The translations under genes and the position numbers were made by a program. Source: a virus. From it: a stretch of DNA of 42,881 nt. The stretch spans positions 1 through 42,881 of IMG/VR virus record IMGVR_UViG_3300027852_000074. One strand, written 5' to 3'. Shown one piece after another: positions 1 to 42,881 of this stretch; the stretch's first letter is position 1; the number at the start of each line of letters is the position of its first letter. Below the pieces are notes generated by a model that made no database searches, was not told where the DNA came from, and saw only the letters and a program-made list of their open reading frames with translations.

Positions 1-148
1 CCTTTGCCCATGTGTTTTCTTACCAATGCTTACTACTACATGGGTGCTCTGGGTTGCGCTCTAACGTTAGTTTGCGATGTAGCTGTGCCATGTCTAGTGC
101 TGCTACCCTGTCGGGGTGTAGTTGTTGCTTGTTTGTGCCTGGTAGGAC
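1..148. repeat. Left copy of 148-bp terminal direct repeat
   Basis: These 148 bases recur at 42734-42881 with one difference: A at position 22 against T at 42755. This is what an assembly of a circular or circularly permuted genome gives when it runs past its own start. The left-copy base makes a TAA stop in the leftward initiator gene, and the right-copy base keeps that gene open, so the left base is more likely an error or a minority variant. A physical terminal repeat is the alternative. Confidence 0.93.
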
Positions 149-643
149 TTCTTGTGCTGCAGACTGCTTGCTTTTGTCCGTAGTAGTAGTGGCAGTAGTA
201 AGATCACGCGATTTAACATTTCTAATATTATTCTTCTCCGATTCCGATTCCGATTCCGAATAGACGGACATATGTTGACACGTGTTGTCACGTGCTGTCA
301 TGTGACAGCGGGCGTCTTCAGGTAGTGGATATTTTGGAGTTTTTGCTCTTAGCCTATTGTGTTCCATAAATGTTGTAAATTTACCGTATTTACGTTCACC
401 TGCAGAGTAGAGTTGGATAATGTTATTTTCGGATAGCTCTTTTAACCAAATTTCTATACTACCAGTATCAACTCCGCTATGTAGTGGAAAGCAGGAGCCC
501 TTGATTATACTAGAGTCAGCCATGAACAGCCCGTAGTCGTCTGTAGTAGTAAGTAGTCTATAGAACAACCGCTCTGCGTGTGCGCTAATCTGGGCTAGTG
601 TAGTGGATGTACGTATGGATTCCTTAATTATACGATTAGGCAT
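20..643 (-). CDS. Phage replication initiator (O/DnaD-like), N-terminal 207 residues; stop is probably artefactual
   Basis: The start of the leftward replication operon. The N-terminus (MPNRIIKESIRTS, later AERLFYRLLTTTDDYGLF at residues 23-40) matches the winged-helix N-terminal domain of phage replisome organisers, which bind origin iterons and load the helicase. ATG 643 is preferred over ATG 673 because an AGGA sits just upstream and the family begins MPNRIIKES. Residues 129-136 are a Ser-Glu repeat from a GATTCC hexanucleotide repeat. The frame ends at a TAA (20-22) that depends on base 22. With the other terminal-repeat copy it continues through the circle junction to 42510, giving 288 residues. 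Decameric iterons lie inside the gene (271-310) and over its start (641-686). Confidence 0.85.
   Translation of the reverse strand: MPNRIIKESIRTSTTLAQISAHAERLFYRLLTTTDDYGLFMADSSIIKGSCFPLHSGVDTGSIEIWLKELSENNIIQLYSAGERKYGKFTTFMEHNRLRAKTPKYPLPEDARCHMTARDNTCQHMSVYSESESESEKNNIRNVKSRDLTTATTTTDKSKQSAAQEVLPGTNKQQLHPDRVAALDMAQLHRKLTLERNPEHPCSSKHW
271..310. repeat. Intragenic decameric iterons (origin candidate)
   Basis: Four consecutive 10-bp units (tatgttgaca, cgtgttgtca, cgtgctgtca, tgtgacagcg) share a TGYTGWCA core. The last two form an inverted repeat, GCTGTCA-TG-TGACAGC. They lie inside the initiator gene, next to a hexanucleotide repeat, like the O-binding iterons of lambda. The origin role is an inference. 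Confidence 0.55.
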
Positions 644-686
644 ATGCTGTCCTATGACAACGTATGACAACATGTGCTGTCATATG
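641..686. repeat. Second iteron cluster over the initiator start
   Basis: Units of about 10 bp repeat the same core in both orientations: tatgctgtcc, tatgacaacg, tatgacaaca, tgtgctgtca. ATGACAAC is the reverse complement of GTTGTCAT, the core also found at 271-310. The cluster covers the initiator's ribosome binding site and start codon, so binding here could autoregulate the gene as well as take part in origin function. Confidence 0.55.
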
Positions 687-807
687 AAAAAATGCCCCAA
701 CGCTAGTTTCCACTCAGGAGCAGATAGGCCCGGCGAAGGTCTTTCTAGCGTTGGAGCAAAATAAAGTTTTTAGAGTTACCTCCCAAGTGAGACCTAGTTT
801 TCGCCGG
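687..807 (-). promoter_or_regulatory. Structured leader of the initiator transcript: attenuator or pseudoknot candidate
   Basis: Read on the minus strand, arm 757-745 pairs with 706-694 over 13 positions, including one G-U wobble that exists only in minus-strand RNA (A755/C696 on the plus strand). It is followed by six T (692-687). A second helix, 807-800 plus 794-790 with 742-730, has one arm inside the loop of the first. The two helices therefore form an H-type pseudoknot or compete like an antiterminator and a terminator. The mechanism is an inference. Confidence 0.5.
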
Positions 808-888
808 ATCTGTGTTTTGATTATTAATGACAGGTTGGTGGGGGGTTTGTCAATTTAAAAAGCAACAATTTTAATGTGGAATAAAAGT

Positions 889-929
889 TGTGCCATTGTG
901 TGCCATTGTGTGCCAGGTTGTGCCATTGT
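889..929. repeat. Four direct decamer repeats (TGTGCCATTG type)
   Basis: TGTGCCATTG occurs in head-to-tail register four times; the third copy reads TGTGCCAGGT. The 10-bp period puts the copies on one face of the helix, as expected for a regulator or initiator binding cooperatively. The motif is unrelated to the TGYTGWCA iterons on the left and lies about 120 bp before the first rightward gene. Confidence 0.6.
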
Positions 930-1052
930 ATCGTGATTTATTGTTAAATATCTTATTAAGACTTTTTCGACCATTATTTTTATTCTGATCCTTGACAAGT
1001 AGCAAAGTAGTGTCACAATATAATCACAATGACGGTTACAAAAGGAGATATC

Positions 1053-1427
1053 ATGGACAAATCGAGATTAAACAAGGATAGCGCTTTATTAGCAAAACTA
1101 AACCACGTAGAAAGAATAGAATTTGCATTGTTTTGTGCTGAAAGCACGAAGGTTCTTTACACAAAAGATAACGAGCTTAACAAGCGGCTACAGGAAGTAA
1201 GAAATTGGCTTACTTTAGGCGTTGGCGAGCTTCCAGCAAAGCTTAGTCCTTGTGGAAAAACGAAAGAATATTATGCTATTAGCGCTTTTAATTCAGCCGT
1301 TGATACTGCACTTGAGTCGGCGAATTCTATAGGAAATGCATTGCTTGCTGCCTTTTACTCTGAGCGGGCGATTGGCCCCAACCAAGAAAAATTAAATCAA
1401 GATTTTCTAAAGCTAGCAACTAGCTAA
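1053..1427 (+). CDS. Hypothetical early protein, 124 aa
   Basis: First gene of the rightward unit. ATG 1053 follows an AAGGAG seven bases upstream; an in-frame ATG at 1029 would put that site inside the gene. The product is soluble, mostly helical and has no motif I recognise. The 26 bases that carry its ribosome binding site and start recur almost exactly before the next gene (1444-1469), so the two are probably translated alike. Confidence 0.7.
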   Translation: MDKSRLNKDSALLAKLNHVERIEFALFCAESTKVLYTKDNELNKRLQEVRNWLTLGVGELPAKLSPCGKTKEYYAISAFNSAVDTALESANSIGNALLAAFYSERAIGPNQEKLNQDFLKLATS

Positions 1428-1465
1428 TCGAGAAGTCAAAAAAGACGGTTACAAAAGGAGACATC

Positions 1466-1687
1466 ATGGTTTTTAAGTCTTACGAATTGGCAGGATATTT
1501 TGCTGCAGATCACAAAACAGAGCCAGAAATGATCAGAGTGTCAGTAGAAATACCCAGAGATTTGTATGCTGCAATACTAAAAATACACGAATATGGTAAT
1601 GATTGCTGGGGCCTGCAAGATACCTTTGAAGAAACGTTAAAAAGTTTACTTGCTGAGGGCGTTGATTCGGTAAGCGTGGAGATTTAA
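1466..1687 (+). CDS. Hypothetical early protein, paralogue of the 1912-2124 product
   Basis: A 73-residue protein behind a copy of the leader used by the preceding gene. Residues 23-69 (RVSVEIPRDLYAAILKIHEYG and on) resemble the product of 1912-2124 (KITLEISEDLYKRIMEIHDYG). A short strand followed by helices recalls ribbon-helix-helix proteins, but I cannot confirm a DNA-binding fold. It abuts the next start directly. Confidence 0.65.
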   Translation: MVFKSYELAGYFAADHKTEPEMIRVSVEIPRDLYAAILKIHEYGNDCWGLQDTFEETLKSLLAEGVDSVSVEI

Positions 1688-1894
1688 ATGAAAACTAGCA
1701 AAAACATATCTGATTTTGGAATTGAATACGATTCGCTGGAAAGTGTGCTGTGTATTCTTATAGACAAGATCAATAGTTCTGGGATTACTCACCAAGAGCT
1801 AATTAGCGCTTCTCGGGCTTTCAGGGAACACAATCCCAAGGGATGGAAGCAGCTAGATGATCTTTTACGTGAGTTTATTGGATATATTAACTGA
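1688..1894 (+). CDS. Hypothetical early protein, 68 aa
   Basis: ATG follows the TAA of the previous gene with no gap, so translation is probably coupled. The product looks helical and acidic, without recognisable motifs. It lies between the two paralogous small proteins and probably belongs to the same early, host-directed set; function unknown. Confidence 0.6.
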   Translation: MKTSKNISDFGIEYDSLESVLCILIDKINSSGITHQELISASRAFREHNPKGWKQLDDLLREFIGYIN

Positions 1895-1911
1895 TAGGAG
1901 AAAAACAAGAA

Positions 1912-2124
1912 ATGAAAACTAGCCAACCTGTAAAAATTACATTGGAAATATCGGAAGATCTGTACAAAAGAATTATGGAAATACATGATTATGGTGCAAA
2001 GCAATTTGATATTGGCTTTGGCCTTAACCACACAATTAAGCATTTGCTTAAAGATGGAACTGAATTCGCTGAAGAAGGAATGAGGCGTATTCAAGCCAGT
2101 CTTAGGCTAAACGAGGAGGATTAA
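1912..2124 (+). CDS. Hypothetical early protein, paralogue of the 1466-1687 product
   Basis: A 70-residue protein with a GGAG-type ribosome binding site. The N-terminal strand plus helix (KITLEISEDLYKRIMEIHDYG) aligns with the gene two places upstream, suggesting duplication. The strand-helix-helix layout allows a ribbon-helix-helix fold. Function unknown. Confidence 0.65.
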   Translation: MKTSQPVKITLEISEDLYKRIMEIHDYGAKQFDIGFGLNHTIKHLLKDGTEFAEEGMRRIQASLRLNEED

Positions 2125-2125
2125 A

Positions 2126-2323
2126 GTGGAAGACGAAACTAAAACTACTCTCAGGATGCCAGGTCGATTAAATGACGAAATCGAGGATTTTATCTCTTAT
2201 TACTATGAAAATAAACATGTCGCGTTGTCCAAAAATGAGGCTATTTTATGTTTAATTAGGCGCTCTTTGGATGAAAAAGAATTTTATCAAAAAGAAAAAC
2301 TTGATTTAGATAAAATAATTTAG
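2126..2323 (+). CDS. Ribbon-helix-helix (Arc/CopG-like) regulator
   Basis: A 65-residue protein with a GTG start behind AGGAGG. Residues 5-12 (TKTTLRMP) form the N-terminal strand typical of Arc/MetJ proteins, followed by LNDEIEDFISYYYE and SKNEAILCLIRRSL as the two helices. Such dimers bind short operators as repressors. It ends the early unit before a terminator, so it may act on the repeats at 889-929 or on its own promoter; the target is an inference. Confidence 0.7.
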   Translation: MEDETKTTLRMPGRLNDEIEDFISYYYENKHVALSKNEAILCLIRRSLDEKEFYQKEKLDLDKII

Positions 2324-2389
2324 TATAAAGTTACCCGTCCTTTTGGCCTCCCAAAAACAAAACGGATTTTGGTGCATGACACCAGGAAG

Positions 2390-2426
2390 ATCCCAGTTCC
2401 TACTCTAACTGGGATTTCTTCTTTTT
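2390..2426 (+). terminator. Rho-independent terminator after the early genes
   Basis: ATCCCAGTT (2390-2398) pairs with AACTGGGAT (2407-2415) across an 8-base loop and is followed by TTCTTCTTTTT. It separates the early genes from the packaging and head operon at 2473, which therefore needs its own promoter or antitermination. Confidence 0.8.
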
Positions 2427-2472
2427 GGGTTGCCTCTTTCCTGTTTTATTTGCTATGTGCTAAGATGATCCC

Positions 2473-2907
2473 ATGGAAGAAAAATCAAAAAGAGGTGCTA
2501 AACTAAAGTTAACGCCACAGGTTTGCAAAGATATTTGTGGCGGTATAAGTATTGGCTTAAGTCTTAAAGATGCATCCAAAGCGGCAGGTGTAAGTTATGA
2601 CACCGTCGTGCGTTGGAAGCGTGACGGTAAAAACGCTACTGAAGGCCCACAATATGAGTTTGCCAGAGAATTTGAACAGGCAATCATTGATAGAAAAAGT
2701 CATTTACTAGGTATTATTTGGCAAGCTGCAAGCCCAAAGAACTGGACTGCTGCAGCCTGGCTGTTAGAGCGATTACATGGCGAGGAGTTTTGCAAAAGCA
2801 TAAAGCAGTACGAATCTCAAGAGCAAGCCGAAGAAATACAACAACAAAGAGCGCAGTTAAGGGCTATTATAGGCGGAAAAGCAAAAGCCAATGGAAAGCA
2901 ACAATAA
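2473..2907 (+). CDS. Terminase small subunit-like protein
   Basis: This 144-residue protein probably recognises phage DNA and presents it to the large terminase. Residues 36-51 (KDASKAAGVSYDTVVRWKR region) form a helix-turn-helix like those of small terminases, and the middle (SPKNWTAAAWLLERLHGEEF) is a phrase common in such proteins. A charged, Gln-rich C-terminus follows. It lies two genes before the large subunit, the usual place. Confidence 0.75.
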   Translation: MEEKSKRGAKLKLTPQVCKDICGGISIGLSLKDASKAAGVSYDTVVRWKRDGKNATEGPQYEFAREFEQAIIDRKSHLLGIIWQAASPKNWTAAAWLLERLHGEEFCKSIKQYESQEQAEEIQQQRAQLRAIIGGKAKANGKQQ

Positions 2908-3109
2908 AGAAGAAATCACCAAACCTGATATAGTATTGCCTAAGACATTGGATAATGGAGGGATCCAGGTACAAGTAAAAGTTGCAAATAATAAAGTATT
3001 AATCAATTTTGCAAATGCAGTAAAACATATTTGGATGGAACCTAAACAGGCTGCAGTATTAGCAAATTCTATTAAGGCGGCAATACTTAAAATAAGAATT
3101 AAAAGATAA
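2891..3109 (+). CDS. Hypothetical protein, 72 aa
   Basis: The start overlaps the end of the small terminase by 17 bases in another frame. The sequence EPKQAAVLANSIKAAILKI resembles the C-terminal helix of many small phage proteins but gives no function. Its place between the terminase subunits suggests a late accessory role. Confidence 0.6.
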   Translation: MESNNKEEITKPDIVLPKTLDNGGIQVQVKVANNKVLINFANAVKHIWMEPKQAAVLANSIKAAILKIRIKR

Positions 3110-3116
3110 ATCATAT

Positions 3117-4493
3117 ATGACTGTTGATTTGCCAGACTGGAAACGTGATCTGCCTACCTTTGCTCAATATCTTTCAAATAATCGCTGGAAACCCTATAAG
3201 CATTTAAAATACATTTCAGAGACAATTATAAAAAATCTTTATAGCGGTGGACGATTTATTATAAATACACCACCAAGACATGGGAAGTCAGAATTAATTT
3301 CTCATTGGTTGCCAGTTTGGTATTTGGATGCATACCCAGAGCGCTGGGTTTTGCTTTCTTCTTACGAGGCGAGCATCGCCACAGACTGGGGTCGCAAGGT
3401 TAGAGATACTTTGCAAAACAATGAATGCTGGACAAATATCAGGCAGGATGTAAGGGCGGCTAATCGTTGGTATACTCCAGAAGGCGGCGGCATGGTTACT
3501 TGTGGCGTTGGTGGGCCATTAACTGGGCGTGGTGGTAATCTTTTAATCATCGATGATCCCATTAAAAACTGGGAGGAGGCATATTCGCCAACTTATCGCA
3601 GAAGGTTGATTGATTGGTTTAATTCTACTTATTATACGCGTGGAGAACCAAATGCTACCATGATTGTAATTCAGACAAGGTGGCATCAAAACGATTTAGC
3701 CGGCTGGCTAATGGCTGAACATGCAGACGACTGGACAATTATTAACCTGCCAGCAATTGCCGAAGATAATGACGCGCTAGGAAGAAAACCAGGGGAGGCG
3801 CTTTGCCCAGAGAGATATGATATTAATGCTCTAGAAAAAATTAAAGTCAGTACCGGATCTAAGGTTTGGACTTCGCTATATCAACAACGACCAGCTCCGT
3901 CTGAGGGATCTGTGTTTAGACACGACTGGATTAGGTTCTGGGAAGAGTTGCCAGCAATAGAGCGCGTAATACAATCTTGGGACATGGCCTTCAAGGACTC
4001 AGGTTCTAGTTCTTATGTTGTAGGTCAGATTTGGGGACAGGCAGGTGCAAACTTTTATCTGCTTGATCAGGTACGTGAGCAAATGGATTTTGTGCGTACA
4101 CTTCATGCGGTAGGTGCATTGTCTAAAAAATGGCCAGAGTCCAGGGCCAAGCTAATTGAAGACAAGGCAAATGGACCCGCCATTATTTCAGCGCTAAAAT
4201 CTCAACTGTCAGGTATTAAAGCAATTTCACCAAGGGGATCTAAGGAATCTCGTGCCAATGCAGTTGCTCCCTTGTGGGAAGCTGGGAACGTATTTTTACC
4301 TACACCTAAACTATATCCATGGGTAAACGATTACATTGACGAATTAACAACGTTTCCGGCGGCGGCAAATGACGACCAGGTTGACTCCACAACGCAAGCA
4401 CTTAGCCACTTAGACGATAGAAAAACTCAAGCAATACAAGACATTAAAATACCTGAATTGACGCAAGCCAGCCCGTGGAGTATGTTCCATTGA
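3117..4493 (+). CDS. terL: Terminase large subunit (ATPase and nuclease)
   Basis: The 458-residue motor that cuts and pumps DNA into the prohead. The N-terminal ATPase has a Walker A-like loop, TPPRHGKSE (residues 51-59), and Walker B LLIIDD (142-147). The C-terminal RNase H-like nuclease has acidic residues at QSWDMAF (Asp289), IEDK (348-349) and NDDQVD (419-423). Length and layout fit a full terminase of the Terminase_6 type. It sits directly before the portal gene. Whether packaging is headful or site-specific cannot be read here. Confidence 0.93.
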   Translation: MTVDLPDWKRDLPTFAQYLSNNRWKPYKHLKYISETIIKNLYSGGRFIINTPPRHGKSELISHWLPVWYLDAYPERWVLLSSYEASIATDWGRKVRDTLQNNECWTNIRQDVRAANRWYTPEGGGMVTCGVGGPLTGRGGNLLIIDDPIKNWEEAYSPTYRRRLIDWFNSTYYTRGEPNATMIVIQTRWHQNDLAGWLMAEHADDWTIINLPAIAEDNDALGRKPGEALCPERYDINALEKIKVSTGSKVWTSLYQQRPAPSEGSVFRHDWIRFWEELPAIERVIQSWDMAFKDSGSSSYVVGQIWGQAGANFYLLDQVREQMDFVRTLHAVGALSKKWPESRAKLIEDKANGPAIISALKSQLSGIKAISPRGSKESRANAVAPLWEAGNVFLPTPKLYPWVNDYIDELTTFPAAANDDQVDSTTQALSHLDDRKTQAIQDIKIPELTQASPWSMFH

Positions 4494-4494
4494 T

Positions 4495-5817
4495 ATGGAC
4501 AATTCACGCCGAAAATATACACGAAAAAAACAATCTTCCAATAAAGATACTGGCCGCAGAGTAAGCCAATTAACCACTGAGCTTGGGACTACTGGGCTAA
4601 AAACTTCATCTGGCCAAATAACTGAAGAGTTCTTAACCCAGCTTGATGGAGAAAAGGGATTAAGGGTCTATCGTGAAATGGCAGAGAATGATCCTACGGT
4701 GTCTGCTGTTTTGTTTGCAATTGAAATGCTTATACGTTCTGTTCATTGGAGCGCTGAGCCAGTTACTCAGGAAAAAGAAGACGTGGAGCGAGCTGAATTC
4801 TTAGAATCCTGCTTGCAAGACATGGAACTTCCTTTTACTGAGGTTATTAGCGAAATATTAACTATGCTTCCGTATGGTTTTTCTATCCATGAAATAGTTT
4901 ATAAACTTCGTATGGGTAGGACTACAAAATCACAATCAAATTATGATGATGCAAAAATAGGCTGGAAAAAACTCCCAATTAGAGCACAAGATACTATTGA
5001 TCTTTGGAACCTAACTGATAAAGGCGAGTTAGAAAGCATAACTCAAGTAGCACCTCCAAACTATAATTCAACAATAATCCCATCGGAAAAGTTTTTGCTT
5101 TTTAGAACGGCTGCAAGATATGGAAACCCTCAAGGACGATCAATTTTGCGTAGTGCATATAGGCCATGGTATTTCAAAAAGAAAATCGAAGAGTTTGAGG
5201 CAATAGGCGTAGAGCGAGATCTTGCTGGATTGCCAACTGCTTATGTTCCTCCAGAGCTTCTTTATGAAAATGCAGGGGCTAAAGAAAAAGCAATGCTCGC
5301 AGAAATAAAGAAGATTGTGCGCAACGTGCGCATGGATAGTCAAATGGGGATTGTCTTCCCACAAGCTTTTGATGACTCCGGCAATCGTCTTTATGAATTT
5401 AAACTATTATCTGCTCCGGGCGGTAAGCAATTTAGCACAAACGAGATAATTGTTAGATATGATCAGCGGATAGCTATGACCGTGTTAGCTGATTTCATTT
5501 TGATGGGACAATCGAATGTTGGATCTTTTGCGTTGTCTAGCTCTAAAACAATGATGTTTTCTACTGCGCTTGGAGCTTGGCTGGATTCAATCGCTAGCAT
5601 GTTTAACCGAGAGGCAATACCCAAGTTATTTGCAGTAAATGGCTGGACTGGCCCTGTGCCAAAACTGATGCATGGAGATATTGAAACCCCAGATCTTGGC
5701 GAGCTTGGCGGCTATGTTACGGCGCTTGCTAATGCTGGCGCTTCTTTGTTTCCTGATGACAAGCTTGAAAGGCACTTGAGGAGGATGGCAAGATTGCCAG
5801 AGCCAGAGGTAAAGTAG
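4495..5817 (+). CDS. Portal protein (Mu gp29 / DUF935-like)
   Basis: A 440-residue protein forming the ring at the DNA entry vertex. The early segment RVYREMAENDPTVSAVLFAIEMLIRSVHW and the later MGQSNVGSFALSS phrase are typical of DUF935-type portals. It starts just after the large terminase and is followed by the Mu F-like gene, the standard packaging order. The N-terminus is basic and low in complexity. Confidence 0.87.
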   Translation: MDNSRRKYTRKKQSSNKDTGRRVSQLTTELGTTGLKTSSGQITEEFLTQLDGEKGLRVYREMAENDPTVSAVLFAIEMLIRSVHWSAEPVTQEKEDVERAEFLESCLQDMELPFTEVISEILTMLPYGFSIHEIVYKLRMGRTTKSQSNYDDAKIGWKKLPIRAQDTIDLWNLTDKGELESITQVAPPNYNSTIIPSEKFLLFRTAARYGNPQGRSILRSAYRPWYFKKKIEEFEAIGVERDLAGLPTAYVPPELLYENAGAKEKAMLAEIKKIVRNVRMDSQMGIVFPQAFDDSGNRLYEFKLLSAPGGKQFSTNEIIVRYDQRIAMTVLADFILMGQSNVGSFALSSSKTMMFSTALGAWLDSIASMFNREAIPKLFAVNGWTGPVPKLMHGDIETPDLGELGGYVTALANAGASLFPDDKLERHLRRMARLPEPEVK

Positions 5818-5818
5818 C

Positions 5819-6103
5819 ATGATATCAGAATTGGAAAGGATGTATAAATTTGAGCGTACTTTATTAGACGAGCTAGACGTGCTGGACGGGTTAGTTGCAA
5901 TGGGAGAATTTGATAGATCACAGTTTTTTGAACAACGCAGATTATTAATAAAGAAATTAGAGGGAGTTCAAGAGCGAATACACGACGCAATAGTACGCCT
6001 TGACTGTGGACATGGCAGGGTATTTTGCCACTTTGACAGAGAAGCACAGTTTAGAATTAACGCAGCAATTGAGCATCAGAATTATTTTGAGGATTATTTA
6101 TAA
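5819..6103 (+). CDS. Hypothetical helical protein, 94 aa
   Basis: Starts one base after the portal stop, so it is probably coupled to it. The product is acidic and helical with a DCGHGRVFCHF segment, but the spacing of Cys and His does not clearly make a zinc site. Its place between portal and Mu F-like protein suggests a head role; function unknown. Confidence 0.6.
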   Translation: MISELERMYKFERTLLDELDVLDGLVAMGEFDRSQFFEQRRLLIKKLEGVQERIHDAIVRLDCGHGRVFCHFDREAQFRINAAIEHQNYFEDYL

Positions 6104-6141
6104 CACTTAGTGTCTATTGGCACGGAAGTTAAGGAATCAAA

Positions 6142-6285
6142 ATGAACAGAAAAGAACTTGAAGAGGTAGTGTTAAATTTGGAAAAGCGAGTAAGTGCACT
6201 AGAAAAAAAGCCTGTTGCTAAGGTAACATCGATAAAGACCGAAACTAAGCCTAATAAGATTGAGATAAGCACAAATAAAAAATAG
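6142..6285 (+). CDS. Small coiled-coil protein, 47 aa
   Basis: ATG 6142 follows AAGGA. Residues 5-23 (ELEEVVLNLEKRVSALEKK) show a heptad pattern for a short coiled coil; the rest is Lys/Thr rich and probably disordered. The gene fills the gap between the previous gene and the Mu F-like gene and is in the same operon. Function unknown. Confidence 0.5.
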   Translation: MNRKELEEVVLNLEKRVSALEKKPVAKVTSIKTETKPNKIEISTNKK

Positions 6286-6299
6286 TTGTATCAACTCTG

Positions 6300-7181
6300 A
6301 TGTATCTCCCTATTAGAAAGGCGCTTCCACGTAAGCGTGTATTGCCTAAGCAGCGAGCCGTATTTACTGCTGCTGGTAAGATTGAAAATGACATTGCTAA
6401 GTATTTAGAGCGTGCTTTAAAAGATCTTAGAGACAGCGTATCACTTCGCAAATTAGCGAAGATTTTACCGAGCGCAACTGATGAAGAGATTTTTAAGGTT
6501 CTTCATGCTAGCGGCATTGATGTAATAGCGACCGGTCTATCAGAAGAACTTGGATCTGGCCTTGCTGCAGGGGCAAAGCTTGCGGCAAAAGATGTAGGCA
6601 AGGTTGCGGTACTTGATATGCTGCGACCAAAAGTTACTGAATGGCTAAAAGAATACTCGGCTGAATTGGTTAAGGGAATAGATAAAACTTCAAGAGAGGC
6701 GCTTCGTAAAACAATCGAGGATGGCGTTTTACGTGGTAGATCTCCAATGCAAATGGCAAAAGATTTACAGCGAAGCTTGGGATTGACAGAGCGACAGGCT
6801 GGGGCTGTGTTAAGAAAACGTGAAGCTTTAGAAGCTGCGGGAATTAAGCCAGACAGAATAGAGACAATAATTAATCAGTATTCTAATAAATTACTTAAAC
6901 AGCGAGCGGAAGTAATTGCTAGAACAGAGTCTATAAAAGCAATTAATCAAGGAAGAAAAGAGCTGTGGGGCCAGCTTGTAGAAGATGGTGCGATAAGTCC
7001 CAAGGTGATACAGGAATGGATAACAGCAGAGGACGAGCGGGTTTGTCCCATATGCGCACCAATGGATGGCCAGCGTAAAAAAATTGGAGAAAACTTTATA
7101 GGCGGCGATGGTAGCTCGACCGATGTCCCGCCAATTCACCCAAATTGTAGATGTACCGTTGTATTAGTTGAGGCAAGATAA
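6300..7181 (+). CDS. Mu F-like minor head protein
   Basis: A 293-residue minor capsid protein. The C-terminal third has the Mu F signature: AEVIARTES, then EWITAEDERVCPICAPMDGQ and PPIHPNCRCTVV, with Cys and His residues likely to bind metal. The N-terminal half is helical. In relatives the protein is associated with the portal and takes part in head assembly or DNA ejection. It overlaps the following gene by one base. Confidence 0.85.
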   Translation: MYLPIRKALPRKRVLPKQRAVFTAAGKIENDIAKYLERALKDLRDSVSLRKLAKILPSATDEEIFKVLHASGIDVIATGLSEELGSGLAAGAKLAAKDVGKVAVLDMLRPKVTEWLKEYSAELVKGIDKTSREALRKTIEDGVLRGRSPMQMAKDLQRSLGLTERQAGAVLRKREALEAAGIKPDRIETIINQYSNKLLKQRAEVIARTESIKAINQGRKELWGQLVEDGAISPKVIQEWITAEDERVCPICAPMDGQRKKIGENFIGGDGSSTDVPPIHPNCRCTVVLVEAR

Positions 7182-9430
7182 TGAAGCCAATAATTTTATA
7201 TCATAATGATTGGGATGGATTAGTGTCAGCATGGTCAGCGTTGAAATCTCTTGGATCTGCTGATTTGATTTCTTGCAACTATGAAATGTCAGTACCGGAT
7301 AATCTTGAAAATCGTGATGTTTATATTTTGGATTTTTCGTTTAAGAGAAAAGATATAGAGGAGATAAAAAAGAATGCCAATAGTTTGCTTGTTATAGATC
7401 ATCATAAATCTGCTGAGAAAGAATTGAATGGGCTTGATTATTGTCGATTTGACATGACAAAATCTGGTGCAAGATTGACTTATGAATATTTTATTTCTAA
7501 AGATTATATTCCTGAACTTGTTAGATATGTTGAAGATCGGGATCTATGGAAATTCAAATTATTAAACTCAAAAGAAATAAATCAAGCTATTCAATCTTAT
7601 CCTATGACATTGGAATCATGCGATAAGTTAGATGAAAATTTTACCAATGATAATAAGCAAAAAATGATAATAGAAGGCAAGGCGATATTGCGTCAAATAG
7701 ATAGATTAATTGAATCTGCATTTAATCGTGCGGAGGAAATAACATTAGAAGGCTTTCGAGGCATATCTGTAAACATGCCTGTATTTACTAGCAACGTTGC
7801 TCATAAGCTAGGTGAAGATTATGATTTTGCAATATGCTGGTATAAGAGCAAAGATAAATGGAAAAACGAATTAAGATCATGTGACGATGGCGTTGATGTA
7901 TCCTTAATAGCAGAAAAGTATGGTGGCGGTGGTCATTATCATGCTGCTGGGTTTATGAGCAAAGAACCTATACAAAAATCTAAAAACTCACGAGAATTTT
8001 CACAAGAATATTTAGAGGCTTTAGTTAAGCAAGCAAAAGAATATTTACCCAAAGATCTCTGGAAACAATTGCATCGATTAGCGCTTCCTTCTGCAGGTGG
8101 AAAATCTGCCTGGCGTAAGCCTGAGTTATCAGTGTTCGAAAAGATTGCGCTTGGTGATATCCGGCAAGAATCATTGATCGCGCTAGATGACGAGGAATTG
8201 AATCTTGCGTGGCTAAGACTTAATCAATGGTTTGCTTCTGCACGTAGAAGGAAAGAAGCGGTAGAAAATTATATTGATGCAACGTCTTGCGTCCTTCGCG
8301 AGCTAAAAAAACGAGATATGGATATTGATGATTCTTGCGAATTAGCACAAATGGCATTTGTGAGAAAGCAAGAAAGCGATGGAGATACAGATAAATTTTG
8401 GAACCAACACTGGCAAGATATGTATCCAAAGTCCGGATCTGGCAAATTTGCTTATCAGCGCCATTGGCGTGGGCTTAGTGAAGATGAAACCAATCTAGAA
8501 GATACGCAATTGTTAAGAACTGATCATAGTCTGCATGGTGATTTACGATTTACTAAAGATAATAAAGAGCTGTGGGGGTTTGCTGTATTTTTGGGCAAAG
8601 CAGAAGAAAATAAGATCAAAGATCGCCTAATCGGGCTAAAATCAGAGGATAAGCTTAGAGGGTCTCCAAAGCAAAGTCAGTCCCATGATTGGCTAAGTGT
8701 TGGTATTGATGAGCCTTATGTTGTTGAGCCTGGCGAAGCTGGCGCTACTACGGAAGCCTTTGCAAAGATTTTTAGTATTGACTCTGGTGATTATGACATG
8801 GGTGTTTGGCATCGCCACTTAATTGAAGTATTCCCAAAAGGTAAAGATGTTAAAGGCAGGTTATTGTTTCAATCTGTACCTATTGAAGATGGCAAGCGAG
8901 CCTGGATGATATCACGGCCTGAAGATCAAACCCCAATTGCAGAATCCAAGGATATGAAGGACGTATTAACCGAGCTTAGAGCGCGTGGGCATAAATGGCT
9001 AATATGGGCCAAGCCAGGTGAAAGACCTAAAAAGATTGAAGTAAAAACTGGCAGAATTGCAAAATCTGCATTAGTGCCTATCTTCTGCTCTAACAATGAA
9101 AAACAAATACTTTACAGCGTTGTTGCAGAGCCAGATAGCCTTGATGCTCACAATGAAAGATTATCCTCCGAAGAGATAGAACAGAGCGCCCATGCTTTTA
9201 TGGATTCATTAAAAATAGGGATTGAGCACAGAAAAGAAGCCAAAGCCAAAGTAGTAGAAAATATTATAATACCCCATGATGTAAAGATATTTTATGGAAA
9301 AGAGGTTAGACCAGGTTCTTGGATAGTAGGGATTCATATTATTGATTCTGAATTATGGAAAGAGGTAAAAAATGGAGAATTCACAGGGCTTAGTTTCGGT
9401 GGATACGCAAGAAAAATACAGTACGAATAA
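7181..9430 (+). CDS. DHH phosphoesterase fused to XkdF-type head maturation protease
   Basis: A 749-residue composite. Residues 1-260 are a DHH/DHHA1 phosphoesterase: HNDWDG (8-13), VIDHHKSAE (71-79), VEDRD (117-121) and GGGGHYHAAGF (248-258). Residues 640-749 match XkdF-like proteases, with AEPDSLDAHN (649-658), IEH (681-683) and a KNGEFTGLSFGG end (730-741). Between them, about 445-585, is a segment with HSLHGDLRF, VEPGEAG and SIDSGDY that distantly recalls the LigD 3'-phosphoesterase fold; this part is weak. Position before scaffold and capsid genes fits the protease. What the DHH part degrades is unknown; DHH enzymes cleave short oligonucleotides, cyclic dinucleotides or single-stranded DNA. 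Confidence 0.85.
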   Translation: MKPIILYHNDWDGLVSAWSALKSLGSADLISCNYEMSVPDNLENRDVYILDFSFKRKDIEEIKKNANSLLVIDHHKSAEKELNGLDYCRFDMTKSGARLTYEYFISKDYIPELVRYVEDRDLWKFKLLNSKEINQAIQSYPMTLESCDKLDENFTNDNKQKMIIEGKAILRQIDRLIESAFNRAEEITLEGFRGISVNMPVFTSNVAHKLGEDYDFAICWYKSKDKWKNELRSCDDGVDVSLIAEKYGGGGHYHAAGFMSKEPIQKSKNSREFSQEYLEALVKQAKEYLPKDLWKQLHRLALPSAGGKSAWRKPELSVFEKIALGDIRQESLIALDDEELNLAWLRLNQWFASARRRKEAVENYIDATSCVLRELKKRDMDIDDSCELAQMAFVRKQESDGDTDKFWNQHWQDMYPKSGSGKFAYQRHWRGLSEDETNLEDTQLLRTDHSLHGDLRFTKDNKELWGFAVFLGKAEENKIKDRLIGLKSEDKLRGSPKQSQSHDWLSVGIDEPYVVEPGEAGATTEAFAKIFSIDSGDYDMGVWHRHLIEVFPKGKDVKGRLLFQSVPIEDGKRAWMISRPEDQTPIAESKDMKDVLTELRARGHKWLIWAKPGERPKKIEVKTGRIAKSALVPIFCSNNEKQILYSVVAEPDSLDAHNERLSSEEIEQSAHAFMDSLKIGIEHRKEAKAKVVENIIIPHDVKIFYGKEVRPGSWIVGIHIIDSELWKEVKNGEFTGLSFGGYARKIQYE

Positions 9431-9770
9431 AACAAAAACCTACACCACAAAAGAAGCTTCTCACCTATTAGGCATCCCTGTTGTTACTCTTCAAAGTTGG
9501 GTAAGAAATGAGATAATAAATCCTAAAACCTCTGGCATAGGCCATAGAAAAAGAATTCATTGGATAGATGAAGATTTAGATTTTGCACGATCTTTAAGAG
9601 AGGGAACGCAATTTCATAAATACTTGAGCACTGCCAAACAACTGTCTAGAAATATTGGAAAAAATGAGTTTATCATATCTGGTCCAAACGGTGTAAAGGT
9701 AGTCTCTGGAGACACTACAATAAACGAAGCGATAAGACGTGGAGGAAAAATATTTATTGTGCTTACTTGA
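9372..9770 (+). CDS. MerR-like helix-turn-helix protein inside the head operon
   Basis: A 132-residue protein whose start lies inside the protease gene (59-base overlap), with AAAGAGG just upstream. Residues 21-58 (TYTTKEASHLLGIPVVTLQSW and on) match the winged helix of MerR-type DNA-binding proteins, and IHWIDEDL continues that pattern. No clear effector domain follows. A DNA-binding protein here is unusual; it may regulate late genes or bind DNA in the head. Confidence 0.7.
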   Translation: MENSQGLVSVDTQEKYSTNKTKTYTTKEASHLLGIPVVTLQSWVRNEIINPKTSGIGHRKRIHWIDEDLDFARSLREGTQFHKYLSTAKQLSRNIGKNEFIISGPNGVKVVSGDTTINEAIRRGGKIFIVLT

Positions 9771-9801
9771 CAATAAATCTTAATATTGTTTTTTACAATA
9801 T

Positions 9802-10722
9802 ATGCCCGCCGATTTAGTTGATTTAGAAGTTCACGAAATAAGTTTGGTCAAAAGACCTGCTAACAAAAAAAAATTCATTATATTTAAAACGGAGGATCCT
9901 ATGCCAGGAAAGTTGAAGTTGAATGCTGAAACCGAAGACAAATTTAACGAGGTAATCAAGGCTGCTGCCTTGCCTGATGAAACAATCGAAACAATTAAGG
10001 AAGCCTTAGCATTGCTTGGCAAGGTAAAAGGCGAAATACCAGCTGGCGTTTTGAGCAATCTTGCTGCCCTTGTTGGTTATGAAACTAAAACAAAAGATCC
10101 TTCAAAAAAAGAAGATGAATCGAAGATTAACAAAGAGCAAGCTAGCGTTATTAAAAAAGCAATTGAAGCCCTTAAGGATGAGAAGCAAAATTCCAATGTA
10201 ACTGAAATGCTTAATGGGTTGCTTGGCAAAGAAAATGCTAAAAAAAGCGAGGTAAATTTAATGAGCGGCGAAGCCAAAGAAAAAATAGAGGCTCTGTATA
10301 AAGCTCGTGAAGATCAAGAAAAGAAAATTGAAGAACTTCAGAAAAGCCTTGATAGCGCAAAAAGTGAAATGCTTTTGAAAGAATTCATATCTAAAGCTGA
10401 GGAAGATTATAAAAACATGCCAATTAAGGCAGAAGATCTCGGAGCATTGCTTAAGACAGTAAATGAGCACAATGAGAATGCGGGTAAGCAATTGGCTGAA
10501 CTTTTGACAAAAGCCGACGGAATGGTGGGAGAGTCAAAGTTAATGTACGAAGTTGGAACCAATGTAAGAAAAACAGAAAGTAATAATACTTTCTCTAAAA
10601 TTGACTCGCTGGCTAAATCAATGATCGAAAAAAGCGAAAAGCCACTTTCGAGAGCACAAGCAATTTCTGAAATTTTGAAAACAAACCCAGAGCTATATTC
10701 AGAGTATGAAGCTCAACGATAA
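9802..10722 (+). CDS. Scaffold-like prohead protein with possible internal start
   Basis: A 306-residue, Lys/Glu-rich protein with a long helical region (residues 150-200, KEKIEALYKAREDQEKKIEEL). Residues 10-24 (HEISLVKRPANKKKF) match a segment that often follows XkdF-type proteases. No good ribosome binding site precedes ATG 9802, and an AATATTG/CAATATA inverted repeat covers it. In-frame ATG 9901 has a strong GGAGG and would give 273 residues. Role as assembly core is inferred from composition and position before the capsid genes. Confidence 0.75.
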   Translation: MPADLVDLEVHEISLVKRPANKKKFIIFKTEDPMPGKLKLNAETEDKFNEVIKAAALPDETIETIKEALALLGKVKGEIPAGVLSNLAALVGYETKTKDPSKKEDESKINKEQASVIKKAIEALKDEKQNSNVTEMLNGLLGKENAKKSEVNLMSGEAKEKIEALYKAREDQEKKIEELQKSLDSAKSEMLLKEFISKAEEDYKNMPIKAEDLGALLKTVNEHNENAGKQLAELLTKADGMVGESKLMYEVGTNVRKTESNNTFSKIDSLAKSMIEKSEKPLSRAQAISEILKTNPELYSEYEAQR

Positions 10723-10734
10723 CGGAGAGATATA

Positions 10735-11103
10735 ATGTCTTTTGAAGGAATTAAAACAAATTGGTCATTGCTTTCTGCTGCAGATTTACGAACTAAGCAG
10801 TACTATGCTGTTGATGTTGATACCAGTGGCGAAGCCGCATTAGCTGGTGCAGGTGAGCAAGTATTTGGAAGTCTTCAAAACAAACCTAATACAGGCGAAA
10901 CGGCAGACGTTCAAGTGGGTGGAATTGCAAAGTTTGTTGCAGGCGCTGCTACTACGCTTGGTGGAAATTTAGCATCAGATGCAAATGGCAAATTAATTGA
11001 TGCAACCACTGGTGATGCAATTGTTGGTATTTGTTTAGAAGCTGCGGCGGCAGATCTAGACATTATTGCCGTTTTTATTACTAATGCCGGTGAATCCGCT
11101 TAA
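10735..11103 (+). CDS. Capsid cement protein (DUF2190-like)
   Basis: A 122-residue, Ala/Gly/Thr-rich small beta protein immediately before the major capsid gene, behind a clear GGAGAG site. The phrase VGGIAKFVAGAATTLGGNLASDANGK and the following GDAIVGICLEAA are typical of DUF2190 decoration proteins, which stabilise the expanded capsid from outside. Confidence 0.8.
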   Translation: MSFEGIKTNWSLLSAADLRTKQYYAVDVDTSGEAALAGAGEQVFGSLQNKPNTGETADVQVGGIAKFVAGAATTLGGNLASDANGKLIDATTGDAIVGICLEAAAADLDIIAVFITNAGESA

Positions 11104-11124
11104 TCTGTTTAATAGGAGAATATA

Positions 11125-12102
11125 ATGCCAAGTCCCACACCGAGCGATGTTCATGTTGACAAAATGTTAACTAATATCTCTGTGGCTTATGCTCAATCCA
11201 GAGAGAACTATGTCGCTGATAAAGTATTCCCAATGGTGCCAGTAGCTAAACAAAGTGATCGCTACTTTCTATACTCGAAAGGTGATCTTTTGCGCGATGA
11301 CGCCAAAGAACGTGCTCCTGGAACTGAATCCGCTGGTAGTGGAGTGTCGATTGACAATACACCTTCTTACTACTGCCCGGTAGTATCCTATCATGAAGAT
11401 GTATCTGACCAGCTTCGTGCTAATGCGGATATTCCTTTGAATCCGTTTCGTGATAGTGCTGAAAATACTATGGAAAAGCTTCTTATTAAAAAGGAGCGAA
11501 CTTGGGCGGCTGCGTTTTTTGCTGCTTCTATCTGGGATTCAGACTGGACCGGAAAAGCTTCCTCTCCAAGTACAAACGAATTTTTGCAATGGGATGTTGC
11601 CAACTCTGATCCATTAACTGATGCAGCAGCAGCTAAGGAAGTTGTCCGTGCCCTTACTGGATACGAGCCTAATACTATGGTAGTTGGACCAGAAGTATAC
11701 TCAATACTTAAAAATCATAGCGCTGTTACAGATCGCATTAAATATACCCAAAAAGGCATAGTTACTGCTGATTTGCTCGCTGGTCTTTTCGAAGTGGAAA
11801 AGTTTTTAGTAGCAAAAGCTATTTATAATTCAGCTATTGAAGGCGCTGCGGATAGTGTTGCTAATATTTACGGCAAACATTGTCTATTAGCTTATGCTGC
11901 TCCTAATCCTAGCATACGACGGCCATCAGGCGGCTATACATTCCAATGGAATGGATTAGTGGGATCTGGAGAAATGGGCATTCGTACTAAGCGTTTTAGA
12001 ATGGAACACCTAGAAAGTGATCGAGTTGAAGGCGAAATGGCCTTTGCTCAAAAACTTGTTTGCGCTGATATGGGAATCTTTTTAGCTGATGCCATCGGCT
12101 AA
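11125..12102 (+). CDS. Major capsid protein
   Basis: A 325-residue protein with TAGGAGA upstream. Features of this capsid group are the N-terminal YAQSRENYVADKVFPMVPVAK, YSKGDLLRDDAKERAPG, and later RALTGYEPNTMVVGPEVY. An HK97-type fold is expected. Its place between cement and connector genes supports the call. The lack of a long N-terminal delta domain fits the separate scaffold gene. Confidence 0.88.
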   Translation: MPSPTPSDVHVDKMLTNISVAYAQSRENYVADKVFPMVPVAKQSDRYFLYSKGDLLRDDAKERAPGTESAGSGVSIDNTPSYYCPVVSYHEDVSDQLRANADIPLNPFRDSAENTMEKLLIKKERTWAAAFFAASIWDSDWTGKASSPSTNEFLQWDVANSDPLTDAAAAKEVVRALTGYEPNTMVVGPEVYSILKNHSAVTDRIKYTQKGIVTADLLAGLFEVEKFLVAKAIYNSAIEGAADSVANIYGKHCLLAYAAPNPSIRRPSGGYTFQWNGLVGSGEMGIRTKRFRMEHLESDRVEGEMAFAQKLVCADMGIFLADAIG

Positions 12103-12113
12103 GCAGGTTAAAA

Positions 12114-12512
12114 ATGACGTGGAGCTATAGCGGTGATCCTTCAACTAGTGATCTTGATGAGGTTAGATTCCTCATTGGAGATACTAATAGCGAAGATGAG
12201 CAACTCTCTAATGAGGAGATTGCCTATTTGCTAGCGGAGTATACAACTCCGTTGATTGCCGCTATAGCTGCTGTTGAAAATTTAATTGCTCTTTATTCCA
12301 GGTACGTTGACCAGAAGACTGGTGATATTTCACTGTCTTACAATCAACGCATTAGCCATTATCAAGATCTTTTGAAAGCTCTTAGACTTAAGCTTGGCAG
12401 TTATGCATTGCCATATGCTGGCGGTATAAGTATTGCTGATAAAGATATTGATAATGATGATTCGGATCGCGTAGATCCTGCATTTGATGTGGGCATGATG
12501 GACTATGACTAA
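12114..12512 (+). CDS. Head-tail connector (gp6-like adaptor)
   Basis: A 132-residue protein. DLDEVRFLIGDTNSEDEQLSNEEIAYLL (residues 13-40) is the typical start of phage connector proteins that sit under the portal. The C-terminus is acidic. Its stop overlaps the next start in a TAATG arrangement, so the connector genes are coupled. Confidence 0.75.
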   Translation: MTWSYSGDPSTSDLDEVRFLIGDTNSEDEQLSNEEIAYLLAEYTTPLIAAIAAVENLIALYSRYVDQKTGDISLSYNQRISHYQDLLKALRLKLGSYALPYAGGISIADKDIDNDDSDRVDPAFDVGMMDYD

Positions 12513-13012
12513 TGAAAGCAAATATGAAAGTCATAGACAAGGATCTAGGTTGGAAGAACATTAAGAAACAGCTTCTTTTAGCTGATGATGCTCATGTTGA
12601 TGTGGGATATTTTGGCGAGAAAAAATCTCATGAAGGTGAAATCTCTATCGTTGGTATAGCTGCAGTACAAGAATTTGGCAGTCCAAAAAGAAATATTCCT
12701 TCAAGGCCGTTTCTGCGTACTACGTTTGAAGAAAAAAACTCAATTTGGCAAAAACGAATAATTGAAGGATTAGAAAAAGTCTCTACTGATGCGGTGAAAC
12801 TAAGTTCTGCATTGACTGCTGTTGGTGAGTTTGCTGCGTCGGATGTTCGTAGAAAAATTACAGAAATAAGGACTCCACCTAAATCGCCTGTAACTATTGC
12901 TCGTGAGGGAGCTGGATTTACTAATCCTTTAATATGGCTAGGTTGGATGAGGAACTATTGTCGTGCTCGAATTGTTGTTAGTGGTAAAAAGCATATAACG
13001 AAAGAAGGATAA
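12512..13012 (+). CDS. Neck / tail completion protein (gp10-like)
   Basis: A 166-residue protein with VDVGYFGEKK near the N-terminus and the phrase AAVQEFGSPKRNIPSRPFLRTTF (about 46-68), a hallmark of phage virion morphogenesis or tail completion proteins that close the head-tail joint. Starts within the previous stop. Confidence 0.75.
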   Translation: MKANMKVIDKDLGWKNIKKQLLLADDAHVDVGYFGEKKSHEGEISIVGIAAVQEFGSPKRNIPSRPFLRTTFEEKNSIWQKRIIEGLEKVSTDAVKLSSALTAVGEFAASDVRRKITEIRTPPKSPVTIAREGAGFTNPLIWLGWMRNYCRARIVVSGKKHITKEG

Positions 13013-13372
13013 ATGTCGTTGCCGCTTCCAAAACCTGTAGAAATGTTTACTGATATAGACGTTAAACGTTATGCGGCAGGATCATATGTGTCAGGTGTAT
13101 GGACTCCTGGCACGGAGAGCACAATTTCAGTTAAAGGCAGTATTCAGCCAGCTAAACCCGATGAACTCTTAAATTTGACAGAAGCACAAAGAACAAGAGC
13201 GGCCGTAAAAATTTATACAGATACATTGCTACAAACGGCAAATGAAACAACAGGGATTCAAGCTGATAGGGCAGTTTTTGCTGGTGAAAACTGGGAGATT
13301 CAGCAAATTTGGCAACATACATTAGGAATAGCTCATTATAAAGCTATTGCGACAAGGCTTGATAGATCATGA
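13013..13372 (+). CDS. Head-tail joining protein
   Basis: A 119-residue protein directly after the previous stop. The pattern GVWTPGTESTISVKGSIQPAKPDEL (residues 28-52) followed by RTRAAVKIYTD resembles head-tail joining or stopper proteins with a beta barrel. Assignment also rests on its place between the completion and terminator genes. Confidence 0.68.
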   Translation: MSLPLPKPVEMFTDIDVKRYAAGSYVSGVWTPGTESTISVKGSIQPAKPDELLNLTEAQRTRAAVKIYTDTLLQTANETTGIQADRAVFAGENWEIQQIWQHTLGIAHYKAIATRLDRS

Positions 13373-13881
13373 TTTTGACTTCTGCAATAAGAGCGGCTTT
13401 GCTCGAATGGCTAGAAGACGCTACAAGCATGACCTGTATATATGCAGATCAAGCTGGACCACGGCCAGCTACAACTTATATAACTTTAAAATTATTAGGT
13501 ATACGAAATGTTGGCTGGGATGATCGGCGCGATATAGATAATGTTGGAATTCAAGATATGCTTGGTGATCGAATCGTTACAGCTTCAATTAATGCACTTG
13601 GCAATGATGCCTTTGATAGCACAAGACTTGTTTGTAATGCATTGCAAAAAGAAACTGTTAGAGACAAATTAAAACTAGCGGGCCTAACGCCTAGACGTGT
13701 TGGTGCTCTCGATGACTTAACCACGTTACTAGATACTGAGTGGGAACCTCGTTTTCATTTTGATGCAGATTTTGGTTTTGTTGATGAATATACAGATGAT
13801 GTAGGATTAATTGAGCATTTGGAAGCTACAGAAACTTATACAAACGGAATCACTCATATCGATACTTGGACTGTGGATTAG
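13369..13881 (+). CDS. Neck terminator protein (gp12-like)
   Basis: A 170-residue protein overlapping the previous gene by 4 bases. ALLEWLEDATSMTCIYADQAGPRP (residues 9-32) matches the phage neck terminator family, whose ring caps the end of the tail tube. The next gene encodes the sheath, as in related contractile phages. Confidence 0.75.
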   Translation: MILTSAIRAALLEWLEDATSMTCIYADQAGPRPATTYITLKLLGIRNVGWDDRRDIDNVGIQDMLGDRIVTASINALGNDAFDSTRLVCNALQKETVRDKLKLAGLTPRRVGALDDLTTLLDTEWEPRFHFDADFGFVDEYTDDVGLIEHLEATETYTNGITHIDTWTVD

Positions 13882-13891
13882 GAGATTAATC

Positions 13892-15211
13892 ATGCCACTA
13901 GATGAAATTGTACAAGTAACTATTACACGAGAAACAACAGCTATTTCTCGTACTGGATTTGGTATAATGATGGTACTTGGTGCTCATAAAAGATTTTTGG
14001 AACGCATTAAATATTATGCAAGCGCATCTGAAATGGTTACTGATGGCTTTCTAACTACAGATGCGGAGCATATAGCAGCAACAGATTATTTTGCTCAAGA
14101 TCCAAAGCCAGCACAGATTGCCATTGGCCGTAGGCAAGTTGATCGCGTTACAATTAATATTGATGTAGTGCAAGATAGCACCGATTATACTATTAATATT
14201 GAAGGAACAACGCCGGGAACGCCAACGCCATTTACTATTAACTCTGGAGTAGCGGCTACTCAAACAAGCATTTGCGATGCTTTAGTCGTTGCAATTGATG
14301 CGGGCTCTGAGCCTGTTGACGCTACGAATGTTGGTGATGATGTACAGATTGATTCTGATCCTGCTGGATCTGCATTTGTTGTAACAATTGGTACTCCTAC
14401 CTTGTTAAGTGAAGGTGCTTTAGGTACAGCAGAGGATGCGGATACCGCGTTAGCAGCAATTCAGCTAGTTGATAATGATTGGTACGGACTGATGCTCACT
14501 GATAGGACAATGGCTCAAGTGCTTCTTGCTGCGGCATGGGTAGAGGCCGATTATAAGCTTTTTATTGCTGCGTCAAGTGATTCGGATATTGTTGACAAGG
14601 ATGTATCTACAGATACAAGTTCAATTGCTTATACTTTCAAAGCTAATAGTTATGCTCGTTCGGCTGCTTTGTATCACAGTTCAGCCGCTACTGAATACGC
14701 CGATGCAGCTTGGTTTGGCAATTGCTTGCCATATGATGCGGGTTCAATTACTTGGATGTTTAAAACTCTTTCTAGCGTAACCGTTGATACCTTAACTACA
14801 ACTCAACGTAATAATGCATGGAATAAATACGCTAATACTTATGACGCCGTAGCTAGCGTGAATATTACACGTAAAGGCACAGTTGGCGAAAATGAGTATT
14901 TAGATGTGATTCGAGGAGTAGATTGGTTAAGAGCGACTATGCAAGAAGATATTTATCAGCGATTAGTTAGCCAGCCAAAAGTTCCCTATACTGATGCAGG
15001 TATAGCTTCAATAGAATCACTTGTACGCAAAGTATTAGAAGATGGAATTGAGCAGGGCTTTTTAGCGTCAATTGATTCTCTTTCTGTACCTGCTGCTGCT
15101 AATGTATCTGCTGCAGATAAAGCAGCGCGATTATTAAAAGACGTTACCTTTCAGGCCACCTTAGCAGGGGCTATCCATGAAATTCAAATTGATGGCGTAG
15201 TGACTGTCTAA
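13892..15211 (+). CDS. Tail sheath protein (DUF3383-like)
   Basis: The contractile sheath subunit, 439 residues. ATG 13892 follows TAGGAG, and MPLDEIVQVTITRETTAISRTGFGIMMVLG is the usual N-terminus of DUF3383 sheath proteins; an earlier in-frame start at 13811 would lie inside the neck gene. The end, with a C-terminal IHEIQIDGVVTV strand, is intact. The tube gene follows 13 bases later. Confidence 0.85.
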   Translation: MPLDEIVQVTITRETTAISRTGFGIMMVLGAHKRFLERIKYYASASEMVTDGFLTTDAEHIAATDYFAQDPKPAQIAIGRRQVDRVTINIDVVQDSTDYTINIEGTTPGTPTPFTINSGVAATQTSICDALVVAIDAGSEPVDATNVGDDVQIDSDPAGSAFVVTIGTPTLLSEGALGTAEDADTALAAIQLVDNDWYGLMLTDRTMAQVLLAAAWVEADYKLFIAASSDSDIVDKDVSTDTSSIAYTFKANSYARSAALYHSSAATEYADAAWFGNCLPYDAGSITWMFKTLSSVTVDTLTTTQRNNAWNKYANTYDAVASVNITRKGTVGENEYLDVIRGVDWLRATMQEDIYQRLVSQPKVPYTDAGIASIESLVRKVLEDGIEQGFLASIDSLSVPAAANVSAADKAARLLKDVTFQATLAGAIHEIQIDGVVTV

Positions 15212-15224
15212 TAGGAGTATAGTA

Positions 15225-15638
15225 ATGCAAACTTATTCACCTCAAGATACAATCTTAACCATTGATGGTAATATTATCAGTGGTTATGCAGACGGAACTT
15301 TTGTTAGCGTAGAGCGAGAAGTTGACGCCTATACTAAGGTAGTTGGGGCAGATGGCGAGGTTAGCCGGACCCGCTCGGCAAATAGATCTGGGACTTTAAC
15401 ACTTACGCTTAAGCAAACTTCAGATAGCAATCGTGTGCTTGGCTCCCTTATGCTTCAGGATGAAACTGATGATAGTGGATCTTTTGATTGCTACGTAAAA
15501 GACAACTTGGGCAATAAGCTTTTTACTGGCATTGGCTGGATTCGTAAGGTACCTACTTTTGAATATGGCTCAGATGAGTCTAATCGCGAGTGGGCAATTG
15601 ATTTGGCTACTGTAACTTTTGAATTCCCAGAGGCTTAA
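15225..15638 (+). CDS. Tail tube protein (DUF3277-like)
   Basis: A 137-residue inner tube subunit. YSPQDTILTIDGNIISGYADGTFVSVERE followed by GADGEVSRTRSANRSGTLTLTLKQTS is typical of DUF3277 tube proteins. A GGAG site lies upstream, and the sheath-tube-chaperone order is that of contractile tails. Confidence 0.85.
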   Translation: MQTYSPQDTILTIDGNIISGYADGTFVSVEREVDAYTKVVGADGEVSRTRSANRSGTLTLTLKQTSDSNRVLGSLMLQDETDDSGSFDCYVKDNLGNKLFTGIGWIRKVPTFEYGSDESNREWAIDLATVTFEFPEA

Positions 15639-15641
15639 AGC

Positions 15642-16091
15642 ATGCGTCAAACACAAGAGAAAGAAATTGATGGCCAGTTGTGGACTGTATCTCAGTTTTC
15701 TGCAACTGAAGGTTTAAAACTGCTTTCACGTCTTACAAAGCTTGTTGGTGGTCCATTGGGTAAGGCTTTTGCAGGGCTTCAAGGTGAAGGAAGTATTTTA
15801 GATGCTAAGGTAGATTTCTCTGTGGTTGGTGATGCGGTTGGTGAGCTTGCTTCGCGATTAGATGAAGACGAGGTGATTATTCTTGTTAAACGACTTGTTG
15901 CAAATGCGCGTTGTGATGGTCGCGAAGTAGGACACCAATTCGATACTTTGTTTATGGGTAGGTATGCAACTCTAATGAAAGTATTGGGGTTTGTGATTGG
16001 GGTCAATTACCAGATCCCTTTAGCCGATTATCTTTCCTCGCTGGCTTCAGCGGGGGAAGTGGAGAGCAAGTCAATATCAAAAGCATCTTAG
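15642..16091 (+). CDS. Tail assembly chaperone, upstream frame
   Basis: The 149-residue chaperone before the tape measure gene. Residues 5-35 (QEKEIDGQLWTVSQFSATEGLKLLSRLTKL) fit the family. It helps tube subunits assemble around the tape measure. The last 12 codons overlap a -1 frame that stays open to 16285; ribosome slippage near 16052-16056 (GGGGG) or 16079-16082 (AAAA) would make a longer form of about 214 residues. Confidence 0.82.
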   Translation: MRQTQEKEIDGQLWTVSQFSATEGLKLLSRLTKLVGGPLGKAFAGLQGEGSILDAKVDFSVVGDAVGELASRLDEDEVIILVKRLVANARCDGREVGHQFDTLFMGRYATLMKVLGFVIGVNYQIPLADYLSSLASAGEVESKSISKAS

Positions 16092-16285
16092 GTTCTAATA
16101 ATGGCGCAGTCATTGAAGAGGAGTGGCCTGTGTGGAGATTGGTTCTTGGTCGATATGCAACGTTACAAGAGATCGAGAGTCATTGGTCACTTGATGATTT
16201 AATTCGCGCTAATATAGCCTTAACTTTTCAGCAAAAGCTAGAAGCACAACAAGCTAAATCCTTGGCCAAGTTAGGAAAAAATTAA
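16055..16285 (+). CDS. Tail assembly chaperone, -1 frameshift extension
   Basis: Reading the -1 frame after the slip gives about 76 more residues ending EEWPVWRLVLGRYATLQEIE, HWSLDDLIRANIALTFQQKL and AKSLAKLGKN before TAA 16283. This is clearly protein-like and resembles second chaperone frames of other phages. The frame has no ATG with a ribosome binding site. That, and its place between chaperone and tape measure, points to a programmed -1 frameshift as in lambda G/GT. Confidence 0.72.
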   Translation, partial: GSGEQVNIKSILGSNNGAVIEEEWPVWRLVLGRYATLQEIESHWSLDDLIRANIALTFQQKLEAQQAKSLAKLGKN

Positions 16286-16286
16286 T

Positions 16287-17945
16287 ATGGCTGGTTTAGT
16301 AGTACGCGAACTATTATTCAAAATGGGATTTAAGGCAGATCCCAAGGCTGCCAACGTATTAGATGAAAAAATTGGAAAGCTACGTAAGGGATTTAAAAAA
16401 GTAGGAGGCGCAATAAACAGATTAAGACCAGGTTTTAATATGCTTGGTAAAGGGATTCTTGGCGTTGGCGCTGCGGTAACTGGGCTTGGTGTAGGACTTG
16501 GTGCAATGGTTGTTAAGACAGCTAATGCAACTGATCAAATCGGAAAAATGGCCAAGCGCTTGGGTGTTAATGTCGAGCATTTGCAGGCATTAAAACATGC
16601 GGCAGACTTGTCAGGTGCATCTTTTAGTGATCTTACGGTAGGACTTAGAACACTTGGCAGGACTTCAGTTGAGGCATTGAAAGGCAATAACGAATACTCA
16701 AAATCATTTAGACAATTAGGCGTTGATGTAAAAGATAGCTCTGGGCGCATGAAGGCACCTGTTCAGCTATTACTTGAAATAGCTGATGGTATGAAAGGCA
16801 TTAAAGATCCAGCCCTAAGAACAAAAATTGCAATGGATACCTTGGGTCGAGGTGGGGCGGCATTAATTCCAATGCTACAAGGTGGCAGTGCGGCGATAAT
16901 GGAGATGATGGAGGAGGCTCGTAAGTTAGGTCTAATTGTTGGCAAAAAAGGTGTTCAATCAGCAGAAGATTTTATGGATTCGTTAACTCGAATGAAAGGC
17001 ACTATTGGAGGGCTTGTAGTTGGTATTGGAATTAAATTAATGCCAGTTTTCAAGAAGTGGATGGATAAAATCAAGGAATGGATTCTTAATAATAAGGATG
17101 TTATTGCACAAAAGATTCCAGAACTTGTGGAAAAACTTAGTAAGGTATTAAAAAAGGTAGGCGCTGTTGCATTTAAAATGCTTAAAGGAGCACCTGGCGC
17201 AGTAGATAAAATAGCTGGCGCGCTTCCTGCAATTATTGACAGTCTAGGTGTTATATTAAAGTTAGGCAGAGGTATTTTTTGGGTATTTGAAATGCTAGGA
17301 ACATTGATGGGTACAGTTGCAGCAATGATAGTTACAAGCGTTATGAGCGCTTATGAATCAGTTATGCAATATTTTGGTGAGCTTTCAAAAGCTTGGGATG
17401 GAATTTTGCTAGGCATTATAGGAGTTTTTGTTTCTATTGGAGAAAAAACCACAGCCTTATGGAGATCTATTAAAGCTGGTTTATCCACGGCATGGGATGC
17501 GATAGTAGAATTTTTTAGTGGTATTTTTGGTTTTCTTGGTGCGCTGCCATCCGGCATATGGAATGCTGTAACTTCAGGTTTTTCTAAAGCTCTAGACTGG
17601 ATTAAAGCAAAGATATTGGGGCTTAAAGACTGGATGAAAAGCAAGCTTGGTACGCTATGGAAGTGGCTTGGAGGAGAAGAGGAAAAGAAAATAAAAATCA
17701 GTGTGGAGCAGGCTAGGACTGCTTTTGCTGCTGCGGGAAATGGGCCTGCATTGGCTGCGGTAACTCCTGGCGCTGCTCCAGTAGGACGTGCTGAAGCTGG
17801 TAGAGGAGCTTTAAGTTATCAGCCTGTAATAAACATTACAGTGCCTCCAGGCACACCTGCAACTGAGGCCGAGCGCGTTGCAGATGCCACTGCCGCAGTA
17901 TCAACACGGACATTTCGACGTGCATTGGGAGATATTGGAAGATGA
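16287..17945 (+). CDS. Tail tape measure protein
   Basis: A 552-residue protein that sets tail length. It has a basic helical N-terminus, a Gly/Ala-rich hydrophobic stretch (MLGKGILGVGAAVTGLGVGLGAMV, about 52-75), the phrase KMAKRLGVNVEHLQALKHAA common to tape measures, and several further hydrophobic segments (about 330-450). Its short length predicts a short tail. Confidence 0.88.
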   Translation: MAGLVVRELLFKMGFKADPKAANVLDEKIGKLRKGFKKVGGAINRLRPGFNMLGKGILGVGAAVTGLGVGLGAMVVKTANATDQIGKMAKRLGVNVEHLQALKHAADLSGASFSDLTVGLRTLGRTSVEALKGNNEYSKSFRQLGVDVKDSSGRMKAPVQLLLEIADGMKGIKDPALRTKIAMDTLGRGGAALIPMLQGGSAAIMEMMEEARKLGLIVGKKGVQSAEDFMDSLTRMKGTIGGLVVGIGIKLMPVFKKWMDKIKEWILNNKDVIAQKIPELVEKLSKVLKKVGAVAFKMLKGAPGAVDKIAGALPAIIDSLGVILKLGRGIFWVFEMLGTLMGTVAAMIVTSVMSAYESVMQYFGELSKAWDGILLGIIGVFVSIGEKTTALWRSIKAGLSTAWDAIVEFFSGIFGFLGALPSGIWNAVTSGFSKALDWIKAKILGLKDWMKSKLGTLWKWLGGEEEKKIKISVEQARTAFAAAGNGPALAAVTPGAAPVGRAEAGRGALSYQPVINITVPPGTPATEAERVADATAAVSTRTFRRALGDIGR

Positions 17946-18658
17946 ATTCTCCCTTTCTTTCATTGCTTGTGACTGAGCCTGTTGAAGGATTATCAGAGAC
18001 AATCACTGAGATTCCGCTTGATGCTCGTATTTCAACAACTCACAATCACACAGCACAAGCCACAGAATTCCCAGTGGAAGAGGGCGCAGTAATAACAGAT
18101 CATGTGCATTTAAAGCCAACTGATTTAACCATAGAAGGATTTATATCTGATTCGCCCATAACGACAATTCCATTATCAATGCCACGGATGAAAGGTGATA
18201 CAAGCGATGAATCAACAAATTATTCACGTTCAATAAATGCTCATGATATTTTAATGCAGGTATTTAGAGCCAGGGCACCAATGACAGTAGTTACCAGATT
18301 TCAAACTTATGAAGACATGATAATCACTGGTCTAAATATCCCAGAGAGCAGAGATAGAAGTACTGGCCTTTGGTTCACAATGAACCTAAAAAAGATTACA
18401 ACTATTAAGACATTATTGGGCGTATTGCCTGCTGATGTAATTGCAGCTCTAAAGAGAAGACGAAAGAAGACAAAAAAACGCCAAGAAGAAAATACACAAA
18501 AGTCAAAAAATAGAAAAGATATTCAGAAGTTTTTAGAGACAGGAGCACAGTCTACCAGCCCTGCAAATGCAGATACTAGCACAGCAACTAGAACTGCTGT
18601 AAATAATATATATAAATCTCCATCTACCAAAGAACCAATTAAGAGGGCATCAAAATAA
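17942..18658 (+). CDS. Dit-like baseplate/tail protein
   Basis: A 238-residue protein overlapping the tape measure stop by 4 bases. TEIPLDARISTTHNHTAQATEFPVEEGAVITDHVHLKPTDLTIEGFISD is the signature of the Dit-like phage tail domain that links tube and baseplate. The C-terminal 80 residues are basic and disordered (KRRRKKTKKRQEENTQK). Confidence 0.78.
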   Translation: MNSPFLSLLVTEPVEGLSETITEIPLDARISTTHNHTAQATEFPVEEGAVITDHVHLKPTDLTIEGFISDSPITTIPLSMPRMKGDTSDESTNYSRSINAHDILMQVFRARAPMTVVTRFQTYEDMIITGLNIPESRDRSTGLWFTMNLKKITTIKTLLGVLPADVIAALKRRRKKTKKRQEENTQKSKNRKDIQKFLETGAQSTSPANADTSTATRTAVNNIYKSPSTKEPIKRASK

Positions 18659-18987
18659 TGTTAGAGATACCAGTCAGGACGGATATTTATTGGTATTCTG
18701 AAATAGTAGAGTTAGATGGAATATCTTATCGTTTTGATTTTAGTTGGAATACTCGTGATGAAAGGTGGCATGTCTCAATATTTTTGGTAGATGGAACTGC
18801 TTTGGTTATGGGTATTCCAATTGTTGTTGATTGGCCACTTTTAAATCGCTTTGCAAATAATAATTTGCCTTATGGACTTTTGATAGCAATTGACACAACA
18901 GGTCAAGGCATTGAACCAGGGATTGAAGATTTAGGAGACAGGGTAAAACTGGTTTATTATCCAGTAGATGAAATAGCATTAACATGA
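18658..18987 (+). CDS. Baseplate plug protein (Pam3 gp18 / DUF6983-like)
   Basis: A 109-residue beta protein. ELDGISYRFDFSWNTRDERWHVSIF (residues 19-43) followed by GIPIVVDWPLLNRF matches the small plug subunit described in the minimal baseplate of cyanophage Pam3. It starts at the base where the Dit-like gene ends and lies before the hub, the same order as in related phages. Confidence 0.75.
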   Translation: MLEIPVRTDIYWYSEIVELDGISYRFDFSWNTRDERWHVSIFLVDGTALVMGIPIVVDWPLLNRFANNNLPYGLLIAIDTTGQGIEPGIEDLGDRVKLVYYPVDEIALT

Positions 18988-19808
18988 GCGCAGAACTTTA
19001 TGATAGAGTAGCAAGTTTAATAGTGGCCCCTATATCTGGGGCTGAAGGAATTACAATTGAAAATTTGCGTTTTGCTTTTAGAATTGAAAAAACTGGAACT
19101 TCTGAAGCAAATAAAGCAAATATAAAAATTTACAATCTGTCGGAACTTACTCGCGATTGGTTACAAACCAAAGATCAAGCGGTAGTATTAAATGCAGGAT
19201 ATAGAGATTTGAATCAGCGTATTTTTGCTGGTGTTATTTATAGACTTGAACACAGGCGAGAGAATGTTGATTTCATATCGGAGCTAGAGTGCCGTGATGG
19301 TGGAATAGATCTTAGCGAGCCAGAGTTCCAAAGAAGTTATCCTCCTGCAATACCAAAACTTAGAATAATAAAAGACATAATTAATGCTATGCCACATACT
19401 GGAGAAGGCATAATTTCCGCAACTGGAGTCGCAGGATCTTTGGCAAAAAAACTTAGCTTGACTGGCTCATGTAAGCGCATTCTTGACAAGCTTGCTAAAT
19501 CTTGGAGCTTTTCTTGGTCAATCCAAGATGGCAATATGCAAATACTTAATCCTGAAACTGGCACACTGACAGGCAGTGATCTTGCTATGATAATTAAGCC
19601 AGATAGTGGACTGGTAGGAACACCAACTAAAACCAATCGCGGCATGAAATGCAAGACTTTGCTTATTCCTTCTATAAAACCAGGGACTTATATAACTTTA
19701 GAAAGTGAATTCTTAACTGGTCACTATAAGGCAGAAAGTCTTATTCATGAGGGTGATACCCATTCAGCAGAATGGACAACTGAAATTGAAGGCAGAAAGT
19801 TAACTTGA
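18984..19808 (+). CDS. Baseplate hub protein (gp27/gpD-like)
   Basis: A 274-residue protein overlapping the plug gene by 4 bases. NLRFAFRIEKTGTSEANKANIKIYNLSE and AVVLNAGYRD, then IFAGVIYRLEHRRENVDF, match hub proteins that join the tube to the spike. The C-terminal half carries a KRILDKLAKSWSFSWSIQDGNM segment seen in late control D-type proteins. Confidence 0.78.
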   Translation: MSAELYDRVASLIVAPISGAEGITIENLRFAFRIEKTGTSEANKANIKIYNLSELTRDWLQTKDQAVVLNAGYRDLNQRIFAGVIYRLEHRRENVDFISELECRDGGIDLSEPEFQRSYPPAIPKLRIIKDIINAMPHTGEGIISATGVAGSLAKKLSLTGSCKRILDKLAKSWSFSWSIQDGNMQILNPETGTLTGSDLAMIIKPDSGLVGTPTKTNRGMKCKTLLIPSIKPGTYITLESEFLTGHYKAESLIHEGDTHSAEWTTEIEGRKLT

Positions 19809-20488
19809 CAACGGTTACAGATATAGGTGAACCAAACTTAACTCAGGTATTAGAAGAGGTGATATCCGTTGCATCTGAGGAAGTACGTGTTTGTGTCCCT
19901 GGCGTGGTAACCTCTGCAGACATGGAGAATGCTAGAGTTGATGTTCAGCCAGCAATTAAACGTAGTGGCTCTATTTTCCATGAGCCAATAGTTCAGGATG
20001 TTCCTTTGTGGTTTCCTAGAAGCACTAAGGCAAGTTTTACATTTCCAGTTGAGACTGGAGATGATGTCTTATTAGTATTTAGCGATAGAAGCTTAGAAGA
20101 TTGGTTGGCAGTTGGCGGTGGTAGAGCTGTCAATGCTCAAGATTCTAGAATTCATGACATTACAGATGCAATTGCAATCCCTGGAAAACTTACAGGCGTA
20201 TCTTCAAATCGAGTTAATGATATAAATTTGGAAATAGGTGGAGCTGAATTGCTTTTAACTGGGTCTGGCAAGATTGCCCTAGGTAATAGCTCTGCAGAAG
20301 TCCTAGAAGTTATTTCTGATTTTATGAATGTATTATTAACCTTTATTGGCGGTCTTACTCCGATGTATTTTGATAGCTTCTCAGGCCCATGTACTCTTAA
20401 TGTAACGTTGCCAACACCACCAACAAGCGCAGGGGCTTTAATACAAAATTTGCAAACAAAAATTGACGCACTAAAGGCAACTTTATGA
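19805..20488 (+). CDS. Baseplate spike protein (Gp138 N-terminal domain)
   Basis: A 227-residue protein that begins with TTG inside the hub stop codon. VRVCVPGVVTSADMENARVDVQPAIKR, PLWFPRSTKASFTFPVETGDDVLLVFSDRSLEDWL is a clear Gp138-type OB-fold, the part that joins a membrane-piercing spike to the hub. The C-terminus is short, so the spike itself is small. Confidence 0.8.
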   Translation: MTTVTDIGEPNLTQVLEEVISVASEEVRVCVPGVVTSADMENARVDVQPAIKRSGSIFHEPIVQDVPLWFPRSTKASFTFPVETGDDVLLVFSDRSLEDWLAVGGGRAVNAQDSRIHDITDAIAIPGKLTGVSSNRVNDINLEIGGAELLLTGSGKIALGNSSAEVLEVISDFMNVLLTFIGGLTPMYFDSFSGPCTLNVTLPTPPTSAGALIQNLQTKIDALKATL

Positions 20489-20841
20489 TAGATCTTACTT
20501 TAGATAATACGCATGATCTTGTTATTGCTGATTATGATTTAGATCTATCAGCTGGTGTAGCAGTAGTTGCGCAACGCTTGGAAATTATTCTCAAATTATT
20601 TAAGGGTGAATGGTATTTAGAAGAGAATGCTGGCGTACCATATTACCAGGATATTTTGACATCAAAACCTAGACTATCTATAGTTGAAGCAATCCTTAGA
20701 AGTGCTATTATGGCTTCTCCTGAAGTTGAATCAATGCCAAAATTTAATATGGAATATGTTGCTAGTACAAGAAAGTTAAACGTAGATTTCAAGGTAGTTA
20801 GCTCCGAGGGCGAGGTGGAAGTAAGCGAGGTATTACCATGA
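20485..20841 (+). CDS. Baseplate wedge protein (gp25-like)
   Basis: A 118-residue protein overlapping the spike gene by 4 bases. VVAQRLEIILKLFKGEWYLEENAGVPYYQDIL is the conserved core of T4 gp25 / Mu gp46-like wedge proteins that link sheath to baseplate. The following gene encodes the baseplate J-like partner, as expected. Confidence 0.82.
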   Translation: MIDLTLDNTHDLVIADYDLDLSAGVAVVAQRLEIILKLFKGEWYLEENAGVPYYQDILTSKPRLSIVEAILRSAIMASPEVESMPKFNMEYVASTRKLNVDFKVVSSEGEVEVSEVLP

Positions 20842-22286
20842 GTTATGGAATTACCACTGAAGGCTTTATAAGAAAGCACTTACAGACAATAAAAGAAGAT
20901 CTCGAAACTGCTTTAAAAGCTGAGTTTGGCGATACGATCAATCTTGCTTCTGATTCTGTATTTGGGAAAATAGTTGGAACCATGGCTCAACCAATGGCTG
21001 ACTTGTGGAGCCTTATGGAAGATGTCTACAATGCAATGTATCCTAGCACTGGCTCTGGGGTAAGTCTTGATAATTCATGTGATATTGTTGGTGTTGTAAG
21101 AAATGCGGCTACACGTTCTGAAGTAACTTGTGCTTTAGAGGTGATCCCTGGTGTGACTGTAACTACTGGTAGCATAGTTGCAACTAATGTTGCCGGAGAT
21201 CAATTCCAACTAATTGCGGATTGTACTCCTGTTGTAACATCTGCTGTGCAGGCCAAGACTTCTGTTAATGGTCCAGTTGCGCCTGGTGCTTATACTATTA
21301 CAATAAACGGGACTCCTTTTACTTATACGGCAATAGGCGGCGATACTCCTTCGGATATTTCTTTAGCTCTTGAAACTTCAATTAATGCTGGGGCTGAACC
21401 TGTCACTTGTGCAGATCAAACAGGTGGTGTTGACTGGATAGACGGAGATATAGGCGTAGATGGTCAGCCTACACCTTTTAGTATTGTAGTTACTGCAAAT
21501 ATGCAAATTGATTATATAGCTGGGTTAGCTGATTTTGAATCAGTTGAGACTGGAGAGATTATTGCTTTTGCAGATACTTTGACTGTTATTGTAACTCCAA
21601 TAAATAACTGGATAAGCTGTATTAATCATGAGGATGCGGAGCTTGGGGACGAGGAGGAGCTTGATTCAGAGCTTAGGGTAAGACGAGCGCGATCACTTGC
21701 CATAGCCGGGGCAAGTGTCGTTGAAGCAATTAGGGCAAGCCTATTGGATATTACTGATGTTGATAATGTGCGCGTTTTAGAAAATATAACAGATGTTACA
21801 GACGGAGCTGGCCTTCCTCCACATTCATTTGAGGCAATTGTCAAAGATGGTGATGGTGATGATATAGGGGCTGCTCTTTGGGCAGATAAGCCTGCAGGAA
21901 TTGCTACTTATGGATCGACAACTGTGCAAGTGTATGATTCGGAAGGCATTTTGCAAACATTATATTTTTCTAGACCAACCGAATTGGATATATATATTAT
22001 TGTAGAATATCATAAATTAGCAAGCGCTGAGGGTGAAATATTCCCATCAAATGGAGAAGATCTTATAGCAGAATCGGTTTTAGCAACTGGTCAAGCTTTA
22101 GATATTGGCAATGACGTAATTCAGCAACGATTTTTTGGTCCTATATATATTGCATGTACGGGAATTGAAACCCTTACAATGAAGGTTGGAACTTCTGCTC
22201 CTCCTTCACAAACAACACCTTTTGCAATTGGTGATCGCCAAATAGCGATTTTTGATTCAAGCAGAATAACAATAACAGAGGTTTAG
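20838..22286 (+). CDS. Baseplate J-like protein (Mu gp47-like)
   Basis: A 482-residue wedge protein. Family features are an N-terminal FGDTINLASDSVFGKIVGTMAQPMADLWSLMEDVYNAMYP, the EDAELGDEEELDSELRVRRARSL segment (about 262-284) and VDNVRVLENITD. An inserted Gly/Thr-rich stretch (about 135-220, VNGPVAPGAYTITINGTPFTYT) resembles a region in the sheath protein and may be an extra beta domain. Confidence 0.85.
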   Translation: MSYGITTEGFIRKHLQTIKEDLETALKAEFGDTINLASDSVFGKIVGTMAQPMADLWSLMEDVYNAMYPSTGSGVSLDNSCDIVGVVRNAATRSEVTCALEVIPGVTVTTGSIVATNVAGDQFQLIADCTPVVTSAVQAKTSVNGPVAPGAYTITINGTPFTYTAIGGDTPSDISLALETSINAGAEPVTCADQTGGVDWIDGDIGVDGQPTPFSIVVTANMQIDYIAGLADFESVETGEIIAFADTLTVIVTPINNWISCINHEDAELGDEEELDSELRVRRARSLAIAGASVVEAIRASLLDITDVDNVRVLENITDVTDGAGLPPHSFEAIVKDGDGDDIGAALWADKPAGIATYGSTTVQVYDSEGILQTLYFSRPTELDIYIIVEYHKLASAEGEIFPSNGEDLIAESVLATGQALDIGNDVIQQRFFGPIYIACTGIETLTMKVGTSAPPSQTTPFAIGDRQIAIFDSSRITITEV

Positions 22287-22288
22287 TA

Positions 22289-23152
22289 ATGGCCATAAAA
22301 GAATGGACTACTGACTATCCTACTACGCAAGATGCAGACCCAATTATTGGCAATCAGCCAGAGTTAGCAAATGAATCGGCACTTGGCGCCGGGGATGGCG
22401 ATGCAACTCGAGTTAGTCAAATCCACATATTAAGAGATAAGTTACAAGCTGTTGCTAAATTTATAGGTGATGATGGTAATTTACCAGCTGATAGTTTGCG
22501 AGGGAAGACAGCAATTAGCGAGCCTATTATGCTTTGGACAGGAATATTGTTTGCGAAGAATGATCTGCTTGATGATTCTGTTATTGATCCAATGTGGACT
22601 CAATCTGCAGGTGTAGGAAGTATTGCAGAGACTACAGAATTGCAAATGATTGTTCCTCCTGCTGCAACAGCTATTTGGACTACAGCGCTTCAATCTTCTC
22701 CTATAGTCTTGACTTCGCTTAACGAGCCTAGGGATTTTACAATTACAGCACATTGCACTTGCGATGCAAATAATGATACAGCAGGGGGGTTAAGCATTGC
22801 ATTAGGAACTGATATAACACAGAAACAACATATCAAGCTTGGTCGAGTAGGTGGAGTTTATCAAGTATGGAATGAGCTACAAAATGATGCAGCAGGAACA
22901 ACTGTTCCTGTAGGTCAGGATAATGCTTGGCTTATGATTGGCCGTAGAGGGAATTCAATAATTACTGGATTTAGTTTGTTGCCACACACAACAGAACCAC
23001 CACATGCCGCGTATGCATTTTTACATAATCTTATTGAATTAGACTGGACTGCAAGTAATCATTTTGGTTGGGTTACAGCAATGGCTGCATATAACTGGAG
23101 TACAGTACCAGGTTGCACAATTGACTTTAGAAAGTTTAGGCAAAGTTTTTAA
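22289..23152 (+). CDS. Baseplate-associated tail protein, 287 aa
   Basis: Follows the J-like gene by two bases. The N-terminal EWTTDYPTTQDADP, with SQIHILRDKLQAVAKFIGDD, is typical of phage tail fibre or adaptor starts. The rest (about 140-270) is predicted beta-rich and may be a concanavalin-like domain. I cannot name a family. Confidence 0.6.
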   Translation: MAIKEWTTDYPTTQDADPIIGNQPELANESALGAGDGDATRVSQIHILRDKLQAVAKFIGDDGNLPADSLRGKTAISEPIMLWTGILFAKNDLLDDSVIDPMWTQSAGVGSIAETTELQMIVPPAATAIWTTALQSSPIVLTSLNEPRDFTITAHCTCDANNDTAGGLSIALGTDITQKQHIKLGRVGGVYQVWNELQNDAAGTTVPVGQDNAWLMIGRRGNSIITGFSLLPHTTEPPHAAYAFLHNLIELDWTASNHFGWVTAMAAYNWSTVPGCTIDFRKFRQSF

Positions 23153-23830
23153 ATGGCTTGGGGCACACAGCAATATGGTCAGCAATCATGGGGGTATTAC
23201 TCTATTTGTGGAGAAATCTCCGATCATTTAAGCTTGGTTCTTGCATTGCTTCCAGGCCAATTTGAAGAAAGCACCAATTTACGCAAATTAATAACTGCTT
23301 TTGTTGGTCCTAGTACATGCATTACTCATGGACTACAAGAAATTGAAAACGAAGGTCAGAAGTTAAAGCGTGATCGCTGGCTGTGGTATGCCTATGGTAA
23401 GCAGCTTGATATGCTTGGTGATATAATTGGTGAAACAAGGACTTCTGATAATGATGATATCTACCGAGTTGATCTTTGGATAAAAATAGCAATAAATGCT
23501 TCACAGGGAGATCCAGAGAGAATAGTTGAAGTAATAAAACTAATTACACAAGCAACTCAAATACACTATATGGAAAAATACCCAGCTAGGGTATATATAT
23601 ATGTTCACAAAATACTTGGGACGAGTGGACTAGAAAGACTTCAAGACACTGTCCCCGCTGGGGTTGCTGTAACTATAAGCGCTAGCGAATCAGGCGAACC
23701 TTTTATATTTGGATATGATAGAGATACAGGTGGAAGTCCACATGGGAGCCTACTGTCATATGGTGATGGATTTGGAGAAGCCACATTGCCAGACGAGGGC
23801 GGTGATTTTACGGAGATATTTGTGCCATGA
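23153..23830 (+). CDS. Tail protein (DUF2612 / Mu gp48-like)
   Basis: A 225-residue protein directly after the previous stop. RDRWLWYAYGKQLDMLGDIIGETRTSDNDDIYRVDLWIKIAINASQGDPERIVEVIK is typical of DUF2612 tail proteins, which connect the wedge to tail fibres. It overlaps the next gene by 4 bases. Confidence 0.72.
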   Translation: MAWGTQQYGQQSWGYYSICGEISDHLSLVLALLPGQFEESTNLRKLITAFVGPSTCITHGLQEIENEGQKLKRDRWLWYAYGKQLDMLGDIIGETRTSDNDDIYRVDLWIKIAINASQGDPERIVEVIKLITQATQIHYMEKYPARVYIYVHKILGTSGLERLQDTVPAGVAVTISASESGEPFIFGYDRDTGGSPHGSLLSYGDGFGEATLPDEGGDFTEIFVP

Positions 23831-25338
23831 CAAAACCAACTGACAAACCAGAGTTTGCAAAGCTTGATCAAACCGATCCCACAAGTGGGCAAAACAACGT
23901 CATTGAGCCGCCCACAGCTTGGAAAGATTATGGTTGGAGCTATCAGGAAAAGCCGCCAAGAAATTATTTTAATTGGTTGCATCGATTGTCTTATGAGTGG
24001 ATCAATTGGATTGATGACGCCATTCAAAGGCCCTTTAGTTTTGTTGTAGCTGCATCTGATGCTCCAGCAATAGCTAAAGAAGCTGCAAACTACGTTTGTG
24101 ATGGGACAAATGATGAAGTTGAAATAAGCGCTGCTATACAAGCCGCCTATGCTTCAACTGCTGGTGGGGGAACTGTACTTTTGACCGAAGGTGCTTTTGT
24201 AGTAGATGGTGCGATAACTTTAAAGACTGGAGTAAATTTAATTGGGCTAGGGGAGTCAATTACTGTAATTAAAGTAGATGCAACTGCAACTTCAAATTTC
24301 TATGTATTGAATGGCACCGACGTTGGATTTGTAACTATTGCCAATCTTTACATTGATGGGAATTCTCCACAACCTACTTTTGGCCATACTGGGATTTATA
24401 TTGGCGGCGTTGCGCCAATCACTGGAAATGAAATATTTATTTACAATGTACGGGTTGGCAATATAGATACCCATGCGGAATCGCTGGCAGGTCATGGCAT
24501 TGTAATAGAAGCGGGGACCCATCAACATATTATAAATTGCAGAATTGATAGTAATAAATCAAATGGCATACATATTGCTGGTACTACTACTCAAACATTT
24601 ATTAGTAATTGTTATGTGCGAAACAACGCATTGATTGGGATTTATACCAGTACGGAAGATACGACTATATCTAATAATCATGTTGCGGAAAATGCTATTA
24701 ATATAGCCGCAAGTGCAGGAACAAGAACTAATATAATAAATAATTTAGCTCTGTCTTCTACGTCCGCAGGTGGTGGTGCAGGTATTTATGTTACTAATAA
24801 TTCGACAGATATCAGAATACAGGGCAATGATGTAAGGTCAAACGATGGACAAGGCATATTCGCAGAGACTGCGGATTTTACTACGATCAAAAATAATTAT
24901 GTGCAAGAAAATGGAGACATTGGAATAAAGCTAACAACTAGTGATTATTGTAATGTCTCTGAAAACATGGTTAAAGGCAATTATACGGATGGGATTGTAC
25001 TAGATACCGTTGAGAGTAGCATTGTGCAGGGCAATTTTGCATATGAAAACAGTACTGGACCTGGACTTGATACAGGAATAGATATTCAATCATGCGTAGA
25101 TTGTCATATAACCGATAATACAGTACGTGGAGTAACAAATCATAACTATGGTATGCAGTTAGGATCATCTAGCACTTGTTTATGCGTAGATAATGATCTT
25201 AGGAATGCGTCGATATCACCAGTAAATAACTTATCTGGCACTGGAAAAACAAACCCTGATTATATTTGGGATCAAGGTTTGTTAGCCCATACATTAAATA
25301 ATATATTATTAGCAAACAAGATAACCACAGACCCATAG
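23827..25338 (+). CDS. Beta-helix tail spike
   Basis: A 503-residue receptor-binding protein candidate. Residues 1-70 are an attachment region (WKDYGWSYQEKPPRNYFNWL). From about 80 (YVCDGTNDEVEISAAIQAAYASTAGGGTVLLTEG) it is a right-handed beta-helix of the pectate lyase type, with repeated N-N and NxV turns to about 440. Such spikes often bind or cut surface polysaccharide; catalytic residues are not evident. Confidence 0.82.
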   Translation: MTKPTDKPEFAKLDQTDPTSGQNNVIEPPTAWKDYGWSYQEKPPRNYFNWLHRLSYEWINWIDDAIQRPFSFVVAASDAPAIAKEAANYVCDGTNDEVEISAAIQAAYASTAGGGTVLLTEGAFVVDGAITLKTGVNLIGLGESITVIKVDATATSNFYVLNGTDVGFVTIANLYIDGNSPQPTFGHTGIYIGGVAPITGNEIFIYNVRVGNIDTHAESLAGHGIVIEAGTHQHIINCRIDSNKSNGIHIAGTTTQTFISNCYVRNNALIGIYTSTEDTTISNNHVAENAINIAASAGTRTNIINNLALSSTSAGGGAGIYVTNNSTDIRIQGNDVRSNDGQGIFAETADFTTIKNNYVQENGDIGIKLTTSDYCNVSENMVKGNYTDGIVLDTVESSIVQGNFAYENSTGPGLDTGIDIQSCVDCHITDNTVRGVTNHNYGMQLGSSSTCLCVDNDLRNASISPVNNLSGTGKTNPDYIWDQGLLAHTLNNILLANKITTDP

Positions 25339-25367
25339 AAAACATTTTATAAATTATAAGTTGCATA

Positions 25368-25835
25368 ATGACGATACCAGACGAATTAAAAACACAATCA
25401 TCAAAGCCAACGGGTCAAGCTTACCCAGCGCTAAAAATGGATCCAGATGATAAAAGCTCTCCTATTCCTGTTGTTATGTCTTCTGGTTTTTTTTGGAAAA
25501 TGATGGGCATTTTATTGATCCCTACAATAGGGGCAATGTCCGCAGGCATTAGCATGTATTGGCAAATGGATATCCATATGGGCAGAAAAGATATTCATCC
25601 ACCAATTGCGGATTTAGAAACAAAAAAAGATGCAACGGTAGCTCGCTTAAAGCTTGTCGAGGACATAAAAGACAAGGTTCAACTTGAGATAGGCGAAGTA
25701 AGATTACAGCAAAAACAGCAAATAGATAAACTTAGTGATAGGTTAGAAGAACGCCAGATACAAGGAATGAAAAAGATTTTACAAGAGTTTAAACGTACTA
25801 GAAATACTGTTAGCAAAGCACATACTCACGATTAG
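25368..25835 (+). CDS. Membrane protein with one transmembrane segment and coiled coil; spanin-like candidate
   Basis: A 155-residue protein. Residues 41-65 (FFWKMMGILLIPTIGAMSAG and on) form one transmembrane helix, followed by a charged helical region (80-145) likely to be a coiled coil. That shape, next to a holin-like protein and a lipoprotein, fits an inner-membrane spanin, although 40 residues before the membrane segment is long for that. Not certain. Confidence 0.6.
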   Translation: MTIPDELKTQSSKPTGQAYPALKMDPDDKSSPIPVVMSSGFFWKMMGILLIPTIGAMSAGISMYWQMDIHMGRKDIHPPIADLETKKDATVARLKLVEDIKDKVQLEIGEVRLQQKQQIDKLSDRLEERQIQGMKKILQEFKRTRNTVSKAHTHD

Positions 25836-25840
25836 GAGAT

Positions 25841-26107
25841 ATGAAAATGATTAAAAGCGGAGTAAAAACAAGTGAATTTTGGTTAACCATGGTAGCTACT
25901 TTAATTGGTGCATTTATGGCATCAGGCATGCTTCCTGAAAATCATATTGCTCTAAAAATTTGCGGTATTGCATTAGCGGCATTAGCTATGCTTGGATATA
26001 ATGTATCTCGTGGGATTGCCAAAATTGCAGACAAGCCCAGTCTTGTTATGGAATTAGTTGAAGCAAAAGAAGAGGAATGGACAGAAGAAGAAAACAAAAA
26101 GGAATAA
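25841..26107 (+). CDS. Holin-like membrane protein
   Basis: An 88-residue protein with two membrane segments (about 12-30 and 37-56) and a strongly acidic tail, behind AGGAG. Small size, two helices and position before lytic genes suggest a holin that releases the lytic enzyme, but no specific family is recognised. Confidence 0.6.
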   Translation: MKMIKSGVKTSEFWLTMVATLIGAFMASGMLPENHIALKICGIALAALAMLGYNVSRGIAKIADKPSLVMELVEAKEEEWTEEENKKE

Positions 26108-26112
26108 TCGAA

Positions 26113-26499
26113 ATGAGAAAATTAATTGCTTTTAGTTTTTGCCTTGTTTTTCTTTGCAGCTGTGCAGGTTGGCAAAAAAAAACTCGAATATCTCTGACTG
26201 GTGCGCATACAGCAGCAAAAGGGTTGTCTGCTATCGTAGAGCCAGTCTATCGGAAGAAATGCAAAGACGAGGCACTAAAATGTGCAGCCAAAGAAGACAA
26301 GATATGCAAAGCGCTTACTGTTTGCCAGGGAGAAAGAAGAACGATAAACAAAGCAATTACAGCTGTTCATATCGCTGTTGCAGCTGGACATGGTTTCTTA
26401 GCAATAAGTGATAAAACACAGTCTGAGAATACGCTCATTAAAGCACTTAATCTAATACAAGAAATAAATGAAATGCTAAAAAAAGGAGGGCTGTTATAA
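26113..26499 (+). CDS. Lipoprotein in the lysis region; outer-membrane spanin candidate
   Basis: ATG 26113 begins MRKLIAFSFCLVFLCSCAG: a signal peptide with lipobox LCSC and lipidation site Cys17; an earlier in-frame start would spoil the signal. The mature part (111 residues) has four further Cys around DEALKCAAKEDKICKALTVC. A lipoprotein after a coiled-coil membrane protein fits a two-part spanin system, though it is longer than most outer-membrane spanins. Confidence 0.68.
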   Translation: MRKLIAFSFCLVFLCSCAGWQKKTRISLTGAHTAAKGLSAIVEPVYRKKCKDEALKCAAKEDKICKALTVCQGERRTINKAITAVHIAVAAGHGFLAISDKTQSENTLIKALNLIQEINEMLKKGGLL

Positions 26500-26693
26500 T
26501 GGATCTAACAAAGTTTATACCCTCTATTATAGAAGCGATTGTTTCTTTATTTCAAATTGCTAAAGCTGCTGGATTATCAGAAGAGGACATGTCTAAGATT
26601 AGATTAAAAGTGATTAAAGAAATAGATCGCATTGCAGATCAACAAATAAAAGACGAAGTTGAAGAAAACGCAATAGTAAGAGGCGAAGGTTGA
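26499..26693 (+). CDS. Small hypothetical protein in the lysis region, 64 aa
   Basis: Starts on the last base of the lipoprotein gene and overlaps the transglycosylase start. The N-terminal half is hydrophobic and amphipathic (FIPSIIEAIVSLFQIAKAAGL), the rest charged and helical. Might modulate lysis; no family recognised. Confidence 0.6.
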   Translation: MDLTKFIPSIIEAIVSLFQIAKAAGLSEEDMSKIRLKVIKEIDRIADQQIKDEVEENAIVRGEG

Positions 26694-27199
26694 CACCATA
26701 TTTATTAGCGTTGGCAATGTTCGCACAACCTAACGCAACGGTTGGCAAAAAACAGTTGCATTCTGTAGCTCGTGCGATATTGCCAGCTGCTAAGGTCTAT
26801 AAAATAGATCCTGTCCTAATTGGTGCGCTAGTGTTGATTGAATCTGGTGGACGTAATATTGTAGTTTATAAGCGTGGTAAGAAAAGAAAAGGTGCCGATG
26901 TTGGTGTTTTTCAAATTCATTGCCCTGAAGCTTCTGTGAAATGCATTGATAAGCATAATAATCTTAATCGTGCTGCTTATCGTTCTGCTAAAATTCTTTC
27001 ATTAGGTCGCAAAATTTGCAATAGGCCACCTAATGGATACAAGAGAGTTTGTGGCCGTGGTTGGACTGCTCGTTACAATCCGGGCTCTGCTCGTTGGCAA
27101 ATAAGACTTAGCAAGCAATATGAACAACTAAAAATCTGGATTTCTAATTATAAACAAAGAAATCTTTTAAGTTTGAGGAGTGAAAGTCATGGCTTTTGA
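26690..27199 (+). CDS. Lytic transglycosylase (SLT-like endolysin)
   Basis: A 169-residue protein starting with TTG inside the previous stop. A hydrophobic N-terminus (about 2-14) may be a signal or arrest sequence. VYKIDPVLIGALVLIESGGRN has the SLT catalytic glutamate (IESGG), and ADVGVFQIH plus WTARYNPGS follow as in that fold. It cleaves peptidoglycan glycan strands. Ends 11 bases into the next gene. Confidence 0.8.
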   Translation: MTPYLLALAMFAQPNATVGKKQLHSVARAILPAAKVYKIDPVLIGALVLIESGGRNIVVYKRGKKRKGADVGVFQIHCPEASVKCIDKHNNLNRAAYRSAKILSLGRKICNRPPNGYKRVCGRGWTARYNPGSARWQIRLSKQYEQLKIWISNYKQRNLLSLRSESHGF

Positions 27200-27647
27200 T
27201 AATCTTGCGCCTAATCCTTTTTCTATTATGCAACAAATGAAAGCTGGTAATAATTTTGATGGTAGTGCGCCAGAGGATAGCACAGTCCCATTAGTAGTTG
27301 CTTGGTCAGAAAACGTTTTCAAATTTGCTCCAGGTGATAAAGGTGGCTTGTTTGATCTAGATGATATTGCATATAAAGGAAATGAACAGGGCCCATTTGC
27401 ATTAGTTGGGATTGAGCTAAGTCTATCTGGTGATCAAACATCTTGGACGTTATCTCGCATTGACGTGTTTTCAAATGAGCTTTTGATATATGCTGGGACA
27501 ACAGAAACAAGCTTTGTAGCAACTTGGGAAAATAACGTAATCCTATTAAATGGAGAAAATTTAAAGCTTGTAACGGTTGGATCTCCAACAAATGCAATGA
27601 TTGCTACCATGAAATTTGCGCCGCCATGGCCAGTGAAAGGATATTAA
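27189..27647 (+). CDS. Hypothetical structural protein, 152 aa
   Basis: ATG 27189 follows GAGGAG at 8 bases; a GTG nine bases upstream is less likely. The sequence is beta-rich without family signature (PLVVAWSENVFKFAPGDKG). It precedes the first fibre with the MPILR start, so it may be a tail fibre partner. Confidence 0.6.
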   Translation: MAFDNLAPNPFSIMQQMKAGNNFDGSAPEDSTVPLVVAWSENVFKFAPGDKGGLFDLDDIAYKGNEQGPFALVGIELSLSGDQTSWTLSRIDVFSNELLIYAGTTETSFVATWENNVILLNGENLKLVTVGSPTNAMIATMKFAPPWPVKGY

Positions 27648-27648
27648 T

Positions 27649-28557
27649 ATGCCTATTTTGAGAGATGGAATAAGACAAATTGACGCATTAGGGATCGTTT
27701 CTTGTCCTTCTCCAAGCGATGGGTCAATATTAAGCTATAAGACAAATATATGGCGTGATTCCATAAGGGCGTGGAACATTGGAGCTGGTAATGCAGATGG
27801 TGCCGGACTTGTAAACACCACAAGTGCAGCTAGCGGAGCACAGCAACACAGTCCAAGATTAAGGCTAGGTGGCCAAGGCTGGAAGACTGATGCAACTGCA
27901 GCAAGCCAAGCGGTAGAATTCTTTTTAAAAAATGTACCGATTCAAGGAACATCAGCGCCAACTGGCAAACTATATTTTTCCAGCTCTATTAATGGGGCTG
28001 CAGCCACCGATCATCTTTATATGGATAGTTCTGGTAATATAAAATGGGAGAGTGATCTTGGTGGGAATATTGGCGCGAGTGGTGCGAATAGACCTGGTTT
28101 TATTTATTCGGCTTGGAGTAACGCAACTAGTGGTTTTATCTGCAACTCAACCGAGCTTAGGCAAGCAAACTTTTCTACTGGACTTGGCTCAACTGGTTCT
28201 CTGATTATGACAGCAAATTATCCATTGATCATGTTGAACCAAGGGCGGACAGATGGAGCAGGAAATATAGTTAATGCTTCGGTCTATGATGTAAATGCTG
28301 CGGCCATAGACGAAGATACAATATTACATTCAGTTGGTTGGACAAATAACGTCAACGCATATCAAGAGCAGATAGCGATCAAGGATAATGGAGTTGTGCG
28401 CTTTGTGAATTCTTGGGCGGTAATTGATGCGCCTACTGGTCAAGATGGAGATCTAGCGTTCGTTACTAATGGCGATACTGGTTCAGCATGCTTGGCATTG
28501 TCAGTTAGTGGCACATGGTACCGCATTGCTTTAGGTGCAGCTATTTCAGCCACGTAA
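27649..28557 (+). CDS. Tail fibre protein with MPILR N-terminus
   Basis: A 302-residue, Gly/Ala/Asn-rich protein. It begins MPILRDGIRQIDALGI, closely like the second spike at 29096 (MPILRNGITQCDQNQ), suggesting a shared attachment peptide. The body (LYFSSSINGAAATDHLYMDSSGNIKWE) resembles phage fibre tips and ends in beta strands. Confidence 0.7.
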   Translation: MPILRDGIRQIDALGIVSCPSPSDGSILSYKTNIWRDSIRAWNIGAGNADGAGLVNTTSAASGAQQHSPRLRLGGQGWKTDATAASQAVEFFLKNVPIQGTSAPTGKLYFSSSINGAAATDHLYMDSSGNIKWESDLGGNIGASGANRPGFIYSAWSNATSGFICNSTELRQANFSTGLGSTGSLIMTANYPLIMLNQGRTDGAGNIVNASVYDVNAAAIDEDTILHSVGWTNNVNAYQEQIAIKDNGVVRFVNSWAVIDAPTGQDGDLAFVTNGDTGSACLALSVSGTWYRIALGAAISAT

Positions 28558-28573
28558 AAAGGAGTCAATATCA

Positions 28574-28822
28574 ATGACAATAACATTCAAATCTGAAGGA
28601 ACTGTGGAAAATAAGGATATTCAGCGAATAACCTTCATTCTTGATAACACAGGTCAAGTTGATCGAGCTGAATTAGTTTATAAGGTTGAAGGCCCGAATG
28701 GCACAGAGTCCAAGACAATAAATTGGCTATTAACTACTGCACAGAAAAACAGCGTAGCCAGTCTTTTGCCCGATGCAAAAACGCAGTTAGAAGATAAACA
28801 TCAATTAGCTATTGTAAAATAA
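28574..28822 (+). CDS. Small beta protein, possible fibre chaperone
   Basis: An 82-residue protein; ATG 28574 follows AAAAAGGAG at about 9 bases, whereas an earlier start in the fibre gene has no such site. Sequence MTITFKSEGTVENKDIQRITF is beta-rich. Its place between two fibres suggests an assembly role, unproven. Confidence 0.6.
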   Translation: MTITFKSEGTVENKDIQRITFILDNTGQVDRAELVYKVEGPNGTESKTINWLLTTAQKNSVASLLPDAKTQLEDKHQLAIVK

Positions 28823-28841
28823 TTCATAAAGAGGCTAGTTA

Positions 28842-29093
28842 ATGCGTAATCTATCAAAAGAAGAGTTAGCGCAACTTAAACCACAATTCGGACAAGCGGC
28901 AAGGTTAGAAGCTGCACTTAATAAACAAATAGCCGAAATAGAAGCTGAATTGATTGAGCTAAAAATTAACTGCGAAGTTCCACTTGATTGTGGAATTGAT
29001 AAAAATAATGGAAAATGGTTTGTATTGGGACACAACAAACAACCAACTACTTTAATTAAAGAAAATAAACCACCTGACAATAATAGTTTATAG
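28842..29093 (+). CDS. Small coiled-coil protein, possible fibre chaperone
   Basis: An 83-residue protein; residues 4-45 (LSKEELAQLKPQFGQAARLEAALNKQIAEIEAEL) form a long helix, likely a coiled coil. It lies just before the second spike gene, where tail fibre assembly chaperones are common. No family recognised. Confidence 0.6.
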   Translation: MRNLSKEELAQLKPQFGQAARLEAALNKQIAEIEAELIELKINCEVPLDCGIDKNNGKWFVLGHNKQPTTLIKENKPPDNNSL

Positions 29094-29095
29094 AT

Positions 29096-30493
29096 ATGCC
29101 AATTCTAAGAAATGGAATAACACAATGTGATCAAAATCAAGCAGATATACAAACGCTTGAAATTGAAAAAACTAGTCAAACAACGGGTATTTTGCATCTG
29201 TATGCAAATGCATCAACAGGAGATGATAGCAAAGATGGGTCAAGCATAGCGAACGCAGTCAAAACACTTCAACGCCTATTAGTGCTTACACCATATCTTA
29301 TAAGACATTGGGTAGTATGGCATATTGATGGCGTTTTTGAAGATCCTGGAACCATGTATCTTGCAAAAGATATTGCTCCACTTGTCGGAGATGTAATTGA
29401 AGGATTAATAATAGATGGTGGAGATAGCTACACTGTAGTAGTTGGGCCTTTTACAGCGGATATAAATTCAGTTTCCTCGATTGGTGATTCCGGTCAGACA
29501 TGGACTGTGAACACTTATCAGGGTTATTTTGTAGAAGTAACTTCTGGGCCTGCTATTAATGAAGTTCGTATGATTCATTCAAATACTGCAACAACGATAA
29601 TTCCAGTTAAAAATTTCTCTGTAGATCCTGGAGTAGGTGCTACTTTTAGAATCGTAAAGCCGGCAACTGTAATAAAATCAACCGGGGCTTGGCAATCCTT
29701 CTATGCTTCTGGTACTGGCACGGGACGGATTTATTATCAGCGTATTACCTTTGAAGGTTCCAACATGAACGTTGGCTCCTCGGGCGGCAATTTGAGTTAC
29801 ATGACTATAACTCACTGTGTTTTTGAAGCTATTAAAAGAGTTGCTTTTTATGGGACTGCATTAGTTGCACAACCAACATATAGAGATCCAGATGATCCAA
29901 CAACTGTCATTTCTTACTCAGTAGCTGGACTTGGAGTAAGGGGCTGTGAAATTTTATTGCATGGTTTGGCAGGTGGAGGTTTTGCAGAAAATGGAATAAG
30001 AGTATCATATGTATATGAAATTAGAGCAAATAATACTCTTATTGGCTATTCTGGACAGGGCTCATTTATAAATAAAATTTCTGCTTATAAGACAGGTAGA
30101 CAAAATAATGCGGGTAGTCAATTTGTAAATAATGCTGGTTATGCAACAACAATAATTGACGGTTCTGATGTCGATGGCGTTATTTGTCAACATTCACAAT
30201 TGAAATTTGGAGATGGAGTAACAATTTCTAATAATACTGATAATGGGATAAGGGCTTCTAATTCTCATATCGAATTTACTGGAGTGATTGCTGGCACTGG
30301 AAATGGTAAATATGGAGTGCATGCTGATAAAAATTCTTTAGTTGAAATAACAAACGGATCAACACCAACTCTTACTGGAACTTCAGGAAATACTTCTACT
30401 GATGGAGTTGGCGCAAATAATACATGGGTTCAAATTGATGCAGGAACCTATATCAATGATACGGCTGAGTTTACAAATTTCAATGAGGGCTAG
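29096..30493 (+). CDS. Second tail spike (beta-helix, MPILR N-terminus)
   Basis: A 465-residue protein. The MPILRNGITQ start matches the fibre at 27649. The segment LHLYANASTGDDSKDGSSIANAVKTLQRLL (about 38-67) is the usual lead into a spike beta-helix, followed by parallel-helix turns with Asn and Gly (FVNNAGYATTIIDGSDV). Probably a second receptor-binding spike. Confidence 0.75.
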   Translation: MPILRNGITQCDQNQADIQTLEIEKTSQTTGILHLYANASTGDDSKDGSSIANAVKTLQRLLVLTPYLIRHWVVWHIDGVFEDPGTMYLAKDIAPLVGDVIEGLIIDGGDSYTVVVGPFTADINSVSSIGDSGQTWTVNTYQGYFVEVTSGPAINEVRMIHSNTATTIIPVKNFSVDPGVGATFRIVKPATVIKSTGAWQSFYASGTGTGRIYYQRITFEGSNMNVGSSGGNLSYMTITHCVFEAIKRVAFYGTALVAQPTYRDPDDPTTVISYSVAGLGVRGCEILLHGLAGGGFAENGIRVSYVYEIRANNTLIGYSGQGSFINKISAYKTGRQNNAGSQFVNNAGYATTIIDGSDVDGVICQHSQLKFGDGVTISNNTDNGIRASNSHIEFTGVIAGTGNGKYGVHADKNSLVEITNGSTPTLTGTSGNTSTDGVGANNTWVQIDAGTYINDTAEFTNFNEG

Positions 30494-30495
30494 AA

Positions 30496-30675
30496 ATGAA
30501 TAAAGCTTATACTTGCCATCTATGCTCACACGAATTCGATTTGGTGCCAGATAATGATTATGAAATGTACATCGTTAATAATAACGAAAAATTACCGGAA
30601 AAAATAAAAACGAAATGCCCAAATTGCCATGAGATATATAAAATCAATCTTAATATTATGGCCTTAGAAAATTAA
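30496..30675 (+). CDS. Small zinc-ribbon protein, 59 aa
   Basis: Translation gives MNKAYTCHLCSHEFDL then KTKCPNCHEIYKI, with CxxC pairs at Cys7/10 and Cys41/44, a simple zinc ribbon. It begins three bases after the spike stop and lies before the amidase, which has its own N-terminal ribbon. Function unknown. Confidence 0.55.
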   Translation: MNKAYTCHLCSHEFDLVPDNDYEMYIVNNNEKLPEKIKTKCPNCHEIYKINLNIMALEN

Positions 30676-30721
30676 TCTTCAGCATGGTTAAACATTATTG
30701 CAAATTGTTGGAACTTCCATA

Positions 30722-31357
30722 ATGTCTAATGAATGTTATCTTTGTGATGGTAGTGGCAGTTGGGTTGATGTGGAAGCAAGCCAAACTGTAATATGTCCAG
30801 TATGTTATCCTATAGAGGCAAGCAATCAAAGCACAAGCCGAGTTGACTTGCCTAGATGGTATCAGTCTTACTGGTATTCTATGCCAGCAAAATATTATGG
30901 TCTAAGTTTTCAAGTAAACCCTTGGCTTTTGATAATCCATTCAGGTGCTCGTGCTGCAGGGGTAGCTGAATATATGGTAGCGCCAGGTGATAATAGACAA
31001 GTATCAACCCAATTTTCTTGGTCAATAACTCAAAATGCATTAGTACAGCAAGTTCCCATTTCTAACGTGGCTTGGCATGTAAAGAATAAATGCACATATA
31101 GAAACCAAAATAGACTTAATTACTGTAGTATTGGAATAGAATTGCCTGGACCATGGGATAAGAAAAGGACTGATGAAGAACTTGGCATACTTCGAGATAC
31201 TGTTATAAAATTAGTTGAGCTTATGCCCAGTCTAAGATATTGTGTGGGACACGGTGACATTGATGAAAGAAAAAAAGATCCTGGCCCTTATATGAAATGG
31301 TCGATATTAAATGGTCTTGGTCTTAGTGGCCCTAATGTAAAACCAATCATTATCTAG
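30722..31357 (+). CDS. N-acetylmuramoyl-L-alanine amidase with N-terminal zinc ribbon
   Basis: A 211-residue second lytic enzyme. ATG 30722 is preferred to an in-frame TTG at 30698. Cys5/8 and Cys25/28 form a DnaJ-like ribbon. The Amidase_2 domain follows: LLIIHSGA, NVAWHVKN, CSIGIELPGPW and GHGDIDERKKDPGP carry the zinc-binding and catalytic positions. It cleaves the bond between muramic acid and the stem peptide. Ends the rightward unit; no clear terminator is seen in the 43 bases before the convergent gene. Confidence 0.82.
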   Translation: MSNECYLCDGSGSWVDVEASQTVICPVCYPIEASNQSTSRVDLPRWYQSYWYSMPAKYYGLSFQVNPWLLIIHSGARAAGVAEYMVAPGDNRQVSTQFSWSITQNALVQQVPISNVAWHVKNKCTYRNQNRLNYCSIGIELPGPWDKKRTDEELGILRDTVIKLVELMPSLRYCVGHGDIDERKKDPGPYMKWSILNGLGLSGPNVKPIII

Positions 31358-31400
31358 TCCCTGGGGAATCTTCCGGCAATAGAATAAAGCTAGTTATAAG

Positions 31401-31892
31401 CTAAATATTCTTCAATAAAATTTCTATTGTCTTAGCTGTATTTTTATGCAATATCATTTTTTCTTTGTTGTTTTTATACCATTCGAATGGATTAAGATTA
31501 TTTGAATATGACCAGCCTGCACCAATCCAGTCAGCTATCATTTCCTTTACATATTTTTCTGGGATTTCTATAGGATTTAATTGTCCATAGTCGCCTAAAG
31601 AAACCCATGATTGCCAGTGGTGATTATTTTTTTGATGGTGTAACCATGCGTTTTGAAATTCTATTGGTTGCTCATTATGATTACATGTTCTATTGGCATT
31701 CCTTATGTTTTTCTTTGTTCCATCTTTGTTATAAAATTGATTAACATATGGAGTCCATTCAATTGGCATAAATTTCGATAGGTCGTGAGTTAATCCACGA
31801 AGAAAAGAGACTCCAACAATTCTACATCCAATTAAAACGCCAATTTTGTGTTTAAATAATCTCTTGGCGTAGCTAAAATGTGCTTTAATCAT
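31401..31892 (-). CDS. DUF5662-like protein
   Basis: A 163-residue protein, last of the leftward unit. Features HKIGVLIGCRIVGVSFLRGLTHDLSKFMPIEW, WLHHQKNNHHWQSW and VKEMIADWIGAGWSY match DUF5662, a phage-borne family with HD-like His/Asp motifs and no established role. AGGGAG precedes the start, after an 11-bp hairpin with a T run. Confidence 0.75.
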   Translation of the reverse strand: MIKAHFSYAKRLFKHKIGVLIGCRIVGVSFLRGLTHDLSKFMPIEWTPYVNQFYNKDGTKKNIRNANRTCNHNEQPIEFQNAWLHHQKNNHHWQSWVSLGDYGQLNPIEIPEKYVKEMIADWIGAGWSYSNNLNPFEWYKNNKEKMILHKNTAKTIEILLKNI

Positions 31893-31907
31893 TTCTTATA
31901 TCTCCCT

Positions 31908-31971
31908 AAAAAATCTCCTATCGACCAGAAGCGGATTAATAAAAATAATTGCAAAAACTCGTCGATAGGAG
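31908..31971 (-). promoter_or_regulatory. Hairpin plus T run before the DUF5662 gene
   Basis: On the minus strand CTCCTATCGAC (31971-31961) pairs perfectly with GTCGATAGGAG (31925-31915) across 35 bases, followed by ATTTTTT. It could be an attenuator or a terminator for the nuclease gene upstream. It shares the GGAG-ATTTTT-AGGAG order with the ERF leader. The rest of 31893-32038 holds no gene I can support. Confidence 0.55.
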
Positions 31972-32038
31972 CAATTGTACGTCGTCTAGGTAGCGCATAT
32001 TTGTCTTTTAGTATTGTAATGCTTCTGTGTTTTTGCAA

Positions 32039-33133
32039 TCAGTCTGACATTATCCATTTTAATCGTTTTGTTTTAGTTTCTTCAATATATCCTAATTTTT
32101 TGAATTGATCCCAGATCTCTTTTGCTTCTTTAGCTTTTTTACCAGTCTTTTTAAGGCTTGCAATTGTTGCGCTTTTTGTTGTTGATATTGTGTCCATAAA
32201 TGCATCATGCCCAAGCATGTTATAAAGCTCTAAAACAAGTGAATTATTATTTGTTATTTTATCTTTCTTGATTTGATTAATAATTAGCTTTTGGCCTTCG
32301 TGTTCTATGTTGCCGTCTTGTTCTAAGTAAGCTATTAATGCATCGTCTAATTGGGCTAATCTATCCTTAAGCATTTTTCTTGCAAGTGCGTAGCGTGTAG
32401 CTTGATCGTTTGTTAGACTAATGTTAATTGCTGTATCTGGCACTAAATAACCATTGACTTTGTTAATAAGAGAAGCTCTTGCTTTGCAGTTATTACGAAC
32501 AAGACAGTGATCACAGTGTGGACCTGGCGTGAAATTATCTGGATCATTGCTTGCAACAATTAACTCTATTTCTTTTCGCGCACTAGATAGAGTAGAATCG
32601 TTTAGATACAACTCGTCATAAGTCAAATCCGACACTAATATTCGTAGTAGCCTTACGTTAAATACTCCAATATTATGAGCGGCTAATATGGCATATGCCA
32701 AAAGTTGGTAATCATCTATAAGTTTAGGTAGTATGTATTGCTGTCCTTTTCCATATTTCCAGTCAACTACAGTTAATGTATCTTGAGTTATTATCAATAA
32801 ATCAATATGTCCAGTTAGTCTTCCGCTAGGAAAATCAATTCCTAGCTCATGTTCGCATAAGTGGTTTTCAGAAAAAAAATCAATTAATTGCGAATCGATG
32901 AAGCACCATTTGTAAAATTGATGCAGTTCTGGTTTAAGAATATCTAAATATTCTGGTAAAATAGTATGTAACCATAAATCTGCTGCTTCTATATCTTCAT
33001 GTTCAATTGCAATTTGAATCCAGCCATGTGCAAGGGAACCTAGGCGCAGATTATCTGTGTTTGTTTTGAATTGAGAAAGCAGTGTTGCTGCTCCTCTGCA
33101 ATAGCGAGCGATATTCAAACTCGAAGCTCTCAT
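32039..33133 (-). CDS. PD-(D/E)XK nuclease, Cas4/RecB type with Fe-S cysteines
   Basis: A 364-residue nuclease, probably resecting DNA for the ERF annealase. The active site is RLTGHIDLLII (Asp111), VVDWKYGKG (Asp124, Lys126) and Gln143. Cys12 together with Cys207, Cys210 and Cys216 (PHCDHCLVRNNCKA) match the iron-sulphur cluster of Cas4 and AddB-type nucleases. The start overlaps the upstream repeat protein by 4 bases, so the two are translated together. Confidence 0.82.
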   Translation of the reverse strand: MRASSLNIARYCRGAATLLSQFKTNTDNLRLGSLAHGWIQIAIEHEDIEAADLWLHTILPEYLDILKPELHQFYKWCFIDSQLIDFFSENHLCEHELGIDFPSGRLTGHIDLLIITQDTLTVVDWKYGKGQQYILPKLIDDYQLLAYAILAAHNIGVFNVRLLRILVSDLTYDELYLNDSTLSSARKEIELIVASNDPDNFTPGPHCDHCLVRNNCKARASLINKVNGYLVPDTAINISLTNDQATRYALARKMLKDRLAQLDDALIAYLEQDGNIEHEGQKLIINQIKKDKITNNNSLVLELYNMLGHDAFMDTISTTKSATIASLKKTGKKAKEAKEIWDQFKKLGYIEETKTKRLKWIMSD

Positions 33134-34026
33134 TTCCCTGCCTCATTTATCATTGCCCAACCTAGCTCTTCTGAGCTGGTTGGAACTGCGATTGCCAGCC
33201 CGTTTTTATAGGCTTCGCGAATGCCCTTGGTTAGGTGGTGCTTGTCATAATCTAACCAGCCATTAGAAGAGGCAAAAAACAAAACAAGGGCATCCCTAGC
33301 GTTCTTAGCGTCCCAAGCATCCCTAGCGTTCTTAGCGTCCCAAGCGGCACTAGGGACACTAGCGGCCCTAGCGTCCCTAGCGGCCCTAGCGGCCCTAGCG
33401 ATCCAAGCGTCCCTAATGGCCCAAGCTTCCCAAGCAACCCTAGCGTCCCTAGCGGCCCAAACGTCCCTAGCGTCCCAAGCTTCCCAAGCGGCCCAATCGT
33501 CCCAAGCGGCACTAGCTGCCCAAATTACACTAGGGATTTGATACTCTTTTAATTTCCAATTTAAGCCTCTAGTTTTTAGCGCTAACTCTAATCCTTTTAT
33601 TACTTCGCTTTTATTTCTGTTTGGCCTTCCTAACGCTTCTCGCCAGGCAAGCTGTTCTTGGACCATAATATTTTGGTGTTCTCCAAATGCTTTCGACAGC
33701 TCATGAATAGCAGGTTTCAAATCAGTTATTTCTTCTACGATATCCCAGCTCGCAGCACGTAGCTTATCATCTCTTTCTATTACTTCTGAGGTTGTTGTTA
33801 CCTTGAATAATCGTGAGGGCCAGCCATTTGGCCAGAGCCCTGCAATTCGCAGGGCGTCGTGCTGATTTTTACAGGCATTCCAGCCAGCTGCACAGGTATC
33901 TTTTGATTGGTTAACTTCCACCACAGGTAGTGTGTAAGGCAATTTGCCATCCCAGACTGAAGCACCGCCACGAACAGGAGAACAGAGATCGTGGGTGAAT
34001 ACTTTATAGGCTGTTGTTGTTTTCAT
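33130..34026 (-). CDS. DUF7666-like protein with tripeptide repeats, copy A
   Basis: A 298-residue protein of unknown function. Residues 5-165 (DLCSPVRGGASVWDGKLPY, CAAGWNACKNQHDALRIAGLWPNGWPSRLFKV) are a globular domain nearly identical to copy B (34394-35245). Residues about 165-245 repeat [Arg/Trp]-x-Ala every three residues, encoded by a 9-bp unit (33290-33536), and a conserved C-terminal segment (LTKGIREAYKNGLAIAVPTSSEELGWAM) follows. The repeat is expected to form a helix with Arg and Trp aligned along it, or a solenoid; neither is shown. Confidence 0.7.
   Translation of the reverse strand: MKTTTAYKVFTHDLCSPVRGGASVWDGKLPYTLPVVEVNQSKDTCAAGWNACKNQHDALRIAGLWPNGWPSRLFKVTTTSEVIERDDKLRAASWDIVEEITDLKPAIHELSKAFGEHQNIMVQEQLAWREALGRPNRNKSEVIKGLELALKTRGLNWKLKEYQIPSVIWAASAAWDDWAAWEAWDARDVWAARDARVAWEAWAIRDAWIARAARAARDARAASVPSAAWDAKNARDAWDAKNARDALVLFFASSNGWLDYDKHHLTKGIREAYKNGLAIAVPTSSEELGWAMINEAGK
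33290..33536 (-). repeat. 9-bp tandem repeat in copy A
   Basis: Degenerate repeats of the nonamer GCT-[A/T]GG-G[A/C]C read on the minus strand. One base, A or T, switches Arg (AGG) and Trp (TGG). Some blocks are also longer exact repeats, such as two successive copies of a 27-base block at the plus-strand left end. Confidence 0.75.
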
Positions 34027-34041
34027 TTGACTATCTCCTTT

Positions 34042-34359
34042 TTATGGTTCTAACCACCAATCAGGATTCTCTTCTTTAGAATATCCATGCTCGCCATAAA
34101 GTTCATTAAGGCTTTCCCACATCTCGCCGAAATAAAAAGAAGCAAAAAAATCCTTTCTAATGGCTGCGCAAACGATACAAGTTTTGTAAGCCCAAAAGCC
34201 TCCATCTGATTTTCCAGAGCTATACTCATATTTTCTTCCTGGTTCGATAATATCGCCACATTCGCAACAGTGATATTCCTTGCGTGCTTTGCGGATAAAT
34301 AGATTAGATAATTCGCAAGGAGAGCTGTCTCCATAGTCGTCAATACATTGATCGAACAT
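34042..34359 (-). CDS. Zinc-binding hypothetical protein, 105 aa
   Basis: Lies between the two DUF7666-like copies. RKARKEYHCCECGDIIEPGRKYEYSSGKSDGGFWAYKTCIVCAAIRKD has CxxC pairs (CCEC and CIVC) for one zinc and is a common phage domain of unknown function. AGGA precedes the start. Confidence 0.7.
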   Translation of the reverse strand: MFDQCIDDYGDSSPCELSNLFIRKARKEYHCCECGDIIEPGRKYEYSSGKSDGGFWAYKTCIVCAAIRKDFFASFYFGEMWESLNELYGEHGYSKEENPDWWLEP

Positions 34360-34393
34360 TATTTGTATCCTTTAAATATAATCTACGCATGCT

Positions 34394-35245
34394 TTATTCG
34401 CTGGGTATTTTATCGCTATCTTTTTCCTTTATCATTGCCCAACCCAGCTCATCTGAGCTAGTTGGAATTGCAATTGCCAACCCATTTTTATAGGCTTCTC
34501 GAATCCCCTTGGTTAGGTGGTGCTTGCCATAATCTACCCAGCAATTAGAGGATGCATAAAACAAAATAAGTGCGTCCCAAGCGACCCAAGCGACCCAAGC
34601 GGCACTAGCGACCCTAGCGGCCCAAGCGATCCTAGCGTCCCAAGCGTTCCAAGCGTCCCTAGCGGCCCAAGCGAGCCAAGCTTTCCTAGCGGCCCAATCG
34701 TCTCTAGCTTTCCAAGCGTCCCAAGCTGCCCTAGCGGCCCAAGCTGCCCTAGGACTGGAATACTCTTTTAATTTCCAATTTAACCCTCTAGTTTTTAGCG
34801 TTAACTCTAATCCTTTTATCACTTCTATTTTATTTCTATTTGGCCTACCTAACGCTTCTCGCCAGGCAAGCTGTTCTTTGACCATAACATCTTGATGCTC
34901 TCCAAAAGCTTTAGATAGTTCATGAATAGCAGGTTTTAAATCAGTTATTTCTTCTACTATATCCCAGCTTGCAGCGCGTAGCTTATCTTCTCTCTCTATA
35001 ATTTCTGAGCTTGTTTTTACCTTGAACAGTCGCGAGGGCCAGCCATTTGGCCAGAGCCCTGCAACTCTTAATGCGTCATGCTGATTTTTACAGGCATACC
35101 AGCCAGCAGCACAGGTTTTTTCTGATTGGTCAACCCCCACCACAGGTAGTGTATAAGGTAGTTTGCCATCCCAGACTGGAGCACCACCACGAACAGGAGA
35201 ACAGAGATCGTTAGTGAATACTTTATAGGCTAGTTTTGTTGACAT
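34394..35245 (-). CDS. DUF7666-like protein with tripeptide repeats, copy B
   Basis: A 283-residue paralogue of copy A; the N-terminal 160 residues and the C-terminal block are almost the same, but the middle repeat (about 163-230, e.g. WAARKAWLAWAARDAWNAW) differs in length and in order of Arg and Trp. The pair is a recent tandem duplication with a fast-changing repeat. Function unknown. A 73-base gap before it shows nothing clear. Confidence 0.7.
   Translation of the reverse strand: MSTKLAYKVFTNDLCSPVRGGAPVWDGKLPYTLPVVGVDQSEKTCAAGWYACKNQHDALRVAGLWPNGWPSRLFKVKTSSEIIEREDKLRAASWDIVEEITDLKPAIHELSKAFGEHQDVMVKEQLAWREALGRPNRNKIEVIKGLELTLKTRGLNWKLKEYSSPRAAWAARAAWDAWKARDDWAARKAWLAWAARDAWNAWDARIAWAARVASAAWVAWVAWDALILFYASSNCWVDYGKHHLTKGIREAYKNGLAIAIPTSSDELGWAMIKEKDSDKIPSE
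34572..34753 (-). repeat. 9-bp tandem repeat in copy B
   Basis: About twenty degenerate nonamers of the same unit as in copy A, in a different order. The repeats could let the two genes recombine. Confidence 0.72.
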
Positions 35246-35318
35246 AATTTTTCTTTATCCAGTCACGTGTGTTTTGAAAATCGCTCAATCTGTCTTTTCT
35301 TAAACTATTTTATATTGA

Positions 35319-35483
35319 TTAGCGTCGATTTTTACTGCGCGTCGCATTTAATAACCCTGTTATAATTGCATCGATTAAATTTACAAAAGTGGCTAATAGC
35401 GCAATAGGTATAATCACTATTGCCACTCCTAATGCGCAAACAATCATGATTATTTCTATTGCTAGCGATTTAATAAAATTCAT
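35319..35483 (-). CDS. Small membrane protein, 54 aa
   Basis: Translation gives MNFIKSLAIEIIMIVCALGV then AIVIIPIALLATFVNLIDAI and a basic tail (NATRSKNRR), one long or two short membrane helices. Its ATG overlaps the upstream stop codon (ATGA), supporting translation. Possibly acts on the host membrane; unknown. Confidence 0.6.
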   Translation of the reverse strand: MNFIKSLAIEIIMIVCALGVAIVIIPIALLATFVNLIDAIITGLLNATRSKNRR

Positions 35484-35824
35484 ATTGCCTTCTCAAATGC
35501 TGTGCAGGTTGCGCTAGTAATATCTTTTTCGTCATAAACCCATTCGGCTGGATATTCTGGATCGCCGGGATTGAATAGCTCGTCAGCAGCGTTTGTAGCT
35601 TTAATTTCTGCAGCCATTAAGATGTCATAAGCTTCTAGATATTTTTTCCCAGCTTCTTTTGCTCTGTCTACTAATTCACAGGCTTGCTCTCCTATATCTT
35701 CATGGTGAAACAAAACTGCGTCATTTAGGTCTATTATAATTTTAGCTGAGACAGCTAGGAGATCGGCGGCATCATAAACACTAAGTTCTTCACGATTAAA
35801 AATGTCTTTAATTTTTGTTTTCAA
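35480..35824 (-). CDS. Hypothetical helical protein, 114 aa
   Basis: TTG start with AGGAG at a suitable distance. The product is helical and acidic (YDAADLLAVSAKIIIDLNDAVLFHHEDIGEQACELVDRAKEAGKKYLEAYDIL), without a known motif. It is coupled to the small membrane protein. Confidence 0.6.
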   Translation of the reverse strand: MKTKIKDIFNREELSVYDAADLLAVSAKIIIDLNDAVLFHHEDIGEQACELVDRAKEAGKKYLEAYDILMAAEIKATNAADELFNPGDPEYPAEWVYDEKDITSATCTAFEKAI

Positions 35825-35868
35825 TTTTTAACTCCTGTGTTTATAAAATCTCCCCAGGTCCAAATTAG

Positions 35869-36738
35869 TTACACATTTATAGTTTTGCTCGTATTATTTT
35901 CCACAACTTGCGAGGAGTTATGCATCTCTCCAACTTGCGTAGAGTTGTGCATAATCCCAACTTGCGAGGAGTCATACATGTCCCTGACTTGCGAGGATCC
36001 ATACATGTTCTTGACTCGCGAGGAGCTACACATCGCCACAACTTGCGATGAGCTATGCATTTCCAAAACGTGCGATGAGCTATGCATTTCCCAAACTTGT
36101 GAGAAGCTATGCATTTCCCAAACTTGCGATGAGCCATACATAATCCCAACGTGCGATGAGCCATACATAATCCCAACGTGCGATGAGCCATGCATTTCCC
36201 CAACGTGCGATGAGCCATGCATTTTCCCAACCCGCGATAAGCCATGCATTTTCCCAACCCGCGAGGAGCCATGCATTTTCCCAACCCGCGAGGAGCCATA
36301 CATCGCCACAACTTGCGATGAGCTATGCATCTCCTCGACTTGTGAGGAGCCATACATAAGTTTTATTACCGCACCAACGGCAGAAGCAATTTTTACTGCA
36401 CTCAACAATATCCAGCAGCCACCTAAAAGGATTTTTCTATCTTCACGTACAAACATTTTATCTATTTGCTGTTCACACTGTTTGCGTACTTTTTCAAAAT
36501 TAAACCAGTCTGGCGAATCGGATTCATCTAATTTGAAAATCCACTGAGAAAGGTTTTCGATTTCTTCGTGATTGTCTGGCGGTGTAAACTCAACCCGTAC
36601 AAAGTGTCTATTAAAGTAAGCTGTGTTCTCGTCTCTAAAATTGTGGGCTATGATAAGATGCTCATGGCTATCGGTATGTTCTGGATCACAAATTAATTCA
36701 CCGCTTTTTGTTGCAAGAGCTGATAAGAAATTGCACAT
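35869..36738 (-). CDS. Nonapeptide-repeat protein
   Basis: A 289-residue protein. Residues 1-120 are a conserved-looking N-terminal domain (MCNFLSALATKSGELICDPE, SHEHLIIAHNF), ending with a hydrophobic segment (ILLGGCWILLSAVKIASAVGAVIKL). From about 128, some 17 copies of M-[HY]-[GS]-S-S-x-V-x-x follow, likely a beta-solenoid. Each unit is 27 bases, so other frames are open too. The minus frame is chosen because it carries a unique domain and its start overlaps the upstream stop (TAATG). Function unknown. Confidence 0.68.
   Translation of the reverse strand: MCNFLSALATKSGELICDPEHTDSHEHLIIAHNFRDENTAYFNRHFVRVEFTPPDNHEEIENLSQWIFKLDESDSPDWFNFEKVRKQCEQQIDKMFVREDRKILLGGCWILLSAVKIASAVGAVIKLMYGSSQVEEMHSSSQVVAMYGSSRVGKMHGSSRVGKMHGLSRVGKMHGSSHVGEMHGSSHVGIMYGSSHVGIMYGSSQVWEMHSFSQVWEMHSSSHVLEMHSSSQVVAMCSSSRVKNMYGSSQVRDMYDSSQVGIMHNSTQVGEMHNSSQVVENNTSKTINV
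35899..36357 (-). repeat. 27-bp tandem repeat array (about 17 units)
   Basis: Units keep GCGA[T/G]GAGC-CAT on the plus strand, with variable bases between. Because the period is a multiple of three, the same repeat gives long open frames on both strands. No spacer is present, so this is not a CRISPR array. Confidence 0.85.
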
Positions 36739-37325
36739 TAACTCACCTCCGGTAAAATCAATAATCTTTTAGCTCTCCATTTGTCTCCAGCATGAACTGT
36801 CTCTTTAAGGATTGCTGCACACTTGACTAAAGAAAAGCTTGAATAAGCAGAATGATGCTCAAACCAATGTTTTGGAGCAAAATAAAGGCCAGGATGACAG
36901 CTTGAGGTTCTGCCGACAGAAAAGATAGGAGCTGTATAAATGTGGCCAGGGACATAAATTGTTAGTCCAATATAGCGACTAATCGCAGTGCGGTTGCCTA
37001 CGATAAAATCACCTTCAATTTCAAACTCTGCTTGTAACACTTCTTCTTTTGTTGGGTGTGGTATTATGTTTAATTTGTCTAGTATTGTATTTCTGAGATT
37101 AGCGCCTTCTAGGTTGGCGTATCTGAGATCAGCGCCTCTGAGGCAAGCATTTCCTAGGTTAGCGTATCTGAGATCAGCGCCTCTGAGGCAAGCATATCCG
37201 AGGTTAGCGCCTCTGAGGTTGACGTATCTGAGATCAGCGCCTCTGAGGTTGACGCATCCGAGGTCAGCGCCAATAAAATTTCTTATACCATCTGAATAAA
37301 GTTTTAGCAGTTCTTCTGCTTTCAT
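36738..37325 (-). CDS. Pentapeptide-repeat protein with C-terminal domain
   Basis: A 195-residue protein. After KAEELLKLYSDGIRNFIGAD come about 12 pentapeptides of the A[N/D]L-x-x type (GADLRYVNLRGANLGYACL), a right-handed quadrilateral beta-helix. Residues 100-195 form another domain (VGNRTAISRYIGLTIYVPG, SCHPGLYFAPKHW). Some pentapeptide proteins shield DNA gyrase; here the role is unknown. Start and stop overlap both neighbours, so three repeat proteins are coupled. Confidence 0.72.
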   Translation of the reverse strand: MKAEELLKLYSDGIRNFIGADLGCVNLRGADLRYVNLRGANLGYACLRGADLRYANLGNACLRGADLRYANLEGANLRNTILDKLNIIPHPTKEEVLQAEFEIEGDFIVGNRTAISRYIGLTIYVPGHIYTAPIFSVGRTSSCHPGLYFAPKHWFEHHSAYSSFSLVKCAAILKETVHAGDKWRAKRLLILPEVS

Positions 37326-37939
37326 TGTTTTACACCAGAAATTTTAACCCATTTCTCTTTTGCTAGCTGTTTCCAAATATTCCAAAGGCTGGGAGGTCTG
37401 CCTGGTTTCCAGAGTGAGGATTTTTCTTTGAAGCTTGCAATTCTTCCATAAAATTGGTCGGAAAAGGGACAATTGTCATTGGCAACCCAATCTGCAAAAA
37501 GCTTGGTGCCATTGGGGAGTGATTCGCAATCCAAGCGCATTAGAGCTAGGCAAAGCGAATCAGAAACCTCACCCCAATTTGCTTGAAGTACTTGTGGGAT
37601 TGTGTAAGCTGCGTCTATGAGGTTAGCGCAATCTAGGTAAGCATTTATTAGGCAAGCGTTTTCTAGGCAAGCGTTTTCTAGGTCAGCGTTTTCTAGGTCA
37701 GCGTTTTCTAGGCAAGCGCATTCGAAATTGGCTTCTTTTAGGTTAGCACCTACTAGGTAAGTGTCTTTGAGACAGGCGTTTTCTAGGTCAGCGCCTTTTA
37801 GGTCTGCATATCCGAGATTAGCGCTTTCGAGGTCAGCGCATTTTAAGTTAGCGTATTTTAGGTTAGCGTCAACAAGGTTAGCGCTTCTAAAATTTCTTTT
37901 GCCATCTGAATAAAGTTTTAGTAGTCTATATGCTTGCAT
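37322..37939 (-). CDS. Pentapeptide-repeat protein, second copy
   Basis: A 205-residue protein. Start at 37939 gives MQAYRLLKLYSDGKRNFRSANL, aligning with the next gene's MKAEELLKLYSDGIRNF; an in-frame ATG 33 bases upstream is possible. About 18 pentapeptides (ANLKYANLKCADLESANLG and on) are followed by a domain with SLCLALMRLDCESLPNGTKLFADWVANDNCPF, a phrase seen in other phage pentapeptide proteins. Function unknown. Confidence 0.72.
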   Translation of the reverse strand: MQAYRLLKLYSDGKRNFRSANLVDANLKYANLKCADLESANLGYADLKGADLENACLKDTYLVGANLKEANFECACLENADLENADLENACLENACLINAYLDCANLIDAAYTIPQVLQANWGEVSDSLCLALMRLDCESLPNGTKLFADWVANDNCPFSDQFYGRIASFKEKSSLWKPGRPPSLWNIWKQLAKEKWVKISGVKQ

Positions 37940-38000
37940 AAGTATTTGATTGCCTTCCCATATTCTGAACATAATACAATAGTATATTTTTTATGCATAT

Positions 38001-38729
38001 CTATTCCATAGGTTCTGGCTCCAAATTAAATACCTCGATGATTTTTGCAGACCGATCTTTTTTAGAAACCAACTGAAGTTCTAAATATAATTTAAGCAAT
38101 TCATTAATTTCTTCCTCTCCCCAATCTTCTCTCTTGGTTCCTAATAATGCTTCTAAATCTTCTTTGATTACATACCAATCCGCAAACTTATCAATAGCTT
38201 TTTGGCTTCTGATTTTTATATCATTTTTATCTTTTGGTGCCGATAGTTGTTTATGATTGCTTTGTTCTGGTGTGTCTTTTTCTGGATCGTCACTTGTTGC
38301 AAGGCCAAGCAAGCTAGCAAGTGCAAATTTTCTACCGCCAGTAATTGCTTTATAAATTGCCTTATCTCCCGTGTCGAGGCCATCGCCGTAGGCTGTAGCT
38401 TCAAGCCATTCACCAGATGCATGGATTAATTTTGTAGCTACCAAAACTCTTGCGCCAAATTGAATTGAGCCCGAACGAGTTTTTCTGTCTGGAAGATTTT
38501 CACATGACAAAACTGTAGAGGTAATAGACAGATCATACTTTGCCAGCACAGGGCGCACAATTGCCATGTAATCGTCCAGATCTGCATAAGTATAATTTTG
38601 CGAAGTATTCTTGCCGCTTTTACCAACTGGCCTAAACTCGCCTTGTGCTTTGGCTAGCGCAGTTGCTAATTTGGCAATTGACTCACTTTTATTTGGATTT
38701 GGATTTGGATTTGGATTATGCTCGCACAT
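38001..38729 (-). CDS. ERF-family single-strand annealing protein
   Basis: A 242-residue recombinase. ATG 38729 follows AGGAG. ESIAKLATALAKAQGEFRPVGKSGKN, NYTYADLDDYMAIVRPVLAKYDLSI and GDKAIYKAITGGRKFALASLLGLATSDDPE are the ERF signature. It anneals single strands during recombination and repair. The N-terminus has four Asn-Pro pairs from a hexanucleotide repeat (38694-38716). Confidence 0.88.
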   Translation of the reverse strand: MCEHNPNPNPNPNKSESIAKLATALAKAQGEFRPVGKSGKNTSQNYTYADLDDYMAIVRPVLAKYDLSITSTVLSCENLPDRKTRSGSIQFGARVLVATKLIHASGEWLEATAYGDGLDTGDKAIYKAITGGRKFALASLLGLATSDDPEKDTPEQSNHKQLSAPKDKNDIKIRSQKAIDKFADWYVIKEDLEALLGTKREDWGEEEINELLKLYLELQLVSKKDRSAKIIEVFNLEPEPME

Positions 38730-38742
38730 GATCGATTCTCCT

Positions 38743-38831
38743 AAAAATCTCCAACTGGCCCAAGCTTGACGGCTAGGCGGACAAACCAGCAACCAAGCTA
38801 TACCGTGACGGTTACGGCTGGGCCAGTGGAG
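38743..38831 (-). promoter_or_regulatory. Long hairpin leader before the ERF gene
   Basis: On the minus strand CTCCACTGGCCCA (38831-38819) pairs with TGGGCCAGTTGGAG (38762-38749), 13 pairs with one bulged base, enclosing 56 bases, then ATTTTT (38748-38743) and the gene's AGGAG. A short frame of 16 codons (ATG at 38857) reads into the hairpin and could be a leader peptide. Attenuator or terminator are both possible. Confidence 0.5.
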
Positions 38832-38877
38832 AAATATAATTTGTGCATTGATTTTGTCCTTTTAGTTTCCGTCTATA

Positions 38878-38903
38878 TTTAGATTTAGCACCATAAATCT
38901 AAA
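38878..38903 (-). terminator. Inverted repeat at the end of the RusA-like gene
   Basis: TTTAGATTTA and TAAATCTAAA pair perfectly over 10 bp around a 6-base loop, overlapping the gene's stop codon. The stem is A/T-rich and lacks a T run, so it may end or protect a transcript, or be a binding site. Confidence 0.35.
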
Positions 38904-39324
38904 GGTCAAGTATTATTTGTTCTTCTGGCTCAATTGATTTGACAAATATATGAGCACCAGCTTTTTTACCATAGATTTTAATAGTATCTCCGCGTATTAC
39001 TTGAGAATCATCAACCCAAATCAATCCGGTTAATGCATCTTGAACAGCTCTCAACAGCTTATCTCGATCAGGTCTAACTGTGTGATAAAGTCTTTTGACA
39101 GTTTTGGGCATAATAAACACAAAAGTTACATCAAGCCTAAAAGCACATTTCAATGGTTTTTTTGGCCTGTTCTGCAAGCAAGCACCTCTGATTAACGCCT
39201 CCCATCCAGACACATTATTATTTGCTTCGTAAATGCGTGGATTACCCCTATTGAACATAATTCGATGATTGCCTTTTGGCTGCGGATCTCCTGGAACAAA
39301 AAATTGCGCTTCATATTTTAACAT
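38899..39324 (-). CDS. RusA-like Holliday junction resolvase
   Basis: A 141-residue endonuclease that cuts four-way junctions. PGDPQPKGNHR near the N-terminus and RPDRDKLLRAVQDALTGLIWVDDSQVI (85-110) supply the conserved acidic set (Asp86, Asp88, Asp96, Asp105/106). Full length for the family. It sits between the parS-like site and the ERF gene, in the recombination set. Confidence 0.88.
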   Translation of the reverse strand: MLKYEAQFFVPGDPQPKGNHRIMFNRGNPRIYEANNNVSGWEALIRGACLQNRPKKPLKCAFRLDVTFVFIMPKTVKRLYHTVRPDRDKLLRAVQDALTGLIWVDDSQVIRGDTIKIYGKKAGAHIFVKSIEPEEQIILDL

Positions 39325-39350
39325 TTTAATTCCTTTAAATTCCTTACAAA

Positions 39351-39366
39351 TGTTTCACGTGAAACA
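39351..39366. promoter_or_regulatory. parS: parS-like ParB-binding site
   Basis: TGTTTCACGTGAAACA is a perfect 16-bp palindrome and matches the bacterial chromosomal parS consensus TGTTNCACGTGAAACA at every position. It lies between the methyltransferase and RusA-like genes. No ParA or ParB gene is seen in the window, so a host ParB is the likely partner. With no loop it is not a terminator hairpin. Confidence 0.75.
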
Positions 39367-39382
39367 TCAAGATTATATTTGA

Positions 39383-39958
39383 TCATATTGGTTTTATGTC
39401 CAAGTCAGATTTTTCCTTATCCCAAATGAACCATCCATAATTAGAAAAATCGGTTTTTTTATCGCCACTAAAGCTTGGTCTTTTTCTTAATGGTCTAATT
39501 GCTGTAGGAGGATTATTAAGCCAAATCTTAGACCAATTATTAGAACCTAGCGTATCTAGACGTAGGAGCATAGCGATATATTTCGCTGTAGTTCCAAGAC
39601 TTGCAGAAACAATTTCAATTCCAATTTTAAAAGGAGGATTGGTGATAATGACTTTAGGTTTAAAATTCCAAGCAATTTTTAGCCAATCACCAATAATTGT
39701 AGGACAAATTTTTTCTAATCCTTCTTTTTCTTCTATGCGTAGTTCAATCGCATTTACAGAATATCCATAGTCTTTAAGTACCCGCAAAATTGCGCCGTCA
39801 CCAGCGCAGGGATCTGTTACTTTTAATATATTTTTAGGTGGATAATCATCTAATAAAGATTTTGTACAGTGAGCTGGCGTTGGCCAAAAGTCTTGAGGTC
39901 TTTTATTGTAATCTAGTCCGTATGGTAAAGGATTTGTAAACCAATTATTAGAAAACAT
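39383..39958 (-). CDS. DNA N6-adenine methyltransferase-like protein
   Basis: A 191-residue class I methyltransferase. TDPCAGDGAIL (48-57) is the S-adenosylmethionine loop and IITNPPFKIG (104-113) the catalytic NPPF motif for amino methylation of adenine. The C-terminal RPLRKRPSFSGDKKTDFSNYGWFIW is common to phage enzymes of this group. No restriction enzyme is nearby, so it may protect phage DNA. Confidence 0.83.
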   Translation of the reverse strand: MFSNNWFTNPLPYGLDYNKRPQDFWPTPAHCTKSLLDDYPPKNILKVTDPCAGDGAILRVLKDYGYSVNAIELRIEEKEGLEKICPTIIGDWLKIAWNFKPKVIITNPPFKIGIEIVSASLGTTAKYIAMLLRLDTLGSNNWSKIWLNNPPTAIRPLRKRPSFSGDKKTDFSNYGWFIWDKEKSDLDIKPI

Positions 39959-39984
39959 TTTCTTTACTCAAGAAGATATGCACA

Positions 39985-40191
39985 TTAGTTATCATTTTCT
40001 TTTTTTGCTATCCAATGAATACAGCAAAAATCGTTATCTGGTTCTATCTTATCAACAAACCCACCACACCAACCTGCGTCAATTTCAAAATCCAGAGATT
40101 CTCTAATTTTGTTACAATGACCAAGATCATATTTAGTGTTATATAAGATCAAATAGTTACAATTTTCGCAACATTTCTGTTTAGTTGTCAT
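39985..40191 (-). CDS. Cys-rich small protein, 68 aa
   Basis: Cysteines in CCENCNYL, LGHCNK, GWCGGF and FCCIHW suggest a zinc or Fe-S site, as in many small phage proteins with an unknown role. The start overlaps the helicase end by 11 bases, so it is translated with it. Confidence 0.65.
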   Translation of the reverse strand: MTTKQKCCENCNYLILYNTKYDLGHCNKIRESLDFEIDAGWCGGFVDKIEPDNDFCCIHWIAKKENDN

Positions 40192-41473
40192 TCAATTTCT
40201 CTATTTCATTTTTATAGCGTTCTGCTGCATATGGGTCTGGATCTGTATAACACATGAACTCAGGATCCCAGCCTAGTATAATAGTTCCAGTAGGGCCATT
40301 TTTTTGTTTATCTACTATAAGCGCTATATGGTTTTGATCTTCTGTCTCTGGCCTCCAAAGCAATCCTATTGTATGGCTCCACTGTTCAATTGCACCAGAA
40401 TGATATAAATCTTCTTTTGTAGGTTTTTTATTTCTAGTACGTTTTAGCTGTGAAACGATAAGAGTTGCGGCTTCAATCTGTCTGGCTGTTTGAACAATTT
40501 GTCCATAAATGTGATCAACGTCATCTTGGCGAGTACGAGATCTTATTCCAGATCTAATCAATTGAAGAAAATCTATTATAACCAAATCCGTAGAATATTT
40601 AGATACATGAGATCGAATTATAGAACAAAGTTCATTAACCGTTGGTGGTACTTGCTCAAGAAAAAAAACATTACTGGCACCATAACTTACAATTGCTTCA
40701 CCAACTCTTCGTAGTTCCTCCTCGTTGATTTCATTTCGCTGAATAGTAGTATTATTAATTTGGCATACATTTGAAAAAGTACGTTTTAAAACAACCTCTG
40801 GAGAATCTTCAAAAGCACAGCATAAAACACCTAATCCGCGACTTGCGGCCGAGTGTAGGCAAGTGTTTGCTAACGCTGATTTTCCCGAGCTTGTAGCTCC
40901 TGCTAATATTGTTGGTTGACTTCTTGGCAATCCTCTGAATGTAAATTTCAAGTCAAGCGATTGCAGCCCTGTTGGAATTCCTACAGGCACACGAGAATTA
41001 TCTTTTAATTGCTTCCAAACTGTGTCGGCAACTTCGCTAATGTGCCGAATGTTCGCTGAGACATTATCAGATTGTAGCTTCTGAAGCTCTGAGAGGAGCG
41101 TAGAGAGCATTTCAGACCCGTTCTGGTATTCTGTTACCTTTGCGGCAATATCTCGGCATTTTCGGCCAATGGCGGCTTCTCTAATATCCTCGGCTAACCC
41201 AGTCAGGTCAGACTTACAAAGATTCATGCTGTATTCGGTGTCTTGTGCGCTGCTAAAACGATCAATTTCTTCGTCGGTAAGATCTGCTGCTTTTGCTATT
41301 TCACGCAGAGAGATTCCAAGTCCAGCATTGAATCTTTTTTGAATAGCTTCCCAGATAAGGCCCCATCGTTTTGAAAGAAAATCACTCGAAGATAATTTTA
41401 ATCCTGCCTCTCCATGCACCATTACCATGTGCAGGCAAAGGATTTCTTGTGATATATCGCGATGTTTAAACAT
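40181..41473 (-). CDS. DnaB-like replicative helicase
   Basis: A 430-residue hexameric helicase. The C-terminal RecA-like domain has Walker A GATSSGKSA (192-200), AFEDSPE (220-226), Walker B LVIIDFLQL (297-305), VSQLKR (340-345) and KQKNGPTG (389-396). The N-terminal domain is shorter than in bacterial DnaB. It would be loaded by the initiator at the iterons. It overlaps the upstream small gene by 8 bases. Confidence 0.9.
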   Translation of the reverse strand: MFKHRDISQEILCLHMVMVHGEAGLKLSSSDFLSKRWGLIWEAIQKRFNAGLGISLREIAKAADLTDEEIDRFSSAQDTEYSMNLCKSDLTGLAEDIREAAIGRKCRDIAAKVTEYQNGSEMLSTLLSELQKLQSDNVSANIRHISEVADTVWKQLKDNSRVPVGIPTGLQSLDLKFTFRGLPRSQPTILAGATSSGKSALANTCLHSAASRGLGVLCCAFEDSPEVVLKRTFSNVCQINNTTIQRNEINEEELRRVGEAIVSYGASNVFFLEQVPPTVNELCSIIRSHVSKYSTDLVIIDFLQLIRSGIRSRTRQDDVDHIYGQIVQTARQIEAATLIVSQLKRTRNKKPTKEDLYHSGAIEQWSHTIGLLWRPETEDQNHIALIVDKQKNGPTGTIILGWDPEFMCYTDPDPYAAERYKNEIEKLNDN

Positions 41474-41687
41474 TTTTTAACATCATTTTTACTTCTTTAC
41501 GTTCTACTCGCTGAATAAATGCCTCGTTGTTTTTTGGATTAGGGCGCACAAAAAGCCAAGCAATTGCGCCACTGATAGAAACTGCTTGCAAATATAATCT
41601 TGGGCTTGCGCTTAGAAGCCAACAACGCATACCAGGAGAAGAGTAAATTGGAAAATTTGAAATTCCCTTAAGGCCTGGTCCAAACAT
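41466..41687 (-). CDS. Hypothetical protein, 73 aa
   Basis: ATG 41687 follows GGAGG at 7 bases; an earlier start in the same frame is less likely. Sequence MFGPGLKGISNFPIYSSPGM and a short hydrophobic strand region (AVSISGAIAWLFV) have no recognised family. Overlaps the helicase start. Confidence 0.6.
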   Translation of the reverse strand: MFGPGLKGISNFPIYSSPGMRCWLLSASPRLYLQAVSISGAIAWLFVRPNPKNNEAFIQRVERKEVKMMLKNV

Positions 41688-41794
41688 TTTAACACCTCCA
41701 GTTATTTGGTCTACTACACAGCTCACTTTGAGCCCTAGAATCGATTTTAATTAAAAAAGGTATCAAAGTACCACCCGAGTAATAAAAATCAAAT

Positions 41795-42037
41795 TTAAGG
41801 GCTTGACGAGCGAGCTGATTCACGATTTTTGAGTATTTTATTCATGGTGTCAGGTCTTGAACCAAGCCGAAAATTATGAAGTGGACATTCTGTGGTTGAA
41901 CAAGATAACACTAGCCCCCGACTGCCACCCATAAACTCCAAACAAAACAGACGAATAGCAGAGCACGCACCTGTTTTAGATTTTTTACTCAAGTTTGGGT
42001 ATTTTCTTCTAATCTCATTTATAAGTCTTTCTGCCAT
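41795..42037 (-). CDS. Zinc-binding small protein (CPL-x-FRLG motif)
   Basis: An 80-residue protein. AIRLFCLEFMGGSRGLVLSCSTTECPLHNFRLG (29-60) is a common phage motif, with Cys residues placed for one metal. Role unknown. It follows the winged-helix gene by one base. The 107 bases after it hold weak hairpins only. Confidence 0.68.
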   Translation of the reverse strand: MAERLINEIRRKYPNLSKKSKTGACSAIRLFCLEFMGGSRGLVLSCSTTECPLHNFRLGSRPDTMNKILKNRESARSSSP

Positions 42038-42038
42038 C

Positions 42039-42248
42039 TTAGCGACCTCCTGTTAATTTCCATTTGCCACCAACCAGTTCAGTTGTTCTTGAATCTTTTA
42101 AGTTATCAAGAATATTAAAAACTTCGCCAATAGGAACTCGGACAGCTCGAGCAAGGTCTTTGATTGAAAAACCGTCTGGATTATCTTTTAAAGCTCTTAA
42201 AATTTTTCCTCTAGGTGTTAATAGCTGTTTAATTTCAACGCCAGTCAT
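42039..42248 (-). CDS. Winged-helix protein, 69 aa
   Basis: LTPRGKILRALKDNPDGFSIKDLARAVRVPIGEVFNILDNLKDSRTTELVGGKWKLTGG is a typical winged helix: three helices and a beta wing. Possibly binds DNA as a regulator or a replication accessory. It lies between the SSB-tailed protein and the Cys protein. Confidence 0.68.
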   Translation of the reverse strand: MTGVEIKQLLTPRGKILRALKDNPDGFSIKDLARAVRVPIGEVFNILDNLKDSRTTELVGGKWKLTGGR

Positions 42249-42257
42249 TATCCCCTC

Positions 42258-42500
42258 CTAAAATGGGATTTCGTCATCTAAATCTGGAGTGACTAACTCT
42301 TCGTTGTCTGATTTGGGCGTATCATCTTTCTGATAAGGCAGTATAAACATATTAAAATCAGGTTGTTTGTCTTCTTTTTTGAATTTGTTTGGCCAAACCA
42401 TGACTTTTGCTTGGCCTAATGAGCCAGTCAAGTAAGTCTCTCCATTTTTGCTTTTGTTTTTCCAAATACCGCTAATTTTAACCCATTGATTTTCGCTCAT
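42258..42500 (-). CDS. Small replication protein with SSB-type C-terminal tail
   Basis: An 80-residue protein. The body (VKISGIWKNKSKNGETYLTGSLG, VMVWPNKFKKEDKQPDFNMFI) resembles small beta-barrel phage proteins such as DUF736 types. The tail PDLDDEIPF closely matches the C-terminal peptide of bacterial SSB (DFDDDIPF), which docks many replication proteins. It lies after the initiator, so it may be an SSB substitute or mimic. Confidence 0.65.
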   Translation of the reverse strand: MSENQWVKISGIWKNKSKNGETYLTGSLGQAKVMVWPNKFKKEDKQPDFNMFILPYQKDDTPKSDNEELVTPDLDDEIPF

Positions 42501-42509
42501 TTTTTTCTC

Positions 42510-42881
42510 CTAAAGCCATTTGACTTTATTTCGTTTTTGTTCTGCTTTGTGTTTATTTGCTTTTTGTTTTAATACGCTCCAACTTCTTAAAAAACTCTTT
42601 GGTCCAGGCATGTTATGCCAGCCTCCCCCGTCTGGCCAGTCCTCATGTGATTTAATCGCGTAGGTGATAACTAGCCTTATTTCTGGCCAGTTTATACCGC
42701 CATCTCTACCAGAGGTGTGGATCTCCATGTACTCCTTTGCCCATGTGTTTTCTTTCCAATGCTTACTACTACATGGGTGCTCTGGGTTGCGCTCTAACGT
42801 TAGTTTGCGATGTAGCTGTGCCATGTCTAGTGCTGCTACCCTGTCGGGGTGTAGTTGTTGCTTGTTTGTGCCTGGTAGGAC
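42510..42881 (-). CDS. Replication initiator, C-terminal part
   Basis: Continuation, across the circle junction, of the gene that starts at 643. The frame is open to the contig end; the new part, after SSKHW, is KENTWAKEYMEIHTSGRDGG and on to KVKWL, 81 residues, with RLVITYAIKSHEDWPDGGGWHNM typical of initiator C-termini that meet the helicase loader or helicase. The full protein has 288 residues. Confidence 0.85.
   Translation of the reverse strand, partial: VLPGTNKQQLHPDRVAALDMAQLHRKLTLERNPEHPCSSKHWKENTWAKEYMEIHTSGRDGGINWPEIRLVITYAIKSHEDWPDGGGWHNMPGPKSFLRSWSVLKQKANKHKAEQKRNKVKWL
42734..42881. repeat. Right copy of 148-bp terminal direct repeat
   Basis: This matches bases 1-148 except for T at 42755 in place of A at position 22. 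Joining the copies gives a circle of about 42,733 bp in which the leftward replication gene is continuous, which supports overlap of a complete circular molecule over chance repetition. Confidence 0.93.

What the first reader, a model, noticed from the sequence alone, without database searches (positions are those of the whole stretch)
33130..37939. Island of repeat proteins built on four different tandem periods
Within 4.8 kb on one strand lie two tripeptide-repeat proteins (9 bp), one nonapeptide-repeat protein (27 bp) and two pentapeptide-repeat proteins (15 bp), three of them translationally coupled. All have a unique domain plus a probable solenoid or periodic helix. Such a grouping suggests a common task, perhaps DNA mimicry, gyrase or nuclease inhibition, or surface variation, and could be an undescribed host-takeover or anti-defence cassette.
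Basis: partly seen in the sequence, partly recalled or inferred. Interest (0 to 1): 0.72.

Follow-up and report, generated by a model that had tools for sequence, protein, structure and literature searches.

The report
Phage cluster of modular repeat proteins
Next to its DNA-recombination genes, a phage known only from sequencing carries five small proteins, each a unique domain joined to a short, fast-changing repeat; similar mix-and-match sets recur in other phages, and one of the domains resembles part of the classic T4 rIIB protein, which suggests, but does not prove, a role in overcoming host defences.

Summary
Two tripeptide-repeat genes (TRI1, TRI2), one nonapeptide-repeat gene (NONA) and two pentapeptide-repeat genes (PEN1, PEN2) lie on one strand between an Erf annealing protein and a PD-(D/E)XK exonuclease. 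There are three base periods (9, 27, 15 bp), not four. Only NONA (modelled) and PEN (by family) are solenoids; the tripeptide region has no confident structure.

The grouping recurs in unrelated phages, though most relatives carry only one such gene. The constant part is a head domain; the repeat is swapped and resized. The NONA head (MC...DSH...), absent from Pfam and PHROGs, occurs in 37 other contigs, joined to 9-, 8-, 18-mer, pentapeptide or leucine-rich-like repeats. All four separate pentapeptide genes in those records lie within 0.7 kb of it (p about 1e-5; 2e-4 after dropping a kindred pair). The TRI head is DUF7666-like. Its model resembles ADP-ribosyltransferases (moderate) and the C-terminal domain of T4 rIIB, which protects T4 from RexAB. 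Heads are under purifying selection (dN/dS 0.19).

Best reading: early intracellular binders for host takeover or counter-defence, with exchangeable repeat surfaces; function is inferred. Wholesale DNA mimicry fits poorly because charges are near neutral except in PEN2.

The parts
37322..37972 (-). PEN2: pentapeptide-repeat protein with a unique ~94-aa C-terminal part (likely start 37939)
   Evidence: PF00805 E 3e-22; best solved matches are designed beta1 solenoids and cyanobacterial pentapeptide proteins; repeat region net charge -8
36738..37325 (-). PEN1: pentapeptide repeats plus a 107-aa C-terminal domain, possibly of the TRI-head/rIIB type (weak)
   Evidence: PF00805 E 1e-19; C-domain has no Pfam hit; it scores 21.5 against a TRI/rIIB/DUF7666 profile, above 150 real background fragments (max 16.8) and 100 shuffles (max 16.3), but PEN2's C-part also beats the background
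35869..36738 (-). NONA: new 'MC...DSH' head (about 1-128) joined to 17 nonapeptide repeats forming a beta-solenoid
   Evidence: AlphaFold pLDDT 89.7, pTM 0.85, one strand per 9 residues; no Pfam or PHROG for the head; relatives in 37 other contigs
35480..35824 (-). small acidic protein (114 aa, net -13, TTG start) downstream of NONA
   Evidence: no Pfam, PHROG or NCBIfam match
34394..35245 (-). TRI2: DUF7666-like head with ADP-ribosyltransferase-like fold, Ala/Trp/Asp/Arg tripeptide repeats, conserved C-terminal segment
   Evidence: PF24703 26.1 bits (cut-off 27); model pLDDT 83; fold searches
34042..34359 (-). 105-aa Cys-containing protein between TRI2 and TRI1
   Evidence: PHROG 7314 E 1e-11, unknown function
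33130..34026 (-). TRI1: paralogue of TRI2, overlapping the exonuclease gene by 4 nt
   Evidence: 87% identical to TRI2 in the head; dN 0.072, dS 0.373; overlap
32039..33133 (-). PD-(D/E)XK (DUF2800/PDDEXK_1) recombination exonuclease, neighbour
   Evidence: PF10926 E 3e-14, PF12705 E 2e-13; phrog_69 exonuclease
38001..38792 (-). Erf-type single-strand annealing protein, neighbour
   Evidence: PF04404 E 1e-17; phrog_155 E 6e-35

Best explanation
The island is one instance of a recurring kind of phage accessory locus that encodes modular 'head plus short-repeat' proteins in an early replication/recombination operon. Shown: the genes, the three periods, the coupling, conservation of heads in other phages, exchange of repeat type on one head, and recurrent linkage of NONA-head and pentapeptide genes. 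Supported by models: NONA is a beta-solenoid, and the TRI head resembles ADP-ribosyltransferases and the C-terminal domain of phage rIIB proteins. Inferred mechanism: the proteins are made early and stay in the cell. The conserved head binds (or, for the TRI head, possibly modifies) a host or defence component. The repeat array gives an extended binding surface whose length and exposed residues change quickly by repeat duplication and loss, so each phage keeps a small changeable set against host takeover targets or defences.
For: Early operon placement between Erf and exonuclease, TRI1 overlapping the exonuclease gene. One head, many repeats: NONA head with 9-mers, 8-mers, 18-mers, LRR-like 19-mers or pentapeptides (L008, L041). 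Same kind of island in L009 and L039; PEN beside NONA in L009, L050, L056 and L057, p 1.3e-5, or 2e-4 without the kin pair. TRI-head fold: Foldseek to Arr prob 0.94-0.96; VIA rows almost all ADP-ribosyltransferases; viral models include many RIIB proteins at prob 1.0; T4 rIIB residues 238-310 match the TRI-head HMM, E 2.6e-5 for one target, and beat all 150 background fragments in hhalign. T4 rII is needed against RexAB (PMC9391042; PMC8594841). Selection: head dN/dS 0.19; NONA core positions S2, S3, V5, M8 conserved with silent changes while positions 6, 7 and 9 vary. Array length differs with 88%-identical heads (L010/L012: 10 against 5 units).
Against: No functional data. Most relatives carry a single such gene in the stretch held. 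The ADP-ribosyltransferase resemblance is moderate (best Foldseek E 0.014, VIA Z at most 7.2) and no catalytic triad was shown; Arr's catalytic His (His19, from my own knowledge) falls near Lys8/Val9 by simple offset. The rIIB link covers one domain only, and PMC7824862 treats rIIB as a transcription regulator. No PADLOC match. The NONA head fold is unassigned. Early expression is inferred from operon position, not measured.
Confidence: 0.42

Rival explanations
1. DNA-mimic inhibitors: the solenoids imitate the DNA helix and block gyrase or nucleases, as Qnr and MfpA do.
For: PEN1 and PEN2 are true pentapeptide-repeat proteins with weak hits to Qnr and MfpA models. MfpA binds GyrB as a DNA mimic (PMC10886550). 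PEN2's repeat region is acidic, net -8.
Against: Net charge of the repeats is 0 (NONA), +3 (PEN1) and -1/+3 (TRI1/TRI2). Qnr and MfpA scores are roughly ten or more times below their cut-offs. It does not explain the tripeptide proteins or the head domains.
Confidence: 0.1
2. Accessory factors of the phage recombination or replication machinery: scaffolds that organise exonuclease, Erf and helicase, with no role against the host.
For: Position between Erf and exonuclease; TRI1 overlaps the exonuclease gene. PDDEXK exonuclease or Erf also lies within 1 kb of a NONA head in L007, L041 and L056.
Against: Most records with these heads showed no such neighbour at these thresholds: PDDEXK_1 in 5 of 35 and Erf in 2 of 35 records, not all of them close. 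Rapid change of repeat type is unusual for a core scaffold.
Confidence: 0.2
3. By-product of recombination: short in-frame repeats expand because the phage recombinase slips, and the proteins have no selected function as a group.
For: Array lengths vary strongly with conserved heads. All three periods are multiples of 3, and opposite frames stay open by the same token.
Against: Head dN/dS 0.19; fixed solenoid core positions with silent changes; the same heads conserved across 37 and 14 other contigs; PEN-NONA linkage beyond random.
Confidence: 0.12
4. Active ADP-ribosyltransferases (T4 Alt/Mod-like host modifiers) whose repeats recognise a substrate.
For: TRI-head fold resemblance to Arr, Tpt1, PARP14 and ParT.
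Against: Moderate scores; the catalytic residues are not evident (the position near Arr His19 is an invariant Lys8 or Val9 by offset). Applies to TRI (perhaps PEN1) only. A survey of viral NAD/ADP-ribose proteins does not mention rIIB (PMC9503650).
Confidence: 0.1

Closest known systems
T4 RIIB (rIIB) protein family
   Same: The TRI head resembles the C-terminal domain of RIIB by HMM (E 2.6e-5), hhalign and Foldseek on many RIIB models. RIIA/RIIB let T4 grow on RexAB-carrying lysogens (PMC9391042).
   Different: TRI has no N-terminal helix-turn-helix (weakly present in T4 rIIB). It carries a tripeptide repeat and a different C-terminal segment instead, and has no RIIA-like neighbour that I recognised.
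Pfam DUF7666 (PF24703)
   Same: TRI2 26.1 bits, TRI1 23 bits (cut-off 27), while a TRI-type protein in L070's record and a second DUF7666 protein in L039's record pass. Function unknown; no paper in the library names it.
   Different: Window members are slightly under the cut-off. Other DUF7666 proteins carry other repeats (L041 8-mer GTATAGYG; L039 ADAAYA).
Pentapeptide-repeat proteins (PF00805; Qnr/MfpA the best-studied)
   Same: PEN1, PEN2 and some NONA-head proteins (L041) are well over the PF00805 cut-off.
   Different: Not Qnr or MfpA by curated cut-offs. PEN1 and PEN2 have extra C-terminal domains.
Pentapeptide-DUF5758 proteins (PF19062)
   Same: L057 has pentapeptides plus DUF5758 136 bp from a NONA-head gene, the same neighbourhood as PEN1-NONA.
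   Different: PEN1's C-domain does not match DUF5758.
Imm5_like Ala-rich proteins (PF21805)
   Same: Tripeptide Ala-rich proteins of this family lie in the L009 island.
   Different: TRI proteins do not match it.

Membership tests
Pentapeptide-repeat family PF00805 (PEN1, PEN2) | score above the Pfam gathering cut-off (20.2 bits) | tested here: met
   70.1 and 78.1 bits
Qnr/MfpA gyrase-binding pentapeptide proteins | score above NCBIfam cut-offs | tested here: not met
   best 26.5 bits against cut-offs of 240-500
DUF7666 (PF24703) (TRI1, TRI2) | score above gathering cut-off (27 bits) | tested here: inconclusive
   23 and 26.1 bits, just below; a TRI-type protein in G047/L070 scores 30.3 and a second L039 protein 30.5 bits
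ADP-ribosyltransferase superfamily (TRI head) | ART fold | tested here: inconclusive
   Foldseek Arr prob 0.94-0.96, E 0.014-0.022; VIA top rows almost all ARTs, Z up to 7.2 over 80-90 residues; below the tool's level for a sure match
ADP-ribosyltransferase superfamily (TRI head) | catalytic H-Y-[DE] or R-S-E residues | tested here: inconclusive
   no residue-level structural alignment available; by offset Arr His19 lies at Lys8/Val9 of TRI2, so a canonical His is not evident
ADP-ribosyltransferase superfamily (TRI head) | NAD+ binding or turnover | not testable with these tools
   needs biochemistry
RIIB family (TRI) | C-terminal RIIB domain | tested here: met
   T4 rIIB 238-310 matches the TRI-head HMM, E 2.6e-5 with one target; hhalign 28.0 against background max 18.4; Foldseek to RIIB models prob 1.0
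RIIB family (TRI) | N-terminal helix-turn-helix and RIIB middle region | tested here: not met
   TRI starts directly with the domain; T4 rIIB has HTH-type hits, TRI has none
Known anti-phage defence proteins (PADLOC) | match to a PADLOC model | tested here: not met
   no match at E 0.01 for any of seven proteins
NONA head: any described family | Pfam or PHROG match of the head | tested here: not met
   13 members scanned: none in PHROGs, one isolated Pfam hit in one member

The most novel reading that the evidence does not exclude
Phages carry 'repeat-effector islands': sets of intracellular proteins built from a few conserved heads (an rIIB-type, ADP-ribosyltransferase-like head and a new N-terminal Met-Cys...Asp-Ser-His head) on which solenoid or helical repeats of different period are exchanged and resized, giving each phage a quickly adjustable set of binders against host defences. 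T4 rIIB would be the one member known from genetics.
Probability: 0.25. Interest if true: 0.8.

Novelty: new variant of a known kind. Interest (0 to 1): 0.55.

Why it matters
Two unexplained things would be joined: the widespread short-repeat proteins of phages, usually left as 'hypothetical', and the rIIB protein of T4, known for decades but without a biochemical activity known to me. If the shared domain has an ADP-ribosyltransferase-like fold, rIIB and the DUF7666 proteins get a testable ligand (NAD+ or ADP-ribose). The NONA head is a family absent from Pfam and PHROGs with strictly conserved polar residues, and exchange of whole repeat types on one head is an unusual way to vary a binding surface.

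Tried and rejected
DNA mimicry for the whole set: rejected on charge. Four periods: rejected, three found. Opposite-strand long ORFs over the arrays (e.g. 35837-36547 +): shadow frames left open by 3n-periodic repeats; the minus-strand frames have heads with homologues. PEN1 C-domain as a TRI/rIIB-type domain: suggestive only; not found by HMM search of all ORFs; PEN2's C-part scores nearly as well, so not claimed. NONA head against TRI head: no similarity. A match of the TRI head to chi-like Salmonella phages proved to be antisense to the annotated genes. Control loci through the terminase failed: no relatives in viral contigs, so the clustering test uses positions within the same records. 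DUF7666-NONA linkage alone is weak (p 0.04). PDB sequence searches with both head alignments gave only chance hits. Literature: no paper names DUF7666 or DUF5758, and the search for rIIB with ADP-ribosylation and fold returned no title on that link (of its hits PMC7824862 and PMC9391042 were checked by term); preprints are mostly not held.
Full report
WHAT IS THERE. The window is a 42.9-kb virus record from IMG/VR with standard terminase, portal, major head protein, tape measure, baseplate, amidase and DnaB-type helicase genes. Structural genes run on the plus strand; the replication and recombination genes run on the minus strand from about 42.8 down to 31.4 kb. Inside that block, in transcription order, lie DnaB-like helicase, methyltransferase-like, RusA-like, Erf (38001-38792), PEN2, PEN1, NONA, a small acidic protein, TRI2, a 105-aa Cys-containing protein, TRI1, PD-(D/E)XK exonuclease (32039-33133) and a DUF5662 gene (the RusA and methyltransferase labels rest on my reading of the sequences). 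PEN2-PEN1 and TRI1-exonuclease overlap by 4 nt, PEN1-NONA by 1 nt. The base periods are 9, 27 and 15 bp, so three and not four. Periodicity is far beyond shuffled proteins for NONA and both PEN proteins and modest for TRI1 and TRI2, whose repeats are loose Ala-[Trp/Arg]-X triplets. No other ORF of the window is periodic.

SELECTION. TRI1 and TRI2 heads have dN 0.072 and dS 0.373, and their tails 0.087 and 0.471. Within the NONA array, positions 2, 3, 5 and 8 (Ser, Ser, Val, Met) are almost fixed although silent codon changes occur (for example TCC/TCA, GTT/GTC), while positions 6, 7 and 9 vary. The frames are therefore selected as proteins: a fixed solenoid core with changing exposed residues.

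STRUCTURE. AlphaFold of NONA with 15 sequences: mean pLDDT 89.7, pTM 0.85, a head and then one beta strand every nine residues, a regular beta-solenoid; it matches many unrelated beta-helices. AlphaFold of TRI2 with 16 sequences: pLDDT 82.9, pTM 0.82. Relatives with few triplets (L069) or no regular ones (L068) keep head and tail: in this family the repeat behaves as an expandable insert.

THE TRI HEAD. It is DUF7666-like. Against solved structures its best Foldseek hits are Arr rifampin ADP-ribosyltransferases (probability 0.94-0.96, E 0.014-0.022). In the VIA second look the rows covering residues 1-108 are almost all ADP-ribosyltransferase-superfamily proteins, at Z up to 7.2. Each score is moderate; their agreement is the argument. 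Among viral models the hits are DUF7666 proteins and a long series of T4-type RIIB proteins at probability 1.0. I fetched T4 rIIB: its residues 238-310 match the TRI-head HMM (E 2.6e-5 for one target) and score 28.0 in hhalign against a background maximum of 18.4 over 150 unrelated fragments. T4 rIIA and rIIB are needed to grow on RexAB-carrying lambda lysogens (PMC9391042; PMC8594841); no biochemical activity is known to me. A 2022 survey of viral NAD/ADP-ribose systems does not mention rIIB (PMC9503650), and a 2021 survey treats rIIB as a transcription regulator (PMC7824862). I claim a shared domain, not that TRI is an RIIB: the helix-turn-helix of T4 rIIB is missing. Catalytic residues are not shown.

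THE NONA HEAD. About 128 residues starting Met-Cys, with near-invariant C2, S6, D23, S24, H25, R48, E50, D71, P76 and W78. No Pfam or PHROG family. Only three of 50,697 deposited phage records hold it at significant scores, but 34 other IMG/VR contigs do. The same head is followed by nonapeptides (window, L003, L009, L010, L040), octapeptides (L007, L016, L043, L047), an 18-mer (L014), leucine-rich-like 19-mers (L011, L017), pentapeptides (L008, L041) or irregular stretches (L018, L019). The conserved unit is thus the head; the repeat type is exchanged. Array length also changes fast: L010 and L012 heads are 88% identical in DNA but have 10 and 5 units. L042 and L043 are identical over head and 1.5 kb upstream, but have at least 13 and 9 units; L042 ends inside the array, so a mis-assembly is possible there.

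DO THE GENES TRAVEL TOGETHER? Partly. L009 holds an island much like the window's: two or three Ala-rich tripeptide proteins, NONA (9-mer), a pentapeptide protein, a hexapeptide-like protein and a DUF7666 protein with Ala/Trp triplets on one strand between 8.5 and 19.1 kb. L039 has DUF7666 with Ala-rich repeats, TRI and NONA within 4 kb. L041 has a NONA-head pentapeptide protein, exonuclease, a DUF7666 8-mer protein, methyltransferase and helicase, the gene content of the window's early region in outline. L050, L056 and L057 have a pentapeptide gene beside NONA. Over whole records, all four separate pentapeptide genes found with a NONA head lie 136-666 bp from it; random placement gives a combined p of 1.3e-5, or 2e-4 without L050, kin of L009. 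DUF7666-NONA linkage alone is weak (p 0.04). Most of the roughly 50 contigs show only one such gene, though many contigs break inside an array. PDDEXK exonuclease or Erf lies within 1 kb of the NONA head in L007, L041 and L056, but not in most records.

HOW IT PROBABLY WORKS. Early expression (inferred from operon position), lack of any virion link, strong conservation of heads, and fast exchange and resizing of repeats fit intracellular binding proteins whose head fixes the function and whose repeat sets reach and specificity. The rIIB link points to counter-defence, and the ADP-ribosyltransferase-like fold to a nucleotide ligand such as NAD+ or ADP-ribose. These steps are inference; confidence 0.42. 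Rivals are recombination accessories (0.2), neutral repeat growth (0.12), DNA mimics (0.1) and active ADP-ribosyltransferases (0.1).

NOVELTY. Pentapeptide proteins, DUF7666 and RIIB are known as families. New here, to the extent of the library searched, are the NONA head family, the repeat exchange on it, its linkage to pentapeptide genes, and the DUF7666-rIIB-ADP-ribosyltransferase-like connection. I rate it a new variant of a known kind.

Noticed in passing
window 7181-9430 (+): A 749-aa ORF matches a DHH phosphoesterase PHROG at its N-terminal end (1-276) and head maturation protease PHROGs at its C-terminal end (630-746), an unusual combination in the head gene region.
   Followed up: no
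window 38691-38717 (-): A perfect 6-bp tandem (ATTTGG) encodes an NPNPNPNPN stretch near the start of the Erf ORF, whose listed start is TTG; the true start may be the ATG just before the stretch.
   Followed up: no
window 889-929: Four copies of a 10-bp tandem (TGTGCCATTG) in a stretch with no ORF of 60 aa or more, upstream of the plus-strand genes.
   Followed up: no
L001, L006, L008, L011, L013, L015, L022, L042, L044, L050, L052, L053, L057, L058, L070: These contigs end inside or close to the repeat array, so short-read assembly probably breaks at the arrays; array lengths in metagenome contigs are uncertain and gene sets beyond the break are unseen.
   Followed up: partly
L047 12031-12744 (+): A second protein about 1 kb from a NONA-head 8-mer gene starts MCDFLS and carries SSQVGEM nonapeptides, but the rest of its head differs strongly: a possible diverged head subtype.
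   Followed up: no
L017 6981-7868 and L011 10001-10421: The NONA head is fused to almost perfect 19-residue leucine-rich-like repeats (LSGCTGLKEVSLPAATYAD); Pfam reports LRR_EndoS for L017.
   Followed up: no
L064/L071 (one 113-kb contig): Two TRI-type genes in one contig, as in the window, so TRI duplication may be recurrent.
   Followed up: no
PDB 2aua (B. cereus BC2332): The best VIA match of the TRI2 head (Z 7.2, 22% identity) is a solved protein of unknown function, which may be a cellular relative of DUF7666.
   Followed up: no
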